Shown here one piece after another: positions 1 through 64,000 of a DNA stretch of 64,000 nt. The notes beneath the pieces are model-generated. The model did not search any database, was not told the origin of the DNA, and saw only the letters and a program-made list of their open reading frames with translations. The position numbers were made by a program, and so were the translations under genes. The stretch is from a virus. Where the stretch lies: the IMG/VR virus record IMGVR_UViG_3300021085_000009, positions 1 through 64,000 of that record; one strand, written 5' to 3'. How positions within the stretch are numbered: position 1 is the stretch's first letter; the number at the start of each line of letters is the position of its first letter.

Positions 1-126
1 TGGCTGAACAATATCTATTTTTACAGGTTTTGTTATAATCTCAACTTCTCTTGGAGCCTGCTGTAATAGACTACAACCACTAATCGTTAAGAGAGCTAAT
101 ACGCTGACTATCTGCTTCAATCGCAT
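1..126 (-). CDS. Outer-membrane spanin lipoprotein (Rz1-like), partial
   Basis: Reading starts at the ATG at 126, runs 42 codons and is still open at the window edge, so the C-terminus is missing. A strong GGAGGT ribosome site lies just upstream. The product starts MRLKQIVSVLALLTISGCSL: a short basic start, a hydrophobic stretch and a lipobox (ISGC, Cys18), which is a signal-peptidase II lipoprotein signal. It begins inside the last 47 bases of the inner-membrane spanin gene in another frame, the nested layout typical of Rz/Rz1 pairs. Expected role: outer-membrane half of the spanin complex that fuses inner and outer membranes at lysis, implying a Gram-negative host. The lipobox and overlap are seen directly; the spanin role is inferred. 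Confidence 0.8.
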   Translation of the reverse strand, partial: MRLKQIVSVLALLTISGCSLLQQAPREVEIITKPVKIDIVQP

Positions 127-472
127 CGAACACCTCCTTCGTTTGAGCATTTGCTCGGGCTTCTATCATACCAGGTTTTGCACTAGCAAGTTTGGCAATA
201 TTATGTCTTCTAAATATATCTAGATAATCTGCCATTTGTGTTTCGTATTGTTGATTTTGTACTTGTAAACCACTCAAGGCTTGAGTAGTTTGTGTTAGGT
301 TATTTTGAACTGCTTCAATAGTAGCTTTCTGCTCTTTGTCTCTTAGGTCTTGTGCTAAGATGACCTTCCCCTGTTCTTCTAATTTATTCTTCATAGGTAC
401 TACAGAAAACTGATAGTACATAAATCCTGATAAACTCATACTAACAATAATTCCAATCAATATTTTACTCAT
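80..472 (-). CDS. Inner-membrane spanin (Rz-like)
   Basis: This 130-residue protein has one N-terminal transmembrane segment (about residues 4-22) followed by a long helical, Gln-rich region (about 28-80) that should form a coiled coil in the periplasm. That is the topology of an Rz-type i-spanin. Its 3' end overlaps the start of the lipoprotein gene ending at the window edge, in a different frame, as in Rz/Rz1. The pair would disrupt the outer membrane after the endolysin acts. The SleB-type endolysin candidate is far away at 23352-23912, so lysis genes are scattered. No clear sequence family is recognised; the call rests on topology and gene overlap. Confidence 0.75.
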   Translation of the reverse strand: MSKILIGIIVSMSLSGFMYYQFSVVPMKNKLEEQGKVILAQDLRDKEQKATIEAVQNNLTQTTQALSGLQVQNQQYETQMADYLDIFRRHNIAKLASAKPGMIEARANAQTKEVFDAIEADSQRISSLND

Positions 473-473
473 A

Positions 474-902
474 TTACTTCAATTTATACTTTTTAATAAG
501 TAATTCCTTAGCTAGGTTCATTACCATATTTGCTTTATCTTCATCTTTTATTTTGTCAAATACGATATCGCCGCCATCGTAATCAAAGAATTTTTCCATA
601 TCATTTAGGCTTTTAATTCTTTCTTTTTTCAGGGCCTTTTCAAGAGAAGGCATAATACCTTTTACATCAGTGTTTACATTTTCTTTAACTTCTTTTCTAG
701 CTTCTCTTGCCTGTCTCTTTGCTAACATTCTTTCTACGAATTTTCTACCTTCTCTGGTACGGCCGTCGTATTTACCTTCAGATTTTTTCTTTCTTTTTAG
801 AAGTGCTTTTTTACCCATAGCGTTTGGAGCCATATCGACTCCGCCACTTGCTACGGAATTAGCAGCAGCATCTTCCCATTGTTTAAAACTTTTATATTTC
901 AT
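474..902 (-). CDS. Basic hypothetical protein, possible head-internal protein
   Basis: The protein has 142 residues and is very rich in Lys and Arg in its first half (about residues 30-75), then becomes a mixed helical region. It starts MKYKSFKQWEDAAAN, which resembles the K-x-F-K start shared by the cluster at 3733-11461, although the following site (QWED) is a poor match to an LxE cleavage site. It overlaps the upstream gene by the ATGA arrangement, so translation is probably coupled. The basic character would suit a nucleic-acid-binding or packaged protein. No family recognised and no enzymatic motif seen. Confidence 0.6.
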   Translation of the reverse strand: MKYKSFKQWEDAAANSVASGGVDMAPNAMGKKALLKRKKKSEGKYDGRTREGRKFVERMLAKRQAREARKEVKENVNTDVKGIMPSLEKALKKERIKSLNDMEKFFDYDGGDIVFDKIKDEDKANMVMNLAKELLIKKYKLK

Positions 903-1513
903 CTTTTTATATCCATATTTGTTACATATACAAATTGTTTGGTATTTAAGTGTTTAACCTTGTATATATTTATATTGAATAGTGTATCAGCTGGTTCTGT
1001 CACTTCTGATACTATTACCTTTGTGTTCTTTTTAGCGATAAACTCAGCAGTATCTGGTGATGCTATATCGTTAACTAATATATAAGTGCCTTTATTTAGT
1101 TTATTATTATTCTCAAACCAAGCACTTTCATTAATAGTATCTAAATCCGTTTCTCCAGATTCTATTAATATACTTTTTAATCTTTCACTTGATATTCCAG
1201 TATGTTCTTTAACAAGGAATAAAGCTGCGGCATAAGATGCTAATCTGGTTTTACCAAATGGAACCTTAGCCATTAATTTCTTAACATTAAATACCAATCT
1301 ATGAAATATTGTAAATGCTGATCTTTGATCATTAGTTTCAATTGGTATTTCTGTTCTATATCCATTTTCGTCAACAAGGCCTTGTTTAAAAGCTTCTGTC
1401 TTTTTAAATGGCGTTACTAAAAGTTTAAGAAATCTAATAGCATAAACCATATCTGCACCACGAGACAATAAACCTTCGTTTATTTCGTTTCGTTTATTTA
1501 ATACAGTTCTCAT
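899..1513 (-). CDS. Conserved T4-like phage hypothetical protein
   Basis: This 204-residue protein has no motif I can tie to a function. The segment around residues 26-45 (YAIRFLKLLVTPFKKTEAFK), followed by a Gly-Ile-rich mixed region, resembles from memory a protein common in marine T4-like phages, usually next to the same partner found just upstream here (1510-1881). It overlaps that gene by 4 bases (ATGA) and the next gene by 4 bases, so the three are translationally coupled. A virion or assembly role is possible from position but not shown. Confidence 0.65.
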   Translation of the reverse strand: MRTVLNKRNEINEGLLSRGADMVYAIRFLKLLVTPFKKTEAFKQGLVDENGYRTEIPIETNDQRSAFTIFHRLVFNVKKLMAKVPFGKTRLASYAAALFLVKEHTGISSERLKSILIESGETDLDTINESAWFENNNKLNKGTYILVNDIASPDTAEFIAKKNTKVIVSEVTEPADTLFNINIYKVKHLNTKQFVYVTNMDIKR

Positions 1514-1881
1514 ATATTTCTTAACCTTTCCACTATATTAGTGTCCATAGGTATTTCTACCTTATCGTTTTCTTTTATAAAATGCAAAAATACTAAAAAG
1601 GTTTTCAATGCTGGATAGTGTGCTTCGTTCACTTTGAACCAAACCATTCTATCAGCAGCTTCAATGCCAAACACATTGTATATTACAATCAGGTGATTTA
1701 GGATTAATCTCTCCTGTAAATCACCTGATTGCTCATACCTCTTTAATAATCTTTTTAAGTATTTAAATCTACTTACATCCTCTATAAATTCATCCACCGA
1801 AATACATTCAGGGTTATTATAATGGTTAGCAGCAAATAGCTTAAAATTCCTACTAGTTAGTTTATCAAATAATTTCATCAT
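1510..1881 (-). CDS. Conserved T4-like phage hypothetical protein
   Basis: About 123 residues from the chosen start (MMKLFDKLTSRNFKLF), helical, with a conserved-looking core (FKYLKRLLKRYEQ, then RLILNHLIVIYNVFGIEAADRM). I recall similar proteins beside the previous gene in cyanophages and relatives; function unknown. A longer reading to 1899 exists, but its start would lie inside a late-promoter-like TATAAATA (1887-1894), so the ATG at 1881 or 1878 is more likely. No Shine-Dalgarno is visible in front of either, so the mRNA could be nearly leaderless. Confidence 0.65.
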   Translation of the reverse strand: MMKLFDKLTSRNFKLFAANHYNNPECISVDEFIEDVSRFKYLKRLLKRYEQSGDLQERLILNHLIVIYNVFGIEAADRMVWFKVNEAHYPALKTFLVFLHFIKENDKVEIPMDTNIVERLRNI

Positions 1882-1886
1882 ATAGT

Positions 1887-1894
1887 TATTTATA
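1887..1894 (-). promoter_or_regulatory. Possible late promoter at a gene start
   Basis: The minus strand reads TATAAATA, the T4 late promoter -10 box recognised by gp55-containing RNA polymerase. It lies only 6 bases upstream of the chosen start codon at 1881, so a transcript from it would have almost no leader. The position between two genes supports it; the tight spacing argues for caution. Confidence 0.4.
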
Positions 1895-1899
1895 ATCAA

Positions 1900-3153
1900 T
1901 TATTTGTTTAAAGTCGGTCCGTATACCTTAGCCTTATATTTTTTAACAATCTTTTGTACATTTCTATCAGCAAGAAACTTAGTTAAAGCGGCTTCATCAC
2001 CGTAAAATTCTAAAGATGCAGGGCCTGATGAACCACCATCAAAGCTAGTTACATGCATTTTCTTAATTTTACTAATTACTTTATCCATAACTGTCATTTC
2101 AGCTTTATTAAATCCAAAGTCATCATCAAATTTATTAGAGCTATTACCTTTAACTACTTCAATACTTGCTCTAGCTTCGAAGCCTCTACGATTTCTATCA
2201 TCATAGTTTTTCATATCTCTAACATCTTCTTGGACAGATTCTAATTTACCTTTCATAAGGCCTGGGAACATGTCTTCAATGTCACCTTTATCTAATCCGT
2301 ATACGTCTGGATCCATTAACATTTTAACAACTTGCTTATGATCACCAGTTACATCAGCAGTACCTTTTCTGGTATCTACTTTAATTTTTACTTTAAATTT
2401 CTTTTCAGCATCTTTAGTTACTTTGCTATCGCCAATCCAGTCAACATCAACTGTAACCTTACCTTCTGATACGATTTCATCTTCTTCATCGTCAGCTTCA
2501 TAATTCTTATCGATATAATCGAAGAATTCTTTTTTCTTGTCGCCTTCGAGTTCAGCAGGTGATTTAACACCAAACTTTTTAAGTGCTTTATCAAAGAAAG
2601 CTTGGTACTTCTTTTGCTTTGCAGATTTTTCTTCTTCTGACATTGTTCCTTCGTTAGCTAAGCGTAATGCATCCTTAACTTCCTTTTCATCAGAAAGACC
2701 TTTTTTCATGGCTTCGATTTTTTTAACAGCACCTGTCATATTACCGCCCATTTTAGAAGCAATTTTGATAGCAGCTTTAACTTGAGATGGAGAAAAACCT
2801 TCAGAAAGTTCTTTATCCATTTCAATAGCTTCTTCATGAAGTGCGTCAACATCTTCTTTTACTACTGAACCATCAGATTTTGCACCAGATTTCTTAACTA
2901 CATGTTTAGCTTTAAAATCTTTTTCGCCTCGTGCTTTTGGCTCTTCAGGAGATTCGTTCTTCTCATGTGTATAACCCTTAGCAGATAAAGCTTTATGCTC
3001 TTCTTCGTTTTTCGCAGTTTCTTCTTTGCCAGTTTCAGGATGATACATCGCATGTGGATACTTTGGTTCTTCCTTAACTGCAGGCTTTTTACCTTCTAAT
3101 ACGTTCTGGACTGCTGCTGCAACGCTTAGAGTTTCTTTATCTTGCAATTTCAT
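1900..3153 (-). CDS. Probable prohead core or head-internal protein
   Basis: A 417-residue, strongly charged protein (many Glu, Lys, Asp). The N-terminus runs MKLQDKETLSVAAAVQNVLE then GKK; the VLE-G step looks like a prohead-protease site. A short segment with YHPETGKEETAKNEEEHKAL (about residues 36-55) and one around KKYQAFFDKALKKFGVKSPA (about 181-200) resemble modules I recall in scaffold or core proteins of marine T4-like phages. Several further LxE or VxE steps followed by Gly, Ser or Ala occur. The C-terminal about 100 residues look more compact. Proposed role: packaged or core protein processed by the gp21 protease; this is inferred from composition and context. Confidence 0.55.
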   Translation of the reverse strand: MKLQDKETLSVAAAVQNVLEGKKPAVKEEPKYPHAMYHPETGKEETAKNEEEHKALSAKGYTHEKNESPEEPKARGEKDFKAKHVVKKSGAKSDGSVVKEDVDALHEEAIEMDKELSEGFSPSQVKAAIKIASKMGGNMTGAVKKIEAMKKGLSDEKEVKDALRLANEGTMSEEEKSAKQKKYQAFFDKALKKFGVKSPAELEGDKKKEFFDYIDKNYEADDEEDEIVSEGKVTVDVDWIGDSKVTKDAEKKFKVKIKVDTRKGTADVTGDHKQVVKMLMDPDVYGLDKGDIEDMFPGLMKGKLESVQEDVRDMKNYDDRNRRGFEARASIEVVKGNSSNKFDDDFGFNKAEMTVMDKVISKIKKMHVTSFDGGSSGPASLEFYGDEAALTKFLADRNVQKIVKKYKAKVYGPTLNK

Positions 3154-3166
3154 ATTTTCTCCTATT

Positions 3167-3475
3167 TTATTGCATTATTAACATTCCGGTAATAGTGGTT
3201 GCAGCTGCAGCCATTACTATCCAAAATATTTTATTAATTATATTAATTGTATTTGCATTGTTTACTACGATGCTTTCCACTTTGTCTATTCTATTTATAA
3301 GTAAAACAATCTGCTCTGATTGCTGTTTAGAAAATGACGTAAGTGTTTGAATCTTTTCTTCAGCTCTAGCAAGTGCAATAATTGCTTCAGACATTCTATC
3401 AATTTTTTCTTCTATTCTATCTAGTCTTAAAGCAGCTTCAGCTCTTTGTTGAGATGCGGTGTTGCTATTTGGCAT
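3167..3475 (-). CDS. Small tail-anchored coiled-coil membrane protein
   Basis: A 102-residue protein with a helical, heptad-like region (about residues 15-75) and a single C-terminal transmembrane segment (about 80-100) ending LMIMQ-like, so it should be anchored with its N-terminus in the cytoplasm. This layout resembles XhlA-type phage membrane proteins that cooperate with holins, and it could be an accessory lysis protein; no sequence match is claimed. It starts 11 bases inside the upstream cupin-like gene. An internal TATAAATA at 3292-3299 could serve the downstream gene. Confidence 0.6.
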   Translation of the reverse strand: MPNSNTASQQRAEAALRLDRIEEKIDRMSEAIIALARAEEKIQTLTSFSKQQSEQIVLLINRIDKVESIVVNNANTINIINKIFWIVMAAAATTITGMLIMQ

Positions 3476-3779
3476 GTTTTATAATCCTACAATGTAAGGT
3501 AGTTTTACCTTTTATTAGTCTGTGTCTTTCTCCTAATGGTATATAAAATACCATTCCCTTTTCTATCAGCCAAGGTAAACAATTTTCGTATTGAAATTGC
3601 CATCCTTCACCGTTTAATACTTCTACTTCTCTTAACTCTTTATCTGAGTGCCAAACATATTCTGCATCTTCTTTATCTAAGAAGAACGATCTTTCGATAG
3701 TAGTACTGTTTAATACACTATCGATATATGGATTACCAAAAATAGTCTCCACCACCTTTAAGCCCCAAGTCCTTTGCAT
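3465..3779 (-). CDS. Small cupin-like phage protein
   Basis: About 104 residues with a pattern typical of a single-domain cupin: VWHSDKELREVEVLNGEGW, a mid Gly-rich turn, then FYIPLGERHRLIKG near the C-terminus. The paired His residues could bind a metal, but catalytic activity is not shown. The start is uncertain. An upstream ATG at 3869 would overlap the previous gene by 137 bases, the ATG at 3779 still overlaps by 47, and GTG codons lie at about 3755-3750. I chose 3779. Similar small cupins occur in T4-like marine phages as uncharacterised, possibly structural, proteins. Confidence 0.55.
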   Translation of the reverse strand: MQRTWGLKVVETIFGNPYIDSVLNSTTIERSFFLDKEDAEYVWHSDKELREVEVLNGEGWQFQYENCLPWLIEKGMVFYIPLGERHRLIKGKTTLHCRIIKHAK

Positions 3780-4101
3780 ACTTTGGTAATCTACATGACC
3801 AGTATCCTGGTGATAGTTTATCCGTTTTAGTATCGCAGTTATGACGAGATGCAAAGTTTCTTGCAGCATCTCTATCGTTTATTTTAGAGGTTAAACCTCC
3901 CTTTTCGTCGCCAAAATTAATTTTCTTTACGTTTCCAGTTTTTGGATTCTTAACATATACAACATATTTCTTTGGGCCTGAGCTTCTGCTTGGTTTATTA
4001 AGTGCTGGCTCAGGAGCCTCGATCATAGGTTGCTCTAATGGAACATTCCTACCTTCGTATAGTCCAAATCTTTCATCGATGTGCTCTAAAAATTTATGCA
4101 T
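3733..4101 (-). CDS. Capsid-targeting-like leader plus small Cys-containing domain
   Basis: A 122-residue protein. Its start (MHKFLEHIDERFGLYEGRN) offers IDE and LYE-G steps that fit the T4 prohead-protease rule (L or I, any residue, Glu). After a Pro-rich linker comes a compact domain (about residues 43-122): KKYVVYVKNPKTGNVKKI, a RHNCD motif, then SPGYWSCRLPKYAKDLGL. The NCD and WSC cysteines may form a metal or disulfide pair. I recall this domain as a widespread uncharacterised module in phage virion or head proteins. It overlaps the cupin-like gene downstream and abuts the next upstream gene. Confidence 0.6.
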   Translation of the reverse strand: MHKFLEHIDERFGLYEGRNVPLEQPMIEAPEPALNKPSRSSGPKKYVVYVKNPKTGNVKKINFGDEKGGLTSKINDRDAARNFASRHNCDTKTDKLSPGYWSCRLPKYAKDLGLKGGGDYFW

Positions 4102-4850
4102 TATCCGTACATCTTCGCGAATTTTTTAAGGTCAAGTGTTTCAAATGAACCACTATCATCAGTAACTTTAAATCCTAACTTACCTTTAATTATTACAGGT
4201 TTAGCGGTATATGTACTCAGTTTACTTCCATTAGAACGCTTTAAACCAGAAATTTCAGAACCGTATATTGATAAACTTTTCATCTTCGGTGGTTTAGCTT
4301 CATTAACGTCTTCTTTAATTTTACCTTTAACTAAATCGTCAAGGTTACTATCTAACCAGTCAATGAATTCGTCTTCATCGTCTCCACGAATCTCACCACT
4401 GGAACTTGCCCAATTACTGAGTTCGTCTTCTGCTTTCTTAGATAGCTCTAGGTTACCACTTTTTTGTGCTTTCTGAAGTTCTCTTTTGTGTTTACGAACT
4501 ATGTCTTGAATTTTCTTACCTTCTTCAACTGTTTCTTCTTTAATCAGCTTATCTACATTCAGGCCAGATTTAAGATTACCGTTTTTATCTACTGCTTTAG
4601 GATACATTTTAGCAATTAAGTCGTTATAACCTACAAGTATATTTAATATATCAGCTTGAATTTCTTTTGTTGAAATACTTTTGATTACCTTTTTAACTGC
4701 ACCAAGGTTGCCTTGATTAAGAGCACGAGCTACTGCTTGATAATCTTTTTGATCTTGACCTGTTTCTTTCTTAGAAAGTCTTGCCACATTTTTCTGGGCA
4801 AGATCTAGGTCTTGTGCGTAGTTTTCGCGAATTGCTTTAAATAGTTTCAT
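4101..4850 (-). CDS. Putative capsid-targeted head protein
   Basis: A 249-residue, Lys-rich and mostly helical protein starting MKLFKAIRENYAQ, a variant of the M-K-x-F-K leader with an IRE-N step. Further possible gp21-type sites (IKE-E, IKE-D) separate an N-terminal helical part from a small C-terminal beta-rich domain (about residues 185-249). It overlaps the downstream gene by one base. No family recognised. The leader and processing sites suggest packaging in the prohead; experimental proof is lacking. Confidence 0.55.
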   Translation of the reverse strand: MKLFKAIRENYAQDLDLAQKNVARLSKKETGQDQKDYQAVARALNQGNLGAVKKVIKSISTKEIQADILNILVGYNDLIAKMYPKAVDKNGNLKSGLNVDKLIKEETVEEGKKIQDIVRKHKRELQKAQKSGNLELSKKAEDELSNWASSSGEIRGDDEDEFIDWLDSNLDDLVKGKIKEDVNEAKPPKMKSLSIYGSEISGLKRSNGSKLSTYTAKPVIIKGKLGFKVTDDSGSFETLDLKKFAKMYG

Positions 4851-4851
4851 T

Positions 4852-5304
4852 TTAGTTTCCTTTAATAGTTCTTACTACTTTACTTATAATCATTTTAGTA
4901 GCAGTAAAATATGCCCAGCCATATCCGTAAAAAATATGAAAGGTATGATTTTTTTCGATAGCGGCTTTACCACCAAATTTCTTAGTCCAATTATCAACGT
5001 ATTCACCTTTATATCTTAAAACAGCATGGGACATTTTCCATTTGCTTGGTCCTACACAACATATACCGGCTTGGTGTGTTAATAACATCCACCACATTTT
5101 TAAATGGCTTTCACCACATAATCTATAAAGAATAGATAAAGAATAATCTTCACAGTCTCCTACGAATTTACCTTCTGCATCTTCAGAATATATAATTTTC
5201 CATGCATCAGCCATACCGTACTGAGTTTTATCCTTTCTGTATTTCCATTTACTGTTAAATGATGATACAATTTTATCTCTTATTTTTACTTCTTCTTTAT
5301 TCAT
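4852..5304 (-). CDS. Transglutaminase-like cysteine peptidase
   Basis: About 150 residues from the ATG at 5304, which overlaps the upstream stop as ATGA. A longer start at 5325 exists but is less likely. The catalytic pattern of the bacterial transglutaminase-like cysteine proteinases is visible: VGDCEDYSL (Cys51), MSHAVLRY (His93) and YVDNW (Asp104). Proteins of this fold cleave peptides or form amide bonds. It lacks the M-K-x-F-K leader seen in its neighbours although it sits among them. A role in processing a head or host protein, or in lysis, is possible but open. Confidence 0.7.
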   Translation of the reverse strand: MNKEEVKIRDKIVSSFNSKWKYRKDKTQYGMADAWKIIYSEDAEGKFVGDCEDYSLSILYRLCGESHLKMWWMLLTHQAGICCVGPSKWKMSHAVLRYKGEYVDNWTKKFGGKAAIEKNHTFHIFYGYGWAYFTATKMIISKVVRTIKGN

Positions 5305-5978
5305 TTTTTTTGTCCTTTTATCCACTTAACTGCTAATGAATTTTCTGGTGGTTTCTTAGCCCACTGTTGTATATCCTTATAAGCTTCTAAAGTAGATGTG
5401 TTAATATCTGCATCTGTTGAGTTATCTATTACTGTCATTCTATTACGAAAAAGCCCTTGGAATTTACCAATGTTTTTCTGTACTGATTTCCACATTTTTT
5501 CTACATGCTCATCTGGTAATACTCTATCTCTGCTTTTATTTCGTGCTAATGCAGTTTCTAAATCAGTATTAACAAATATCATATGTACAGCATATCCTAC
5601 AGCTCTAAACTGATCAACATTATCTTTTATTTTAGCGTAATCTTTACCAGTTCCATCTATAACTACTCCTAATCTTCCCTTTAAAGCTAGGGTTAACTGT
5701 TTACCAGTAATAGCCTTAGCTTTGTCTCTTAATGCTTGCCCTTGTGCAGAAAATATATCTTCTGCGTCCATTGTAAGCCCAGCCTTTTTAAGAGAATTTT
5801 CATAATTAGTATCTGAGTTTATAATTTTAAACCCTAATGATGCTAATGATGTTTTACCTACAACAAATGATTTTCCAGAACCTGGACCACCTGCTAGGAA
5901 TACTGCTTTAAAAATAGAAGGATCATTAATACCTTCCATAATATTATAATGTTCTTTAAAACTATCCACCGAACTCAT
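5301..5978 (-). CDS. P-loop kinase (zeta-toxin or polynucleotide-kinase-like)
   Basis: About 225 residues from the ATG at 5978. The first candidate start, 5987, would add three residues. Residues 30-37 are a clear Walker A (GGPGSGKS). A strand ending VVIDGTG (about residue 108) and an Arg-rich lid (ARNKSRDRVLPDEHVEKMW) match small phosphotransferases such as zeta toxins and T4 polynucleotide kinase. The substrate cannot be told from sequence. The N-terminus SVDSFKEHYNIMEGIN carries a capsid-targeting-like leader with an IME-G step, so the enzyme may be packaged and injected. It overlaps its upstream neighbour by 17 bases. Confidence 0.75.
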   Translation of the reverse strand: MSSVDSFKEHYNIMEGINDPSIFKAVFLAGGPGSGKSFVVGKTSLASLGFKIINSDTNYENSLKKAGLTMDAEDIFSAQGQALRDKAKAITGKQLTLALKGRLGVVIDGTGKDYAKIKDNVDQFRAVGYAVHMIFVNTDLETALARNKSRDRVLPDEHVEKMWKSVQKNIGKFQGLFRNRMTVIDNSTDADINTSTLEAYKDIQQWAKKPPENSLAVKWIKGQKK

Positions 5979-6192
5979 GACCTGCAACTCTTTTCATTTG
6001 CTTATTAAATTCTGATTGTGATGGTTTAGTCTTATATAACTTAATAGATAAATGGTCTTTTTCTTTACCTTTAATTCTCCACTCATAACCTTTTTCTTTG
6101 TGCTCAGGCTTAGTTGTTTTTACGACTCTTCTTTTATATCCTGCTTCCCAGGATTCGCTTTTCTTTTCTCTAAGCTCTTTAAATGTTTTCAT
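5962..6192 (-). CDS. Small basic protein with capsid-targeting-like leader
   Basis: A 76-residue, Lys/Arg-rich protein starting MKTFKELREKKSESWE, nearly identical in its first nine residues to the gene at 6427-6714. The LRE-K step fits the gp21-type cleavage rule. The remainder is basic and aromatic with no recognised domain. It overlaps its neighbours by a few bases on both sides, forming a tightly coupled string. Likely a small packaged DNA-binding or injected protein; inferred from leader and charge only. Confidence 0.55.
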   Translation of the reverse strand: MKTFKELREKKSESWEAGYKRRVVKTTKPEHKEKGYEWRIKGKEKDHLSIKLYKTKPSQSEFNKQMKRVAGHEFGG

Positions 6193-6425
6193 TTTTTAAG
6201 ATCGTACCTAAATGATTTATCTTTAGCTTGGCCAGCTTTAGTAATACCATATCCAGCCATTTTTGCTAGTTGTTGTAACGCTGGCCAGTTTTTTTCACCT
6301 TGGTTTTTTCTTTTGGCTTTCAGCATATCATTTTTTATTTTATTAAACAACGTATCAATCATATCCATATCGTTCATTACTAATGGTGCTTCGTCAAGAT
6401 TAGATTGTTCCTTAAAAGTTTTCAT
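6189..6425 (-). CDS. Small protein with capsid-targeting-like leader
   Basis: A 78-residue protein starting MKTFKEQSNLDEAPL; the LDE-A step is a good match for T4 prohead-protease cleavage. After this comes a helical region and a basic C-terminus (KAGQAKDKSFRYDLKK). No domain recognised. It overlaps the downstream gene by four bases and is followed upstream by another gene with the same leader. Probably a member of the packaged-protein string. Confidence 0.55.
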   Translation of the reverse strand: MKTFKEQSNLDEAPLVMNDMDMIDTLFNKIKNDMLKAKRKNQGEKNWPALQQLAKMAGYGITKAGQAKDKSFRYDLKK

Positions 6426-6426
6426 A

Positions 6427-6714
6427 TTAATCGTCTGACATTGTTATAGCAACTGTCATTAAATTTTTATCAGTTAGCTTTTGTTTGTTTATTTTTAAAA
6501 ACTCAGAATTCTTCATGTATTTTATCATGTAAGGAAATTTCTTTTCTGCGTCCTTTACTGACATAAATTCATGTCTGTCAGTATCAAAAAACTTTGCGAT
6601 ATCCTTTTGGAGTTTTTTATCTTTCATAGTTTTAGCAAATGCTTCAGGAGATTCAGGTGCCCACCCCTTTTCATTGAGTTGACTATTTTCTCTTAATTCT
6701 TTAAATGTTTTCAT
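6427..6714 (-). CDS. Small protein with capsid-targeting-like leader
   Basis: A 95-residue protein starting MKTFKELRENSQLNEKGW with two possible protease steps, LRE-N and LNE-K. The body is helical and charged (residues 25-95) and ends in a short beta-like stretch (LMTVAITMSDD). No recognised family. It is spaced one base from both neighbours, so translation is probably coupled. Placed with the putative head-packaged set because of the leader. Confidence 0.55.
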   Translation of the reverse strand: MKTFKELRENSQLNEKGWAPESPEAFAKTMKDKKLQKDIAKFFDTDRHEFMSVKDAEKKFPYMIKYMKNSEFLKINKQKLTDKNLMTVAITMSDD

Positions 6715-6715
6715 T

Positions 6716-7183
6716 TTATCCTCTTACTTTTTTAGCCAAATCGGCATCGGCTTTACCCCAGGTTCCACTGGATTTTGTTACGAATGAATTAACTCTTGCT
6801 AATCCCCATTGTACTGCAGTTGTTCCAGGTCGGTGTCCTGTTTTCCAAGCTGCAACTCCTCTATTAAATACTTGCCTTAATATACCTAATGGCATTCCAG
6901 ACTTATCTGCTTTATCTTTAAGTGCTTTGTCAGGCCCTGAAGCTTCACCAAACATATCTTTAAATTTCTTAGTATGCTGTGAAGGTTTTGTTTCTGCAGA
7001 TTTATCACCTGGAGCTGGCTTACTAGATTTTTTCTTAAAATGAGCTGCTCTCTTTTGCTTAGTAGACTTAGCCATTTCATCGCCTTTAGCATCCTTAGCA
7101 TAATAAGCTTTAGGTTGACTTCCTTTACGATCGCCAATATCTTTATCTTCAGCCTCATTAAAAAATGCTTTAAAATCTTTCAT
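6716..7183 (-). CDS. Capsid-targeting-like leader plus conserved C-terminal domain
   Basis: A 155-residue basic protein starting MKDFKAFFNEAEDKD (FNE-A step). A Lys-rich linker follows, with FKDMFGEASG as a possible second site. The C-terminal about 70 residues form a compact domain with GILRQVFNRGVAAWKTGHRP and ARVNSFVTKSSGTWGKADAD. I recall this domain as widespread and uncharacterised in T4-like marine phages, often at the end of Lys-rich proteins. The linker would be removed if the prohead protease cuts. Role unknown; a DNA-associated head protein is plausible. Confidence 0.6.
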   Translation of the reverse strand: MKDFKAFFNEAEDKDIGDRKGSQPKAYYAKDAKGDEMAKSTKQKRAAHFKKKSSKPAPGDKSAETKPSQHTKKFKDMFGEASGPDKALKDKADKSGMPLGILRQVFNRGVAAWKTGHRPGTTAVQWGLARVNSFVTKSSGTWGKADADLAKKVRG

Positions 7184-7479
7184 CAGTGTATATTAACTCC
7201 TAATTGTTTTAATCTTGCTACGACGATATCGTTTGCATCCTTACCAACTTTTCCAGTTTCTGGATGTAAATCATCTAACAATTCATCATCGTAAATAAAC
7301 CCTGCAATAGTATCTAAATAGGCTTGTGATTTATCGTCTCCTACTACTATATCCTTGCTTTTTCTCATGAACATTACAAGTTGCTGTGCGATCTTTTCAG
7401 CCTCATCTGGGTTATCAGAAAATATACCGAATTCCATCGTTCCTTCTAATAATTTAGATCTTAATTGTTTAAAGTTCAT
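7183..7479 (-). CDS. Small protein with capsid-targeting-like leader
   Basis: A 98-residue acidic protein starting MNFKQLRSKLLEGTMEFG, with an LLE-G step matching the prohead-protease rule. The rest looks like a small alpha/beta fold (strand MEFGIFS, helix, then IVVGDDKSQAYLD). No family recognised. It overlaps the nucleotidyltransferase gene by 11 bases at its start and shares one base with the next gene. Unlike most of the string it is not basic. Confidence 0.55.
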   Translation of the reverse strand: MNFKQLRSKLLEGTMEFGIFSDNPDEAEKIAQQLVMFMRKSKDIVVGDDKSQAYLDTIAGFIYDDELLDDLHPETGKVGKDANDIVVARLKQLGVNIH

Positions 7480-8422
7480 CTTTAAAATCCCTAAATGATA
7501 ATTGTTTTTTTCCGTTTTTCTTCTTTTTCTTCTTAGGAACTTCTTCGCCTGGTGTTACCTTTGCGTACTTTTGTGTAACTTTGTCTTCTCCAACTCCGCC
7601 ACAGTTTTCAGCTAGTGCAATATCGTCAAGCCATACTCTTTTAGTTCCAGATTCAAGTTGAATAGTAACATAGTTAGAACCAAGCATTTTAATACTACCT
7701 TGTTCATTTGTTTCTTTTACAGTTACTGTATCTCCTACCTCAAATAAAGTTCCGTCAATATATTCTTCTCTTGTTTCTGACACTGGATCTAATTGAATAT
7801 GTTGTCTAAAATTATTAGATTCTTTCAATCCCATAGCCTTTCGTAACATATTAAATAGGCCTTGTACATCTTTATAGCTTGATGGAACACCTTTAGAAAA
7901 TGAACTAAGATCGTTGTCCTTAGCTGCTTTTCTCATTTTAGAAGCTGACATTCCAGATACATCATCTGAATCTGGATCTCTTTGTCCAGCTGAAATAACT
8001 TTTATTCCACCTTCAAATTGATAGAATCCATGTCTTGCATCAACGCCGTTATATTTATTTAACAGTATTTCAAATTCTTTAACTCGATCATCTCCTGCAA
8101 CCATAGAAACTTTAGTGTAACCTTGATCGTATAACGATACTGCTACGTCCATAGCTGTTCGTATTCCCTTATCTGCCATAACACTTCGTGCATGTTTAGG
8201 AAACATCTTTCTTAATATCTTAACTTTTGTTTTAAAATCAAATGGATTTTTATTTGCATCTTGCGATTGAGATGCGTAAATTCTATATGAACCCTTTGAT
8301 ACTTTCTTTAATTTATCAAATAGTAATTCATGTCCAGTAGTTGGTGGATTAAACCTACCAAACACAAAGGTAATATCCTTTGTATCTTCTACTAAATAAC
8401 TTTTAAACGACTTAATCTCCAT
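7469..8422 (-). CDS. NMNAT/cytidylyltransferase-like nucleotidyltransferase
   Basis: About 317 residues from the ATG at 8422, which shares a base with the upstream stop (TGATG). An in-frame GTG lies one codon earlier. The HIGH-type motif of the nucleotidyltransferase superfamily is clear: FGRFNPPTTGH at residues 21-31. A partner motif, SGMSASKMR near residues 156-164, corresponds to the ISxxxxR nucleotide-binding motif of NMN/pantetheine adenylyltransferases. A C-terminal SH3-like segment and a run of Lys follow. The start MEIKSFKSYLVEDTKD carries the capsid-targeting-like leader with an LVE-D step. Candidate reaction: nucleotidyl transfer to a phosphorylated small molecule such as NMN; substrate not proven. 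Confidence 0.75.
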   Translation of the reverse strand: MEIKSFKSYLVEDTKDITFVFGRFNPPTTGHELLFDKLKKVSKGSYRIYASQSQDANKNPFDFKTKVKILRKMFPKHARSVMADKGIRTAMDVAVSLYDQGYTKVSMVAGDDRVKEFEILLNKYNGVDARHGFYQFEGGIKVISAGQRDPDSDDVSGMSASKMRKAAKDNDLSSFSKGVPSSYKDVQGLFNMLRKAMGLKESNNFRQHIQLDPVSETREEYIDGTLFEVGDTVTVKETNEQGSIKMLGSNYVTIQLESGTKRVWLDDIALAENCGGVGEDKVTQKYAKVTPGEEVPKKKKKKNGKKQLSFRDFKDEL

Positions 8423-8808
8423 CACTTCCCCATTCTATCTAATACTGATTGTTCAGCTTTTTGTTTTTTTAACTTATCTCTATCTGCTTGTTTAACAGAA
8501 GGAAACAGTTTTTTAGCAATCTTTTTAATTGCACCTTGTTTTTTGGCTACTTGTTTTTCAAGTGAAGCCCTTTGAGCAAATCCTAAATCAGCTTTAGTTT
8601 TGTTCTTTAAAATCTTTTTAATTATTAGGTTTTTGGCTTGTTTTTCAGCTCGTTTCTTAAGCTGTTCAGGGGAGGCTAGTTTTTTGGCAGCTTTCTTTTT
8701 ACCAAGCATAATCTTAGCTTTGTTTTTTCGAGCTGCAGCTTTCATCTTATTACGAGTAGCAATAGACAAAGCTTCGTTTTTTGATGTGAACTCTTTAAAA
8801 GTTTCCAT
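8422..8808 (-). CDS. Highly basic histone-like head protein
   Basis: A 128-residue protein with Lys, Arg and Ala making up most of it, predicted helical throughout, starting METFKEFTSKNEALSIA (KNE-A step). Its composition is that of a DNA-condensing internal protein. Very similar Lys/Ala-rich proteins beginning with an ALSI-A-R pattern occur, from memory, in cyanophages beside the same nucleotidyltransferase and ligase-like genes. Likely packaged with the DNA; no enzyme motif. Confidence 0.65.
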   Translation of the reverse strand: METFKEFTSKNEALSIATRNKMKAAARKNKAKIMLGKKKAAKKLASPEQLKKRAEKQAKNLIIKKILKNKTKADLGFAQRASLEKQVAKKQGAIKKIAKKLFPSVKQADRDKLKKQKAEQSVLDRMGK

Positions 8809-8829
8809 ATTTCCTCGGTAAGTATCCCA

Positions 8830-10071
8830 TTAGCCTGGATTCTGCCAGCCTTTTATAATATTTGGGTCAAAGTTATTGGTTGAAAATTCTAATCTGTCAA
8901 CCAACTTGACCGCGCCACCTTCCATACGATCTATTGCAACAAAACCTTCTGGGTTGGTTGCTTTAAATCCGGTTTTAGTCTTAAGGAACGTTCCTATATT
9001 GTTAAGACCATTTAGTTTATTTATAATAATTAATTTTGCATCCACCACATTATTCTGTAAATTAAACACTTTTTCTAAGTTTTTTTGGTTAGATTTACTA
9101 AAAAACTTTAATAATTCATCTCTTTTATTAATTTGAGCGTCTTTACCTTTTTGAGATGATCTTTTATCAATTTCTTTTTGGTATCTATTATTAACCCAAA
9201 CAATTAATTCTGCTACATGTCTTTTAGTATCTTTAATTCTTTCGTTAGCTCTTACCTTTGTGTTATTAAATGTATTAATCACAAGGTTTAATTCCTTATT
9301 AGATTCTATTTCTTTTAATGTAGAACCTGATATTTGTTTAAATGTTTTACCTGCTTGAGATAAATGAGAGGTTACTTGTTCAGTTTCCTTCGCTGTAAAT
9401 GTTGCTGTACCTGACATATCAGGAAGTGTTGCATCGACCATCCAAACATTTTTTGATGGCTTTAGTTTAGGTACTATTTCCTTTCCAAACTCAGCTGACA
9501 TTGTTTCAAATGTAGCACCGGTATAAACCGTATGCCATACTACTCCAACTTTTGCAGATGTAATATCTTTAGCAAGTTGACTACCAACAGGTACTGCATA
9601 TACAATTGTATTTGGATGGAACGTTATATGTTTTACGCCACCAATATTTTCTGTTTTTAAATCGCCTTTATCAAACATAAAATCACCTTGTATAACATTA
9701 GTTATTCCAAGATCTTTGAAAGTGTCATAGGCTAATTTTAATTTTGTAGATAAATCACCTGAAGTATCAGCATCAATATCAGCATGTGATTTATATACTT
9801 TAGGATTTGCATTAAATATACCTTTTTTAGCAACAAAGAACTGGCCATCTCCTGGATCAATTCCAGCAAATACGGCGGGAGCACCGTCCCATTTAACAGT
9901 AACGTCTACAGCTGATTTAGCGCTACCGCTTAACATATCCCTTAGTGATCTTAGGGCAAGGATTGCTTGGCGTGCTCCCTTAACTCCACCGTCTAAAATA
10001 AGATCCTCAATATGTGTCATATGAGTGTTCTTACCTGCGGCTTCGGATAAGTTTTGTTTAAATGATTTCAT
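8830..10071 (-). CDS. Ligase-like nucleotidyltransferase, divergent
   Basis: A 413-residue protein. VKWDGAPAVFAG (K60-W-D-G63) matches motif I (KxDG) of ATP-dependent DNA/RNA ligases. GDFMFDKGD (about residue 155) could be motif III. PEGFVAID (375-381) and GAVKLVDRLEF (387-397) match motifs IV (EGxV) and V (K-x-K-like). These appear in the correct order and spacing for the adenylyltransferase fold, although the C-terminal position of motif IV is late. The start MKSFKQNLSEAAGKN has a strong capsid-targeting-like leader (LSE-A). Function may be nucleic-acid sealing or another nucleotidyl transfer. Confidence in the fold is moderate. Confidence 0.6.
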   Translation of the reverse strand: MKSFKQNLSEAAGKNTHMTHIEDLILDGGVKGARQAILALRSLRDMLSGSAKSAVDVTVKWDGAPAVFAGIDPGDGQFFVAKKGIFNANPKVYKSHADIDADTSGDLSTKLKLAYDTFKDLGITNVIQGDFMFDKGDLKTENIGGVKHITFHPNTIVYAVPVGSQLAKDITSAKVGVVWHTVYTGATFETMSAEFGKEIVPKLKPSKNVWMVDATLPDMSGTATFTAKETEQVTSHLSQAGKTFKQISGSTLKEIESNKELNLVINTFNNTKVRANERIKDTKRHVAELIVWVNNRYQKEIDKRSSQKGKDAQINKRDELLKFFSKSNQKNLEKVFNLQNNVVDAKLIIINKLNGLNNIGTFLKTKTGFKATNPEGFVAIDRMEGGAVKLVDRLEFSTNNFDPNIIKGWQNPG

Positions 10072-10072
10072 T

Positions 10073-11461
10073 CTATTTTCCTAATTTAACGTATGTACTT
10101 GAATCTAGTGTTGCAGATCCAGCGTAATTTACAAATTGCGTTACAACGGCATTAGCTTTTCTTCCAGTGTTAGTATCAATATAGTAACATACGTATAATG
10201 AACCAAGTTTAGCAGATACCCAGAACCAATCTTTTTGATCTAATTCTGCGTAAAATTCTTTATCAGTAACGTTTGGATAAAAGTGTTTAAACATTGTATA
10301 GAATATTTTAATAGATCTTTTATCACCCTTTTTAATCTTCTGTGCTATTTTTTTAACACCCTTAGCATGATCAGGAATTATTTTACCAGTTTCTCTTTTT
10401 ATAAATTCTTGAATAACACCCCATGATAATCCACCGCCTCTTGCTTTACTTCCTTTGATTTCAGCCTTTACTGCTTCACCATTAGCGTTATCCTTAAGGT
10501 TTAATGCACCTGTATCGTACTCAATAGTTGCACTCTTTGATGACCAAAAGTTTCCTCTGTTGGATTCTAAGGCAACCTTTTTTAGTTTATGGTTATCTGT
10601 GTCAGGTGGATATTCGTTATTATATTCTTTTAATGGTGTAGGGAACTTTAACATTGGACCTTTAAGTGATATACCAACTAATCTTCTATCATTAAAATGT
10701 TTTAATATTGCTTTATTTAAAGCTCCAACTGATGATGTTGGTAATTCTTTATCAACGTTAAAATCTGTTGATAACGCCCACATATCGCCTGGGTTCCATT
10801 TATCGTCCTTTAAAGGTTTAAATCCATTATTCTTATATGCTTGATTTTTAAGTGCATATATTTTAATCATCTTAGCATCGCCTCTATGGAATGTCATACT
10901 TTTATTAATATAACCTTCCTTAACTAACATTTTTGCAATGTTGTATGATGATGATACCCAAGCATCTGGCGAGGAAAGTATAGTTTTTAGATCGACATCT
11001 ACTTTTACTTTTCCGTATGCTGCTTTAAGAATATCATGAGTAAAAAATTCTTCAGCCTGTAACCCATGGTCAAGCATTGCTTGGCACATTACAGCTTGAT
11101 GGGATTCATTCCTAGCAGTATCTTTAGTACCAGACCCTGCCCCAGAAACTCCTCCACCAAATACCTCTGACTTTTTAAGTTGAGATAATGGAATCATCTT
11201 ATCGCCAAAAACAAATGAAATGTTTGATGGTGCTTGCTCGAATGCGTTTAATTTTTGGAGAGCGTCTTCAATATCGGTTACAATTGCTGTACCGCCTTTT
11301 TTTAATTGAAGTGGATCACGATTTTTAATAAGCTTTCTAAGAATATCTATTCTAGCTTCACCAGTATTACTATTTGGTTTCTGTAGCTCATTTTTATCTA
11401 AGGCAACGCCTTCTTTAATTTCAGTAAATCCATCTTTAAAACTATGTATGAACTTCTTCAT
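10073..11461 (-). CDS. Large conserved hypothetical head-packaged protein
   Basis: A 462-residue protein. The start MKKFIHSFKDGFTEIKEGVA holds an F-K leader and an IKE-G step. I do not recognise the body, which has conserved-looking segments (SSYNIAKMLVKEGY, FKPLKDDKWNPGDMW, KIFYTMFKHFYPNVTDKEFY). From memory, a similar large protein sits beside the ligase-like gene in marine T4-like phages. It is the first gene of the run and has its own late promoter 26 bases upstream and a GGAG ribosome site. A virion-internal or injected protein is the best guess. Confidence 0.6.
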   Translation of the reverse strand: MKKFIHSFKDGFTEIKEGVALDKNELQKPNSNTGEARIDILRKLIKNRDPLQLKKGGTAIVTDIEDALQKLNAFEQAPSNISFVFGDKMIPLSQLKKSEVFGGGVSGAGSGTKDTARNESHQAVMCQAMLDHGLQAEEFFTHDILKAAYGKVKVDVDLKTILSSPDAWVSSSYNIAKMLVKEGYINKSMTFHRGDAKMIKIYALKNQAYKNNGFKPLKDDKWNPGDMWALSTDFNVDKELPTSSVGALNKAILKHFNDRRLVGISLKGPMLKFPTPLKEYNNEYPPDTDNHKLKKVALESNRGNFWSSKSATIEYDTGALNLKDNANGEAVKAEIKGSKARGGGLSWGVIQEFIKRETGKIIPDHAKGVKKIAQKIKKGDKRSIKIFYTMFKHFYPNVTDKEFYAELDQKDWFWVSAKLGSLYVCYYIDTNTGRKANAVVTQFVNYAGSATLDSSTYVKLGK

Positions 11462-11486
11462 AAACTCTCCTGTATAAATACAATTC

Positions 11487-11494
11487 TATTTATA
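11487..11494 (-). promoter_or_regulatory. Late promoter (TATAAATA)
   Basis: The minus strand reads TATAAATAG between the small membrane gene and the start of the 462-residue protein, 26 bases before that start. This is the T4 late consensus. It would drive the whole putative head-protein string (11461 down to about 474) late in infection, which fits packaging into proheads. Confidence 0.7.
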
Positions 11495-11499
11495 AGTTA

Positions 11500-11670
11500 T
11501 TAGTCGCCGAAAAATGGATTTGGTTTAATTCTTCCTTTTTCGTCGTATGTAATAACACCAATTTCATGAAGTTTATCAATCATTCGTTCAGAGCCTTCAC
11601 GTACTCCAATCTTATAAGATGTGTATCCTACTCCGCCTATAAGAAATATGAATATAAAATATAGTTCCAT
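11500..11670 (-). CDS. Small membrane protein (56 aa)
   Basis: Starts MELYFIFIFLIGGVGYTSYK: one N-terminal transmembrane segment (about residues 3-18) and a cytoplasmic tail ending PNPFFGD. The ATG shares a base with the stop of the upstream gene (TAATG), a good sign of coupled translation. It is last in the short string of tiny genes. Function unknown; no family claimed. Confidence 0.65.
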   Translation of the reverse strand: MELYFIFIFLIGGVGYTSYKIGVREGSERMIDKLHEIGVITYDEKGRIKPNPFFGD

Positions 11671-11816
11671 TATACATCAACTCGAAAACATACACATTCA
11701 TAACCTTTATTAGTCATGTCTTCATAGAACATTACTGCATCTTCTTTAATAGCAAAAATATATTCTGCTACTAAATCGTTATGTTCGTCAACTGCTACTA
11801 CTTTCCAACTATCCAT
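11670..11816 (-). CDS. Small hypothetical protein (48 aa)
   Basis: Starts MDSWKVVAVDEHNDLVAEYI and ends CVCFRVDV. Its ATG overlaps the upstream stop as TAATG and its own stop overlaps the next ATG in the same way, so it sits in a chain of coupled genes. The short alternating strand-helix-strand pattern suggests a tiny folded domain. Function unknown. Confidence 0.6.
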   Translation of the reverse strand: MDSWKVVAVDEHNDLVAEYIFAIKEDAVMFYEDMTNKGYECVCFRVDV

Positions 11817-12049
11817 TATCCATTCCTCATGTACTTTTCTACTGGTTTGAGCTCAATAAACTTTCTACGAGACTTTGAAAATTGTTTCATAGGAGACTTA
11901 AATTGAGTATACTTTTTAGTTCCAGTAGCTTTAAAGCCAACACATTGGCCATGTTCGTTTAGGATATAGGTATGATTCAGGACTTTATATCCTGCATCAT
12001 CCCATGTTGTGATTTCCTTTAAAGCCTTATACTTTGTAGACATAAACAT
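11816..12049 (-). CDS. Small hypothetical basic protein
   Basis: A 77-residue protein, basic in its C-terminal half (SPMKQFSKSRRKFIEL). Two in-frame ATG codons (12049 and 12043) are possible starts; an AAGGA ribosome site lies just upstream of the first. It overlaps the end of the upstream gene by about 20 bases. No family recognised. It belongs to the tiny-gene operon under the promoter at 12913-12941. Confidence 0.55.
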   Translation of the reverse strand: MFMSTKYKALKEITTWDDAGYKVLNHTYILNEHGQCVGFKATGTKKYTQFKSPMKQFSKSRRKFIELKPVEKYMRNG

Positions 12050-12344
12050 CCATCCTTTCTGCGTGTCTTAGTGGAAGAGACTGATCATACGCTCTAGGAT
12101 GTCTACCATCAGCTATTGCGTGTTTTGTTCTTGGTCCTCTTCCTTGACACTTAACTCTATACCTAATTGATTTACTAGGTGGCGTTGATGACCATCCACT
12201 ATTAAATCGATATTCATTCATCCTGTCGGTTTCTTTAGCCATTTTGTTAATAGCTTTAATTGTATTTCTAACTGTTTGAAGTTCTAGCATATCTCCAGCT
12301 GAGGCTGTGTATGCTGTCATTACGTGTGAGTTACTGTTATTCAT
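12027..12344 (-). CDS. Hypothetical protein
   Basis: A 105-residue protein with a helical first half and a basic second half (SIRYRVKCQGRGPRTKHAIA), ending in a short strand (MDVYVYKV). The basic block could bind nucleic acid, but nothing specific is recognised. Overlaps the next gene at its 3' end. Part of the early tiny-gene operon. Confidence 0.55.
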   Translation of the reverse strand: MNNSNSHVMTAYTASAGDMLELQTVRNTIKAINKMAKETDRMNEYRFNSGWSSTPPSKSIRYRVKCQGRGPRTKHAIADGRHPRAYDQSLPLRHAERMDVYVYKV

Positions 12345-12345
12345 A

Positions 12346-12537
12346 TTATACTCCGTGCGTCATGTGATCATAGCAGTCATCACCGTTTTCCGATAAATCC
12401 TTTCCGCATACACATTTTATTGATTCTTCCAGCGTTGGTGCACCTACCATAGATCTTATCTGATCTTCTGTAAGTACTTGCTTTCCGTCTACGATTGCTT
12501 GTTCAGCTAATAGTTTGATTGATTGTTCTAAATTCAT
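12346..12537 (-). CDS. Small hypothetical protein with CxC motif
   Basis: About 63 residues from the ATG at 12537, which overlaps the upstream stop as TAATG. A longer open frame up to 12615 lies wholly inside the previous gene and is not favoured. The C-terminus (CVCGKDLSENGDDCYDHMTH) has three Cys and two His that could bind one metal ion. The N-terminal half is helical. Function unknown. Confidence 0.55.
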   Translation of the reverse strand: MNLEQSIKLLAEQAIVDGKQVLTEDQIRSMVGAPTLEESIKCVCGKDLSENGDDCYDHMTHGV

Positions 12538-12881
12538 TATACCGCTCCTGTCCATCTGATTGTATAATCTTCGAAGATATTTCCTCTTGCGAAGTTTGTG
12601 GCCGGTGCTTTCCATGATTTAGCCATTAATATATCACCTTCTTTAAATCCTTTAGTAGGTTTAGCCACAATGAATGAATGGGTTGAATGCCCAGCACTAA
12701 TTTTAATATAGTTTCTTCCTACTGTGTAAGATAAGCCTTCACAAAATTCATCGAACATTTGATCTTTGATTCTGTTATCGCCGTCAAGACATCTATCTTG
12801 ATATCTGTGATAGTCAGCTTTAATCTTAGTTAGGTAACTAGCTAGTTCGCTAACGTTCTGTTCGTGAAATTTGTTCTTCAT
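12537..12881 (-). CDS. Hypothetical protein, first gene of tiny-gene operon
   Basis: About 114 residues from the ATG at 12881. An AAGGAA ribosome site eight bases upstream favours this start over the one at 12899. An N-terminal helical part is followed by a beta-rich part (YIKISAGHSTHSFIVAKPTK, then EGDILMAKSW). No family recognised. It lies directly downstream of the promoter at 12913-12941 and is probably expressed early. Confidence 0.55.
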   Translation of the reverse strand: MKNKFHEQNVSELASYLTKIKADYHRYQDRCLDGDNRIKDQMFDEFCEGLSYTVGRNYIKISAGHSTHSFIVAKPTKGFKEGDILMAKSWKAPATNFARGNIFEDYTIRWTGAV

Positions 12882-12912
12882 AATTTGATTCCTTATCATT
12901 TAATATAAGTAT

Positions 12913-12941
12913 ATTATACCAGGACCAGACACAATTGTACA
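12913..12941 (-). promoter_or_regulatory. Early-type promoter (TGTACA-17-TATAAT)
   Basis: On the minus strand: TGTACA (12941-12936), 17 bp spacer ending TGG, then TATAAT (12918-12913). It matches the other promoters of this window base for base in both boxes and drives the tiny-gene operon starting at 12881. A repeat element lies immediately upstream. Confidence 0.75.
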
Positions 12942-12986
12942 GGGTTTTCTGCATTTATTTGCAAAATAATTAGCCTAAGTATCACT
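12936..12986 (-). repeat. Upstream promoter element, copy A
   Basis: A 51 bp stretch that includes the -35 box and extends upstream of it. It is almost identical (two differences) to 33516-33566 and shares its first 41 bases with 36006-36046. The core contains TGCA, six bases, TGCA, flanked by T-runs and A-runs. Likely an UP element or operator; see findings. Confidence 0.75.
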
Positions 12987-13001
12987 CCGAAGAGTATATC
13001 T

Positions 13002-13664
13002 TTATACTATTTCGTTATAAGGGAACACTTTTGATATAACTTCACCACAAATTTTAGCAATCTCTATATGTTCTTTTTGAGTGCCGTGTGCTGACCTCAA
13101 TTGAATATAGTGAATCCATGATCTAAGAGTACCATTAACGTACATCCTACTCATAGTTAATCCTTCTGGTAATACTGCTCTGGCCTGCTCTTTTGCAATA
13201 CCAGCTTCAATAGCCCAATCATATGCTTGTCTGCACCTTTCGATTATTACTTCTTGGTACGATTCCCAAACATAATTAATAGAATCTTCTTGGTTTAATT
13301 CAATAGAATTCTGTCTATTTTTAGTATCTTGCATCCTAGCTTCTCTAGTGGTAAATTCTAAATCCTTAGTGGGATCAGCATACCTTTGAGAAAATTCTTG
13401 GAATGAAAAAGATCTGTGTCTTAAAATTTGTCGTGCGATATCTCGTGTAGTATTAATTTCCATACAAACTGATACCATTTCTAATGGAGACCAATGTTGA
13501 TTTTTAATTAAATACTTAACGAGTTTTTCTGATGTTTCATGACTTGTTTGGTTTCCAGGATTGGACACTCGAGCACAGTATGAAACTAATTGAAGAAGAT
13601 CCTCGCCCGTTGTCGGGGCGAGGTCCTCTGAGGGTTGCGAATATGATATAAGACTCACGTTCAT
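13002..13664 (-). CDS. thyX: Flavin-dependent thymidylate synthase ThyX
   Basis: A 220-residue protein with the ThyX signature RHRSFSFQEFSQR at residues 82-94 (family pattern RHRxxSxxxxSxR) and the C-terminal YVNGTLRSWIHYIQLR region that lines the active site. It makes dTMP from dUMP using FAD, NADPH and methylene-tetrahydrofolate. Having ThyX leaves the ThyA-fold protein at 21603-22268 free for another reaction (see there). Length is normal for the family. A small hairpin with a UUCG loop follows the stop (about 12982-12999). Confidence 0.95.
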   Translation of the reverse strand: MNVSLISYSQPSEDLAPTTGEDLLQLVSYCARVSNPGNQTSHETSEKLVKYLIKNQHWSPLEMVSVCMEINTTRDIARQILRHRSFSFQEFSQRYADPTKDLEFTTREARMQDTKNRQNSIELNQEDSINYVWESYQEVIIERCRQAYDWAIEAGIAKEQARAVLPEGLTMSRMYVNGTLRSWIHYIQLRSAHGTQKEHIEIAKICGEVISKVFPYNEIV

Positions 13665-13675
13665 GTTTTATTTCC

Positions 13676-13852
13676 TTAAGATTCTTTCTTAACTAAAGTA
13701 TATACACCCCATGCAAATCCAGCCCATGCTAGTAATTTAGCAACTCCGCCGAATAGGATTACTGATCCACAAACAACACATAGTGTAGTTCCGTCCCAAG
13801 TAGTTCTTTCCCCAAGTCTTGCACTTACGTAAGTTTTAATTGTATTTAACAT
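13676..13852 (-). CDS. Small membrane protein (58 aa)
   Basis: Starts MLNTIKTYVSARLGERTTWD, then a hydrophobic stretch (about residues 23-54) long enough for one or two transmembrane segments, and ends in a basic tail (VKKES). It lies between the helicase and thyX with short spacers on each side. From memory, similar short membrane proteins occur in marine phages. Function unknown. Confidence 0.6.
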   Translation of the reverse strand: MLNTIKTYVSARLGERTTWDGTTLCVVCGSVILFGGVAKLLAWAGFAWGVYTLVKKES

Positions 13853-13862
13853 ATATTTTCCT

Positions 13863-15251
13863 CTATATTTTAAACTCTGAAAAATCCTTGCCTTCAGATT
13901 CTCCGAATTTGTTTATTGGTTTATCAGGAACCATATCTGACATAATATCAGTTTGTGCTTCCTCTTCTACGTCATAAAGTTTCATACGAGATCTATCGAC
14001 CCCAATAACAAAGCGTTTATACTTTGTTGGATCATTATAACGATTTTTCAATTGCTTAACGAGTATTTGTCCTAACTCTTCAAGCTCCTCTGTAGATATT
14101 AACGCAAACATTAAATCAGCCGTTGCCGGTAGACCAAACGATTCCGAAGTATCTTCTAATCCAACATCAGTATTACTGAAGCCAGATCTCGTGGTTTGAG
14201 TCGCACTCACGATTGGTACATTAAACTCTACTGCTAAGCCTCTCAGCTCTTCAGCAATTGCTTTAATGTATGAATAAGTATTTATGTTTCCACCAAGGCC
14301 TTTCATACGAGAAGAGGCACAAATATTCAAATAATCGATATAAATTATATCGGGACTGAAGTTCTTTTTAAGCTTCAATTCGTTTAGTAATGCCCTAAAA
14401 TGGCCAACATGTGCTGCACCTGTAGGATATTCCTTTACGATTAATTTACCAACATGTCCCTTTGCAATCTTTTCAATCTTTTGATTAAATACATTCTGTG
14501 GTAAAGTATCCAATTGTTCTATTGGAAAATTCATTAAATTAGCATCGACCCTTTCAGCAATTCTTTCTTCAGCCATTTCCATTGTAATGTACAATACGTT
14601 CTTTCCTTCAGAAATATTTGCAGCTGAACAGTGACACATAAAGAGTGATTTACCTACACCAGTACCTGCAAGGCAGATGTTTAAACTTTTCTTTGGTAAA
14701 CCACCTTTGGTAATTTTATTAAAGTAATCTAAATCAAACGGTATACGTTCTTCAACTTTGTTATAGAAATCATAACGATCTTCTGAATTATCGATGTAAT
14801 CATGGCCGATGTCTTGATCGAATGATACGCCTAGGGCTTGAGATAAAATGTCAGGTATTGCACCTGCTTGTAACTCTGGTTTTTTACCATCGATGATTTG
14901 AATAGAATCCATGATTGCACCATAGATTGCTTTTTCTTGACACCACTTTTCTGACTCTTTAATTAACCATTCTGTTTCAATATCAGATCTTTCTTTAATT
15001 TCTGTTATTAAGTGTGATGATCTATTAAGTAAATCGTCTGGTGCTTGCACACCAGTTAATTCAATTTCTAGTATTTTACTTGTAGGTAGTTTATTATGTG
15101 TACTTACAAAATCTACTATAAGATCAAATACTACTCGATGTTCGCCTTCAAAATATTCCTTCTTTAAAAATGGTATTACCCTACGGCAAAATGACTCATC
15201 ATTAAGTAGATGATTGAGTACGTGTGTCGGTATTTGTGTTGATATGTCCAA
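13863..15251 (-). CDS. 41: Replicative DNA helicase gp41 (DnaB-like)
   Basis: A 462-residue RecA-fold helicase that unwinds DNA 5' to 3' at the fork and carries the primase. Walker A is AGTGVGKS at residues 195-202 and the Walker B region is DIIYIDYLNIC, followed by SATQTTRSGFSNTD typical of DnaB/gp41. The N-terminal about 150 residues are the helical collar domain. The start codon is TTG at 15251 with an AAGGGA ribosome site six bases upstream. The first 50 bases overlap the end of the upstream gene. Located downstream of uvsX, as in other T4-like phages. Confidence 0.95.
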   Translation of the reverse strand: MDISTQIPTHVLNHLLNDESFCRRVIPFLKKEYFEGEHRVVFDLIVDFVSTHNKLPTSKILEIELTGVQAPDDLLNRSSHLITEIKERSDIETEWLIKESEKWCQEKAIYGAIMDSIQIIDGKKPELQAGAIPDILSQALGVSFDQDIGHDYIDNSEDRYDFYNKVEERIPFDLDYFNKITKGGLPKKSLNICLAGTGVGKSLFMCHCSAANISEGKNVLYITMEMAEERIAERVDANLMNFPIEQLDTLPQNVFNQKIEKIAKGHVGKLIVKEYPTGAAHVGHFRALLNELKLKKNFSPDIIYIDYLNICASSRMKGLGGNINTYSYIKAIAEELRGLAVEFNVPIVSATQTTRSGFSNTDVGLEDTSESFGLPATADLMFALISTEELEELGQILVKQLKNRYNDPTKYKRFVIGVDRSRMKLYDVEEEAQTDIMSDMVPDKPINKFGESEGKDFSEFKI

Positions 15252-15546
15252 TTTGTCCCTTCTTTTTTTCCAATGAATCAGATATAATATATGTAAGTAT
15301 GTCGCCTAAATGATTATTAAACTCTTCGTTTTTGTCAAGTTCTTTATCATTAAATTCAGCTGGATCAATACAAGTCCAAGTAAACTCTAAGGTTCCAATA
15401 TCAAGTTCTTTATCTTCTTTTATTGAAACCTTTCCGTAAATGACTGTAACATCTTTATACTTTCCAGTTAAAAGCTTTACACCGTAGAAATCTGATTCAG
15501 GATTTTCTACTAGTGTAAAATCGCTATCTGATATATTATACATCAT
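15202..15546 (-). CDS. Hypothetical protein between uvsX and gp41
   Basis: About 115 residues starting MMYNISDSDFTLVENPESDF (ATG at 15546 or 15543); a longer frame to 15585 lies within uvsX and is not favoured. The fold looks like a small beta-barrel (FYGVKLLTGKYKDVTVIYGKV) with an acidic middle part. A gene of this size at this position is common in marine T4-like phages; its role is unknown to me. It overlaps both neighbours. Confidence 0.65.
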   Translation of the reverse strand: MMYNISDSDFTLVENPESDFYGVKLLTGKYKDVTVIYGKVSIKEDKELDIGTLEFTWTCIDPAEFNDKELDKNEEFNNHLGDILTYIISDSLEKKKGQIGHINTNTDTRTQSST

Positions 15547-16603
15547 CTTCCTCTGAAAGTACAGTGAAATCTTCGTCCATTGCAATTAATGGCTTCTGGC
15601 CAATTTGATAATGGCCTTTAATAAATTTCTTAAAATCAGTTCCTTCAAAAATTGGATTCCAAAATTCTTGATCAAGAGTATCTTTTTCTCTTACTTTTGG
15701 ATCTAACAACTCACCTGTTTCTCTATCAACTCTACAGTACCAACCATTGCTTGGTTTAGCAACATAATTTCCAGCTAGAGCTACATCGAGTAAGCCACTG
15801 TATTCTGAAATACCACCTTCCCATGTTACACTAATTGGAATCTTAGATTTTTCTTTTACAAACCTTGATTTTTCAACATTAACAACAAAGTCATATCCTT
15901 TAACTTCGGATCCTTTTTTGTTCTGCCTTCTACCAATAATCCAAATGTTATCAGCTGAATAGTAAATTCCAGTACCACCTGATACAACTGCTTTAGGAAA
16001 CAATCCAATTTCTTGGTATGTATGATTAACAGCAAGTAAAGGGATATTCTTCATAGTCAGATAAGGAGTGACCATTCTGAATAATCCCTTCAGTGCTTTA
16101 GCTCTTGACATATCAGCAACTGATTTTTCGTTTAATGCGTCTTCTAATTCTTTCTTAGAAGCTAAGTTACCAATAGAATCGATTACGACAATAACTTTAT
16201 CATCTCTTTCAATCGTATCTAATTGATTAACTAAATCAAACTTTAGTTGCTCTACGTCTGTGATTGGTGTGTGTAATACCCTTGAAACATCAATTCCAAA
16301 GGACTCAAAGTAAGATTGTGGTGAACCAAATTCTGAATCATAAAATAGCATAACTGCATCGTCATGTTCTTTCATATATGCTCCAGCCATCAATAAAGCA
16401 AACGAAGTTTTAAAATGTTTACTTGGACCAGCTAGAACTGTTAGACCAGATGATAAACCACCATCGACATCTCCTGAGAGTGCAACGTTTATCATTGGTA
16501 CACTTGTTGTAACTATATCCTTTTCACCAAAGTATATTGATTTTTCTAGAGTATCTGTACCTTTAATTCTAGAGTTCTTTTTAAGTTTGTCCATTATGCC
16601 CAT
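15536..16603 (-). CDS. uvsX: UvsX recombinase (RecA-like)
   Basis: A 355-residue RecA-family strand-exchange protein. Walker A is GPSKHFKT at residues 59-66 (T4 UvsX also has a shortened, Phe-containing P-loop). Walker B is VIVVIDSIGNL. It forms filaments on ssDNA and starts recombination-dependent replication with UvsY and UvsW, both present at 40141-42099. The ATG overlaps the stop of the bS21 gene as TAATG, with GGAGG six bases upstream, so the two are translated together. Confidence 0.95.
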   Translation of the reverse strand: MGIMDKLKKNSRIKGTDTLEKSIYFGEKDIVTTSVPMINVALSGDVDGGLSSGLTVLAGPSKHFKTSFALLMAGAYMKEHDDAVMLFYDSEFGSPQSYFESFGIDVSRVLHTPITDVEQLKFDLVNQLDTIERDDKVIVVIDSIGNLASKKELEDALNEKSVADMSRAKALKGLFRMVTPYLTMKNIPLLAVNHTYQEIGLFPKAVVSGGTGIYYSADNIWIIGRRQNKKGSEVKGYDFVVNVEKSRFVKEKSKIPISVTWEGGISEYSGLLDVALAGNYVAKPSNGWYCRVDRETGELLDPKVREKDTLDQEFWNPIFEGTDFKKFIKGHYQIGQKPLIAMDEDFTVLSEEDDV

Positions 16604-16863
16604 TATTTTCCTCCTCGACCACGTTCAGGTCTTAATTGCATTGAGCGTTCTTTTTTGCGCCATCTGGCTAAAGCTTCTGCTTTTTTCCTTTTCTTTTTGG
16701 CTGTTGGTTTTTCGTAAAACTCTTTTCGTCTTACATCTTGAAGAGTTCCAGCTCTTTCAACTGCCTTTCTGAATTTTCTAAGAGCAACATCAAATGGCAT
16801 TTCTGATGCTGGCCTTTTATCTTTTGGGTGCCTCTTACGAGGTCTTAAATCTACACTTGGCAT
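16603..16863 (-). CDS. rpsU: Ribosomal protein bS21 (phage-encoded)
   Basis: An 86-residue protein with the bS21 pattern: [17 protein letters not shown], then [20 protein letters not shown]. The N-terminus is about 15 residues longer than usual and the C-terminus has an extra basic tail ([15 protein letters not shown]). bS21 sits near the anti-Shine-Dalgarno region of 16S rRNA. Phage copies are known from SAR11 phages and are thought to bias ribosomes toward phage mRNAs. It is the first gene after the promoter at 16888-16916 and is coupled to uvsX. Confidence 0.9.
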
Positions 16864-16887
16864 AGTTCTCCTTGTTTAATATAGTCT

Positions 16888-16916
16888 ATTATACCATATT
16901 TTGGTTTAATTGTACA
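16888..16916 (-). promoter_or_regulatory. Early-type promoter for rpsU-uvsX
   Basis: TGTACA (16916-16911), 17 bp spacer ending TGG, TATAAT (16893-16888) on the minus strand. It lies over the last codons of the sugar-nucleotide dehydrogenase gene. Drives bS21, UvsX, the small protein and gp41. Confidence 0.75.
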
Positions 16917-17743
16917 TGGTTAAATTGAATATTTTGTTCTTTTTCTCTTTCGTCTCTTTCATATTGAGATCTATACTTATTGTTTATCTCAATTGCTTTG
17001 GCCAAAAGAGAAAGTTCATCGCTGAACTTTGCAAAAGCCAAAGTATCTTTAGGAAAGCATGCACCGCCATATCCTTGCTTTCCATCAAATCCTGGAACCT
17101 TGGTATGGGAAGGTGCAATTCTATTATCAGCACCAACTGCTTTAATAATAGTATTGAAATTGACATCGCCGTTAGTTCTACATAGATCGTAGAGCTGATT
17201 AAAGAATGTAATCTTAGTTGCTAGGAATGAATTGATTGTGTATTTAACCAAAGAAGCTTCTTCATGGTTCATATGATAAGATGGGCATGGTGTACATAAA
17301 CTATATTTTTCGTAGAATTCTTCTAACCTTTTAGTATTATATATGTCTCCACCAAAGATATGAAACTCAGGATTTACAAATTGTTCACATGCAGACTTTT
17401 CTGTTAAAAATTCTGGATTATACACAACGTTATTCCAAAATTTATATTCAGCTATTACGTTTGGTGTAACAGTTGATTTAATAACAATTAGGGTTTCTTT
17501 TAAGCATTCATCAAGATTATCCATTACAGATTTTAAAATACTGCTATTGATATTACCGTCGTCGCCCATAGGTGTAGGAACACACACAAAAATTAAATCA
17601 GGTTTCCAATCTTTTAATTTGTATTGATCCTCGTTAGTATGACCATAGTTTGGATCTAAAATTTTCTTTTCTACTTGCTGATTGCTAAATCCATAATCAA
17701 CTGCTTTACCTACAAAGCCATGCCCTATAATTGCTAATCTCAT
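16889..17743 (-). CDS. UDP-glucose/GDP-mannose dehydrogenase-like, shortened
   Basis: A 284-residue protein with an N-terminal Rossmann motif (IIGHGFVG, residues 5-12) and the catalytic loop GYGGACFPKD (224-233, nucleophile Cys229). It should oxidise a UDP-hexose to the uronic acid using two NAD+. Family members usually exceed 400 residues because of a C-terminal nucleotide-binding domain; here this domain is absent and the protein ends soon after the central helices. Whether it is active, or completed by a host protein, is open. Last gene of the modification operon and coupled to the epimerase-like gene. Confidence 0.85.
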   Translation of the reverse strand: MRLAIIGHGFVGKAVDYGFSNQQVEKKILDPNYGHTNEDQYKLKDWKPDLIFVCVPTPMGDDGNINSSILKSVMDNLDECLKETLIVIKSTVTPNVIAEYKFWNNVVYNPEFLTEKSACEQFVNPEFHIFGGDIYNTKRLEEFYEKYSLCTPCPSYHMNHEEASLVKYTINSFLATKITFFNQLYDLCRTNGDVNFNTIIKAVGADNRIAPSHTKVPGFDGKQGYGGACFPKDTLAFAKFSDELSLLAKAIEINNKYRSQYERDEREKEQNIQFNHVQLNQNMV

Positions 17744-18537
17744 TATATATTACCATCCCAGTTTAAGTCTAATTGTTTCATTGTTTGCGTTTTATAATCA
17801 TCTTCTAATACATGGTGGTTTGCAACCCAACCAAATTTAGTTAAAATTGTTGGATCAGCACATGTATCTTGTCGTTCACCAGTAACTTCTTTTAGTGGTA
17901 AATTATTTTCTGGCCAAACTTTATCAGCCATTTCTTTTACTGTAACAGGTTTACCATTACCGACATCAATTGCTTTATTGTGAACTATCATATCAAAGTA
18001 TGTTATGCAAATATCTATTGCACTGCATACGTCATCAACATGAGTCCAATCTCTAGTGTGATTAGTTAGGTATGTTAACTTTGGATCTTTTCTTAAAAGC
18101 GCATCGTATAACATATCTTCTCTGCTATCAGGACCATACACCGTATGGAATCTTAATCCAATAGAATTCTTAGGTGCTATAGCTTCCATAGCATATTTTG
18201 TAGCAGCATAAGGTGATAACCACCATTCATAAACACTTGATGATGAAGCATATATGATTGGAACATTAGCCTTTTCGCATGCTTCAAAAATATACTTAGA
18301 TGCTTCTACATTAGTTTTCCAATATTCTTGTGGAATTTCATGCGATCTTCGAACTCCAGCCAAAGCTGCAAGGTGTATTACGAAATCAAAATCGCTTACA
18401 ATAATACCTTCTGCATTTCTAATATCTGCAGTGTACTCTACAATCTCATATTGATCACCATACTTTTTAGCAAACCTGCTTCCAATAAAACCCTTCCTTG
18501 GTCCACTTTTGCTTCCTGTTAATAATATTCTCATCAT
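17743..18537 (-). CDS. NAD-dependent sugar-nucleotide epimerase/dehydratase
   Basis: A 264-residue extended short-chain dehydrogenase. The dinucleotide loop is TGSKSGPRKGFIGS (7-20), with a small insertion compared with the usual TGGAGFIG. Active-site pair is Y110-x-x-x-K114 (SPYAATK) with the ASSSS strand at 98-101. GLRFHTVYGP with a following RED-M is closest, by eye, to UDP-glucuronate 4-epimerases, which would follow the dehydrogenase in a path such as UDP-Glc to UDP-GlcA to UDP-GalA. Decarboxylase or other epimerase activity cannot be excluded. ATGATG start overlaps the methyltransferase stop. Confidence 0.8.
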   Translation of the reverse strand: MMRILLTGSKSGPRKGFIGSRFAKKYGDQYEIVEYTADIRNAEGIIVSDFDFVIHLAALAGVRRSHEIPQEYWKTNVEASKYIFEACEKANVPIIYASSSSVYEWWLSPYAATKYAMEAIAPKNSIGLRFHTVYGPDSREDMLYDALLRKDPKLTYLTNHTRDWTHVDDVCSAIDICITYFDMIVHNKAIDVGNGKPVTVKEMADKVWPENNLPLKEVTGERQDTCADPTILTKFGWVANHHVLEDDYKTQTMKQLDLNWDGNI

Positions 18538-19742
18538 AAAAATGCCTCCAAACTATTTTCTTCTCTTTTATAATCATAACTTCTGTTTAAATTGTTTTGA
18601 AATAAGTAACTTGTTTCAACACTATCTCTTTTACCTTCTAATACTGCTTTAACTTCTACTGCCATATCCCTTGCTGTTGCAAATGGAACGTTTTGGCAAA
18701 TATGATTGTAGTTCTTTTCTACATCTAGTACTTCCATATCTAAAGGTAATCCCATAATAGCTTTACCTTCAGCAACATTTAAGTATCTATCTTCAGTTGG
18801 ATGAGCAATAACCTTAGGTAAATGTACTACAAATGCTCCAATATAATTGATTGGAATAATTGTACCTCTAAGCATAATTCCACCGCCTGAAGCAATCTTA
18901 CCTGCTTTACGTCTAGCCTTTGCAGCTTCTCTTTCAAACTGAGGATATTGATCCATCCATTCAGCAAGTTTAAGATGATCATGACCTAGTTTCATTAACC
19001 TAGATTCTACATTAATAGATTTTTCTTCATGGGAATGCCTTTCAACAAATTCAGCATGAGTACATTTAGATTCAACTTCTAGGGTATACTTATAATATGG
19101 ATCATCCTGCGAAGGTGTCTTTTGGTTTAAAACTTGTGTTTGAAAGTTAGTGTTAACACCTTTAATTAGATCTTGAATCAATGGTCTTTCTTTATTATAA
19201 TAGTTAAACAGTGGGATCCTATCGTTAAATTCATCTTTCTTCCAAAAGAAAAAGAATGTTCTTTTACGATATTGTGGATTACCATGCTGTAAACTTTTAG
19301 TTAAATAAATCGAAAAGTTATAACCATTATCTTGGCCAATTTTATAGAGCTTTTCTCGCATAAACTTACCAATCTTTCCAGATAATCCTGGTGCGTTCTC
19401 ACCCCATAATACCTTTGGTTTAACTTCCTTTAAAACATATTCAGATGATTTTTCCATCCATTGGTTGTTTTCGTTTTGTTCTCCATGCGAATTATGATAA
19501 GTGCTCAATCCAGCACACGGACAAACTGAAGAGACAATGTCCACATTTTTCATTTTTTCGGACGTTTCATCTAAAATATGATACGGAATATCTTTTCCTT
19601 GTTCCTTATAATAATTTAAAAGGTGTGTTTCATTAGCCATAAATCCAGAATATGTCATTAAATATTCTGGGTCTGTTCCATAAGCATCTGCTGATGCCAA
19701 AATTTCACCACCAATTAGTGGTACTATACCTGCGTGTTTCAT
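18534..19742 (-). CDS. DNA cytosine-5 methyltransferase-like protein
   Basis: A 402-residue protein with C5-methyltransferase motifs in order: motif IV CPCAGLS (74-80, catalytic Cys76), motif VI-like GENAPGL (114-120), motif VIII QYRKRTFFFFW (157-167) and motif X NVPFATARDMAVEVK near the C-terminus. Motif I is unusual (VPLIGGEILAS in place of DLFAGxGG). It transfers a methyl or related group to C5 of a pyrimidine base. The C-terminus ends NSLEAFL, resembling the tails of the glycosyltransferase (SSLETFFG) and DNA polymerase (STLDEFFG). Part of the modification operon; actual product not known. Confidence 0.85.
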   Translation of the reverse strand: MKHAGIVPLIGGEILASADAYGTDPEYLMTYSGFMANETHLLNYYKEQGKDIPYHILDETSEKMKNVDIVSSVCPCAGLSTYHNSHGEQNENNQWMEKSSEYVLKEVKPKVLWGENAPGLSGKIGKFMREKLYKIGQDNGYNFSIYLTKSLQHGNPQYRKRTFFFFWKKDEFNDRIPLFNYYNKERPLIQDLIKGVNTNFQTQVLNQKTPSQDDPYYKYTLEVESKCTHAEFVERHSHEEKSINVESRLMKLGHDHLKLAEWMDQYPQFEREAAKARRKAGKIASGGGIMLRGTIIPINYIGAFVVHLPKVIAHPTEDRYLNVAEGKAIMGLPLDMEVLDVEKNYNHICQNVPFATARDMAVEVKAVLEGKRDSVETSYLFQNNLNRSYDYKREENSLEAFL

Positions 19743-20572
19743 CCGAAAAATGTCTCCAAACTTGATTCTTGTTGTTTTTTAATTGCATCTTTATAAGCTT
19801 TTGACCAGCTAATATGACAAGTAATTCTGTCTTGTCCTTTCCATGGTCCATTAGCCAATACCTTGCTTTTTAGAGCGACGTAATCTGGATAAATTTCAGC
19901 TAATTGCTGATGCACTTTATTACTTAATTCGATTGTTCTATAATTTGAACAACCACCTGCAGTGTTAGTCGCTGTTACGCTAACACGATACCTTGTGGTA
20001 ATCCTATTTGCAAACCCTTGAGTAAGCAATTGAAGATTAGCATCAAAATCTTGAGAAGTTTCTAACCTATCCCATATAAGATTTCTTGGTAAATTTTTAG
20101 AATCAAAATAACAGTTAGTCATAATCCTTACGTTATTTTGATGTGGCCAATACTTTAGATCTGGTACAACCCAAGATGTTGAGAATCCGCCATGATAAAT
20201 TTTTTCTTCTTTTATCCATTTGTCGAATGTAGCAAAAGCGTCATCAAACTCTTCTTCTGTCATATCCTTGGTTTCCCATTTAGTGTCCATACCTTCAGGT
20301 GCTGGGCCTTTGTATTTAAAATACTCAAAGTCATCATCTAAAACCATATGTCTTGTACTATAAAACTCATCCCATATCCACTGTCGTGTTGGCGACAACC
20401 TAGAAATTTCCTTAGGTAGTTTTACTACAGCATCTCCGTATCGCTCTCTCATAGGAGCGTACTCATGATCCTGAACTATAAATTTTACCAGTTTTTGATA
20501 TTTCTCTGGTAAGTTATCATAAGTTCTTTGTTTGTCCATCCTACCTAATGTAGGTATAATTAAGTGTTCCAT
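19739..20572 (-). CDS. GT-A glycosyltransferase, probable DNA-base modifier
   Basis: A 277-residue protein. It opens with IIPTLGRMDKQRTYDNLP, a typical nucleotide-sugar-binding start of GT-A enzymes, and carries the metal-binding LDDDFEYF (78-85, Asp79-Asp81) after TRQWIWDEF. Similar phage glycosyltransferases linked to modified bases are known. Here it sits beside a cytosine methyltransferase, a dCMP hydroxymethylase-like gene and sugar-nucleotide enzymes, so the likely acceptor is hydroxymethylcytosine in DNA. The C-terminal tail SSLETFFG may bind the sliding clamp (T4 alpha-glucosyltransferase is reported to contact gp45). Acceptor and sugar are inferred. Confidence 0.75.
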   Translation of the reverse strand: MEHLIIPTLGRMDKQRTYDNLPEKYQKLVKFIVQDHEYAPMRERYGDAVVKLPKEISRLSPTRQWIWDEFYSTRHMVLDDDFEYFKYKGPAPEGMDTKWETKDMTEEEFDDAFATFDKWIKEEKIYHGGFSTSWVVPDLKYWPHQNNVRIMTNCYFDSKNLPRNLIWDRLETSQDFDANLQLLTQGFANRITTRYRVSVTATNTAGGCSNYRTIELSNKVHQQLAEIYPDYVALKSKVLANGPWKGQDRITCHISWSKAYKDAIKKQQESSLETFFG

Positions 20573-20872
20573 TTATCCTCCGTTCACTAAGTGCATTACT
20601 AAATTTTTAATTAGTAAAAATAATCCAGCACCATTTAATAAAATAAGTGCTCTATCTTTCCATAAGACTGATACTATTAACCATAGAAATATTCCTATAA
20701 TGCTAAGTCCTAAGTCCCATAATTGAAATCCTTCGACACCTCGTAAAGACATTGCAGCTAAAACCACAACTGAAGCTATCCATTTTATATACCAATCTAA
20801 AGTATACTTTGGTGTTGCCGATTTAAAAATTCTTTTTGAATTAGCTAATTCTTCTTCGCTATAATCACTCAT
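20573..20872 (-). CDS. Small membrane protein with three hydrophobic segments
   Basis: A 99-residue protein with hydrophobic stretches at about residues 28-44, 51-69 and 75-93, so probably three transmembrane helices with a short acidic N-terminus (MSDYSEEELANS). No family recognised. It sits inside the modification operon between the deaminase side and the glycosyltransferase, but nothing ties it to modification. Coupled to its upstream neighbour by an 8-base overlap. Confidence 0.55.
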   Translation of the reverse strand: MSDYSEEELANSKRIFKSATPKYTLDWYIKWIASVVVLAAMSLRGVEGFQLWDLGLSIIGIFLWLIVSVLWKDRALILLNGAGLFLLIKNLVMHLVNGG

Positions 20873-21140
20873 CCTTTGAGATTTCTCCTGTGTATTGAAA
20901 TTCGCCTTTATCGAATCGTACTTTATATTCTTTTACAATTTCACCAAGCATGTTCTGTTTATCTTGAACTACTGATTCTAATGTACCATTAAATCTATTA
21001 GTGTCATTTAATATATGCAATTTGCTTAAGGACTTTTGTAAGCTTTCAATATGATTTTCTAAATCTTCTTTATTGTAATCTTTAAACTTAGGGTTTCTTC
21101 TGTTTTTCTTATACAGTAACTGTTCATTAAATGAAGTCAT
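20865..21140 (-). CDS. Small coiled-coil hypothetical protein
   Basis: A 91-residue, mostly helical protein with a Lys-rich N-terminus (LYKKNRRNPKFKDY) and a heptad-like central part (LENHIESLQKSLSKLHIL). No enzyme motif or family recognised. It overlaps both neighbours by 8 to 14 bases, in the middle of the operon. Confidence 0.5.
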   Translation of the reverse strand: MTSFNEQLLYKKNRRNPKFKDYNKEDLENHIESLQKSLSKLHILNDTNRFNGTLESVVQDKQNMLGEIVKEYKVRFDKGEFQYTGEISKDE

Positions 21141-21606
21141 ATATTATACCAACCTCCTTTAATAAATCAACCGTGTTAATTGCTGATATCTTCCATTTGT
21201 CTGGTACATCTGCAACTGTCTTAGGTGATACTACCCTCTTAACTCCAACTTGAGCTAATCCCTTTGCACATTCATTACAAACTGGTAAACCCCAAACATA
21301 CATTGTAGCGTTGTTTAGAGATGCTCCAGTAAATGTAGCATTATAGATACAATTCATTTCTGCATGAACTACATAGCGATATTTTACTTCTTTATCGTTG
21401 TATCTTTCAAGTGAATCATTAACACCTCTAGGGAAACCATTATAGCCTTGTGCTAATACTTGTCCCTTTTCTCCAATAGCAACTGCACCTACTTGAGTAC
21501 TTGGATCTTTTGACCAAGTTGAAACTTCCCTAGCTAGGTTTAAGTATCTATTGTCCCATTTATTGCTCATCGCTTCAAACTTCGGGAATTCCCATTTATT
21601 GCTCAT
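21127..21606 (-). CDS. dCMP deaminase
   Basis: A 159-residue zinc deaminase: HAEMNCI supplies the zinc His and catalytic Glu, and PVCNECAK supplies the two zinc Cys. An ASTQVGA-like segment (DPSTQVGAVAIG) and GYNGFPRG fit dCMP deaminases. It makes dUMP, the ThyX substrate. The first residues MSNKWEFPKFEA are followed by MSNKW again: two start codons sit in a 19 bp direct repeat (21554-21572 and 21590-21608), so two start sites are possible. It overlaps the upstream gene by ATGA. Confidence 0.9.
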   Translation of the reverse strand: MSNKWEFPKFEAMSNKWDNRYLNLAREVSTWSKDPSTQVGAVAIGEKGQVLAQGYNGFPRGVNDSLERYNDKEVKYRYVVHAEMNCIYNATFTGASLNNATMYVWGLPVCNECAKGLAQVGVKRVVSPKTVADVPDKWKISAINTVDLLKEVGIIYDFI

Positions 21607-22268
21607 CGGTTTACCAAATTAAAATGTCTTTCGTACACATGTAAGTTTTGTACTTGCCAAACAATATCACCTGGAAATACTTTTAGCATATACGCCATAT
21701 CATCAAGTACTGCTTTCTGCCATGCATAATCATTACGATAACCAAAGATAACATCATTAGATCGCATTTGTACAACACAATCGAGTTTACCTTCACGGAT
21801 ATAATATGTAACAGAGTTTGTACATATAAAATCGTTTTTACCATTTTCGTTATATTCACACCATATACTTGGTCTTGTATAGATCATTGATGCTCTACGC
21901 GAATCTGGGTTTTGTAACAATTCAGATAGTGCCATATCAAATTGTGCACCGTATTTGTCTGAATAAATTAAATGACCATAGTTTGAATTGATTTCGCCAT
22001 GTTCATTAGCAGTCATCTTCCATGCTGCAGGTGGTTCTTTATCGCTATCCAAATAGATATCATTAATGTTTGTAGATTGGCTGTTGTACCAATTTAGTTC
22101 TGCATCAATGTAAGCTTTGTTTGGAACACCAAATATAGCTGGTTCATCAGCATAAAACGAAGCACCAATTAACTCGATTGTTTTACTGCCATTTCTGTCT
22201 ACAGTAAATCTTTCATTACGAAGTTCGTTGTGAAAATAAGTTCTTAGTTGGTCGATTTCAAGATTCAT
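21603..22268 (-). CDS. 42-like: ThyA-fold enzyme, probable dCMP hydroxymethylase
   Basis: A 221-residue thymidylate-synthase-fold protein. Aligned by eye to E. coli ThyA: PDSRR (121-125), catalytic Cys149 (ICTNS), and RSNDVIFGYRND (169-180), where ThyA has LGLPFN. The ThyA Asn177, which selects dUMP, is replaced by Asp180. In T4 gp42 the pair Cys148/Asp179 marks dCMP hydroxymethylase, and the numbering here is almost identical. It should convert dCMP to 5-hydroxymethyl-dCMP with methylene-tetrahydrofolate. ThyX is encoded nearby, so dTMP does not depend on it. The activity is inferred from this one substitution and the context. Confidence 0.8.
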   Translation of the reverse strand: MNLEIDQLRTYFHNELRNERFTVDRNGSKTIELIGASFYADEPAIFGVPNKAYIDAELNWYNSQSTNINDIYLDSDKEPPAAWKMTANEHGEINSNYGHLIYSDKYGAQFDMALSELLQNPDSRRASMIYTRPSIWCEYNENGKNDFICTNSVTYYIREGKLDCVVQMRSNDVIFGYRNDYAWQKAVLDDMAYMLKVFPGDIVWQVQNLHVYERHFNLVNR

Positions 22269-22596
22269 TTTTGTTCCTATTTAAAAAGTCATTGTCTTCT
22301 GATTGGCCGTCGATACCACCTCTCATATATGCAACCATAAATGAAGCATAGTTAATTAAATCTTTACCAGAGTCTTCTAGTGATTCAAAGTTTGGGTTAT
22401 AGTCGGGATCTGATTCCATAGCTTCTAGAACTGAGAACATTCTGAGAGTTTTAGCATGGATAATATCCAGGATTGAAGCTACACCGCGAGGGTAGTAATC
22501 TGCTTGTTTAATTCTGGAGTTTGGATTTTGATAGTCATTACTTTTCTTTGCCTGAAGTTCGGCACATTCTTGTAATACTTTTAGTGATTCTTTCAT
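22258..22596 (-). CDS. Possible nucleotide-modification-associated domain protein
   Basis: A 112-residue helical protein with LQECAELQAKKSNDYQNPNS at its start and a helical remainder (INYASFMVAYM near the C-terminus). The ECAEL-KKSNDY pattern resembles, from memory, the DUF1599-type domains found next to phage nucleotide-modification genes. Function is not established. It is the first gene of the operon (promoter at 22623-22651) and overlaps the hydroxymethylase-like gene by 11 bases. Confidence 0.5.
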   Translation of the reverse strand: MKESLKVLQECAELQAKKSNDYQNPNSRIKQADYYPRGVASILDIIHAKTLRMFSVLEAMESDPDYNPNFESLEDSGKDLINYASFMVAYMRGGIDGQSEDNDFLNRNKNES

Positions 22597-22622
22597 AATA
22601 TAACCTTTCTGTTTATAGTACT

Positions 22623-22651
22623 ATTATACCATAGTTTTGTTCAATTGTACA
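22623..22651 (-). promoter_or_regulatory. Early-type promoter of the modification operon
   Basis: TGTACA (22651-22646), 17 bp spacer ending TGG, TATAAT (22628-22623) on the minus strand, followed by an AGGTTA leader before the start at 22596. Genes from 22596 to 16889 follow without another such promoter. Confidence 0.75.
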
Positions 22652-22663
22652 CACTTTTTTTGA

Positions 22664-23083
22664 TTATTTTGGTTGATATATAATACCTTGCTCATTTAGA
22701 GCTTGCTTATTCCACAAGTGTCCTTGTTCAGTATCATCCTTAGATTGACCAAAATATGGTACTGCATGGAACTCATCAATCATTTGCTGATTAACACTTA
22801 CTGGATTGTCTCCAATAAATAATTCACCAAGGATTCTACCAAATTTACCTTTATCATGTGATACTAATTTAACCTTTTGATCTTTAAGTTTTTCTACAAG
22901 ATGAGCTTTACTTGCTTTACCATAGAACTTTTCTTCTAAATTTCTAGTTCTGGATTCTGGAGTATCAATACCCATCATACGAACTCTCTGTTTTCTATAA
23001 GACATACCAAAACCTAAGTCGATATCTACGTCGACCGTATCTCCGTCTACTATTCTTGTTACCTTTACACTGTATGTATACAT
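22664..23083 (-). CDS. Thermonuclease-like (SNase) nuclease
   Basis: A 139-residue protein with the staphylococcal-nuclease pattern: IVDGDTVDVDIDLGFG (calcium Asp), RVRMMGIDTPE (catalytic Arg and Glu), and GKFGRILGELF (second Arg). The calcium-dependent enzyme cuts single- and double-stranded nucleic acid. There is no signal peptide, so it should act inside the cell, perhaps on host DNA or RNA. It overlaps the GroES-like gene as TAATG. Confidence 0.9.
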   Translation of the reverse strand: MYTYSVKVTRIVDGDTVDVDIDLGFGMSYRKQRVRMMGIDTPESRTRNLEEKFYGKASKAHLVEKLKDQKVKLVSHDKGKFGRILGELFIGDNPVSVNQQMIDEFHAVPYFGQSKDDTEQGHLWNKQALNEQGIIYQPK

Positions 23084-23334
23084 TACACTACTGCCTTGAT
23101 ATGTTCCATATCGATTATTGCACCTGCCTTTCCTTCTACATCTACCGGCATAGCTTCAGGCCAAGAAAGATATACTCTATCTCCTTTGGCTACATCAACT
23201 ACATCTGGTCCTACTAAAAGTACTAGTGCGGGTTTAGACCCTTTAGTCGTGTCTGCTGTTAAAATGATACCACCTGCAGTAGTATCTTCCTTTGCTGTCT
23301 CTGTTACTAAGACGTTTGTTCCAATCATTTTCAT
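23083..23334 (-). CDS. 31-like: GroES/gp31-type co-chaperonin
   Basis: An 83-residue Cpn10-like protein: NVLVTETAKEDTTAGGIIL with the mobile loop near residue 20, and VAKGDRVYLSWPEAMPV matching the GroES barrel. T4 gp31 replaces GroES for folding of the major capsid protein gp23; gp23 is encoded at 42703-44046. It has its own late promoter (23353-23360), consistent with capsid folding. Slightly shorter than host GroES. Confidence 0.85.
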   Translation of the reverse strand: MKMIGTNVLVTETAKEDTTAGGIILTADTTKGSKPALVLLVGPDVVDVAKGDRVYLSWPEAMPVDVEGKAGAIIDMEHIKAVV

Positions 23335-23351
23335 AATTATTCTCCTATTAT

Positions 23352-23912
23352 TTATTTATAAAACATGTGATTGTTGATTATAACTGTTTGATTTAATGAC
23401 TCAGCCCAATAAGGATATACTGAGTCTGCATGGTAGTGAGTTGCCCCTTCTGTAATATCGCCGTAATCTCCATTCATAACAGAGTCAGCAACTAACAAAG
23501 AAAACATCCAAGTTGCACTATCAACTGGATCATCAGATTTTCCATCGCAAAACCAGCTGAATTGGCACATGTGCCTAACTGGAATAAGAGTACCTTTCCA
23601 ATTTTCTTTCCATTTTGCTTGATAGACAACATCACAAATATTATTTGGATAATTCTGATTCAGAACTCTATTCTGTACAACTTGTGCAACTGCAATTTTA
23701 CCAGCAACTGGTTGATTACCAGCTTCAAAATAAATGTTTTTCGCCATACAATATTGTGCTTCTTGTAGTTCTGGATTTAATTCAATAGTGTGTCCATGCC
23801 AAGAATAGTTATGGTCATCAGCTTGTATTTTAGAACAAAAGAAAGCTATCCATAAAGGTAAGCAAATGATAAATGTTATTTTAATAATGTGTTTGTGAAA
23901 AAGTTGTTCCAT
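23352..23912 (-). CDS. SleB-type cell wall hydrolase (endolysin)
   Basis: A 186-residue protein with one N-terminal hydrophobic segment (about residues 10-26, then FFCSKIQADD), so it is exported or membrane-anchored. The catalytic domain matches Hydrolase_2/SleB: CMAKNIYFEAGNQPVAGKIA with the key Glu, then NRVLNQNYPNNICDVVYQ and CQFSWFCDG. It should cut peptidoglycan glycan strands at lysis. With a signal-type start it might not need a classical holin. Lysis is otherwise represented by spanins at 1-472 and a possible accessory membrane protein at 3167-3475. Confidence 0.85.
   Translation of the reverse strand: MEQLFHKHIIKITFIICLPLWIAFFCSKIQADDHNYSWHGHTIELNPELQEAQYCMAKNIYFEAGNQPVAGKIAVAQVVQNRVLNQNYPNNICDVVYQAKWKENWKGTLIPVRHMCQFSWFCDGKSDDPVDSATWMFSLLVADSVMNGDYGDITEGATHYHADSVYPYWAESLNQTVIINNHMFYK
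23353..23360 (-). promoter_or_regulatory. Late promoter (TATAAATA) for GroES-like gene
   Basis: The minus strand reads TATAAATAA at the end of the endolysin gene, about 19 bases before the GroES-like start. It matches the T4 late box. Confidence 0.6.
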
Positions 23913-23921
23913 AATATAATC

Positions 23922-24839
23922 CTATATATTGTTTTTAAAAATAAATTCAATAGCTCTTTCAGCTTCTTTATGGATTGGTCTTTTTGCATACCAATTTCCA
24001 GTGTCTGCATCAAGGTCTCTAATTATATATTCAATTTCCTTAGATGTTATTGGATAACCCTTAGACATTGCGTTACCTGCTATTGAGACCATTATCTGAT
24101 ATAGTTTGTAATACCAACCAGCACCTGATAAAGTTTTGTATTCTTCAATTTGTTTTTTATTTATAAAAGGGCAGTCTTGATATCCTGTCCATGAAAAGTT
24201 AGTGTTGTCGAGTTTTGCTTGTCGATGTTGTATAAGACCCCTTTTAATAGCTTCAGGTAACTTATCGAAAAACGATTCATTTGGTACGACGTATCTGTGT
24301 TTTCCCATAAGCTTTGCGGGGTCCATGATAGATCCATCGTGTGAGAATATGAAATTGTAAGATCCTTTATATTTGGCTGGGACGTAGTACATTCTGCTGA
24401 GGTCTTTTGTTTGGGCATCTGCGATATCTCCTATCTCTTTATTTAATGCGTACCAAAAATGTTTGATTTCATCTTTATTTATAGCTCTTGTTAGTGGGAA
24501 CACTAAACGAAACTTAGGGTGTTCTTTAGTCGAGCTAGCAGTGGAATAACACACGTATTTGTATCCGCTATACACTTCAGAAATATCATCGATACTTCCG
24601 GTATAATCATCTACATCTACAATTCCAAAACCACCCCAACTAAGAACATTATCGTTTGCACGAGTTGTCTCCGGCACATAAGTTGCTGGAGATATTAGTG
24701 GTGCTGACTTTTTAGTTGGATATTTAGTACTTTCAGATAACTGATACAACACTTTTTCAAAATCGTCAAAGGATTTATATGTAATGTTTTTATCAGTTTT
24801 ATTATCGTATATACTGTTAAATATCGTTAAACTTACCAT
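23922..24839 (-). CDS. Primase-like replication protein (AEP/PrimPol type)
   Basis: A 305-residue protein with motifs of archaeo-eukaryotic primases: GIVDVDDYTGS (metal-binding Asp pair), YSTASSTKEHPKFRLVFPL, and KDLSRMYYVPA. The C-terminal about 80 residues form a helical domain (GNAMSKGYPITSKEIEYI) as in replication proteins of this class. T4 gp61 belongs to a different (TOPRIM) primase family and is not seen in this window. Activity is inferred from motif pattern. Overlaps the pyrophosphatase-like gene start by 23 bases. Confidence 0.65.
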   Translation of the reverse strand: MVSLTIFNSIYDNKTDKNITYKSFDDFEKVLYQLSESTKYPTKKSAPLISPATYVPETTRANDNVLSWGGFGIVDVDDYTGSIDDISEVYSGYKYVCYSTASSTKEHPKFRLVFPLTRAINKDEIKHFWYALNKEIGDIADAQTKDLSRMYYVPAKYKGSYNFIFSHDGSIMDPAKLMGKHRYVVPNESFFDKLPEAIKRGLIQHRQAKLDNTNFSWTGYQDCPFINKKQIEEYKTLSGAGWYYKLYQIMVSIAGNAMSKGYPITSKEIEYIIRDLDADTGNWYAKRPIHKEAERAIEFIFKNNI

Positions 24840-25218
24840 GATTGCCTGCGTGTGATGGAGCGGTCCAACCTTCAGGTTTAATTAGGTCCGGAACTCCTAG
24901 TGGATTTGGCCTGCTTGGCTTTTGTCCCACTTCTTTGTTCATATTAGCTTCTAGTACAGCATCCCAAGCTTTATAGGGATCAACACCAAAAGCATCGAGT
25001 GTACCAATGGCAACAACACATAGATCAATTAAACCATCTACGATTTCTTCTGGGTCATTATTAGTAACCGCAGCTGTTGTTTCCATTAGTTCTTCTTTCA
25101 AAAAATCAACTCTAAACTCAAGAAACTTTTTTAGTTTCTCAGGATTGTTTTCAACCCATTGCCTAGTAAGATATTTGCTTTGCATTAAGTGAATATCTTC
25201 TACCCAGTTCTTAGACAT
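24817..25218 (-). CDS. MazG-like NTP pyrophosphohydrolase
   Basis: A 133-residue, mostly helical protein with the all-alpha NTP-pyrophosphatase pattern: FLKEELMETTAAV, then EEIVDGLIDLCVVAIGTL, supplying the Glu/Asp residues that bind magnesium. These enzymes hydrolyse NTP or dNTP to monophosphates. T4 gp56, which destroys dCTP so that hydroxymethyl-dCTP is used, belongs to the same broad superfamily. A gp56-like role is possible here because the phage also carries a dCMP hydroxymethylase-like gene, but the substrate is not visible from sequence. Confidence 0.7.
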   Translation of the reverse strand: MSKNWVEDIHLMQSKYLTRQWVENNPEKLKKFLEFRVDFLKEELMETTAAVTNNDPEEIVDGLIDLCVVAIGTLDAFGVDPYKAWDAVLEANMNKEVGQKPSRPNPLGVPDLIKPEGWTAPSHAGNHGKFNDI

Positions 25219-25507
25219 TTGTAATAATCCCTTGCTTTTCTGGCACTTGAATTGGACTGCTCATAGCTTTAACTTGATCTACCAATTCTTCTACTGGTTC
25301 TACAGTAAATAGAATAAAACTATTTGGAATAGTAATCCCTTCTGCTGCTTTTGTATAAGCCATAAATGGCATAAAACCAATTTTACCTTCACCTGCTGGA
25401 ATCAAAGAGTAACCATCTGTAATGGTAATTGATTCTTCGTTTTGTGTAACTTTACCAACTACTTCTTCACCAGAAGATAGTCGTACTAATTTATATTCAT
25501 CTTTCAT
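25211..25507 (-). CDS. Sm-like small protein (paralog 1)
   Basis: A 98-residue protein starting MKDEYKLVRLSSGEEVVGKV with an SGEEVVGKV strand-turn-strand typical of LSm folds, and a second part ending FILFTVEPVEELVDQVKAM. Sm-like proteins of cyanophage origin have been described; those in bacteria (Hfq) bind RNA. A second protein of this type is encoded at 39743-40141. Expression follows the promoter at 25528-25556. RNA binding is inferred, not shown. Confidence 0.6.
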   Translation of the reverse strand: MKDEYKLVRLSSGEEVVGKVTQNEESITITDGYSLIPAGEGKIGFMPFMAYTKAAEGITIPNSFILFTVEPVEELVDQVKAMSSPIQVPEKQGIITNV

Positions 25508-25527
25508 AAGTATTTTCCTTTGGTACT

Positions 25528-25556
25528 ATTATACCATATTTTATATTAAATGTACA
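25528..25556 (-). promoter_or_regulatory. Early-type promoter
   Basis: TGTACA (25556-25551), 17 bp spacer ending TGG, TATAAT (25533-25528) on the minus strand. Drives the Sm-like, pyrophosphatase-like, primase-like and following genes. Confidence 0.75.
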
Positions 25557-25560
25557 GTGT

Positions 25561-28074
25561 TTATCCAAAAAACTCATCTAGCGTAGATACCTCTTTTGAA
25601 GACCAACCAATCGCATCGAGTATTGGTTCGATAGGATCTAGGAAAGTTTTTTGAAATTGGGTTTCGTGATCAATATATTTATTCAATCCAAACTCTGTTG
25701 GAAGATAATCTAGGAATGATATAACATTTTCCTTTATAGGATTAGGCGTTCTAAGATAAATGAATTTAATCTTTTCGCCGTTATTGATTTTGTTATATCG
25801 CTTACCTAGCGATAGATCATCGATTAATTTGTTGTAAAGTATTCCGCCACGAGCATGTATCGGAGTACCTTTTCTGTAAATAGTGTTTCTGTCTTGGAAC
25901 GAAGTAAGATTGGTTATACCCCTAGGGAATGCAATATCGTTTGGTTCTAGTGTTCTGAAGTATTGTCTGAAATGCTCAATAGATTTTTGTACATCAGATT
26001 CAGATGAATGCATAATAACTTTGAATATTTCTTTTAGTGCTTCTCGGCATGGTGCAGGTGTAGAAGATTTAATAGCTTCAATACCCATAATTTTTAGTTT
26101 AGGTTCTGCATATCGTACACCTTCGTTATCGTGCACATTAAGAATATATCGTTTCTTTGCAGTCCACAAACCACGATCAGCAATTACTTCTCGTCCCATG
26201 ACCATTTTGTTTTCAATGCCACCCATGATACCATATAGCTTTTTATATGCTTCTTCAAGGACAGGTTCTAGCTTTTCTCTGCAGACTGTGTCTAGAAAAT
26301 CAATAGGATTACTAGGGTTAACTGCTTTAACTAGGTCGTTTAAGCATACATACACTGAATCGGTGTCGATTGCCAAGACGTAATCTTTGTTAGTTTTGAG
26401 CACTTTATTGAGATATGTATTGATGGCTTCTTCAGCCCATCGTATTGTAAGTTGTCCGGAAAGTGTAATTCCTTCGGCAATTCGTTGATCGAAGAATCTG
26501 AAGTATTTGTTGCCAAGAGCACCATAAAGAGAATTAAGGAGGATTTTAATAGACATTTGCCTATTTTCGTTGATTGCAATATCCCTTTCAATTCTATAGA
26601 CTTCTTGTTTATCATTTTTATCTACCTTCTGCAATTCCTTTTGTGCTTTAATCATAGCCTTTTTAATTTGAACTCTTTCGCCATACATCTGTTCGATGAT
26701 CTTAGGTAAGATACCCTTTTTGTCAATATTGAAATACTGACCATTTGCACTTACAGCTTTACCTCTGTTATCTACAATTGTATGGTTTTTAAGAATACTA
26801 TCGACATCATAATCAGATAATTCACCAGAGGCTATCGTTTCTGGCGACATATTGTATTGCATAATTAGCGATGGATATAGTGAGTTTAAATCAAAAGATA
26901 CTACCCAATCGTTTATTCCAACTTGTGGATCTTTAACATATCCGCCAGGATAAGGTGTTTTTACTTTATCTTCTTGAAATGGAACTGCAATCTTTTGTGT
27001 TGAAAGATCTCTGTAAATAATAGAATCCCATATCGCTGTAGTTCCAAATGTATCGCCGTAGTTAACACCACCGCGATAAGCCATCGTTAAAGCTAGTGTA
27101 ATAAGACCAAGTTTATCTTCGATCCTATCGACCAACTCAACATCTTTAATATTATAGTCAATAAACTTTTGATGATCGTTTAAGTATAAACTAAATAGAC
27201 TTGAGTGTTCTTCGTATGAAAGTTTCTTCTCGCCTAGAACAACATGTGATATATGATTAAGTGAATACGATTCTTGAGCACCGTATGAATAACCAAACTT
27301 CTTGAATAGTTCCATATAGTCAAGTTGAGATATTCCAGCAATTTCGTATGCTGTTTGTTTACGAGCCATAATAGTAACATCTCGTGAATCGATTAATCCC
27401 CAAGGTGATAACTTTTTAACCCAGTCGGAACCTAGCAAATTATTGATTCTGTTTACAAGGTATGGAATATCAAAGAATCTTGAGTTCCAACCTGTAACAA
27501 CATCTGGACAATGTGTTGGTGATGACCAATGTGTTATAAAGTCCAAAAGTAATTGTCCTTCAGTATCGCACTTTTTATACACGACACGATTGGTTTGCAT
27601 AATGGATTGATTTACATCATAATCCCTTAATGCCCATACGTAATAAGTATTGTCAATATTGTTTTTAATACAGATAGCAGTAACCTCTTTTGAGGCTACA
27701 TCTGGTTCAGGAAACCCGTCGTCTGATGCGACTTCAATATCGATTGTAGTAACATTAATTGCGTTACGATCAAATTCGATATTACCTGGAAACTTTTCGT
27801 TTATAAACGTAGAAATATAACGGTTGTTTCCGTATATTTTTCGTCCTGAAACATCTTTGTTTAAACTGATCCAATCTTTAGCATCGCGCATAGATTCGAA
27901 TTGTGTGACTGGTGCAACTGGAGTTCCATCCAATGCTTTCCAATCTGTAGGTTTACTTGTAGCGACGTACAAGGTTGGTTTGTATTTTACTTTTCTGCTT
28001 ACTCGATTACCGTTTTCGATACCACGATAGAGTAACATATTGCCATATCGGCCGACATTAGTATAAAAATTCAT
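25561..28074 (-). CDS. 43: DNA polymerase gp43 (family B)
   Basis: An 837-residue polymerase. The exonuclease motif is IDIEV (111-115). Polymerase motif A is SFDLNSLYPSLIM (393-405), motif B is KILLNSLYGALG (510-521), and motif C is IDTDSVYV (569-576). It replicates the phage genome with the gp45 clamp and the gp44/gp62 loader, all encoded downstream. The C-terminus ends VSTLDEFFG, the clamp-binding tail expected for T4-type polymerases. It is slightly shorter than T4 gp43 (898 residues). Preceded by a strong promoter. Confidence 0.97.
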   Translation of the reverse strand: MNFYTNVGRYGNMLLYRGIENGNRVSRKVKYKPTLYVATSKPTDWKALDGTPVAPVTQFESMRDAKDWISLNKDVSGRKIYGNNRYISTFINEKFPGNIEFDRNAINVTTIDIEVASDDGFPEPDVASKEVTAICIKNNIDNTYYVWALRDYDVNQSIMQTNRVVYKKCDTEGQLLLDFITHWSSPTHCPDVVTGWNSRFFDIPYLVNRINNLLGSDWVKKLSPWGLIDSRDVTIMARKQTAYEIAGISQLDYMELFKKFGYSYGAQESYSLNHISHVVLGEKKLSYEEHSSLFSLYLNDHQKFIDYNIKDVELVDRIEDKLGLITLALTMAYRGGVNYGDTFGTTAIWDSIIYRDLSTQKIAVPFQEDKVKTPYPGGYVKDPQVGINDWVVSFDLNSLYPSLIMQYNMSPETIASGELSDYDVDSILKNHTIVDNRGKAVSANGQYFNIDKKGILPKIIEQMYGERVQIKKAMIKAQKELQKVDKNDKQEVYRIERDIAINENRQMSIKILLNSLYGALGNKYFRFFDQRIAEGITLSGQLTIRWAEEAINTYLNKVLKTNKDYVLAIDTDSVYVCLNDLVKAVNPSNPIDFLDTVCREKLEPVLEEAYKKLYGIMGGIENKMVMGREVIADRGLWTAKKRYILNVHDNEGVRYAEPKLKIMGIEAIKSSTPAPCREALKEIFKVIMHSSESDVQKSIEHFRQYFRTLEPNDIAFPRGITNLTSFQDRNTIYRKGTPIHARGGILYNKLIDDLSLGKRYNKINNGEKIKFIYLRTPNPIKENVISFLDYLPTEFGLNKYIDHETQFQKTFLDPIEPILDAIGWSSKEVSTLDEFFG

Positions 28075-28099
28075 TCATTCACCTTTGATAATATAGTCT

Positions 28100-28128
28100 A
28101 TTATACCATACTTTACTGCACATGTACA
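28100..28128 (-). promoter_or_regulatory. Early-type promoter of gp43
   Basis: TGTACA (28128-28123), 17 bp spacer ending TGG, TATAAT (28105-28100) on the minus strand, just upstream of the polymerase start at 28074. Confidence 0.75.
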
Positions 28129-28133
28129 CATGT

Positions 28134-28166
28134 AAAATGAAAAAAGTAGGGGGAGATGACTCCCCC
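28134..28166 (-). terminator. Rho-independent terminator upstream of gp43
   Basis: On the minus strand: a 7 bp GC stem (GGGGGAG with CTCCCCC, 28166-28160 and 28155-28149) around the loop TCAT, then TACTTTTTT. A perfect 14 bp palindrome (GACTAAGCTTAGTC, 28167-28180) abuts it. It ends transcripts of the Hsp20 unit before the polymerase promoter. Confidence 0.85.
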
Positions 28167-28181
28167 GACTAAGCTTAGTCA

Positions 28182-28301
28182 TTAGTATGAATTCAATTGA
28201 AGATAAATTATGAACGGTGAAATTAATAAAATCCCACTCATTAAAAATATCAGTTCGAATCCAGTCCTAATGCCATCCTTGTGTTTACGTATGTAACCCA
28301 T
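28182..28301 (-). CDS. Small membrane protein (39 aa)
   Basis: Starts MGYIRKHKDGIRTGF, with a hydrophobic segment (about residues 16-35) that could cross the membrane, and ends YLQLNSY. GGAG lies eight bases upstream of the ATG. It lies between the Hsp20 gene and the terminator. Function unknown. Confidence 0.55.
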   Translation of the reverse strand: MGYIRKHKDGIRTGFELIFLMSGILLISPFIIYLQLNSY

Positions 28302-28358
28302 GATTTGACTCCAGTAAATTGTTAAACAATCCACTGAGTTTTCGCTGCTCACCAGAAT

Positions 28359-28814
28359 CTATTCTTGAATAAATTCCTTCTTCTTTGATGCCCCAGCAGA
28401 CCCGATTTCGATCTTCCTAGGACGCCTCTCTTCTGGAACCTCAACTCTGGCGTTAACCACAAGTATTCCGTTCACTAGATCAGCCCCGTCTATTACGACA
28501 AATTCAGAGAGTCGGAAGGACTTCTCAAATTTGCGGGATGATATACCTTTATGTGCATATTCACGATCATCGTCTTCATTATGTTGACCTTTTATTAAAA
28601 GAATACCATCCTTTACTTCCAATGAAATATCATCTTCAGAAAATCCAGCAACTGCAAGTTCGATATTGAAATTATCGTCATCGATCTTTACAACGTTATG
28701 GGGTGGATAATTATCTTGAGATCTTCCAGCTTGGTGGATTCTTTCAAGTTCATTTAATATTGGATCAAATCCAATAAAGAGGGAACGCGGCACGTTCATT
28801 GCATTTCTTACCAT
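28359..28814 (-). CDS. Hsp20-type small heat shock protein
   Basis: A 151-residue protein with a full alpha-crystallin domain: VVKIDDDNFNIELAVAGFSE, DGILLIKGQHN, FEKSFRLSEFVVIDGADLVN, GILVVNARVEVPEE. The C-terminal IEIG resembles the I-x-I tail that mediates oligomers. Small heat shock proteins hold unfolding proteins. Many marine T4-like phages carry one. A late promoter lies at 28876-28883. Confidence 0.95.
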   Translation of the reverse strand: MVRNAMNVPRSLFIGFDPILNELERIHQAGRSQDNYPPHNVVKIDDDNFNIELAVAGFSEDDISLEVKDGILLIKGQHNEDDDREYAHKGISSRKFEKSFRLSEFVVIDGADLVNGILVVNARVEVPEERRPRKIEIGSAGASKKKEFIQE

Positions 28815-28875
28815 TTTAGTTTCTCCTATTTAAAGCAAGATTAATATATGGACCCGATTATTCGGCATCCACGTT

Positions 28876-28883
28876 TATTTATA
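28876..28883 (-). promoter_or_regulatory. Late promoter (TATAAATA) for Hsp20
   Basis: The minus strand reads TATAAATAA, 62 bases upstream of the Hsp20 start. The leader between them carries no other recognised signal. Confidence 0.6.
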
Positions 28884-28895
28884 CAACTTAGGAAC

Positions 28896-29270
28896 CTAGT
28901 TTGTGTTTCCTATGTTATATTTTGGACATAATTCCCAAAGAGCTTTATCTTTGTGTGGTATCACTTTGATTTGTCTCAAAGGTGCTACGTCCTTAAACAG
29001 ATTAGGTTCAATCATAGAGACCAATCCCCAATCTGATAACAGCGTTGCAATTGTGTTGCGGCGCTGAATATCGTTTTCTAATAGATTGGATGGTTTTCCA
29101 TCTAATAGAAATAATTCTTTAAAATGTACAATAAAGTATCTACCCTGCTTATGCAGAATATGACACGATTGATACAGTTTGCTTTCTTTGCGAGAAGCCA
29201 CTCCAATTCTGGTTAATGTTTCTCTTACTTTTAGAAAATCGTCTGGTTCATTAAGTGATACTTCAAGCAT
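28896..29270 (-). CDS. regA: RegA translational repressor
   Basis: About 124 residues from the ATG at 29270, aligned to T4 RegA: MLEVSLNEPDDFLKVRETLT, KLYQSCHILHKQGRYFIVHF, and the C-terminal PKYNIGN. RegA binds early mRNAs near the start codon and blocks translation. A GTG start at 29318 within the end of the gp62 gene would add 16 residues and has a better ribosome site, but the homologous start is the ATG at 29270. It sits directly downstream of the clamp loader, as in T4. Confidence 0.9.
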   Translation of the reverse strand: MLEVSLNEPDDFLKVRETLTRIGVASRKESKLYQSCHILHKQGRYFIVHFKELFLLDGKPSNLLENDIQRRNTIATLLSDWGLVSMIEPNLFKDVAPLRQIKVIPHKDKALWELCPKYNIGNTN

Positions 29271-29301
29271 CGAACCAGGTGTCCAATTTTGTATTGGGTT
29301 A

Positions 29302-29682
29302 TTATTTAGTTCTTCCACCTTTACTAATCCTTTGATTCAAATCAGCAATTTCGTCATTGCTGAATAATGATAAAACAGATCTAGCTTTTTCATTGCTATA
29401 TCCATAATATTGTTTAATTACTTCAAGATTTGCTATATTAGTCTTCTTAGACCATTTAGTAAATCTACTCTTTTTCTTAATAATATTTATAAGAAAATCG
29501 AATTGAAGCTTGCTATCTAAATGATGTGATATATTCATTTCATTAGCCATAAGAACAGTATCAGGGAAAAACGATAAGCCTCTATTTACCATAAAGGCGT
29601 TATACTCATTTTCAGATAAGTCGTCTACAATAATATTCTTTTTAGAATTATTGATTGCTTTTAGATAATCGAATGGTGTCAT
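29302..29682 (-). CDS. 62: Clamp loader small subunit gp62
   Basis: A 126-residue protein with the gp62 pattern TPFDYLKAINNSKKN, MVNRGLSFFPDTVLMANEMN, then a central FTKWSKK and IKQYYGYSNEKAR. It completes the gp44/gp62 loader that places the gp45 clamp on DNA. Overlaps the gp44 stop by 4 bases. Order gp45, gp44, gp62, regA matches T4. Confidence 0.9.
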   Translation of the reverse strand: MTPFDYLKAINNSKKNIIVDDLSENEYNAFMVNRGLSFFPDTVLMANEMNISHHLDSKLQFDFLINIIKKKSRFTKWSKKTNIANLEVIKQYYGYSNEKARSVLSLFSNDEIADLNQRISKGGRTK

Positions 29683-30614
29683 TTGAATTTAACTCCAGCC
29701 ATTATCTCAGTTAAGCATGCAACCATATTCAACTCATGATCAGCGACGAATGAATTTTTGTATTGGTAATCTGCCAAAATAAGTACCAGTTGCGGTATAC
29801 TTTGAGGATCAACATATTCATTCATGTTATCGTAAACTTTACGAAAGAGTGAAGCTGGTTCTGTGTCAATATTGTCTGCAACCCATTGTCGCATAAGCTT
29901 AAAGTTTTTAAGTTTTAGATGTTCCATTAAATCACTAATAGATGCATCAGAAAGCGTTACAAGTATTCCAGTATCAATTGTTCCACTGGTACTATATCGC
30001 TGTAACTCATTCAACACTTTACGCCAATCAGGCATGTGTTTAGTAATAAGTTCTGCAATAACATTACGATCGTAATCAATATTTTCCTGATTTAGAATAA
30101 CTTCACAGCGGTGAAGGAATTGAACACAGAGTTTTGGCATTGACTTTTTAGGTACATTAAACTCGATGGTTGTGCATCGAGAATGAAGTGGATCGATAAT
30201 TCTGTTTTTGAAATTGCATGTTAGTATAAACCTACAGTTTCCTGAGAATTCTTCGATGAATCCACGCAAAGCTGGTTGTGTTGATTGTGGGTTCAAGTAG
30301 TCTGCTTCATCAAGGATAACTACTTTATAGCCACCTTGTAATGATACCGATGAAGCAAACTGCTTGATTTTACCTCTGAGAGTATCAATGTTACCCTCTT
30401 CGGAGCCATTAATTATAATATAATCTAATGACAACTCGTTGCACAAAGCTTTAGCGACAGTAGTTTTACCAAGGCCGGCTGAGCCGGTAAGAAGCATATT
30501 GTGTAAGTCACCCCCTCTAACAATATCTTCAAAAGTTTTCTTGATTGAATTTGGTAAAATTGTATCTTTAATCGTTTGTGGACGATATTTCTCTACCCAA
30601 AGAAATTCTTGCAT
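29679..30614 (-). CDS. 44: Clamp loader ATPase gp44
   Basis: About 311 residues from the ATG at 30614, which overlaps the upstream stop as TAATG and is preceded by GGGAGG. A GTG or ATG at 30629 adds five residues and is less likely. The AAA+ domain has Walker A GSAGLGKT (44-51) and Walker B VVILDEADYL, plus the SRC arginine-finger motif (HSRCTTIEF). It loads the clamp with gp62. Confidence 0.95.
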   Translation of the reverse strand: MQEFLWVEKYRPQTIKDTILPNSIKKTFEDIVRGGDLHNMLLTGSAGLGKTTVAKALCNELSLDYIIINGSEEGNIDTLRGKIKQFASSVSLQGGYKVVILDEADYLNPQSTQPALRGFIEEFSGNCRFILTCNFKNRIIDPLHSRCTTIEFNVPKKSMPKLCVQFLHRCEVILNQENIDYDRNVIAELITKHMPDWRKVLNELQRYSTSGTIDTGILVTLSDASISDLMEHLKLKNFKLMRQWVADNIDTEPASLFRKVYDNMNEYVDPQSIPQLVLILADYQYKNSFVADHELNMVACLTEIMAGVKFK

Positions 30615-30871
30615 TATAGTACCTCCCAACCAAGAACAGTATCTAATCTAAACGATCTCCATGCATCTTTGTCAAGAGACCAAGCTGCAACATGATCCGT
30701 GCCAGGATCGACGTTTTCGATAATAGAGTTAACTCCATTAGCTTTTAGAACTGTGGGGTTGAGAGTACATGGCATGACTCTAATTTCGTCTGAGTCAATT
30801 TTTTGAAAGGTTACTGTAACAGAACCTCGTTTTAGTGCTTCGATTAAGCGTGATGTTTCATTGCGATCCAT
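30614..30871 (-). CDS. Small SH3/WYL-like phage protein
   Basis: An 85-residue protein with a beta-rich second half (VTVTFQKIDSDEIRVMPCTL, then AAWSLDKDAWRSFRLDTVL). The W-x-x-D-x-x-x-WRSFR pattern resembles, from memory, small WYL/DUF2693-type phage proteins that could bind nucleic acid or a ligand. No function can be given. Translationally coupled to gp44. Confidence 0.55.
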   Translation of the reverse strand: MDRNETSRLIEALKRGSVTVTFQKIDSDEIRVMPCTLNPTVLKANGVNSIIENVDPGTDHVAAWSLDKDAWRSFRLDTVLGWEVL

Positions 30872-30885
30872 AATAAATCCTTCAT

Positions 30886-30922
30886 AATAAAATTAATAAA
30901 ATACGGAGGAGCCACCTCCGCA
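30886..30922 (-). terminator. Possible rho-independent terminator
   Basis: Minus strand: TGCGGAGG, loop TGGCT, CCTCCGTA, then TTTTATTAATTTT. The 8 bp stem includes one G-U pair. It follows the gene at 30940-31215. The clamp loader genes lie downstream, so some read-through is expected or they have their own promoter. Confidence 0.6.
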
Positions 30923-30939
30923 ATAGGCTAATCTTTCAA

Positions 30940-31215
30940 CTAAGCGTCTTCTTCGCCAGTATCAACAGTTACATCAGGGTCGCCTTCAGATGGTACCATA
31001 CCTTCTGGAGCTTTTTCGCCTTGAGCTGCTGAAGCTTCGTTTAGAAACTGAACGGTTCTATTTCTAAGACCGCCGACTGCTTCCATTTCTTGACCTTCAA
31101 AACCACCTCTTTTAGAACAGATATCGATAATCTGCACAAAAGTTGAGATGTCTTGAAGACTTAGTTGTACTGGTTCTTGTTGCTCACCAGCTTGAGTTTC
31201 TACTTGATTAGTCAT
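30940..31215 (-). CDS. Conserved small acidic protein
   Basis: A 91-residue protein with a helical core (SLQDISTFVQIIDICSKRGG) and an acidic tail (PDVTVDTGEEDA). Similar small proteins next to the clamp genes occur in marine T4-like phages, from memory. Function unknown. It has a structured leader (31252-31301). Confidence 0.55.
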   Translation of the reverse strand: MTNQVETQAGEQQEPVQLSLQDISTFVQIIDICSKRGGFEGQEMEAVGGLRNRTVQFLNEASAAQGEKAPEGMVPSEGDPDVTVDTGEEDA

Positions 31216-31251
31216 TTTGTTTCTCCTTTGATCAAAGTTAGACTATAATTT

Positions 31252-31301
31252 GTAAGACCGGTTATCCGCATCTTACACTATATCCTCATAGTTATTATGA
31301 G
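31252..31301 (-). other. Two hairpins in the leader of the small acidic gene
   Basis: On the minus strand there are two inverted repeats: CTCATA, 5 bases, TATGAG (31301-31285), then GTAAGA with TCTTAC enclosing CGG-ATAA-CCG (31276-31252). Neither is followed by a T-run, so they look like leader structure or processing sites and not terminators. Confidence 0.5.
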
Positions 31302-31331
31302 AATTCCTATTGCGTATATAATATACCATTA

Positions 31332-31339
31332 TATTTATA
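31332..31339 (-). promoter_or_regulatory. Possible late promoter after gp45
   Basis: The minus strand reads TATAAATAT across the gp45 stop codon, before the leader hairpins of the next gene. Confidence 0.45.
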
Positions 31340-32006
31340 CGCCGAATGTTGACGCTTTCTCTAAAGCGATAAAATATTTAACTGCCATTGATGAACATGT
31401 CCACTGTGAAATTAGTTTAGAACTGATATTCACAAAGTAATCACCTTCGATCAATTTTAGATTATTAATATTTACGATGAAATTAAACTCTTCAGTACAA
31501 TCGTTATTGTCATTGAGCTCAATATCAAATGAGTTAGCAGTAGCATCTGAACTATCAACTACTGATAGCGTTACTTTACCGCCACTGCCTTTAATAGACA
31601 TTTCAGTATGTCCAAGTACAGCAGCTGCTTTACGAACCTGCGATAAAACTTCCTGTGTAATGGAAATTCCAACTTCAGTGTCTGGCATTGTAATTTCTTT
31701 AGAAGGAGATGTTAAGATCTCTGGTTCTGAAAAGAAATATGTTACAGTGTTACCACCTGAAGTAATCTTAACGTTTTTATCTTGGAAATCAAAGTTTGGA
31801 TCTTGCACCAAATTTGAAACAGATAGGAATTCATTAAGATCGTAGATTCCAAACTCTGTAGGAAAATCATCAGTGCCATCAGCGATAGCCATAATGTTTT
31901 TAGCTTCAGAGATTGTTTTTAGTTGGCCACCAGGTTTAATCACAATGTTAGGATTAATGGTAGCAAAGTTTTTCAATACCTTGAGAGTATCGTTTGTTAT
32001 ATTCAT
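31335..32006 (-). CDS. 45: Sliding clamp gp45
   Basis: A 223-residue clamp protein with the gp45 pattern NIVIKPGGQLKTISEAKNIM, GIYDLNEFLSVSNL, and C-terminal YFIALEKASTFGV. It forms a trimeric ring that tethers the polymerase and also serves as a mobile enhancer of late transcription with gp55. Located upstream of gp44, as in T4. Promoter at 32033-32061. Confidence 0.95.
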   Translation of the reverse strand: MNITNDTLKVLKNFATINPNIVIKPGGQLKTISEAKNIMAIADGTDDFPTEFGIYDLNEFLSVSNLVQDPNFDFQDKNVKITSGGNTVTYFFSEPEILTSPSKEITMPDTEVGISITQEVLSQVRKAAAVLGHTEMSIKGSGGKVTLSVVDSSDATANSFDIELNDNNDCTEEFNFIVNINNLKLIEGDYFVNISSKLISQWTCSSMAVKYFIALEKASTFGV

Positions 32007-32032
32007 AATATTACCTTTTTAATTAATAGTAT

Positions 32033-32061
32033 ATTATACCATACTTTTAGTATAATGTACA
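32033..32061 (-). promoter_or_regulatory. Early-type promoter of gp45
   Basis: TGTACA (32061-32056), 17 bp spacer ending TGG, TATAAT (32038-32033) on the minus strand, just upstream of the gp45 start at 32006. Confidence 0.75.
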
Positions 32062-32064
32062 TAG

Positions 32065-32352
32065 TTAGTTTGAATTAATCCTATCATGCTCATAAAGAGC
32101 GAGTAATGCATAATGCAATACCTTCATAAGATCCTTTCGGTGGTCTTTCACATCACCTTTTTTCCCGTACCTTGCATTGTATTTATCGACATTACCTAGG
32201 AAGAATCCTAGACCATGTCCACGATCCACTATAACCTCAGAGGATTGTAATCCTCCTTGACCATAATGTGCATCGTACGTAGAATCGATATACGCTTGGA
32301 GCTCTTTGATTAGAGCTCCTTCGTTAAATTTATAATTAATCTGTTTCGACAT
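32065..32352 (-). CDS. DUF3310-like small phage protein
   Basis: A 95-residue protein with EVIVDRGHGLGFFLGNVDKY and RYGKKGDVKDHRKDLMKVLHYALLALYE, matching the domain annotated in many phages as DUF3310 or nucleotide kinase-related. Real activity is unknown. Overlaps the AAA+ gene end by 17 bases. Confidence 0.75.
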   Translation of the reverse strand: MSKQINYKFNEGALIKELQAYIDSTYDAHYGQGGLQSSEVIVDRGHGLGFFLGNVDKYNARYGKKGDVKDHRKDLMKVLHYALLALYEHDRINSN

Positions 32353-33463
32353 AATAATCCTCGTCAGTAATTGTTTCTATGCCTGCATCGACCTTACTGT
32401 AAAGATCTAGGAATGCTGCTTTTGTATCATCATCAAACCTTGAGATACATAAATCAATTGATTTCATTTTATCTTTAAAGATTGAGAATGTTTGTGCAAT
32501 ATGACACAACCTTCTTGTTGAAATAACCTCATCGACTCCATCATCGTAGAAAGTTTTTCTGATGATATCTGCCCATCCCACTAAGTTATCAGCAAAGTCT
32601 GTGTCGACTTCTCCAAATTTTTTCATGTGGTTATTAACAATTTTCTTTTCAACTGATACTGATGGAAATGCTTGATCTATTGAGATAGTAAATCTTTCCA
32701 AGAATGCATCGTCGATAATTGAGGCAGCTGTGAATCTTCCATCGTCTGACCCTTTACCCTTTGTGTTAGCAGTTGCTATTACATTGAAGCCACTAGAAGG
32801 TGTTACTACCTCTCCAGTTTTTTTAACTAAAACTGGTTTACCTTCTAAGATTCCTTGAAGGCACATAATTTTATTTGTAGCTCTATCAATTTCATCTAGA
32901 AGAAGTATAGCTCCGTTTTCCATAGCTTTTAGAACTGGACCTTTGGAGAAAACTGTTTCGCCATTGATTAATCTAAATCCGCCAATTAAATCGTCTTCAT
33001 CTGTCTCTGGATTAATTTGCACTCTGATAAACTCTCTGCCTTCTTTAGCACATGCTTGTTCGACCATAAAGGTTTTACCATTACCGCTTAGACCTGACAC
33101 ATAGATGGGATAGAACATTTCAGATTTAACGACTTTAACGACGTCTGAATATGCACCCCATGGTACGAATGTAGGATCAACTGAAGCAAACGTTTTCTCT
33201 TCATTTACTATTGATTGCATTCCAACTACTGTTGGTGATGTTTTAGCCATTGTATTAGATTCCCTCATTGGAATAATAACAGCTGAAAGATCGTATTGAC
33301 CTCTGACATCAGTCCTGTTATCAGTTGACGTTAGAGGTGAATAATCACTCTTTTTAAATCCTAGCGAATTTGCTATAGATACGATTTCTGCCTTTTTAAA
33401 GACAGTGCTATCTGGATATGTTTCCATTAAGCTTTTCAGTATTGTGTTTGTATTTACGTTCAT
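32336..33463 (-). CDS. MoxR/CobS-like AAA+ ATPase
   Basis: About 375 residues from the ATG at 33463, chosen because AAGGAA lies eight bases upstream (33481 also possible). Walker A is SGLSGNGKT (123-131), Walker B is GAILLLDEIDRA, and NVIATANTKGKGSDDGRF is the MoxR/CobS-type sensor region. Cyanophages carry the same gene, often labelled cobS. Beside it lies a VWA protein, as MoxR ATPases usually pair with VWA partners, and the two probably form one chaperone-like machine. Not evidence of cobalamin synthesis. Confidence 0.9.
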   Translation of the reverse strand: MNVNTNTILKSLMETYPDSTVFKKAEIVSIANSLGFKKSDYSPLTSTDNRTDVRGQYDLSAVIIPMRESNTMAKTSPTVVGMQSIVNEEKTFASVDPTFVPWGAYSDVVKVVKSEMFYPIYVSGLSGNGKTFMVEQACAKEGREFIRVQINPETDEDDLIGGFRLINGETVFSKGPVLKAMENGAILLLDEIDRATNKIMCLQGILEGKPVLVKKTGEVVTPSSGFNVIATANTKGKGSDDGRFTAASIIDDAFLERFTISIDQAFPSVSVEKKIVNNHMKKFGEVDTDFADNLVGWADIIRKTFYDDGVDEVISTRRLCHIAQTFSIFKDKMKSIDLCISRFDDDTKAAFLDLYSKVDAGIETITDEDYYVETD

Positions 33464-33492
33464 AATATAGTTCCTTATCAATTTATATAACT

Positions 33493-33521
33493 ATTATACC
33501 ATAGTTACTGCATAGTGTACA
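33493..33521 (-). promoter_or_regulatory. Early-type promoter of the AAA+ gene
   Basis: TGTACA (33521-33516), 17 bp spacer ending TGG, TATAAT (33498-33493) on the minus strand. The repeat element 33516-33566 lies directly upstream. Confidence 0.75.
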
Positions 33522-33566
33522 GGGTTATTTGCATTTATTTGCAAAATAATTAGCCTAAGTATCACT
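33516..33566 (-). repeat. Upstream promoter element, copy B
   Basis: Matches copy A (12936-12986) over 51 bases with two differences. Overlaps the stop codon of the VWA gene. Contains TGCA, six bases, TGCA. Confidence 0.75.
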
Positions 33567-35730
33567 ATGCTACTGCTTGGCCAAATTTAGTCATCAAACT
33601 CTTATTGACCTTTTTACTTGAGCTATACTTTTTAAATGCTCTTGTTATTTGGCTTTTAGTTTGATCAGAAGTTGCTTCGAATTCGTCCTCGTCGGTATTA
33701 AACTCTTTGTCCAATACAATGTAGAGATTATCATAGCCTTTACTGTTTTTGTACTCGATACATTTGTTTTTGTTTCTTTCCTTTAACTTTGTTTTCTTAT
33801 GCTTATCAAAACTAGTGTCCCAATCATTAGCATCTTTATTTTGATCTCTATAACTTGAGAATATAGCACTATTTAGATCGCTTCTAGAATCAGCAATATA
33901 GAATCCTATAACATTAACTCCGTATCTTTTCTTAAGATTTTGTAAAAGACTTTTAGTACCATTAACGCCTCTTCCAGCTAGTGTTAGCTTTTTGCCGTCA
34001 ATAGTAGTTTTAATTTCTGCATCGTAGCCATAGTATGAGCTCGTGGTAGGAAGCTTCTTGTCTGCAAGAGATCTATCTTCAATAATGCTTAATCTGTTTG
34101 TATCACCATCTGTAATTAACATAAGGTTAACTTTCTCTAGATTTTTTATTGCTTTAAATTTCTTAATTAATTTGTGTGAACAAACTAGTGCATGGTTTAA
34201 AGGTGTTGATCCCCATTCTTCGCATCTATCGTATATTGAGTAATCATGAGGTCCTCTAGCACATTCCATTCTAGCATAAAGGTATTTTAAAGCTAATTCA
34301 AAATCATTCTTTTTAAGATCTGAATGAATAAGCTGAGGCATTGATAAATTGTCCATTTGAAAATCACCATCTCTATAAGAAGTATAATCGTAATTTCCGC
34401 CAGTTGTAAATGCGTATACATCAAACGGTATATTAACTGTTTTACAAAATATAATGCTATGAACTAATTGATCTAGTACATTACTTAAAACACCTGCCAT
34501 CGATCCAGAATAATCGATTAACATAAACATTCCATGATTTTTAGAATTGGCTAGGTTAGTCGTTTGTGAAAAAATGTCTTCTGATATTTTGTATGAATGT
34601 AATTTGTTAACATCAATTCTACCAGTTTTTGCTGTAGTAGCATACTGCCATTGATGCGCAGCTTTCTTTTGCTCAAATTCTTTTACTGCTGGCTGAACCG
34701 CTTTCTTAACTTTACTTAAGTACTTTTTAAATTCTACTTCCATATTCATTGTAAGAATTTGTTTTTTGTTAACAGTTCCATCTTCGTATTCGTGATTAAA
34801 ACCTTCTAATACCTTTTTTCTTCTAGACATTAAGTCTTTAAATGGAACAACAAATGGTGTAACGTCCTTAACATCATTAGCATAGAATGTAGTTGATACC
34901 TCAGGTATTAAATCCTTTTCCTTTGCTCTAAAGATTTCATCTGTAATAGATACATCTTCATCACTATGCTCTGGTAAAGGCGAGGCTACTGCTTTCTCCG
35001 CTTGTCCTGGTTCCTCAGAATCGTTAGATTCCTCGCCGTCTCTTGGTTCCTCTTCAGTAGCCTCTTGTTCTTCACTTGGTGTTTGCTCAAAATCATCATG
35101 ACCTTGAGTAGTAGGATCGTCGTTTTCTTCAGTATCGCTTTCATCAAAATCTGGAAGCGTCTCTGGTTTTTGAATTAGTTCTTCTTGGTTTTCTTTAGTA
35201 TAAGCTAAAATATCTCTAACAACATTTAAAACATCTTCGAATGATTCAGTAACCATTGTAGCGTTATATAATGCTGATTCTTCAGAGTTCATTGGAACAT
35301 TTAGTAATGTACCAATTTTAGCTTTAAGATTAATTTTATCAATTAACTTTACTTTTGCCCAATCAATATCAGTAAGATCGCCAAAGAATTCCTTAGCTAC
35401 TAATGAAGTATATCCTCTTGCCATTGGTCCAACCAATCCAGGATATTTTGATTTAATGTTTTTTTCAATCCTAGCGTCTTCAACTACATTAATGTATGAC
35501 CTAGGACATCCTTCTAATTTTTCTGGGCTATCGTGCCAGCCTTCGTATGGAGTAAATAATGCATGCCCTACTTCGTGACCTATAAAAAGATCCTCAACGT
35601 CCTTTGACATGTCTTTCCAATCTGGAAGACCTAGTACTCTGGATTTAATATCAAACCAAGCAGTATTATAGTTACCAACTTGGACAGTGATATTTTCTGT
35701 TGCTAGAAGTTTTGCTAAACTATTATTCAT
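33565..35730 (-). CDS. VWA protein with HEVGH metallopeptidase-like motif
   Basis: A 721-residue protein. FIGHEVGHALF at residues 49-59 is a zinc-metallopeptidase HExxH motif. A Glu/Asp-rich linker (about 190-265) separates it from a von Willebrand A domain with MIDAS DYSGSM (406-411) and a later LMLITDGDTNR. This resembles cyanophage proteins labelled cobT or peptidase. With the AAA+ gene downstream it probably forms a MoxR-VWA pair that remodels a target. Whether the HExxH site is active is unknown. Confidence 0.85.
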   Translation of the reverse strand: MNNSLAKLLATENITVQVGNYNTAWFDIKSRVLGLPDWKDMSKDVEDLFIGHEVGHALFTPYEGWHDSPEKLEGCPRSYINVVEDARIEKNIKSKYPGLVGPMARGYTSLVAKEFFGDLTDIDWAKVKLIDKINLKAKIGTLLNVPMNSEESALYNATMVTESFEDVLNVVRDILAYTKENQEELIQKPETLPDFDESDTEENDDPTTQGHDDFEQTPSEEQEATEEEPRDGEESNDSEEPGQAEKAVASPLPEHSDEDVSITDEIFRAKEKDLIPEVSTTFYANDVKDVTPFVVPFKDLMSRRKKVLEGFNHEYEDGTVNKKQILTMNMEVEFKKYLSKVKKAVQPAVKEFEQKKAAHQWQYATTAKTGRIDVNKLHSYKISEDIFSQTTNLANSKNHGMFMLIDYSGSMAGVLSNVLDQLVHSIIFCKTVNIPFDVYAFTTGGNYDYTSYRDGDFQMDNLSMPQLIHSDLKKNDFELALKYLYARMECARGPHDYSIYDRCEEWGSTPLNHALVCSHKLIKKFKAIKNLEKVNLMLITDGDTNRLSIIEDRSLADKKLPTTSSYYGYDAEIKTTIDGKKLTLAGRGVNGTKSLLQNLKKRYGVNVIGFYIADSRSDLNSAIFSSYRDQNKDANDWDTSFDKHKKTKLKERNKNKCIEYKNSKGYDNLYIVLDKEFNTDEDEFEATSDQTKSQITRAFKKYSSSKKVNKSLMTKFGQAVA

Positions 35731-35954
35731 TAATGTGCTACCCTTGAAACGCCGTCGACCACGATTTTTTCTAAATCCCAGTTGCCGTCGTTGATTGTAA
35801 TGTCTGACCTAGAGGCTACTGAAGCTACCATTAAGTCCCAGCTATCGTTTACAGTAGGGCCATTATCCATAGCTAATTGCATCTCTTTGCCGTTTAAAGG
35901 AACCTCTTGAATGATCCCTGTAGCGATGTGGTGTAAAATTAAACCTTGTTTCAT
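35730..35954 (-). CDS. Small hypothetical protein
   Basis: A 74-residue protein starting MKQGLILHHIATGIIQEVPL with no recognised domain and no hydrophobic segment. It is the first gene after the promoter at 35983-36011 and its stop overlaps the VWA start codon. Function unknown. Confidence 0.55.
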   Translation of the reverse strand: MKQGLILHHIATGIIQEVPLNGKEMQLAMDNGPTVNDSWDLMVASVASRSDITINDGNWDLEKIVVDGVSRVAH

Positions 35955-35982
35955 AATCCTTATCTCCTTAATTTATATAACT

Positions 35983-36011
35983 ATTATACCAGGCTGATGG
36001 TGGATTGTACA
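35983..36011 (-). promoter_or_regulatory. Early-type promoter of the VWA unit
   Basis: TGTACA (36011-36006), 17 bp spacer ending TGG, TATAAT (35988-35983) on the minus strand. The repeat element 36006-36046 lies directly upstream. Confidence 0.75.
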
Positions 36012-36046
36012 GGGTTTTCTGCATTTATTTGCAAAATAATTAGCCT
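36006..36046 (-). repeat. Upstream promoter element, copy C
   Basis: Identical over 41 bases to copy A (12936-12976); the sequence then diverges. It lies between the gp46 stop and the promoter at 35983. Confidence 0.7.
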
Positions 36047-36057
36047 ATTTTACACTT

Positions 36058-37773
36058 TTATCTTATTTTAGAAAAGTTTCTGTCCTTATAGAACTCTATT
36101 TTAGACCTAAATTTATTCTCTAGAACATCGCCCTTATGTGATATAATAAACACATTGGTTCCTTCTTCTAGAGTATTTAGGATTTTGGTGAGGTTATCAA
36201 TACCATCAAGATCTAGTGATGAGTCGAATGTCTCATCTAAAACTAGTAGATTAGTGGCTGCTGAATTTTTCATTTTAGCAATCATCCTCCATGTGAACAA
36301 TAATGCTAAATCGATTCTTTGTTTTTCACCTTCTGAGAACGATGAATAGTTAAATGCATCCCTATGACGACTCCTAATGGTTTCGTTAAATGCTTCGTCT
36401 AAATGAAAAGCTACAAAGAAATCCAATACTTGTAAATATTGATTTATGAATCTATTCATTACAGGTAAATACTGCTTAATAACTTTGGTTTTAATTCCAG
36501 TATCTTTAAGCATTTCACCTATAACTTCGTTGTATGTTCTTTCTTCTACATATGACAATTTCTTTTCTGTCATACTATCTTTCTTTTCTCTTTGATCTGA
36601 TAGGTCAGTCTTTGCTGTAGTTATATCACCTGATTGGCCATTAAGACTTCTAATGTCTTTTTGGATTTTATCAATTTCTTTTTGTAGTAAACTTACAGCT
36701 TCGTTATTCGTGGTTATTTGATTTTGTTTTTTCAGTAAATGCTCTAGTGTCTTTTTAGCAAGAGTTGCTTCTTTTTCTAGGAAGCTAATCTGTTTCACAA
36801 CCTTAGACATTTCGTTTTGGATTTTATTAGCTTCTTCTTTAATTTGAGTAAGTTTAGTTTCTTTAAAACTATCCTCTAGGTCATGATCGCATGTAGGGCA
36901 ATGATCGTTGTCTTCATAAAATCTAGCTTCTTTGACCATACCTTTTATTTTATCAGTTAGTTCATGTTCTTTTCTTTGAAGCTGTCTGATATCAGAATCA
37001 GTAACTGAATATGATCTGTTAATTTCTTCTAGATTCGTAGATAAATTTTCACCAAGCTCTGCAGACTTACTAACATATCCTTGGATTTCTGTTTTATGCT
37101 CTTTCATCGTAGCATACTTAGCATCAATCATATCTTGATTAATACCTTGAAGATCTTTAATATATTTAGTTTGGCTTTGTATTTTAGACTTTACTAATTC
37201 TAAGTTATGATCTAAATCTATTAGTTCATCCTTAATTTTAGAATTCCTTTCCTTTAATAGACCATTCATCTTACTAAAAATGTTAATGTCTAATAAATCT
37301 TCAATGACTGCTCTACGCGACCATGGTGGTAATTGCATAAAAGGAATAAAGGAACTGCTACCTAGTACTACTACCTGGTGAAACGATTTATGATTTAATT
37401 TAAGTATATTTTGTTCTAAAAACTTTTGATAATCTCTAGCATTTGCTGCTTGATTAATTATTTTACCATTTTGGAATATCTCAAACTTAGTAGGTTTAAT
37501 AGTTCTTCTGACTTTGAAATCAACTCCACCAATTTCAAATTCAACTTCTACTTCAGTACCCTTTTTATTAATAGAATTAACTAATTGATCTTTCTTAATA
37601 TCTCTATGTGCTTTACCAAATAGAGAATATGATAATGCATCTAGTAATGTAGATTTACCTGCTCCGTTTGATCCTACTATAAGAGTAGATGGTGTTTTAT
37701 CTAATTGTATTTTTGTAAATTCATTTCCAGTGGACAAAAAGTTTTTCCACTTAACATATTTAAAATTTATCAT
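36058..37773 (-). CDS. 46: Recombination endonuclease subunit gp46 (Rad50-like)
   Basis: A 571-residue SMC/Rad50-like ATPase: Walker A GSNGAGKST (34-42), a long coiled-coil middle with the zinc-hook motif DHCPTCDH (about residue 300), and an ABC signature region (SEGEKQRIDLALLF) near the C-terminus. With gp47 it resects DNA ends for recombination and host DNA degradation. Overlaps the gp47 gene by 4 bases. Confidence 0.95.
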   Translation of the reverse strand: MINFKYVKWKNFLSTGNEFTKIQLDKTPSTLIVGSNGAGKSTLLDALSYSLFGKAHRDIKKDQLVNSINKKGTEVEVEFEIGGVDFKVRRTIKPTKFEIFQNGKIINQAANARDYQKFLEQNILKLNHKSFHQVVVLGSSSFIPFMQLPPWSRRAVIEDLLDINIFSKMNGLLKERNSKIKDELIDLDHNLELVKSKIQSQTKYIKDLQGINQDMIDAKYATMKEHKTEIQGYVSKSAELGENLSTNLEEINRSYSVTDSDIRQLQRKEHELTDKIKGMVKEARFYEDNDHCPTCDHDLEDSFKETKLTQIKEEANKIQNEMSKVVKQISFLEKEATLAKKTLEHLLKKQNQITTNNEAVSLLQKEIDKIQKDIRSLNGQSGDITTAKTDLSDQREKKDSMTEKKLSYVEERTYNEVIGEMLKDTGIKTKVIKQYLPVMNRFINQYLQVLDFFVAFHLDEAFNETIRSRHRDAFNYSSFSEGEKQRIDLALLFTWRMIAKMKNSAATNLLVLDETFDSSLDLDGIDNLTKILNTLEEGTNVFIISHKGDVLENKFRSKIEFYKDRNFSKIR

Positions 37774-38831
37774 ACGACCTCTAGGTTCTGAGCTTCGGTA
37801 TAAAGCTTTCTCAATTCAACTTTTAAATGATCTTTATCTAGTTCAGTGTCGACTGCTTCAACATATGAATCTAGTAGAACAGTAGTATCTTCAAGGGAAA
37901 CTTTATCGTCCTCAACACTATCTCCTAAAAATTCCTCAAAGTTTTCTGCTATTTTTAATTCGTATGTTTCAATAGATTGTAACTTATCGATAAATTTATC
38001 AAACATGTATAGATTGTTTTTATTTAATACTATAATCTTAACAAATTTTTCTTTAAATTGTTCCATATCAATATCAGAATAATCATGAGTTTCATCGTCA
38101 TACACAAACTTTTTAAACATTGTAATAGGATTTCGTACAGGTGTAATCTCTCTAGTTTCTGTATCTAATATGTGAAAATATTTTGGATCATCAACATCTG
38201 CCCAAGTAAATTCAAACTGTGAACCGAGATAATGAATTGGTCCTCTAGATGATTTTGTATGGAAATGTCCTGATAACACTAGCTCAAATCTTTGGAATAT
38301 ATCAGACTCCATACCGTGAGGATTAGATATACCTGCCATCATATCAAAACCTTTTAACTCAAGATGTGCTCCTACTATAGAAGCTTTACAGTTCTTAAGA
38401 AACTTTGTGTATTCAGCATAGTTAGAATTGTTAATCCATGGAATTGCAGCAACACCACAACCAGCATAATCCAATACTTTAGGTTTCATAATAATATTAA
38501 CATTAGATGTAAAATAACCTAGTAATTCTTTTAGAGAACAAAGCTCATTGGTATTCTTAAAATACACATCATGATTACCAGGTATAATATCCATAGTAAT
38601 ACCAGCATCTCGCATTGGTTCTAAAAAGTCTCTACGGTTTTGGTTAAGAGCTTTAAAGTTAACAAATTTACGATGTTCGTAATAATCGCCTAAGTGAAGT
38701 ATTTGTTTAATATCGTGTTCTTTCAAATAAGGAAAGAATACTTCCTCATAAAACCTTCTTTGATAATTTAAAAATATATCTGATGAATTTCTTACACCAC
38801 AATGTGTGTCATTTAAAATAGCTACTTTCAT
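37770..38831 (-). CDS. 47: Recombination endonuclease subunit gp47 (Mre11-like)
   Basis: A 353-residue calcineurin-like phosphoesterase: NDTHCGVR (metal Asp8 and His10), LGDYYEH, PGNHDVYF, and LSGHFHTKS in the expected order. It is the nuclease of the gp46/gp47 complex. Order gp55, gp47, gp46 follows the usual marine T4-like layout. Confidence 0.95.
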   Translation of the reverse strand: MKVAILNDTHCGVRNSSDIFLNYQRRFYEEVFFPYLKEHDIKQILHLGDYYEHRKFVNFKALNQNRRDFLEPMRDAGITMDIIPGNHDVYFKNTNELCSLKELLGYFTSNVNIIMKPKVLDYAGCGVAAIPWINNSNYAEYTKFLKNCKASIVGAHLELKGFDMMAGISNPHGMESDIFQRFELVLSGHFHTKSSRGPIHYLGSQFEFTWADVDDPKYFHILDTETREITPVRNPITMFKKFVYDDETHDYSDIDMEQFKEKFVKIIVLNKNNLYMFDKFIDKLQSIETYELKIAENFEEFLGDSVEDDKVSLEDTTVLLDSYVEAVDTELDKDHLKVELRKLYTEAQNLEVV

Positions 38832-38832
38832 A

Positions 38833-39399
38833 TTATACCATAAACAATTCTAGTTTTTCTAAATCTTTTTCAGCTTTAGCAAATTTCTTAATTTTCTCAT
38901 CAGAAGTTTTAACCTTAGCGATTCTTTGTCTTAGTGTATCGACATACTCCATGGTTTGCTGTGCACCTGCATCATCCATCCCCATTTGAGCAAAATCTTC
39001 AATACCCATTCTTTCAATAAACCTAAATTTAATATCCTGTTGCTTTTTCTCTTTTGTAATTCTACGAATAAACGCAAAGTAACAAATTTGAGTAAAGTAT
39101 GAAAATGCGTTTGGCTTTCCAGTTCTTGTTGCTGTTTCAATATTGTAATTAGAAATAGCCTTTAAACAATTTTCTACTGCATCCATAACCATTTCTTCTC
39201 TGTATGTGTATCTTACAAAGTTTGGTCTGTGGGATAAACCTTCTGATATTTTTAAGAAGCAAGAGGCAATATAGTTAGTAACCTTAGGGGTTTCTTTACC
39301 TTCTTCTTCCAACTTATTTTTATTAGTAACATACTCAACTACAGCGAGTGAAAATTCTTTGTTATTAATATAGTGTGGCTTTTGCTTTGGATCTGCCAT
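38833..39399 (-). CDS. 55: Late sigma factor gp55
   Basis: A 188-residue sigma-70-like protein: AVENCLKAISNYNIE, KPNAFSYFTQICYFAFIRRI typical of region 2, and a C-terminal LEKLELFMV tail that resembles the clamp-binding end of T4 gp55. It directs RNA polymerase to TATAAATA late promoters, seen upstream of structural genes here. gp33 was not identified. Promoter at 39435-39463. Confidence 0.9.
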   Translation of the reverse strand: MADPKQKPHYINNKEFSLAVVEYVTNKNKLEEEGKETPKVTNYIASCFLKISEGLSHRPNFVRYTYREEMVMDAVENCLKAISNYNIETATRTGKPNAFSYFTQICYFAFIRRITKEKKQQDIKFRFIERMGIEDFAQMGMDDAGAQQTMEYVDTLRQRIAKVKTSDEKIKKFAKAEKDLEKLELFMV

Positions 39400-39434
39400 A
39401 GTTAAATCTCCATTATTAATGTTGTATAGGTACT

Positions 39435-39463
39435 ATTATACCATAAAATCATTCATTTGTACA
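39435..39463 (-). promoter_or_regulatory. Early-type promoter of gp55
   Basis: TGTACA (39463-39458), 17 bp spacer ending TGG, TATAAT (39440-39435) on the minus strand, over the last codons of the upstream small gene. Confidence 0.75.
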
Positions 39464-39652
39464 TAGTTTTGTGAATGTTGTTTGCATTAATCCATCGTCT
39501 GTTTCATTAACGCTAACGCGTAGGGTGTCCCCATCATTAAAGTTAAAAAACTTTTGAATGTTAAGATCTTTATCGATTACTAATGCTTTATTCTTTCGAT
39601 GTATTCTATAGTCGCAAAACATCATCTCATTTTGATCAGGTTTATATATCAT
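39449..39652 (-). CDS. Small hypothetical protein
   Basis: A 67-residue protein (MIYKPDQNEMMFCDYRIHRK) with an alternating strand pattern in its middle (LNIQKFFNFNDGDTLRVSV). No family recognised. It ends inside the gp55 promoter region. It lies below a 90 bp intergenic stretch holding a plus-strand promoter. Confidence 0.5.
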   Translation of the reverse strand: MIYKPDQNEMMFCDYRIHRKNKALVIDKDLNIQKFFNFNDGDTLRVSVNETDDGLMQTTFTKLCTNE

Positions 39653-39680
39653 TTTAATTGCCTTTTATTGCAGAAAGTCC

Positions 39681-39709
39681 TGTACAAATTACAGAAAACG
39701 TGGTATAAT
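39681..39709 (+). promoter_or_regulatory. Plus-strand copy of the early-type promoter
   Basis: TGTACA (39681-39686), 17 bp spacer ending TGG, TATAAT (39704-39709), the same signature but pointing the other way. A transcript would run antisense over the Sm-like gene and toward UvsW; no plus-strand gene of credible length follows. Confidence 0.65.
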
Positions 39710-39742
39710 AATAGAGTGGTTCCGAGGGAGGGTAATATAAAG

Positions 39743-40141
39743 CTAATGTATTGTTCGTTCCTTTGGTTCATCATCAACTGATGGTTCCTCCATATCGCTG
39801 GTAGGATCGATGTCTCTTAACATTCTGACATATTCTTCTAAACCTTCAGAGTCCGAATCGCCGACAGGCGTCTCCAAAGTTCTTTTCTGTGAAGCTATAC
39901 TGATATAGGCTTCTCTTATTTCTGCACTAATTTCTGCTGAATGTATAATTCTCGATCGTAGTATTTTAAATAGGGTTTGGTCCGAAAATTGGAACCATGG
40001 TGTTAATTGGTATTGACCTACTAAATTTTGAATAAGTTTAAATGGTCTTTCGACAACGTAATTTTCACCATCAACTTTGTTAACTAAGGCAATAATGTCT
40101 TCGCCACTATATAATTTAAATTGTCTTACCGATATGTCCAT
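39743..40141 (-). CDS. Sm-like protein (paralog 2)
   Basis: A 132-residue protein starting MDISVRQFKLYSGEDIIALV, with the SGEDIIALV strand-turn-strand pattern seen in the paralog at 25211-25507 and in Hfq-like folds, then GENYVVERPFKLIQNL. A longer acidic C-terminal tail (DPTSDMEEPSVDDEP) follows. Probably RNA-binding, by fold only. Its stop is followed by the plus-strand promoter at 39681-39709. Overlaps the UvsW gene end by one base. Confidence 0.6.
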   Translation of the reverse strand: MDISVRQFKLYSGEDIIALVNKVDGENYVVERPFKLIQNLVGQYQLTPWFQFSDQTLFKILRSRIIHSAEISAEIREAYISIASQKRTLETPVGDSDSEGLEEYVRMLRDIDPTSDMEEPSVDDEPKERTIH

Positions 40142-41652
40142 TAAATTTTTATCTCAAATATTTTATAATTAAATTTCTCTTTACTATATATGCTAATTCG
40201 TACACCTGCATGTTCTAATGTGTAATTCTTCTTGTTCTTCCAATGTAGGTCATCTGCAATATCGTACACTTTAGTATTTATACCATCTGCGCTCTTCCTT
40301 AGCCCTCTTCCTATGCTTTGTAAAACCCTAATTTGAGACTTACTCGGTGAAGCAAATACGATATTATGAAGACGCTTAATATTAATCCCAGTAGAAAAAG
40401 TACCCATGGAAGCAACAATAATTGCGTTATCTTGTTGCTCTGTGATTGATCTAATCTTCTCCCTAGTATCGACATCGGTTTCTCCTGAGACATAAAATAA
40501 TTTCCTTTCCTCGGAACGAGGTAGTTTACTTATCTTATCCTGTAAAAGCGAGTGCAATGGTTTACCATGCTTCTCTACAAATTGAAATAGTATAAGTGTG
40601 TTTCCATCTTGGTCTAAAGCTAAATTACTAATAAAATTATTCCGTGGTTCGTACTTTACAATAAAATCTAGCTCATCGTGGTATTTCATTTTCTTTACAA
40701 GTTTACAATACTCGTCTGCATACTTTAAAAGTAATACTTGAATTTCTAATTGTGCTAATGTGTTTTTGTCCATTAACTCTTTTGTTGTTGTAACTTTATG
40801 AACAGGTCCAAACAGACCTTCTAAAACTAACTGATGAGTTAATGTTCCATCAAGGGTTCCTGTCGTACCTACTCTGTACTTAGCTTCTGTACATTTTTCT
40901 AATATTGAAGTTAATGACTTAGCTTTAAATGAATGTGCTTCATCTCCTATAACCATACCGTATTGCTCAAACCACTCATGGTGCATCTTATATATTGACT
41001 GCCATGTGGTAATAATAACCCTAGGTTTTATATTATATTTTTCTTTGCCTGAGTATATTCTATGGCAATTATCTTCTACATTCCAATCCTCAAGTTGAGA
41101 ATAGTCATTAAAGTCAGAATACATCTGCTCAACAAGTGACGTCGTTGGTACTACTAAAAGGACTTTGTTATCATACGTCTCTAGGTAATATCTAACAGCT
41201 AAATATATGATTAAACTCTTTCCAGAAGCCGTTGGTGATAGTAGAAGGCTTTTAGTTTTTGAAAGCAAGAGCGAGAGTGCCGTAAGTTGATAGTCATGGG
41301 GGATAATACCCTTACCGTTCACGCTAGGCCGTAATTCACTCATAAACCCTTCAATATCAATAATTTGTTCAATATCAGGCCTTGAATAGTACTCATCTTC
41401 CTCTATCTTCAGGGTGTAGTCCCTAACTTCACAGAATTCATTAAGGTATTGGAACAACCCACCATACAACGTCTTACGCCTAAGATCGTACAAGCGTATT
41501 TTACCATCCCACATCCTATTTTTATATGCTGGCATGAATTTATACCCTGGAACATAAAAACAAAAGTGTTCTGCCAACTCTTGCTCAATACCAGGATCAG
41601 TCAGTATCTGTATAAAGGTTTCGTTAAGTTTTTTAACTGTCACTATGTCCAT
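40141..41652 (-). CDS. uvsW: UvsW RNA-DNA/DNA helicase
   Basis: A 503-residue superfamily-2 helicase: Walker A LLSPTASGKSLI, DEAH box GDEAHSFK, and motif VI QSIGRGLRKS. UvsW unwinds R-loops and branched DNA, switching T4 from origin- to recombination-dependent replication. Immediately followed upstream by UvsY. T4 has the same pair. Confidence 0.93.
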   Translation of the reverse strand: MDIVTVKKLNETFIQILTDPGIEQELAEHFCFYVPGYKFMPAYKNRMWDGKIRLYDLRRKTLYGGLFQYLNEFCEVRDYTLKIEEDEYYSRPDIEQIIDIEGFMSELRPSVNGKGIIPHDYQLTALSLLLSKTKSLLLSPTASGKSLIIYLAVRYYLETYDNKVLLVVPTTSLVEQMYSDFNDYSQLEDWNVEDNCHRIYSGKEKYNIKPRVIITTWQSIYKMHHEWFEQYGMVIGDEAHSFKAKSLTSILEKCTEAKYRVGTTGTLDGTLTHQLVLEGLFGPVHKVTTTKELMDKNTLAQLEIQVLLLKYADEYCKLVKKMKYHDELDFIVKYEPRNNFISNLALDQDGNTLILFQFVEKHGKPLHSLLQDKISKLPRSEERKLFYVSGETDVDTREKIRSITEQQDNAIIVASMGTFSTGINIKRLHNIVFASPSKSQIRVLQSIGRGLRKSADGINTKVYDIADDLHWKNKKNYTLEHAGVRISIYSKEKFNYKIFEIKI

Positions 41653-42099
41653 TTAAATACCACTAGTAAACTTTCTCCACTCAATCATATTTTTAATAGT
41701 TTGGTGTCTCCACTTAACATTATCTAAAATTTCCTTTAGTGTGTCTGCAGTGGTTTTAAGATACTCAATACGGGCTTGAGCTTTTTGAATATCGGGATCA
41801 GAATCATAGTAATAATCCATATCGCCTTTTAATACTTTTAATCCATTTAATGGATCGTAATCCCAGCCTCTATCGTCAATATCCTCTTTGGACATTTTTC
41901 CATTATAATGCAACCACTTATCTTTAAGTAGAACCTTAAATTCCATTTCTCTTTTCTTAAGATCTAAACGATTGTGTGTTACAAATTCTAGGTATTTTGC
42001 GTGGAGTTTTGCTGAGTCTTTAGAAGATTCGTCAAGTTGCATTTCATCAATGTTTGAGTCTTTCTTCCACATTTCTAATATTTTTTCAATATCTAACAT
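41653..42099 (-). CDS. uvsY: UvsY recombination mediator
   Basis: A 148-residue protein matching the UvsY pattern: IEKILEMWKKDSNIDEMQL at the start and NMIEWRKFTSGI at the end, with a helical middle. UvsY loads UvsX on gp32-coated ssDNA. UvsX is encoded at 15536-16603. Spaced one base from UvsW. Confidence 0.85.
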   Translation of the reverse strand: MLDIEKILEMWKKDSNIDEMQLDESSKDSAKLHAKYLEFVTHNRLDLKKREMEFKVLLKDKWLHYNGKMSKEDIDDRGWDYDPLNGLKVLKGDMDYYYDSDPDIQKAQARIEYLKTTADTLKEILDNVKWRHQTIKNMIEWRKFTSGI

Positions 42100-42136
42100 A
42101 ATTAATTTCCTATACTACTATATATGATAGTAGTTA

Positions 42137-42601
42137 TTATATAAATTCAAACGAGGTATATTTAAAAGTTACGTCTGCTTGTAAGTATTCAATTTCAGTG
42201 GCACCTGTTGTAAATTCAACACCACTTAAACTAATAGGAAAAACATCTTTGAACCTAATAGTTTTACTTACGTTGTTGTGCGAGGTTAATATATTTAAAA
42301 TAGCATCAGATTTAAATTGCTCTCCAGCATTAACTATATTATGAATCCAATCAAAAGTTTCCTTATAGTTATCCATATCTTCAGTAATATTAAACTTAAC
42401 AGTTAAATCGTCAAATGTAATTCTGTCTCCAGTAAACCCTACATTAGCTCCTCTGAAAGGCATTGGTGCTTCAGCAATACTAATTGATGGTAAAGATACT
42501 GCAGTACAAAAGTATTCTAAATTAGGGTACAATTGATTGTCAATAGTAAACTTAAATCCGACAGGACTTAAATAGTTTTTATTTGAAGTTAGTGTGGCCA
42601 T
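42137..42601 (-). CDS. Second gp19-like tail tube protein
   Basis: A 154-residue protein of the T4 gp19 family: FTIDNQLYPNLEYFCTAVSL, then MPFRGANVGFTGDRITFDDL, and TFKYTSFEFI. The main tube gene is at 47647-48174, so this is a paralog. It may be a tube-terminal or baseplate-associated protein (T4 gp54 has a similar fold). Late promoter directly upstream; strong terminator behind the gp23 gene above. Confidence 0.8.
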   Translation of the reverse strand: MATLTSNKNYLSPVGFKFTIDNQLYPNLEYFCTAVSLPSISIAEAPMPFRGANVGFTGDRITFDDLTVKFNITEDMDNYKETFDWIHNIVNAGEQFKSDAILNILTSHNNVSKTIRFKDVFPISLSGVEFTTGATEIEYLQADVTFKYTSFEFI

Positions 42602-42619
42602 ATAATAATCTCCTAATAC

Positions 42620-42627
42620 TATTTATA
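42620..42627 (-). promoter_or_regulatory. Late promoter (TATAAATA)
   Basis: The minus strand reads TATAAATAG 19 bases before the start of the gp19-like gene, with AGGAG as ribosome site between them. Confidence 0.7.
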
Positions 42628-42651
42628 AGTCTTTTAGTATAGAACTCAGAC

Positions 42652-42679
42652 AAAAAAAGAGGGATCCTAAGACCCCTCT
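42652..42679 (-). terminator. Rho-independent terminator after gp23
   Basis: Minus strand: AGAGGGGTC, loop TTAG, GATCCCTCT (9 bp with one G-U pair), then seven T. It ends the capsid transcript before the separate late promoter of the next gene. Confidence 0.9.
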
Positions 42680-42702
42680 CCATCAGAATTAAAATATTCA
42701 GA

Positions 42703-44046
42703 TTATGATGAAACCATAATTCCGTCTACTCTAAAGATTCTGAAATATGGGTTGACACGGTTAGTACCCGCACCTGTAGCTGTTCCCACGAATGGGTTCT
42801 GCTGCATTCCATATCTAGTTTTGAATCCAATTCTTGGCTGGAAGTCATTCTCGCCAATCGCTTTAACCATAGTTAAAGGAACGTATGGGCAATAGAAGAT
42901 ACCTGCGTCGTATGGATTTGAACCTCTGTAACCTACACAAGCGAAATCGCCAGTAGCATAAGGATCGATATATACTTTCATTCTACCGTTAAGAACACCA
43001 GCAAAAGTATTACCAGTATCGTCAACATTTAGGTCAGTTGAAAGAGCAGGAGTATAGTCTAGAAGACCAGCTGCTGCTAGTGCTGAAGCAACATCAGAAG
43101 AACAAAGTACAAAATTACCTTTTCCTCTTCTTGTTTCTTTAGCGATTACGTTAGCTTCTCTTTCGAGTTGCATGATGAGACCTTTAAATCTCTCAACCAT
43201 CCATCTGCCGTCTGAATCTGTGTCTACATTGAACGCACCTTTAAGAGCAACGTTTGATTGTAAAGCACCAACTTTAGCTTTAGCAAGAATAGTTCTAACC
43301 ATTTCTCTGTTGATTTCCGCAAGGATTTCAGAAGAAAGAATATTAGCTAATTCGCCTTCAGCGTCTAGACCGTGGATTGCTTTAAGATCTTGAGCAAGTT
43401 CCATAGTGTATTCAGCTTTAAGAGCTCTTGAGTTAGCTAGTACTTGAGCTTTTTCGATTGAGAAAGCCATTTCGCCGAACTGGTTAGCACTTGAGATAGC
43501 AGAACCGGGTACAGCTGTACCTTTAGCTTCTGCATTAGCTGTAGTAATACCAGAACCGAATCCTGATACAACATCAGCTTCGTCAGCGATAGAAGTACCT
43601 GCGTCTCCAGAATCAACTACACCCATTAATCCAGTAGGATCAGCTTCGTGTGTACCAGTTCCTGAGAAGTCAGTATCTGCTTCGTCGAATAAAGCTTCAG
43701 TACCACCTTGAGTGCTGTACTTAGACTTCATTGCAAAGATTAGACCAGTAGGTCCGTTCATTGGTTGTACGCCTGCGATATCGTATGCGATAAGGTTAGG
43801 CATTGCACGTCTTACAAGAGAGATCAATACTGGATCAAAGTTACTAATGTTAGAACCAGTAGCGTTAGCTGCGGTTTCATTAAGTTGAAAATCAGAATGA
43901 TTTCTGGTTTCTTGTAGTGCGATTTCTTGGTTTTCCAAGAGTCTAGCAGTAACAGCTCTCTTGTGCTTGTCACCGATGCTTGGAGCATCTTCGTGATCAA
44001 GGACAGGAGTCCATTTCTCTACTAGATTTTTATCTGCGTTAAACAT
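42703..44046 (-). CDS. 23: Major capsid protein gp23
   Basis: A 447-residue protein with the gp23 pattern: FDPVLISLVRRAMPNLIAYD, GVQPMNGPTGLIFAM, YTMELAQDLKAIHGLDAE, and C-terminal FRIFRVDGIMVSS. The first about 60 residues form the scaffold-like arm removed by gp21 (cleavage site expected near residue 50-60 by analogy). It builds the capsid shell, with help from the GroES-like protein. No separate vertex protein gp24 was found. Confidence 0.97.
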   Translation of the reverse strand: MFNADKNLVEKWTPVLDHEDAPSIGDKHKRAVTARLLENQEIALQETRNHSDFQLNETAANATGSNISNFDPVLISLVRRAMPNLIAYDIAGVQPMNGPTGLIFAMKSKYSTQGGTEALFDEADTDFSGTGTHEADPTGLMGVVDSGDAGTSIADEADVVSGFGSGITTANAEAKGTAVPGSAISSANQFGEMAFSIEKAQVLANSRALKAEYTMELAQDLKAIHGLDAEGELANILSSEILAEINREMVRTILAKAKVGALQSNVALKGAFNVDTDSDGRWMVERFKGLIMQLEREANVIAKETRRGKGNFVLCSSDVASALAAAGLLDYTPALSTDLNVDDTGNTFAGVLNGRMKVYIDPYATGDFACVGYRGSNPYDAGIFYCPYVPLTMVKAIGENDFQPRIGFKTRYGMQQNPFVGTATGAGTNRVNPYFRIFRVDGIMVSS

Positions 44047-44072
44047 TTTTTATTTCCCCTTAGGTTTATGTT

Positions 44073-45215
44073 TTATTTAATAGATTTAGTTATAGCTTGA
44101 GTGTAAGCAGCCATTGAACTAGAGATAGACTGAACTTCGTCAGCTTCTTCATTTCCAATTGCGGCATTTACTTCGTCAACTGATTCATTAACATCTTGCT
44201 TGAAGTATGACTCTTTAACAACTGATACTTTCATTTCGAAAGATTCAGCGTTATCGAATTCAATGTCTTCTACCAATGATGATAACTTTTCAGCTTCGGT
44301 TTCAGCCAAGCCTGAAGAATGTCTTCTTACGATTTCAGCTCTTTCTAAAGATTGAGTTGACTCGTATAAACGAATATTTTCTTCTGTGGTTTTATTGAGT
44401 GATTCCTCTAGCTCAGCAACCTGTGATGATAACTCATCTACTAGATCAACCTTACCTTCTGGAACTTCAATGTAATGTTCCTTGAATACTACCTGAAGTG
44501 CACTCATAAAGTCTTCAGCGATTTCAGACCTTAGTCCAGTCTCTACTGCTACTTCATTTTCTTTCATCCAGTTTTCAACAACATAGTTAAGGTATGAATC
44601 TACCTTTTCTACGAGTGAGCTCTGAATATCAGCGACTTCTTCTTCAAGATTTTGCGCGTATTCGCCTTCTAGCCTGTCAATTTCTGCACCTACTTTACTT
44701 GCGTAAGCAGCTTCAAAAATCGCACCAGCTTTAACACGGAATCCATCTGACAATGTAGCTTCTTCAGCTACTAAGATATCCAAATCTTCAGAATAGTCAG
44801 CAGCCTCTAGCTTAGCTTTAGGTGCTTTCTTATCTTTAGCAACGGTGTCAACAGCTTTATCAACTGATCCATCGTCTTCTGATTCTTCTACTTTTGTCAA
44901 TTTAGCATATAGCTTTTGCGCGTCTTCCTTTTTGGCCTTTTTAAACATCTCCAATGCAGCGTTAATAACACCAGCTTTAGTTTTAGGGACTACAGGTGCA
45001 GACTCTTCGACTTTTTCTTCGTCTTTTTTGTCTTCATCTTCGTCTTCTTCAACCTTTGCTTCGGCTACTACTTCTTCATCTAAAGCTTCTTCCTCGTTTC
45101 CAACTTCGTTTTCAACGAGCTCTTCTTCAGAATCTAGCTCAGCATCTTCAGAGATGTCTAACACAGCCTCTTCCTCTGCAATTGCAGTGGATTTAATTGC
45201 GTCTTCTAATGACAT
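44073..45215 (-). CDS. 22: Prohead core scaffold gp22
   Basis: A 380-residue, highly acidic, helical protein (long Glu/Asp runs in residues 15-75) typical of gp22 scaffolds. It fills the prohead and is degraded by gp21. Acidic repeats near the start give long false open frames on the other strand. Located between gp23 and gp21 as in T4. Confidence 0.85.
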   Translation of the reverse strand: MSLEDAIKSTAIAEEEAVLDISEDAELDSEEELVENEVGNEEEALDEEVVAEAKVEEDEDEDKKDEEKVEESAPVVPKTKAGVINAALEMFKKAKKEDAQKLYAKLTKVEESEDDGSVDKAVDTVAKDKKAPKAKLEAADYSEDLDILVAEEATLSDGFRVKAGAIFEAAYASKVGAEIDRLEGEYAQNLEEEVADIQSSLVEKVDSYLNYVVENWMKENEVAVETGLRSEIAEDFMSALQVVFKEHYIEVPEGKVDLVDELSSQVAELEESLNKTTEENIRLYESTQSLERAEIVRRHSSGLAETEAEKLSSLVEDIEFDNAESFEMKVSVVKESYFKQDVNESVDEVNAAIGNEEADEVQSISSSMAAYTQAITKSIK

Positions 45216-45236
45216 TTTATATTCTCCTATTAAGAA

Positions 45237-45884
45237 TTAAAGTTTAGAGAGGAAATTTTTAAACGCTTTGATCTCTGCTTCAGCTAAATGCTTTTTAGGA
45301 GTACGCTTTATTTCAGTCTCAATTGATTCAATTTCTTGTGCAGTTAAGATACCGTTATTCCATATCCAATCAACACCTTCCATAATTCCATTGACAAATG
45401 CCTCTGGAGCGGAAGGGTCCTGGACTATATCTACAGTTGCAAGCATAAAATCCTTGCCCACGTAACTAGTACCATTCTTCTGTACAAGACTACCCATACC
45501 ACGACTTGATACACCAAGCTTAACGCCTCCATCGAGCAAACCTTCAACGATTTGTCCCATAGGGGTTTTAAGAATTGATGCTTTTCCAATAACATTACTT
45601 CCCTCAAATTTGAGATCTGTAATCTTATGTGAAACTTTATCCAGGTTAATTGTTGGACCTTCAGGGTGATTTAATTCCCCTACTGCTCGTCCACTTTTCA
45701 CCTGTTCGACTACGTATTTTTCTACCGCAGCCTCTAATATTTGTTTTTCATATATGCGACCATTTCTGTTCTTCTGATCGGCCTGCATAAACACGCCTTC
45801 AATGACGTGCTGTTTGCCACCATTTTTGGTAGCTTCTGTATAACATTCGATATTACTATCGGTATATTCAGATATTAACTTCAT
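45237..45884 (-). CDS. 21: Prohead protease gp21
   Basis: A 215-residue serine protease: VIEGVFMQADQKNRNGRIY, GELNHPEG (His73) and GVSSRGMGS (Ser126/Ser127) supply the likely catalytic His and Ser. It cleaves after Glu in (L/I)-x-E sites during head maturation. The candidate substrates at 474-11461 carry such sites. The start MKLISEYTDSNIE may itself hold cleavage sites (ISE, NIE). Confidence 0.93.
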   Translation of the reverse strand: MKLISEYTDSNIECYTEATKNGGKQHVIEGVFMQADQKNRNGRIYEKQILEAAVEKYVVEQVKSGRAVGELNHPEGPTINLDKVSHKITDLKFEGSNVIGKASILKTPMGQIVEGLLDGGVKLGVSSRGMGSLVQKNGTSYVGKDFMLATVDIVQDPSAPEAFVNGIMEGVDWIWNNGILTAQEIESIETEIKRTPKKHLAEAEIKAFKNFLSKL

Positions 45885-45894
45885 AGTTGTTCCT

Positions 45895-46065
45895 TTATGA
45901 CTCTTCAGCTTCAGAAGCTCGATCGGTCATTGTTGATGCTAAATCGATTTTTCTTGCATCGAGTGCATCTTTTAATTTATCAGCCATAATGCTATTAAAG
46001 TTATCACTAGCTTTAACATTATCGTTACCTTTTAAATTATCAATTAATGATTCTATACTACTCAT
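45895..46065 (-). CDS. Small prohead core protein (gp67/gp68-like)
   Basis: A 56-residue protein: MSSIESLIDNLKGNDNVKAS, then NFNSIMADKLKDALDARKID. Its place between gp20 and gp21, small size and helical, charged sequence fit the gp67 or gp68 core components of T4. Which of the two it matches is not clear. Late promoter 21 bases upstream. Confidence 0.6.
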   Translation of the reverse strand: MSSIESLIDNLKGNDNVKASDNFNSIMADKLKDALDARKIDLASTMTDRASEAEES

Positions 46066-46085
46066 TTCAGTTCCTCTTGTTTATA

Positions 46086-46093
46086 TATTTATA
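46086..46093 (-). promoter_or_regulatory. Late promoter (TATAAATA)
   Basis: The minus strand reads TATAAATAT between the portal gene and the small core gene, serving core, protease, scaffold and capsid genes. Confidence 0.7.
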
Positions 46094-46098
46094 AGTTT

Positions 46099-47583
46099 TT
46101 ATAAGTCAAGATCAAGGTCATCGTCATCGCCAGCATCTTTTTCTGCATCCATTTGCTTTCTAAGTGCCTCGATTTCGTCATCATCTTGTCTAAGAATATT
46201 TTTTCGTACCCATTCATGTGATACATATTTACCTACATATTCATCAAGTGTGGCTAACATTTCAAATCTTTCACGAATGATTTCAGATTCTTTTAATTCA
46301 CTGAAGTAATTATCCTCAATGTAATTAAATGCTATATATTCTTTCCAGTTTCTCCAATCATCTTTAGTAATAACACCTTTTAATAAAAGCTGTGTTTTTA
46401 ATACCTGCATGAAGATATCAGAAAATCTTTTTCTTATTCTATCAATAAACTTCTTAAATTTAACTTCATCTCTACTTATTTCAGTAGCTCTACCTAAGCT
46501 AAATTGTGCTTCTTGCTCTAATCTGTTCATAGGAACATTTAAAGCTTTATATAATTTCTTTTGGAAATAGATTATATCATCTATTTGCCCTAGGTTTTCT
46601 CCACCTGGAAGTGTAGATATTTCAGTACCTCTACCGCCTTCTCTTCTTGGTAAAAAGAAATCCTCTAACATTGACATATGTTTTCTGTCGTCTTTTACAT
46701 CACCAGTTTTAGCATCGTATACTAATTTATTACGATACTTATTCATGATGTTCTGTAAATACTCTTCAGCCTTACCCTTAGGTAAATTACCTACATCAAT
46801 ATAAAAAATTCTTCGTTCAGGAGCTCTAGATATTCTATAGATAACTAACGAGTCTTCCATCATCCTTAACTGATTTACAGGTTTAATAGCTTTCTGTAAA
46901 TGCGATAAAATTCTTTTACGACTTGGATCTAACATTCCTGATGTGCAATATGCTATAGAATCAGGGTGAATTTTAAGTCCTTGATTTGCTCTATCCATGT
47001 GTACATCTTGAAACATGAAATATTCTTTAGATTTTTTAATTAACTTTGCACCCGTCTTAGGATCAGTTTCTTCTTCAATCTCTTTAATCTTTCTAATTTT
47101 AGTAGGATCAATATATCTTAATTCTTTTAAACCCGCCTTAGGGTTATTATCATCTATAATCATATGGTATGGTAATCTACCATCTACATACCATTTTCTA
47201 AATATATCATGCCCAGTACTATTAAAATTTAATAGCTCTAAAACATTATCAAATTCTTTTCTGATATTTTTCTTAATGTTATCAGATATTTTTAATCTAT
47301 CCAATACAATTGCTACAGGAGCCGCATTAAAGTCTCCAGTAATAGCTTCGTTTACAATATCATCAATAGCAGCATCGCATTCAGGCTGAACAGAAATGTC
47401 TCTATACTTAAATATAAGCTCATTTTCGTTTTTTACTTTATCTCCATCAATATCAAGGTATTGGCCAAAGTGACCACCTGTACTAATTACACCAGTTCCT
47501 TCTGCTTCTGTATCAGGAACAAAGGAAGGTCTAACAGGTTCTTGAACCTTTCTATTAATCTCAAATCCGAACAATTCTGCCAT
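46099..47583 (-). CDS. 20: Portal protein gp20
   Basis: A 494-residue protein with the gp20 pattern FKYRDISVQPECDAAIDDIV, RRIFYIDVGNLPKGKAEEYL, MSMLEDFFLPRREGGRGTEI and a C-terminal acidic tail (DDDDLDLDL). It forms the dodecamer at the head vertex used for DNA packaging and tail joining. Late promoter and a leader hairpin precede it. Confidence 0.97.
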   Translation of the reverse strand: MAELFGFEINRKVQEPVRPSFVPDTEAEGTGVISTGGHFGQYLDIDGDKVKNENELIFKYRDISVQPECDAAIDDIVNEAITGDFNAAPVAIVLDRLKISDNIKKNIRKEFDNVLELLNFNSTGHDIFRKWYVDGRLPYHMIIDDNNPKAGLKELRYIDPTKIRKIKEIEEETDPKTGAKLIKKSKEYFMFQDVHMDRANQGLKIHPDSIAYCTSGMLDPSRKRILSHLQKAIKPVNQLRMMEDSLVIYRISRAPERRIFYIDVGNLPKGKAEEYLQNIMNKYRNKLVYDAKTGDVKDDRKHMSMLEDFFLPRREGGRGTEISTLPGGENLGQIDDIIYFQKKLYKALNVPMNRLEQEAQFSLGRATEISRDEVKFKKFIDRIRKRFSDIFMQVLKTQLLLKGVITKDDWRNWKEYIAFNYIEDNYFSELKESEIIRERFEMLATLDEYVGKYVSHEWVRKNILRQDDDEIEALRKQMDAEKDAGDDDDLDLDL

Positions 47584-47604
47584 AATTTTTACCTTTACAA
47601 TATT

Positions 47605-47628
47605 GACAGGGACGCAATTGTCCCTGCC
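47605..47628 (-). other. Hairpin at the 5' end of the gp20 transcript
   Basis: Minus strand: GGCAGGGAC, 6-base loop, GTCCCTGTC, a 9 bp stem with one G-U pair, beginning about where a transcript from the TATAAATA at 47636 should start. No T-run follows. Confidence 0.65.
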
Positions 47629-47635
47629 ATATTAT

Positions 47636-47643
47636 TATTTATA
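47636..47643 (-). promoter_or_regulatory. Late promoter (TATAAATA) for gp20
   Basis: The minus strand reads TATAAATAA, 53 bases before the portal start, next to the gp19 stop codon. Confidence 0.7.
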
Positions 47644-47646
47644 CGA

Positions 47647-48174
47647 CTAAGAAGTAGTGTCAGATTCCCAATAAGTTACCTGCATCTCAACTGTGAATTC
47701 TTCGATTGCGTTCTCAGAATCATAGTTTAAATCAATTGCAGATAAATTAGTAGGATAACATCCTCTTACGTTATAAGTTTTTACAGTTTCTCCAGCCTTA
47801 TTCAATTGCTCGATTACTACGTCCGACTGATATTCAGTTGGGTTTGATAATCCAGTATTTGCGTTGTGCTGATTAATTCCATTCATCCATCTTTCAAAGC
47901 TATTTCTAACTTCAAATGCAGCATCATTGATGACAGTTAATGTAACTGGTTCAAATGCTCTATCACCTGCTACTGACATCTTTCTTCCTCTGAAATTTAC
48001 TTCAATGGGAGCGATTACAGAAGATGGGATAGCTACTGCTTTACACAAGAATGAAGTTAATTCCACATTTCCCTGAGCATAGCTTGGGAAGTTAACTGTA
48101 GCCTTAAACAAGTTAGGTCTTGCACCACCGCCTGTCAGCTTAGATTTAAAATCATCTATACCTAAAATTGCCAT
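47647..48174 (-). CDS. 19: Tail tube protein gp19
   Basis: A 175-residue protein of the gp19 family: ARPNLFKATVNFPSYAQ, VAIPSSVIAPIEVNFRGRKM, VEMQVTYWESDTTS. It stacks in hexamers to build the inner tail tube. Between sheath (gp18) and portal (gp20) genes as in T4. Confidence 0.93.
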   Translation of the reverse strand: MAILGIDDFKSKLTGGGARPNLFKATVNFPSYAQGNVELTSFLCKAVAIPSSVIAPIEVNFRGRKMSVAGDRAFEPVTLTVINDAAFEVRNSFERWMNGINQHNANTGLSNPTEYQSDVVIEQLNKAGETVKTYNVRGCYPTNLSAIDLNYDSENAIEEFTVEMQVTYWESDTTS

Positions 48175-48185
48175 TATACTTCTCC

Positions 48186-49898
48186 TTAATTAGAGCCGGC
48201 GATTTCTGAAAAATCGACGCCTGTTCTAGTTGCTATAAAGTTCAAGGTAATGAAGTTAATAGATCTTGATGGCTTGATAAAGATATCAGCTACAAAACTA
48301 TTAGAATCAATTACTTGTCCTGTATTATTTGTTTCGTCACAGATTACTTTAAAGTCTGTAACTCCTCTTCGGCCTTTTACATCCCTTAAGAATGGCTCAA
48401 CTAAATTCCTAAATTGTGCTCTAGTGAATTCATCATTGAACTCAAAGAGTTGTCCCTTAGCAGCTGTAGAAATTGCTTTCTCCAATACGATGAATAAACG
48501 TCTAACGTTAATTCTGTCGAATGCTGAAGGTTTAGGTGATAAAGTTTTATCTCCGAATAAAATAGTTCCTTCTCCAGGGAAAGATACGAGTGGGTTGACC
48601 TTAGCCTTATACAACTCATCTCTTTGTGCTAGATTAGGGTTAAATGCTAATTTGGTAACACCTAGTAGTTGACCTCTAGTCGAACCAGCTGGTGAGAACC
48701 AAGCATCTGCTGCTAAATCAGTACCAGCACATAGTCCAGCAATGTGACCTGCGCCACCGATCCAACGATACTTATCATTGTACTTATCGTACACATATAA
48801 AGCACCTGAATCTGCTGATCCGTATGAACTCTTAGTTACTGTTGTGGCCCATGTAGTTACATTAGTTAATGCAGTACCTGGTGCAATACCTGCTGTTTCA
48901 GAAACAGGAGGTGAAACAAAAGCCATACAGTCTTTCCTTTTTAAAGCCATATCGATTAGTTTATTAGCAATTACTGCTCCACTAGCATCTGGATAAGCAA
49001 ATAGTAAATTAACATCTACTGTTTCTCCGTCTGCTAAAAGATCGTATGCTGTCGATATTTCACCAACTGTTGGTGCGTTATCGTCAGATCCACCTGCTAA
49101 TGGTCTACTTTGTACTACTGCACCTACTACGTATGCTGCTGTTGAAGCAATAGGTGCTCCAATGTTTGAGCTTGCAATAGTTGGATGCGCTAACCACCAA
49201 ACGTAGCTTGATCTGTTATTAATAACATCTACGTAATAGTTAGTTGTGCCGTCGTCTGCTTTAGCGTCTGATCCCACACTTACGAATGGGAAAGTTTCTA
49301 AAACTGTGTTTGGTGTTCCGCTCCATAAGCCTGTTGTATCAATTACAGCAACATGGACTTCGTCCAATGCAGTAGTTTTACCTAGCACGTCTGCCGCGTA
49401 ATTTGATGTTCCAGGTGCTGAATCGAAGCTACCTCTATAATCCCAGGTTGCAAATCCTAATGGTCCACAAAGTTCAACCTTAAGGCTGTTACCTAGTGTG
49501 CCAGGGTATTTTGCAGCCCAGCCTCCCATAGTGTTAGTGTTACCTGCAGCAGGTGCACCATCGCTATGGTTAGTTTCATAATCAGTACTATTTTTAATTA
49601 GTACTCCTGATGTACCAGAAGTCGCGTTATCGTGACCGCTGATTGCTCTAACAACCTTTAATGATCTGCCGTATTTTAAAAATCCAGCAGCAGTTAAAAA
49701 GTAGTTAGCGGTATTGACGTCTGTAGGTTGACCAAATATTTCAGCTAGATTCTTTTCTGAACCTACCGTAATTACTTCGTCAACTGGACCCCAATTAAAT
49801 GACCCTGCGAATCCACCAATACTGGTTGATACGGCAGGAACAACGCCCGTTGCGTCAATTTCTTTGACCTGGACGCCTGGTGATACTTGAAATGCCAT
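48186..49898 (-). CDS. 18: Tail sheath protein gp18
   Basis: A 570-residue protein: AFQVSPGVQVKEIDATGVVP at the start and RTGVDFSEIAGS at the end, with FGDKTLSPKPSAFDRINVRR and NFITLNFIATR as sheath-family signatures. It contracts to drive the tube through the host envelope. Late promoter 66 bases upstream. Confidence 0.97.
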   Translation of the reverse strand: MAFQVSPGVQVKEIDATGVVPAVSTSIGGFAGSFNWGPVDEVITVGSEKNLAEIFGQPTDVNTANYFLTAAGFLKYGRSLKVVRAISGHDNATSGTSGVLIKNSTDYETNHSDGAPAAGNTNTMGGWAAKYPGTLGNSLKVELCGPLGFATWDYRGSFDSAPGTSNYAADVLGKTTALDEVHVAVIDTTGLWSGTPNTVLETFPFVSVGSDAKADDGTTNYYVDVINNRSSYVWWLAHPTIASSNIGAPIASTAAYVVGAVVQSRPLAGGSDDNAPTVGEISTAYDLLADGETVDVNLLFAYPDASGAVIANKLIDMALKRKDCMAFVSPPVSETAGIAPGTALTNVTTWATTVTKSSYGSADSGALYVYDKYNDKYRWIGGAGHIAGLCAGTDLAADAWFSPAGSTRGQLLGVTKLAFNPNLAQRDELYKAKVNPLVSFPGEGTILFGDKTLSPKPSAFDRINVRRLFIVLEKAISTAAKGQLFEFNDEFTRAQFRNLVEPFLRDVKGRRGVTDFKVICDETNNTGQVIDSNSFVADIFIKPSRSINFITLNFIATRTGVDFSEIAGSN

Positions 49899-49963
49899 CG
49901 CTTTATCCTCTTAATTTGAGTTAGTTAATATGTTCTCATAATACGGTTATATTCAATCATAGT

Positions 49964-49971
49964 TATTTATA
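49964..49971 (-). promoter_or_regulatory. Late promoter (TATAAATA) for gp18
   Basis: The minus strand reads TATAAATAA in the gap between terminase and sheath genes, about 66 bases before the sheath start. Confidence 0.7.
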
Positions 49972-49983
49972 TGTTTTAACATT

Positions 49984-51588
49984 CTAATAAAGCCCTTGGT
50001 GTTTGTTTACTTCCATCCAAACATTGCCCTCGCTATCAACTTCCTTAGTGTTATTTTCATCGCTACTAAATACACCGAATGGTAGCATATCATCTTGTAT
50101 AGCCTGAAGTTGTTCTTTATATAGAAGTGTTTTCATATCTATATCCGTTATACCATGGAATATATCAGTAGTAGTAAACCAAGAAAACAATACTAAATTC
50201 ATCATTAAATCGTCATGGTTATTACCCGAAGCTTCCCATGATGATCCTCTATTTACAAATGTACTCATTTCAATAATAGTATTAGCATCGATGACATGAA
50301 GTTTTTTCTCCATAATTAAATCTTTTACTGCTGAGCAACCAATTCGTTTTAATCGTTTAGTCATTGTAGCACCAAGTGCATTACGCTTTACCATCGACTC
50401 AACAAACATATTCTCATATTCTAAATCATAATATAAACCATTACAAACTACTGCACCTTGGTCATTACTTTCAATAATAGTATATGCTTCGTTATAATGA
50501 TTAGCCCATTTATATATAAGATCAGGAAATAGTATTGGCGATATGTTATTATCTCTAAATACACACACTTGTTTAAATGGATCCACTGATACATCTATAA
50601 TTGTAAACGTAGAATAGTCTAATCCTCTGCCCTTAGCAACATCGACTGTCATTATATACTGATGATTTTCTACTGGATTTTCATATACGAATATATTTTC
50701 AGTAAATGATATTGGATCTAAAGCCTTTTGTGCTAATAACTCATTAGCTGGAATAAGAGTGTTTCCTCGTCCATGAAATGAATTACCAAACTCTTGATCA
50801 AACTGAAGCGATGAAGTATTGGCAATAGTCTGTTCTTTCCACTCTTCGTCCCTTCCTGGTACATCCCACCAATCAACTCTAAAAGGTTTAAATTCATTTG
50901 TATTGGTTGCTGCACCTTCCCATAGCTTATGATACACATTACCTACGCCATTTGCAGTAGATGTTATAATAATTTTAGTATCTTTACCTGATGATACTAC
51001 TGGATATGTAGATGTATAAAACTGTGCGTCGTTTTCTACAAAAGCAAACTCATCTAAAAACAATAGGTTAATAGAAAGACCACGAATAGAAGAACCAGAG
51101 GTTGCTGCAGCAATAATTTTAGAGTTATTGCTAAATTCAATTGATCCTTTATTTAAAGCCTTACAGCCAGGTTGTAAAAAGAAGGGTAAATTTTCTAAAG
51201 CTAAAGTAATACGTGCTAACATCTCTCTAGCAACTGCACCTTTGTTGGCTAATATAGCAATAGTTTTTTCTGGGTGAAAACACGCAAACCAAAGTAAAAA
51301 TATAACTGATGATATAGATTTACCACTTTGTCGACATGCTAAAACAATAGAGAATCGGTTTTTATGAAAGTGATCGAACATATCTTCTTGATACGGCCAT
51401 AAGTCAAATGATACTAAACCTTTATCAAGTGATATAACCTTAGCATATGTTTTTGCAAAGTACGCTGGATCCTGCATGCATTTTTTATACTCACGAATTT
51501 CGTCAATACTAAACTCTGACTCGACTCCATCTCGCTTTACATTAGGATTACCTAAATAACCGAATTCGTTATTCTTTATTTGGCTCAT
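49984..51588 (-). CDS. 17: Terminase large subunit gp17
   Basis: A 534-residue packaging motor. ATPase: Walker A ACRQSGKS (84-91), Walker B LLFLDEFAFV. Nuclease: TVDVAKGRGLDYS (metal Asp) and ESNDQGA, then NNHDDLMMNLVLF. It cuts concatemers and pumps DNA into the prohead through gp20. Overlaps gp16 by 20 bases. Confidence 0.97.
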   Translation of the reverse strand: MSQIKNNEFGYLGNPNVKRDGVESEFSIDEIREYKKCMQDPAYFAKTYAKVISLDKGLVSFDLWPYQEDMFDHFHKNRFSIVLACRQSGKSISSVIFLLWFACFHPEKTIAILANKGAVAREMLARITLALENLPFFLQPGCKALNKGSIEFSNNSKIIAAATSGSSIRGLSINLLFLDEFAFVENDAQFYTSTYPVVSSGKDTKIIITSTANGVGNVYHKLWEGAATNTNEFKPFRVDWWDVPGRDEEWKEQTIANTSSLQFDQEFGNSFHGRGNTLIPANELLAQKALDPISFTENIFVYENPVENHQYIMTVDVAKGRGLDYSTFTIIDVSVDPFKQVCVFRDNNISPILFPDLIYKWANHYNEAYTIIESNDQGAVVCNGLYYDLEYENMFVESMVKRNALGATMTKRLKRIGCSAVKDLIMEKKLHVIDANTIIEMSTFVNRGSSWEASGNNHDDLMMNLVLFSWFTTTDIFHGITDIDMKTLLYKEQLQAIQDDMLPFGVFSSDENNTKEVDSEGNVWMEVNKHQGLY

Positions 51589-51991
51589 TTATAATTTTAC
51601 TTTCATCTTGTTTTAATAATAATCTTTGTAAATCAGAACTACTTCCAACAAATAAATTATTGTTTGTCACTTCACGGGATGGTCCTTTTTTATCGACCAA
51701 ATCCTTTTTACTTTTCTGTAGTACCATTAGTTTATCAGTAGTGTCACCGATATCTTTAATAGCCTTAGATAATACCTCAAATGCTCTAGGATGTTCAGAT
51801 TCTTGAGCTAATTGCGCAAGTGAATCCAGAGATAGCATCCCTGTATTAATTAAATCTTTATAAGTTTTTCTGGAAAATTCGTAATCGTCTTTAATATCTT
51901 TAATATCAATTTGATCTTTTACTGGCAATTTACTCTCAGATTTTTGAGGTAAATTTTTTGCCAAACTATCCATCATTTTATCTTTCTTCAT
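51569..51991 (-). CDS. 16: Terminase small subunit gp16
   Basis: A 140-residue helical protein with YEFSRKTYKDLINTGMLSLD and LAQESEHPRAFEVLSKAIKD, matching the gp16 pattern, followed by coiled-coil residues. It helps gp17 recognise and start on phage DNA. Possible weak late box (CATAAATA, 52004-51997) just upstream. Confidence 0.85.
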   Translation of the reverse strand: MKKDKMMDSLAKNLPQKSESKLPVKDQIDIKDIKDDYEFSRKTYKDLINTGMLSLDSLAQLAQESEHPRAFEVLSKAIKDIGDTTDKLMVLQKSKKDLVDKKGPSREVTNNNLFVGSSSDLQRLLLKQDESKIINEPNKE

Positions 51992-51999
51992 AATAGTAT

Positions 52000-52971
52000 T
52001 TATGTATAACTAGAAATAGTAGCAGTTACGTTAGCAGCAGATCCAGTAATAGTCTCATCCTCAAAAAAGTATCCAGTTGTCGTGTCAACTGTAATTGTAG
52101 AACCACTTATAGCGGTTATTTCAGCAGTAGATGCTGATGATGTTCCTGTAATAGTTTCTCCTACAAGGAACGTATCTGATATATCATCTAATGATAATAC
52201 AAAACTATTTGGAACATTTAAATAATCATACGTTGTTGTTATAGTATAATTATCTGATTCACTTGCAGTTTTAGGATTTACTGCTAAGTTAATTCCTTCT
52301 AAAAATTGCCCTGTGTTATTTTTGTCAAAAAAGTCTATATCAATTTCTTTAATAACTGACTGATTCTGTGTTGGTCCAAAGAATCTCATTTTCATTGTAA
52401 AGTCTAAGGTATATGTTAATACCCTACGACTAGCAAAATCACCTTCGTATTCGTCATTTATAGCAACACTAGTTAACGTAACAGGCACATCTTCTTTATA
52501 AGTAGTCCAACCATCAATAGGTTTAATTGTAACTGTGTACTCTGGCTGAAAGTACGGAAGTATTTGTTCTATAATTTGTAAACCATCATCTTGGTTTTTA
52601 GCCATAATGTTTAACTGCATTCCAATAGAATATGTGGTCTGTTGTTTAACTGTTTTCTTTCTAGTAGAATCACTACCATGGGCTTCGGTAATCTGTGCTC
52701 TTTTATTTAATTTTGATGTTAGATCTTGCTCAAGGCCTGTTATTTCAAACGACATCCTAGGAAGTTTAATTGCAAAAGAAGCATCGTTCATAGTATCAGC
52801 ATCTAACCTAGCCAAAAACTTTTGTTTAGGTCCGTACGCTAATGGAACTTTAACTTGATTAATAACAGTACCATCACTTTTCTTTCTAACAATACCTATA
52901 TTATTAAATATAGTTCCGAATACTGCTACTGATTTTCGCAATGTAGCATGATAGAAATGATCTCCAAACAT
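52000..52971 (-). CDS. 15: Tail sheath stabiliser/completion protein gp15
   Basis: A 323-residue protein: FGDHFYHATLRKSVAVFG, GTIFNNIGIVRKKSDG, PLAYGPKQKFLARL are the gp15 hallmarks. It caps the tail so that head and tail join. The C-terminal about 70 residues contain VGETITGTSSASTAEITAI-type beta repeats also present in gp13. Confidence 0.9.
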   Translation of the reverse strand: MFGDHFYHATLRKSVAVFGTIFNNIGIVRKKSDGTVINQVKVPLAYGPKQKFLARLDADTMNDASFAIKLPRMSFEITGLEQDLTSKLNKRAQITEAHGSDSTRKKTVKQQTTYSIGMQLNIMAKNQDDGLQIIEQILPYFQPEYTVTIKPIDGWTTYKEDVPVTLTSVAINDEYEGDFASRRVLTYTLDFTMKMRFFGPTQNQSVIKEIDIDFFDKNNTGQFLEGINLAVNPKTASESDNYTITTTYDYLNVPNSFVLSLDDISDTFLVGETITGTSSASTAEITAISGSTITVDTTTGYFFEDETITGSAANVTATISSYT

Positions 52972-53912
52972 TAATAAGTCTCCGATGGATCGCCGAATGG
53001 ATTAGATTCGGTAAAGTCTATAAAATTATCACCTTCAATTTCAAATTGTACATTTTCTGCTTGACCATCTGATGCAAATGTATTAGCATCATCCTTATCG
53101 CCTATAGTAACAATGTCAGTTATATAGCATGTGTTACTACTAGTTTCTCCAACCAAACCTAATGTAGGAGATACCAAGAAGTTCTTTCCTTGACCTTCTG
53201 AACCAGTTACACCGATATTACTTACGCTAATATCAGCAGCAATATCTGAAGTTTTAACAATAGTTTGTATTTCACCACTTACTGTTACAGTAGGACCAGT
53301 TGATATTATCTGTGATATGGTTTCTCCAATTTCAAAATGATTACCACCTGTTAAGGAAACTGTCATCGTTTGTAGATATGAATTCCTAGCTTGAACTGTG
53401 TCAATGGCAACAACATCTGTTTCAAAATCATCATCACTATATTCGTATAGGCTACATTGTAGTTTATAAACTGGTAAATTTGATAATTGATAGAAAGGTT
53501 GTTCATGTTCGACAAACATAATTTCAAAGAACTTGTTTGTCATTGGTAAGAATAAAAGATCACCAGATTCTGGTGTAGGATTAACATTGTTTGTTTGATA
53601 AAAACCGATAAGTTTTTCCCACTGCCTTTTAGAGATAATAAAATTAGCTTCGTCTCTAATTTCTAATCCAAATTTAGAATATAAATCCCCTGAACCTTCA
53701 AACCCTTCTGCATTTTCAATATAAGCTTCAATCATATACGCATCATCAAATTTTGATGCACTATCTTCGCCTAATATATCATCTCTATTAAGCATTGTTC
53801 TAGGCAAGTAATAGACATCCTGACCATATATCTTAAGAGACTCTATGATCAAGTCTTCGTATAAATTCTGCTCAGTTTTTACAGCCTGAGAAAAGTAAAC
53901 GCTTCTTGGCAT
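52971..53912 (-). CDS. 14: Neck protein gp14
   Basis: A 313-residue protein: VYFSQAVKTEQNLYEDLIIE, KIYGQDVYYLPR, and SKRQWEKLIGFYQ match gp14. It forms the connector with gp13. A beta-rich insert (about 185-270) includes FEIGETISQI and FLVSPTLGLVGETSS. One base overlaps with gp15. Confidence 0.9.
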   Translation of the reverse strand: MPRSVYFSQAVKTEQNLYEDLIIESLKIYGQDVYYLPRTMLNRDDILGEDSASKFDDAYMIEAYIENAEGFEGSGDLYSKFGLEIRDEANFIISKRQWEKLIGFYQTNNVNPTPESGDLLFLPMTNKFFEIMFVEHEQPFYQLSNLPVYKLQCSLYEYSDDDFETDVVAIDTVQARNSYLQTMTVSLTGGNHFEIGETISQIISTGPTVTVSGEIQTIVKTSDIAADISVSNIGVTGSEGQGKNFLVSPTLGLVGETSSNTCYITDIVTIGDKDDANTFASDGQAENVQFEIEGDNFIDFTESNPFGDPSETY

Positions 53913-53916
53913 TTAT

Positions 53917-54882
53917 TTATCCTGTCATAAAGTCGATTGGATCTTCCCAGACCAAGCGAGCTTCTTCTGTTAATTCTTTTATTTCTTCTTTGGCGTCTTC
54001 TAAGATTTGTCGTCCGTTAAATGTAACGCCACCTGGCATTACCATTCCCTCAAACTTTGATAGGTTAATACCCCATTGCATTTTAATTAATGCTGTGGCA
54101 TATCGTTTAAGAAAGTAATCGTTATATACATCAGTGTATGCGTCTGGATCTAAAACTCTTTGGCATTCTACTATAATGTATGAACCAATAACAACTTCAG
54201 TTTTCCAATTCATATCTATTCTTAGATTGTTTCTATGGACATTAAAATCTATATGTTTATCGTCTGTATCAACTATTAAATCTAATAGCGATAACCAAGA
54301 TTGTGTCATATAGTATTCTGATAAGTTCCCCATAAATCCTAATGAATATATATCATTTAAATGTAATTGGTAATCAATACTAAACATGTCAGTAGTGTGA
54401 TTCTCATTAAATGGAAATACTCTTGTTACTTGTTTAACCAAGTCTGGAGTAGGAAGATAGCCATTTTCTATATCTCCTAAAGTAATAGAAGATATGGTTC
54501 CGGTTGTACTAGAAGTACCTCCAGTTACTACTTCATTAGCCTGAAAAGGCAAATTAGGATTACCTAGTGAATCATATACTAAGTTTGAACCTGCAGTAGT
54601 GTTATGAACTATAGCCGTAGCTCCAGATGTTCCACCAGTAATGGTTTCACCTACCGTAAAATTATCAGCAACAGATGCTGATAAAGCTAAGGTGCTTCCA
54701 GTTACTTCATGCTTTAAAAAGACCTTTTCAATGGCATCTGCATGAAATGTATTGTAAAATTGAAAAGCTTCATCGATTCTATCTTCGATTTGGTCTTCAT
54801 CTACATTGATTTCAATTACAGGTGCACCTAATGATCTTAAACAATAATCAATTAATGTTGTTCTTGAGTTAGGTTTTGCCAT
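53917..54882 (-). CDS. 13: Neck protein gp13
   Basis: A 321-residue protein: LIDYCLRSLGAPVIEINVDE, RIDEAFQFYNTFHADAIEKV, and the C-terminal EEIKELTEEARLVWEDPID match gp13. A repeat-rich insert (residues about 65-135) with NFTVGETITGGTSGATAIV and FQANEVVTGGTSSTTGTI is the same type as in gp15. It forms the head-tail connector after packaging. Confidence 0.9.
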   Translation of the reverse strand: MAKPNSRTTLIDYCLRSLGAPVIEINVDEDQIEDRIDEAFQFYNTFHADAIEKVFLKHEVTGSTLALSASVADNFTVGETITGGTSGATAIVHNTTAGSNLVYDSLGNPNLPFQANEVVTGGTSSTTGTISSITLGDIENGYLPTPDLVKQVTRVFPFNENHTTDMFSIDYQLHLNDIYSLGFMGNLSEYYMTQSWLSLLDLIVDTDDKHIDFNVHRNNLRIDMNWKTEVVIGSYIIVECQRVLDPDAYTDVYNDYFLKRYATALIKMQWGINLSKFEGMVMPGGVTFNGRQILEDAKEEIKELTEEARLVWEDPIDFMTG

Positions 54883-54896
54883 TTTTTGGTCCTCTA

Positions 54897-55178
54897 TTAA
54901 CTAATAACGCCTAGCGCCATTTTGTGTTCTACTCCAGCCATAACTTCGCCGACTCTAACTAAAGTCGCTGCATCGTCATAATTGCCTTCTGAATCAAAAC
55001 AAACGTTAACCATACGAGTGTGAACTTTATCGGGTGTATATTGATCGTCAGTAAATGTTACTTCAACATCTGTAACATCAATTGTAGTTTCAATTGTTTC
55101 ACCTTCGTTATCCGGATCAGGATGACTGTCAACTCTGGTTCCAGTATATGCTTCTGCTATGTTATATGTAATTGCCAT
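54897..55178 (-). CDS. Small structural-type protein
   Basis: A 93-residue protein starting MAITYNIAEAYTGTRVD, rich in Asp and Thr, beta-strand pattern. Shares the MAITY start with the next gene upstream and probably folds alike. Position between neck and fibre genes suggests a virion or fibre-associated protein. No family recognised. Confidence 0.55.
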   Translation of the reverse strand: MAITYNIAEAYTGTRVDSHPDPDNEGETIETTIDVTDVEVTFTDDQYTPDKVHTRMVNVCFDSEGNYDDAATLVRVGEVMAGVEHKMALGVIS

Positions 55179-55179
55179 T

Positions 55180-55509
55180 TTATTCTCCTGCCCATGGAAG
55201 ATCTGGTTCTGCTACCGGTGATACAAGAGCGTCGATTTGTTTTTGAATTACACCATTAACGTGTACTTCATAATCATCTACAACAACAGCTTGAATCCAA
55301 CCTAGTACATCAGCTTCGGTTAAGTCAGCAAATGGTACAAATGGATCTGCATCTACCGAAGTAAATGGAGTAGCTCCACTAAAGGATCCTACGTTTCCAT
55401 CATCGTCGGTACCAGTTTTTTTCCAATAAGTTTGAATTACGGCATCAGCATTATCGCCTTCTGCCTTAGTTTTTAGGGAACTTACTTCCCAAGTATATGT
55501 GATTGCCAT
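55180..55509 (-). CDS. Small structural-type protein
   Basis: A 109-residue protein starting MAITYTWEVSSLKTKAEGDN, beta-rich, with a strand-turn pattern and VHVNGVIQKQIDAL near the end. From memory, proteins with this MAITYTW start occur near neck and fibre genes in marine phages. Function unknown. Confidence 0.55.
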   Translation of the reverse strand: MAITYTWEVSSLKTKAEGDNADAVIQTYWKKTGTDDDGNVGSFSGATPFTSVDADPFVPFADLTEADVLGWIQAVVVDDYEVHVNGVIQKQIDALVSPVAEPDLPWAGE

Positions 55510-55554
55510 TTTATTCTCCTAATAAATTGTGCATGAGGTTAATTCCTCTATATC

Positions 55555-55562
55555 TATTTATA
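55555..55562 (-). promoter_or_regulatory. Late promoter (TATAAATA)
   Basis: The minus strand reads TATAAATAG, about 46 bases before the start of the upstream MAITY gene. A short hairpin (GAGG, 6 bases, CCTC, 55549-55536) lies at the expected transcript start. Confidence 0.65.
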
Positions 55563-55574
55563 ATAGTTTTTTAC

Positions 55575-55757
55575 TTAACTTGTAAATAATACAGCATGCG
55601 CATCTTGTACCAGCTGTAACTTATCACTAACATCTGCTCCTGCAACTAAGATGTCCTGCGAATTATCACTATAATCTATTTGCATGGTAGCAGGTGCTTC
55701 AGTTGGCACTGTTCTATCAGGATGCCATGCTATATGTGTTACTGTTTTACTTGACAT
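55575..55757 (-). CDS. Small hypothetical protein after the tail fibre
   Basis: A 60-residue protein (MSSKTVTHIAWHPDRTVPTE). It overlaps the fibre stop codon by 11 bases, so it is translationally coupled. Perhaps a fibre assembly factor, but no family is recognised and the call rests on position. Confidence 0.5.
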   Translation of the reverse strand: MSSKTVTHIAWHPDRTVPTEAPATMQIDYSDNSQDILVAGADVSDKLQLVQDAHAVLFTS

Positions 55758-58700
55758 TTTTTATTTCCTTTATTTCTTGTTTCAAGTCTTTTACTTGTTG
55801 TGTTAATTCTTTTACTGCCTCTACTAGTAATGCAGTAGTATTTCCATACTTGACACCGTATTGATCAACGTCTTCTGCATAAGTTACCAACTCAGGTGCA
55901 ACTTCATTTACGTCTTGAGCGATAAAACCAATTTCCTTTGTTTTACTTTCATCGTCAATTCTGTTATAATACACACCTTCTAGCTTATTTACTTTTTCTA
56001 AAGCATTATCTATTTGAACGATGTTTTCTTTAACTCTTCTATCAGAATACGCAGTTATATTTCCAGTTGCGTAAAATGATCCGGTTAGATAAGCTCCGTA
56101 ACTTGATGAAGTAGTCGATTCGTTAAGGCCCAAGCAATTATTGCCAACATGGAAATAGTAGTACCACCCACCACCAGATTGTCTATACGCACCTCCATTA
56201 CCAGAGCCGTCAAACATGATTGCTGCATCACCACCATTATCAAATACAATACCGTCATAACCACCTCTACTACCAGAAGTACACCAAGAGCCATAAGAAG
56301 TTACAGTATTTGCTTTAAAGGTAGCGCTGTTCGCGTTACCAATTAAATTACCTGTTAACTTCATGTTGCCTATCACATGAAGTTTCTCACTAGGATCTAT
56401 AGACTGAAAACCTGGCCCGATTCCTACGTTATTATGATCAACAACAAAGCCATCGGTAGGTCTTGAAATACTTGCAGGTTCTCCATTATATCCTGTAGCA
56501 ATGTGTATTCTACCATTTGAGTTTGCGGCCCAAATGCGAAGTTCAGCATCTGCATCATCGTGTTGTCGTATACCAGTATGCCAAGAATCAACTGCCCCAA
56601 ATACAATAGAGCCTTCATAGTTGCCAGCATTCATATTAAGTTGACCAGCAATGGTTACATTATTCAATAAACTACTAGTAGGTGGATTTAAGTAGTAAGC
56701 CGTGTTTTCATTCATATACAAATGACCGTTTGTAGTCTTTTGTAAATCCCACGACCCCCAAGTATTATCTAAGAAACCATAATTAGTGCCATCACCATAT
56801 AATTGGAATCTAAATTGATCAGATCCATTTCTGACAAGTAAACCAGCAGTTCCACTAGCATGTGTTCTAATTTCTGTATTATTGGCATTGTTTCTTCTTA
56901 GAATATGAGATTCAGAATTATCTGCTCCAACTGCTATGTATCTACATCCTGAAATATAGTTATTATTCATAACTATCTGGCCATATAACCAGTTAGTTCC
57001 GTTTGAATATACACCACTTGGATGCCATGACGCACTTCCAGTTCCACCTACGTTACCATTTCCTTGATAACCATAAGCCTGCATTCTACCATGCGTTTTT
57101 AGTGTCTGTGTACCGACGCTATTAAAATCTGTTGTTGGGCTTTTAGTAAATACTGATGAGCTCGTACTTTGTGTTACGGCCCAATCTCCGGTATAATCAA
57201 TAGAACCAACATAAAAATCATCTGCTCCTGATACACTTGATACACGAACCGTTCCATAAGACCAGCTAGATGCAGGCTCTCCAATGACCATAACTCTTTT
57301 ATTTACTGAGCCATTATTTCTCCAGCCAAAGTAGATTGGTTTGTCCATATCACCAATAACTTTTACACCAACGTTATGCCACATCGTAGAACCTGTGTTG
57401 CCGTTACCACCTGAGTTCCAGTTATGTCCACCTACAATAATCTTAGTAGCATTTTTACCACTATATTCGTATACGTCAACTTCAAAGTATAACATATCGT
57501 AGTTAGCCAATGTACCTGGTAAATCAATAACAATCTGACCAGTAGTCGTACCACTTCCAGCCCATGCTGCGGCTGCTCCAGGAATTACTCTTTTAGGATG
57601 CGTTGTGTTTCCTAATCCTATGTTACCTTCAGGGCCTACATGAATAGTACCTCTCATAACAAGGGAATTATCATTGGTTGATAGATCCATATAATAGCCA
57701 GTATCATCTATGTCATAAAATGCGGCTGATCTCATATCAGCTAATGAGCACACTCTACCGCTCGAAGCTTCTAACCAAACTCTGGCATCACCATCAGCAG
57801 CAACGTACATTCCCCAATTACCAGTATTTAATCCACCGGTTATGTATCCCGCACTTGCACTTGCATATCCAACACCATACATATTACCCAATGCAGTAGA
57901 ACTAGGATTGTAAGCAGAGCCTATGGTATAAATTGGATTTGAGTTGGTGCCATTGGAACCAACGTTATTGTATGTGCCTTCTAAATGCCCACTGTGATGT
58001 GCTAATCGAGTAAGATTGGCATTGGCGGATAAGCGTAAATCACCGGTAAGAGTCATCTCACCACTACTCATGTTTTGAATCATGGTATTTACGCCACTAG
58101 CATTTCTAAAGATAGTTTCTGACGATGATTGTATATACCAGTTATTAGCATGGTATTGCATCTTGCCTGCAACTTCACCAGACCAAGTGCCAGAGTCCTG
58201 TCTCCAATCACCTATAGTCTTTAATGAATTTCCACCTTGTGCAGACGGGTTTAAGAAGTAGGCACTATTATTTCTATCATAAAATGCATCTGCGTCGACA
58301 CTACCCACTACTTTTAAAGCAGAGAAGAACACATTTTTATAATTATCACCAGAGTAACTACCCCATCTCTGCATTCCAGACCAAGCACCTGTACCTATTG
58401 TTTCTGATAGATACAGGGGAACACCACCGCCGTGATCGTGCTTATGGAATTTATGAGCCCAAGTATTATTGTTATAAGATGAGCCACCATATCTCATGAT
58501 GAGACCTACTGTACTAGAGTTAGCACCACCTGTGTTTTCAGCTCCAACCTTTACACTAATTGAATCAAGGAACGAAGTACTGGCAGGATTTAAATAATAG
58601 TTTGCATTGTTACTGTCATAGAATGTAGATGCATATACCGATCCTGCAGAGGATATATTTCCGTTATGTCCATCCAGCCACACTCTGCCTGTGCCATTAG

Positions 58701-61338
58701 CCGCGACATACATGCCCCAGTCAGTCGCGCCGGCAAGCGCTGTATTCATCAGAGACGCACTATAAGTGGTATAACCAATACCGTACATACCACTAATCGA
58801 TGCATCTGTAGGATTATAAGAAGATCCTATAGTATAGATTGGACTTGATTTGCCACCGCTGCTCCCTACGTTATTATAGCCACCAACAAGGTGCCCAGTG
58901 TGATGGCTTAATCTGCCATATCCAGACCCCAGTGTATTATTAGAAAACCGCCATGTTTGATCTACATACATATGGCCATTATTATCTGGATGAATTTGGA
59001 ATATAGTACTACCGTTTTGGGCATACATTCGCATTCCACCTTCCCATCCGTTGGAGTGCGATTTAATAGTGAATCTTTCAGTGGCCTCTTTGACCATTTC
59101 ACCAGTACCAAGTAATGTTAAGTTAGTTGTGCCACTAACTCCGCCATCTTTGAATACAATATTTTCTCCGCCTGATGTAGCAATTCTTAAATGGCCACCT
59201 TCTTGAGCATCAATAAATCCTCTTTCAGTGGAAATACCATCACCGCTGGTTGTGTGGAATTTTATAGGAGAGCCATGGAATACATCGATACCTTGACCAA
59301 CTACTGCTCTACCTGTAGTACCCATAGTTCCGTTAGGATCTTCGTTAACTTCCATAGCAGTTGTTTCGTGAATAGTATATCCACTTGGCAATCCATTTTC
59401 AACTGATGTTGGTATTGTTGCTCTGCCCCAACCAGATCTACCAAAACCTAATTGTTTTATTTTTAGAGTATACGAGGTATTCCAGTTAGTCATATAAACT
59501 TGAAGTTTACCAGTACCGTATGTTCTGTCAGCAGTATTATATAACATACGCACTTGATTTATAGTGCGGTTACCGTGTCTTACAGCATTAAGAATTTGAA
59601 TTGAACCCTGACCATATGACCATGCCGCTTCTATTTTCACATAGTTGTGTCTGCTACTCTCATTATCATATATTTCTATAATATCGGCTTTACGAGATCC
59701 GGTAAAGTTTGCAACAGTTACCCATTGATTATTAGCGGCTCCACTTAGACTTACAGTATCTCCGCTACTTAACTCAACTCCAGCAATACTTGCATAACCT
59801 GGAATGATTGCATTACCTGCAACATTTAATGATGTTCCAGTTGATGATGGATCTAAATAATAATTAGCATTGTCAGAATCATAAAAGACTGGTGCTCGGA
59901 AAGACCCTACAGATTCTGTATAAGGAACTTCACCAAAATAGAATCTTCCACTAAGTTCTTGCATATATGCAGTTCGTGCAGTACCAGTATGGAAAGAGAT
60001 ATAAGGATTACCGGTATCGTAAACAGCAAGGTTACCTGCGCTTGTCAATGTTGAAGTTGTTCCTCCTTGTACCTTAGGAGATGCTAACATACTAACAGTA
60101 CTAAATTTTCCGGCATTATCAAGCTGAGCTTTTTCTGAAGTACCAGTAAAGAATTTTAAACTATTACGATAGTAAATGCTCATTCTATCTTGGTCTGCAA
60201 AGTTATCCCATGCTCCCTCTGTTATTCCAAGAGGGCTAGAAGTTGTAGTATCGCCGAAGTGGAGTTCTCCACCTTGAGCCATACGAATTCGTTTAATAGC
60301 ACCAGTAGAATAAGTTCCTATCTCAGTAGTATTATCTGATTTACCTGCCAAACTACCATTTACTGTTAAGTTTCCACTAATTGCAACATTAAACTGATTA
60401 AATGTAACAGAACCAGTTGAACCAGTTCCAGTTAGATCAAATTCAAAAGTATTAGACCCAGTTCCTTTAATTTCTAATGCATTATTGCCAGTATCGTATA
60501 TTACTAAAGAACCAGGTTGTGAATTAGTATGTCCTAGCATTAATGACCCATATAGCTTTGAACTACCTACAGGGTCTACATAAAAATCTGTGTTTGAAGA
60601 ATCGTAAAAGACACTAGCTCTCATGTCAGAGGCTGATGAAATTCTTGATCTTGTCGATGATACTACACCGGTATGGTCAATCTTTAAAGCAGTTTTTGAA
60701 CCTGATCCATATGAGTCTGTAGTTGAAAGATACATTTTAGTACCATAACTACCATCCGATCTTACATAGATACCTGCATGTGCATTTGTGCCATCTGATG
60801 TGTCTGAAGCGCCAAATGTAATAGCACCACCGGCGTGATCGGTAGCACTGTTTGGATCAAGGTGAAGTGACCCTGTTCCCCCGCCCTGGGTTGTCTCACT
60901 CCATACTTGAGAATAATGGAGATTTAGTTTAATCATCTCAGAAGTAGCTGCAGGATTTGTGTAATATGCTGTATTGTCAAGGTCTCTGAATGTCGTACCA
61001 TCAACACCACTTGCATTAGCTTTTAAAAAGATTAAAGCTGGATTTGCGTAACCTGTATTATCAACTTGAAGGCCTTGAGAATTAATATAAAGGGTAGAAC
61101 TATTTCCATTACCAATACGAGTCTTCCATGAGTTAATACTAGTACTAGTTATACCTTGATATAGATAGCCACCCGCTCTAACAGACATATCACCATTCAC
61201 CTCAAGCTTGAGGTTAGTAGAGTCCATTGCGGATTTAGCTTGGTTTATAGCGACGGATGGAACGCTTTGAATGTTACCACCGGCATCGACTACTAATATG
61301 CCATTAACTTCTAATCCGTCACCGGTTCTAAATGCCAT
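55747..61338 (-). CDS. Large tail fibre with S74-type chaperone domain
   Basis: An 1863-residue fibre protein. Most is beta-rich repeat with at least six copies of a DSxNxxYYxxP-type motif, e.g. YDSNNANYYLNPAST. Near residues 800-1215 two about 110-residue segments look duplicated (SPIYTIGSSYNP and NPIYTIGSAYNP). The C-terminus (YSDRRVKENIVQIDNALEKV, GFIAQDVNEVAPELV) is the intramolecular chaperone (peptidase S74) that trimerises the fibre and then cleaves itself, followed by a coiled coil. It binds the host receptor. Late promoter at 61372-61379. Confidence 0.9.
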   Translation of the reverse strand: MAFRTGDGLEVNGILVVDAGGNIQSVPSVAINQAKSAMDSTNLKLEVNGDMSVRAGGYLYQGITSTSINSWKTRIGNGNSSTLYINSQGLQVDNTGYANPALIFLKANASGVDGTTFRDLDNTAYYTNPAATSEMIKLNLHYSQVWSETTQGGGTGSLHLDPNSATDHAGGAITFGASDTSDGTNAHAGIYVRSDGSYGTKMYLSTTDSYGSGSKTALKIDHTGVVSSTRSRISSASDMRASVFYDSSNTDFYVDPVGSSKLYGSLMLGHTNSQPGSLVIYDTGNNALEIKGTGSNTFEFDLTGTGSTGSVTFNQFNVAISGNLTVNGSLAGKSDNTTEIGTYSTGAIKRIRMAQGGELHFGDTTTSSPLGITEGAWDNFADQDRMSIYYRNSLKFFTGTSEKAQLDNAGKFSTVSMLASPKVQGGTTSTLTSAGNLAVYDTGNPYISFHTGTARTAYMQELSGRFYFGEVPYTESVGSFRAPVFYDSDNANYYLDPSSTGTSLNVAGNAIIPGYASIAGVELSSGDTVSLSGAANNQWVTVANFTGSRKADIIEIYDNESSRHNYVKIEAAWSYGQGSIQILNAVRHGNRTINQVRMLYNTADRTYGTGKLQVYMTNWNTSYTLKIKQLGFGRSGWGRATIPTSVENGLPSGYTIHETTAMEVNEDPNGTMGTTGRAVVGQGIDVFHGSPIKFHTTSGDGISTERGFIDAQEGGHLRIATSGGENIVFKDGGVSGTTNLTLLGTGEMVKEATERFTIKSHSNGWEGGMRMYAQNGSTIFQIHPDNNGHMYVDQTWRFSNNTLGSGYGRLSHHTGHLVGGYNNVGSSGGKSSPIYTIGSSYNPTDASISGMYGIGYTTYSASLMNTALAGATDWGMYVAANGTGRVWLDGHNGNISSAGSVYASTFYDSNNANYYLNPASTSFLDSISVKVGAENTGGANSSTVGLIMRYGGSSYNNNTWAHKFHKHDHGGGVPLYLSETIGTGAWSGMQRWGSYSGDNYKNVFFSALKVVGSVDADAFYDRNNSAYFLNPSAQGGNSLKTIGDWRQDSGTWSGEVAGKMQYHANNWYIQSSSETIFRNASGVNTMIQNMSSGEMTLTGDLRLSANANLTRLAHHSGHLEGTYNNVGSNGTNSNPIYTIGSAYNPSSTALGNMYGVGYASASAGYITGGLNTGNWGMYVAADGDARVWLEASSGRVCSLADMRSAAFYDIDDTGYYMDLSTNDNSLVMRGTIHVGPEGNIGLGNTTHPKRVIPGAAAAWAGSGTTTGQIVIDLPGTLANYDMLYFEVDVYEYSGKNATKIIVGGHNWNSGGNGNTGSTMWHNVGVKVIGDMDKPIYFGWRNNGSVNKRVMVIGEPASSWSYGTVRVSSVSGADDFYVGSIDYTGDWAVTQSTSSSVFTKSPTTDFNSVGTQTLKTHGRMQAYGYQGNGNVGGTGSASWHPSGVYSNGTNWLYGQIVMNNNYISGCRYIAVGADNSESHILRRNNANNTEIRTHASGTAGLLVRNGSDQFRFQLYGDGTNYGFLDNTWGSWDLQKTTNGHLYMNENTAYYLNPPTSSLLNNVTIAGQLNMNAGNYEGSIVFGAVDSWHTGIRQHDDADAELRIWAANSNGRIHIATGYNGEPASISRPTDGFVVDHNNVGIGPGFQSIDPSEKLHVIGNMKLTGNLIGNANSATFKANTVTSYGSWCTSGSRGGYDGIVFDNGGDAAIMFDGSGNGGAYRQSGGGWYYYFHVGNNCLGLNESTTSSSYGAYLTGSFYATGNITAYSDRRVKENIVQIDNALEKVNKLEGVYYNRIDDESKTKEIGFIAQDVNEVAPELVTYAEDVDQYGVKYGNTTALLVEAVKELTQQVKDLKQEIKEIKNVK

Positions 61339-61371
61339 TTCTTAATCCTCTATTTGTATATTTCATATTAC

Positions 61372-61379
61372 TATTTATA
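61372..61379 (-). promoter_or_regulatory. Late promoter (TATAAATA) for the tail fibre
   Basis: The minus strand reads TATAAATAG, about 34 bases before the fibre start. Confidence 0.7.
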
Positions 61380-61389
61380 GGTAAATCCA

Positions 61390-64000
61390 CTATATCATTC
61401 TCCTAAATTTAAATATATAATTACTAGCACTGGTGGAATTGTGTGTCGCTCTTAGCTGTAGCATTAAATTGTCTCCGCCACTTGGATGTCTTAGTGTTCT
61501 TAAGAATATATTTCCGTCATTTGGCGCATGGCCTGCTCTATGCAAAGTAATTTCATCAACCTCGTTGCTATTAGTGCCGCCATTATACCAACTCATAACA
61601 CCTGAATAATATTCTTGATAATGATATCTAGGAACATCGCTATCAGCGTATATTTGTACTATATAGGTTCCAGTCGATAAATCAGTACCGTTTATTCCAG
61701 TATCTTGCCATGAAGTAGTTAATTGTGCTGAGACAGTTACTGTATATAACTGATCAACATCACTACCAGATGTCATTGTTAGACCAGTATGTTGTACATT
61801 ACCAGCAAACTTTGCACTTGTAGTTGTGTGGTTCGGATCTACATAATATGTAGTATCGTCAGAATCATAATAGACTGGCGATCTAGTCGCGTGATATATG
61901 TGAGTTCCGCTATTCCAGGTTCTAACTCCCCAACTGCCATCCGCAGATAATAGGCCAAACCCAGCAGTATCAAAATAAACATAACCTTGTAAAGCGTCGC
62001 TTCCGTTATAGTATTTAATACCACCGGTTGTTGTGTGGCCAGACTTATATCTTAGATAACTACTATTCCCTTCATCAAGAAACCGGACATCATCATTAAA
62101 ATGTAATTGATTGACATAATTTATATCGTTGTTTGCAATATGATGGCTTCTTCCCCAATGAATGTAACTAGTACTATTAGTATCATAATAGAACAACGTT
62201 GAATCAGTACCATTATTTCTTGTGTTCCACGTAAATCGATATCCTGAGTCCCAGTCCCAATGGACTCCGTATCTAATATTGTTAGTGCCACCTTCTCCAA
62301 AGTATAAATCAGAATCACCACTATCAGTAGCACCAATATGAACTATATCATTAATGTGTGTAATGTCGCCGCTTCCATTACCAAGTTGAGTATTGCCAGA
62401 AACATTTAATGTTGTAGCATTTAATGTCGAAAGAGTTAATGCATTAAATACTGAGGTACTGCCAGGGTTTGAGTAATAATTTGTATTGTCGCTATCATAA
62501 AAAATAGGAGCTCTCATTTGAGAACTTGCAATTACCGCGCCGTTATCTCCATGAATAGTTAATCGTTCTGTTGCTGTTCCAGCGTTAGAAGGTTTAAATA
62601 CTATATTTCTACTTGTAGTACCACCCTGAATAAAGAAATCAATTTGGGCATCCCATGCAGCCATACTGAATATGTTACTGCCATAGTTTATTTTACCATT
62701 CCAGTTCATATCGGTACCACCAATCTGAACTTGATTGCCGTTCCACGATACTTGAGGATTTCCACCTGTGCCTACAGCAAAATCTGCTTTACCAGAGTTA
62801 TTACCACCACCGTTAACCATAAACTTATTAACTACTGAAGTTTCAGATGGATCAGTATAATATGCTGTATTATCAGAAGAGTAATATCTTTCTGATCTTA
62901 AATTTCTTCCATAAAAATATCCATCATGATTAAATTCTGCGGTTTTTGTGAATGTGCCTCTTCCCGTTGATGATGAGGTTGTTCCATGTTTCTTCTGATA
63001 GACTTGCATTGTACCAGAACCACCAGAAAATTGACGTAACATAAACATACCAGCGTTTACATCACCTGAATAACCTGGAGTCCAAGAATCAGTCTGAGCT
63101 CCGTCATAAGTAGCATTTACCGAAAGTGTTGCAGTATTACTTCCTGTTGCACCATGTAATTTTAAGTATGAACCCAATCTAATTTCAGATGTACTATTAG
63201 ACATCACTAAATTACCAGCAATACTTGTATTACCAGTTAATGATGGATTTGCTAATGGAGCTTTTGTCGCAATACTATTAGTAACTGTTGTACTAAAGTT
63301 TGCGTCATCTCCAAGCGCCGCGGCTAATTCGTTTAGTGTGTCTAATGTAGTTGGTGCAGAATCAGTAATTGCGGCGACAATAGTTGACTGAGTTGCGTAT
63401 CCGTTATTTGAAAGGTATGTTCCTACTCTTGCATCTGTGTAGTAGAGATTAGATCCTTCTGATAAATTTCCAGTATTATGGTTGTTAAGATTAGAAGCCT
63501 GTGTTGCTGTACCAGACAATGAACCTGTAATATCACCGGTAATAGTACCAGTAACTGTAATACCAGAACCTGTAACTGCTAATTTTGTATTACCTCCAAC
63601 ATTAAAAGTTTGTCCTGATACATTAGAAGAAGCTCCATATAATATTGAGCCTCCGGCATAAGTATCAACTGGACCAATATACATTGTGTTACTACCATTG
63701 AGAATCATAGTTCTGGTATATGCACCAGCAGAATCTCTCATTCTAATAGCGGTATTATTACTTGTAAATGATAACTGACCACTCATCTCAGTAGCACCAA
63801 CATTTTTAAAATCAGCACTATTAAATGTAATGTCTCCAGTAGATGAATTTATACTTAATTGACCTGTATCATCTGTTATGCCATTTCTTGCTCTTACTGT
63901 TCCATCAAAATATGCACCTTGACTACTATTTACATAGAAATAATTGTCTGATACTAAAACAACTCCATCATTTCTAACTCTAAATAGGTCTAAACTAGAA
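61390..64000 (-). CDS. Tail fibre-like protein, 5' end outside window
   Basis: The reading frame is open from the window edge and ends at 61390. A Met at 63786 is internal, since the frame continues upstream through coding sequence of the same kind. About 870 residues are seen. Features: NLYYTDARVGTYLSNNGYAT, DSAPTTLDTLNELAAALGDD, and DNTxYYxxP repeats shared with the neighbouring fibre, in a typical long-fibre beta repeat. The C-terminus (ASNYIFKFRRMI) has no S74 domain. Likely a fibre or fibre-base subunit working with the S74 fibre. Confidence 0.85.
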   Translation of the reverse strand, partial: SSLDLFRVRNDGVVLVSDNYFYVNSSQGAYFDGTVRARNGITDDTGQLSINSSTGDITFNSADFKNVGATEMSGQLSFTSNNTAIRMRDSAGAYTRTMILNGSNTMYIGPVDTYAGGSILYGASSNVSGQTFNVGGNTKLAVTGSGITVTGTITGDITGSLSGTATQASNLNNHNTGNLSEGSNLYYTDARVGTYLSNNGYATQSTIVAAITDSAPTTLDTLNELAAALGDDANFSTTVTNSIATKAPLANPSLTGNTSIAGNLVMSNSTSEIRLGSYLKLHGATGSNTATLSVNATYDGAQTDSWTPGYSGDVNAGMFMLRQFSGGSGTMQVYQKKHGTTSSSTGRGTFTKTAEFNHDGYFYGRNLRSERYYSSDNTAYYTDPSETSVVNKFMVNGGGNNSGKADFAVGTGGNPQVSWNGNQVQIGGTDMNWNGKINYGSNIFSMAAWDAQIDFFIQGGTTSRNIVFKPSNAGTATERLTIHGDNGAVIASSQMRAPIFYDSDNTNYYSNPGSTSVFNALTLSTLNATTLNVSGNTQLGNGSGDITHINDIVHIGATDSGDSDLYFGEGGTNNIRYGVHWDWDSGYRFTWNTRNNGTDSTLFYYDTNSTSYIHWGRSHHIANNDINYVNQLHFNDDVRFLDEGNSSYLRYKSGHTTTGGIKYYNGSDALQGYVYFDTAGFGLLSADGSWGVRTWNSGTHIYHATRSPVYYDSDDTTYYVDPNHTTTSAKFAGNVQHTGLTMTSGSDVDQLYTVTVSAQLTTSWQDTGINGTDLSTGTYIVQIYADSDVPRYHYQEYYSGVMSWYNGGTNSNEVDEITLHRAGHAPNDGNIFLRTLRHPSGGDNLMLQLRATHNSTSASNYIFKFRRMI

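Follow-up and report, generated by a model that had tools for sequence, protein, structure and literature searches.

The Sm-like/gp55 gap

The DNA analysed here, referred to as the window, covers positions 1 to 64,000 of the 136,814-base virus record IMGVR_UViG_3300021085_000009, which family matches to a gp23-like capsid protein, uvsY, uvsW and gp55 place among the T4-like phages. Every gene of the window with a family match is carried on the minus strand, and no tRNA genes were found in it. The gap between the gene of an Sm-like protein and that of gp55 (Table 1) forms the border between a late operon (tail tube, uvsY, uvsW and, at its end, the Sm-like gene) and an early block (gp55, 47 and 46). 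Two divergent early promoters lie in this gap, one directed into gp55 and the other opposed, and the predicted antisense RNA from the latter overlaps the 3' end of the Sm-like gene. Late promoters of the type found ahead of the late operon occur 33 times on the minus strand and eight times on the plus strand of the record. The 67-aa open reading frame within the gap has no match in PHROG or Pfam.

Table 1. Features at and around the gap, with positions in the window.
Feature	Position	Strand	Basis or remark
gp55, the late sigma factor; opens the early recombination block	38833..39399	-	PHROG 234, E 1.8e-50
Early promoter reading into gp55 (sense), facing away from the opposed promoter	39435..39463	-	promoter search
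67-aa open reading frame in the Sm-like/gp55 gap	39449..39652	-	only in close relatives of the window
Upstream promoter element TTGCAGAAAGTCC	39668..39680	+	also at minus-strand copies (three positions, see text)
Opposed early (host sigma70-type) promoter	39681..39709	+	perfect match to the genome's early promoter
Predicted transcript start and G-rich leader with small hairpin	39716..39740	+	differs from the family consensus GTnnnCCGGGGAGGnnAGAGGTATAC
Sm-like protein gene, 132 aa	39743..40141	-	PHROG 527, E 2e-12; PDB 3BY7; AlphaFold and Foldseek
11-codon frame behind the promoter, judged non-coding	39746..39781	+	not conserved
uvsW-like helicase	40141..41652	-	PHROG 16, E 2e-98; Pfam UvsW_N
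uvsY-like recombination mediator	41653..42099	-	PHROG 231, E 1.7e-36
T4-type late promoter TATAAATA	42620..42627	-	ahead of tail tube, uvsY, uvsW and Sm-like genes

The early promoter consensus of the genome is TGTACA-N14-TGGTATAAT, and the opposed copy combines a -35 hexamer TGTACA (39681-39686), a 17-nt spacer and a -10 hexamer TATAAT (39704-39709) with the TGG extension, the predicted transcript start lying near 39716. The element upstream of it has minus-strand counterparts (tgcagaaaaccc) at 12941, 36011 and 126280. As the initial annotation had it, this is the single plus-strand copy in the window, against nine perfect copies on the minus strand; the whole record holds 15 perfect copies on the minus and two on the plus strand (39681 and 97313), and 60 first-order Markov simulations of the genome yielded none. 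Equally correct was the description of the promoter as pointing across the 3' end of the Sm-like gene, with the promoter at 39681-39709 and the stop at 39743, an arrangement in which, as for a cis-encoded antisense RNA, the promoter is opposed to a gene and reads into it.

The Sm-like fold assigned to the neighbouring protein was confirmed by profile and structure comparison with PDB 3BY7. A profile of 39 Sm-like relatives matched this entry with an E-value of 1.8e-4 and the TIP60 chains with 9e-6, and the AlphaFold model (pLDDT 83) aligned to 3BY7 in Foldseek with an E-value of 1.9e-6 and a target TM score of 0.87. The C-terminal tail (39743-39751 and the matching part of the relatives) is hypervariable, with a final His that is invariant in the 39 relatives; the protein usually ends in -TIH and the codons for this ending show synonymous changes, which indicates a conserved C-terminal motif. 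A second Sm-like paralogue of 98 aa (25211-25507, minus strand, PHROG 527) directly follows an early promoter at 25556, and the phage thus seems to have one early and one late Sm-like protein.

Conservation of the opposed promoter and its leader

Conservation of the opposed promoter, named at the outset as a check, was examined in 80 relatives (71-100% identity) obtained by searching IMG/VR with gp55. One of these, L117, has a different gene upstream of gp55 and was set aside; in each of the 79 with the Sm-like gene at that place, an opposed sigma70-type promoter is present in the gap, its distance to the gp55 start being 95-304 nt and mostly about 125 nt. The same holds for all 16 named Kyanoviridae with this gene order, in which the -35 hexamer is TTGACA in every case except C48C1 (TTGACG) and each promoter scores at least as high as about 99% of the shuffles of its own gap. 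Together with the Markov simulations, these scores rule out a chance match as the source of the promoter. Inspection of the gap in the Pelagibacter phage HTVC008M revealed TTGACA-17-TATAAT, and in Melnitz a weaker TTGCTT-17-TATATT. No counter-example with this gene order was met in 97 loci, counting the window's own copy, HTVC008M and Melnitz. Across the relatives the order of Sm-like gene, gap and gp55 is constant, and the promoter hexamers are conserved and the spacer mostly is not. Nine sequences from this and nearby species differ hardly at all between about 39655 and 39758, in contrast to both flanking frames, which vary; the promoter itself is identical in the nine apart from one N in L008.

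The promoter is followed by a G-rich leader some 25 nt long, which begins about 7 nt after the -10 box and reads GTnnnCCGGGGAGGnnAGAGGTATAC in the pelagiphage-like group and ACTCTGTCAGGGTTCAAGAGA in cyanophages. In the former group the leader lies 24.8 +/- 0.8 nt from the -10 box and 5 to 19 nt from the Sm-like stop, and because its spacing is fixed to the -10 box and variable to the stop, the leader belongs to the promoter. Just after the start, the base composition in the relatives is 38% G versus 7% C. In the window's genome, the first 25 nt contain 10 and 12 G residues behind the two opposed promoters versus 2-5 behind the fifteen others, and only the two opposed promoters carry the leader.

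The arms of the leader hairpin change together among the relatives (AACC/GGTT, ATCC/GGAT, GTCC/GGAC, TGTC/GACA and TGGC/GCCA). Over 56 loci the mean pairing score is 8.19, as compared with 6.39 +/- 0.35 when the 3' halves are swapped, and none of 2000 swaps reached the real value, a score that is perhaps somewhat inflated by the kinship of the sequences. The hairpin is followed by AGAGGTATAC, with no U-run. A strand test, with 15 G-U versus 18 A-C pairs, does not single out a strand, and pairing of the arms within the late mRNA is conceivable too; as the hairpin lies just behind the Sm-like stop on the minus strand, it might be read as a 3'-end or terminator element of that mRNA, with the promoter incidental. 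We regard this as very improbable: the spacing is fixed to the promoter rather than to the stop, the same element follows the promoter at 97313 near an unrelated gene, the minus strand has no U-run either, and both promoter hexamers are conserved around a variable spacer.

A model of the full element found one full-length match per contig in 12 contigs, all in the gap, with a shorter match in G006. At E <= 0.01 the full-model matches in these contigs were 91 sense versus 15 opposed, the opposed exceptions outside the gap being a second site in the window's genome (G000) and in G001 and one partial match in G002. In most cyanophages searched, a leader model of their own gave 1-3 further matches. 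The seven of these extra copies that were examined are co-directional and stand before small early-type genes and tRNA genes, several of the seven near gene 5 or lysozyme genes, and it follows that the leader is not reserved for antisense RNA; the idea that it is unique to opposed promoters holds in the pelagiphage-like contigs and is ruled out in cyanophages. Examples of extra copies are NC_006820 162737-162800, KU686210 14368-14433 and OP535465 8328-8382. By comparison of the sequences, the opposed copy is the one leader copy found throughout the family.

The position of the leader at a fixed distance after promoters, its compensatory changes and the extra cyanophage copies, with seven co-directional with small early-type genes, could also be explained if the leader were a polymerase-modifying site, acting like HK022 put in antitermination or processivity on a few special early transcripts, the opposed one included. 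This explanation is quite improbable, as the leader differs from put in both sequence and structure. To our knowledge, put sites are known only from lambdoid phages.

Coding potential and transcript type

The only plus-strand frame behind the promoter was correctly given as 11 codons (MYCSFLWFIIN, 39746-39781). In L007 and L008 a 3-base deletion removes its stop, and in 72 relatives the peptide from the first ATG would range from 1 to 80 residues; an encoded peptide is ruled out, since the frame is not conserved across these 72 loci. Only two terminator-like sites were found within 400 nt in the 72 loci, and no discrete small RNA ending at an intrinsic terminator was therefore found within that distance. 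A search for known Rfam families gave no match at the gathering score in the window, and in ten relatives it returned tRNAs alone.

Judging from the comparison of the genomes, a conserved early RNA that is not translated and that runs antisense to the late uvsY-uvsW-Sm operon is thus very likely at this locus. As the opposed promoter and leader are present in every relative checked, these marine phages probably all make a non-coding RNA at the gap that has so far gone unrecognised. The initial proposal of a regulatory RNA, perhaps bound by the Sm-like protein, is in this way supported in part, and strongly as far as a regulatory or at least non-coding antisense RNA is concerned (the promoter and leader are conserved and the frame is not); for binding by the Sm-like protein, the adjacency of its gene is the one pointer.

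That the RNA would act in trans as a small RNA, possibly as a partner of the Sm-like protein and with the 5' hairpin as its functional part, fits the conserved structured leader, the confirmed Sm fold of the neighbouring protein and the constant gene order around the gap. This is nevertheless unlikely. At least 70 of the 72 loci lack a terminator within 400 nt, which argues against a defined small RNA; no Rfam match, no Hfq-like U-rich tail and no target were found; and the leader sequences of cyanophages and pelagiphage-like phages are unlike each other.

The second opposed site and a possible late/early switch

The second opposed promoter, at 97313 on the plus strand and outside the window, has the same leader, and with the full model such a second site appears only there and at the matching place in G001. 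It lies in a gap of about 280 bases (G000:97097-97376) between gene-25-like and gene-5-like genes, is opposed to both, and is followed by a plus-strand frame (97354-97704) that overlies the gene-5-like gene. The gap is nearly identical in G001 and contains a TCTCGAGA palindrome in A/T runs, together with repeated CATATCGAAG and GCATGCA words.

This second copy bears on the main and strongest rival explanation, in which the opposed early transcript would form an R-loop nucleated by the G cluster and prime leading-strand synthesis as at a T4-type replication origin, implying two origins, at 39681 and 97313, in the window's genome. The primer RNA of T4 oriE is annotated in GenBank as the complement of the gene 5 transcript, and the second copy reads antisense into the gene-5-like gene and adjoins the gene-25-like gene; the oriE geometry of an early transcript antisense to gene 5 is found for this copy only. 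T4 oriF lies between genes 25 and uvsY, and the first copy is 3' of uvsY-uvsW-Sm. Furthermore, oriE has an early promoter and T4 origins are located in late-transcribed regions (PMC3016281), the perfect early consensus of the opposed promoter points to the pre-late type expected of an R-loop origin, the non-template strand is G-rich directly after the start, and the gap at 97.1-97.4 kb with its palindromes and repeats is nearly identical in G001.

Against these likenesses stand the absence of an A+T-rich unwinding element downstream (AT 60-65% after the leader versus 84% upstream), the absence of a GC-skew step at both sites in G000, the sense genes that cyanophage leaders also precede, and the cases of G002 and G004, which each have a gene-5-like match but no further opposed site of full length. 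In six of seven cyanophages (L226-L239), fourfold-site coding-strand GC skew is less negative after the gap than before it, a shift that is without consistent sign change and is confounded by early and late expression. On balance a T4-type origin is possible, although we lean against it. The wider proposal, in which replication throughout the marine T4-like phages (cyanophages and pelagiphages) would start from this gap as an ancestral origin, with a structured G-rich primer RNA forming the R-loop, is rather doubtful; if true, it would place the origin beside its own off-switch, next to a late operon encoding the R-loop-removing UvsW.

The most likely mechanism, to which we tentatively assign a probability of about 0.42, is early antisense transcription or interference in cis at the late/early border. 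The features on which it builds, namely the promoter, its leader, their conservation and the layout of the operons, are observed directly. Unmodified host polymerase would read the opposed promoter directly after infection, and an untranslated RNA with the G-rich 5' hairpin leader would run antisense into the 3' end of the Sm-like gene and on towards uvsW. Acting in cis, this transcription might pair or collide with leaky sense transcription, and expression of the late operon, chiefly of its R-loop helicase UvsW, would be prevented until gp55 takes over, with the early block insulated from read-through by the opposed transcription. The part of the leader would be to make the RNA more stable or to maintain polymerase processivity. 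We infer the existence, length and effect of such an RNA. In T4 a late promoter drives UvsW, which clears R-loops from origins (PMC3016281). Several points weigh against cis action: interference alone needs no conserved leader, the leader also stands behind co-directional early promoters in seven cyanophages, the promoter is about 2 kb from the uvsW start, which is far for simple antisense control, and the hairpin arms could pair in the late mRNA.

Relation to known systems

Marine T4-like phages count among the most abundant phages of the ocean, and next to nothing has been established about their non-coding transcription and replication origins. Lying beside a late sigma factor and an R-loop helicase, the gap offers a single defined site at which to study early/late switching, antisense control and origin choice, and isolates that carry it already exist (HTVC008M, S-PM2, P-SSM2 and Melnitz). 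Among the papers searched, none reported this conserved opposed promoter or its leader.

Among known elements, the PeSL cassettes of T4-type phages are described as promoter-terminator cassettes that shuffle genes. The present element resembles them in its strong sigma70-type early promoter and stem-loop; the hairpin here differs in having no U-run, in being fixed in one place and in the scarcity of terminator-like sites noted above (two in 72 loci within 400 nt), by which the stem-loop does not appear as a terminator.

With T4 oriE the locus shares an early promoter opposed to late genes, in the case of the 97313 copy at the 3' end of a gene-5-like gene. However, oriE is annotated inside gene 5 and has repEA and repEB coded on the early strand, whereas here nothing protein-coding follows the first copy, the conserved site is the Sm-gp55 gap, and an origin function is putative. 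T4 oriF (ori uvsY) is likewise a promoter-driven origin near uvsY-uvsW with a transcript made before late transcription, but its primer is the sense uvsY transcript, and it requires a downstream A+T-rich unwinding element that is lacking here.

A parallel from a marine phage is CfrI of cyanophage S-PM2, an antisense RNA with complementarity to a phage gene at its 3' end (PMC2984593, PMC9602691). Both are antisense to a gene 3' end in a T4-like marine phage, the RNA in the present case being predicted from sequence; CfrI covers psbA together with a homing endonuclease gene, whereas the element described here lies elsewhere and is found throughout the family sample. As kinds, both antisense RNA of a marine T4-like phage (CfrI, PMC2984593) and transcript-primed origins (T4) have precedents.
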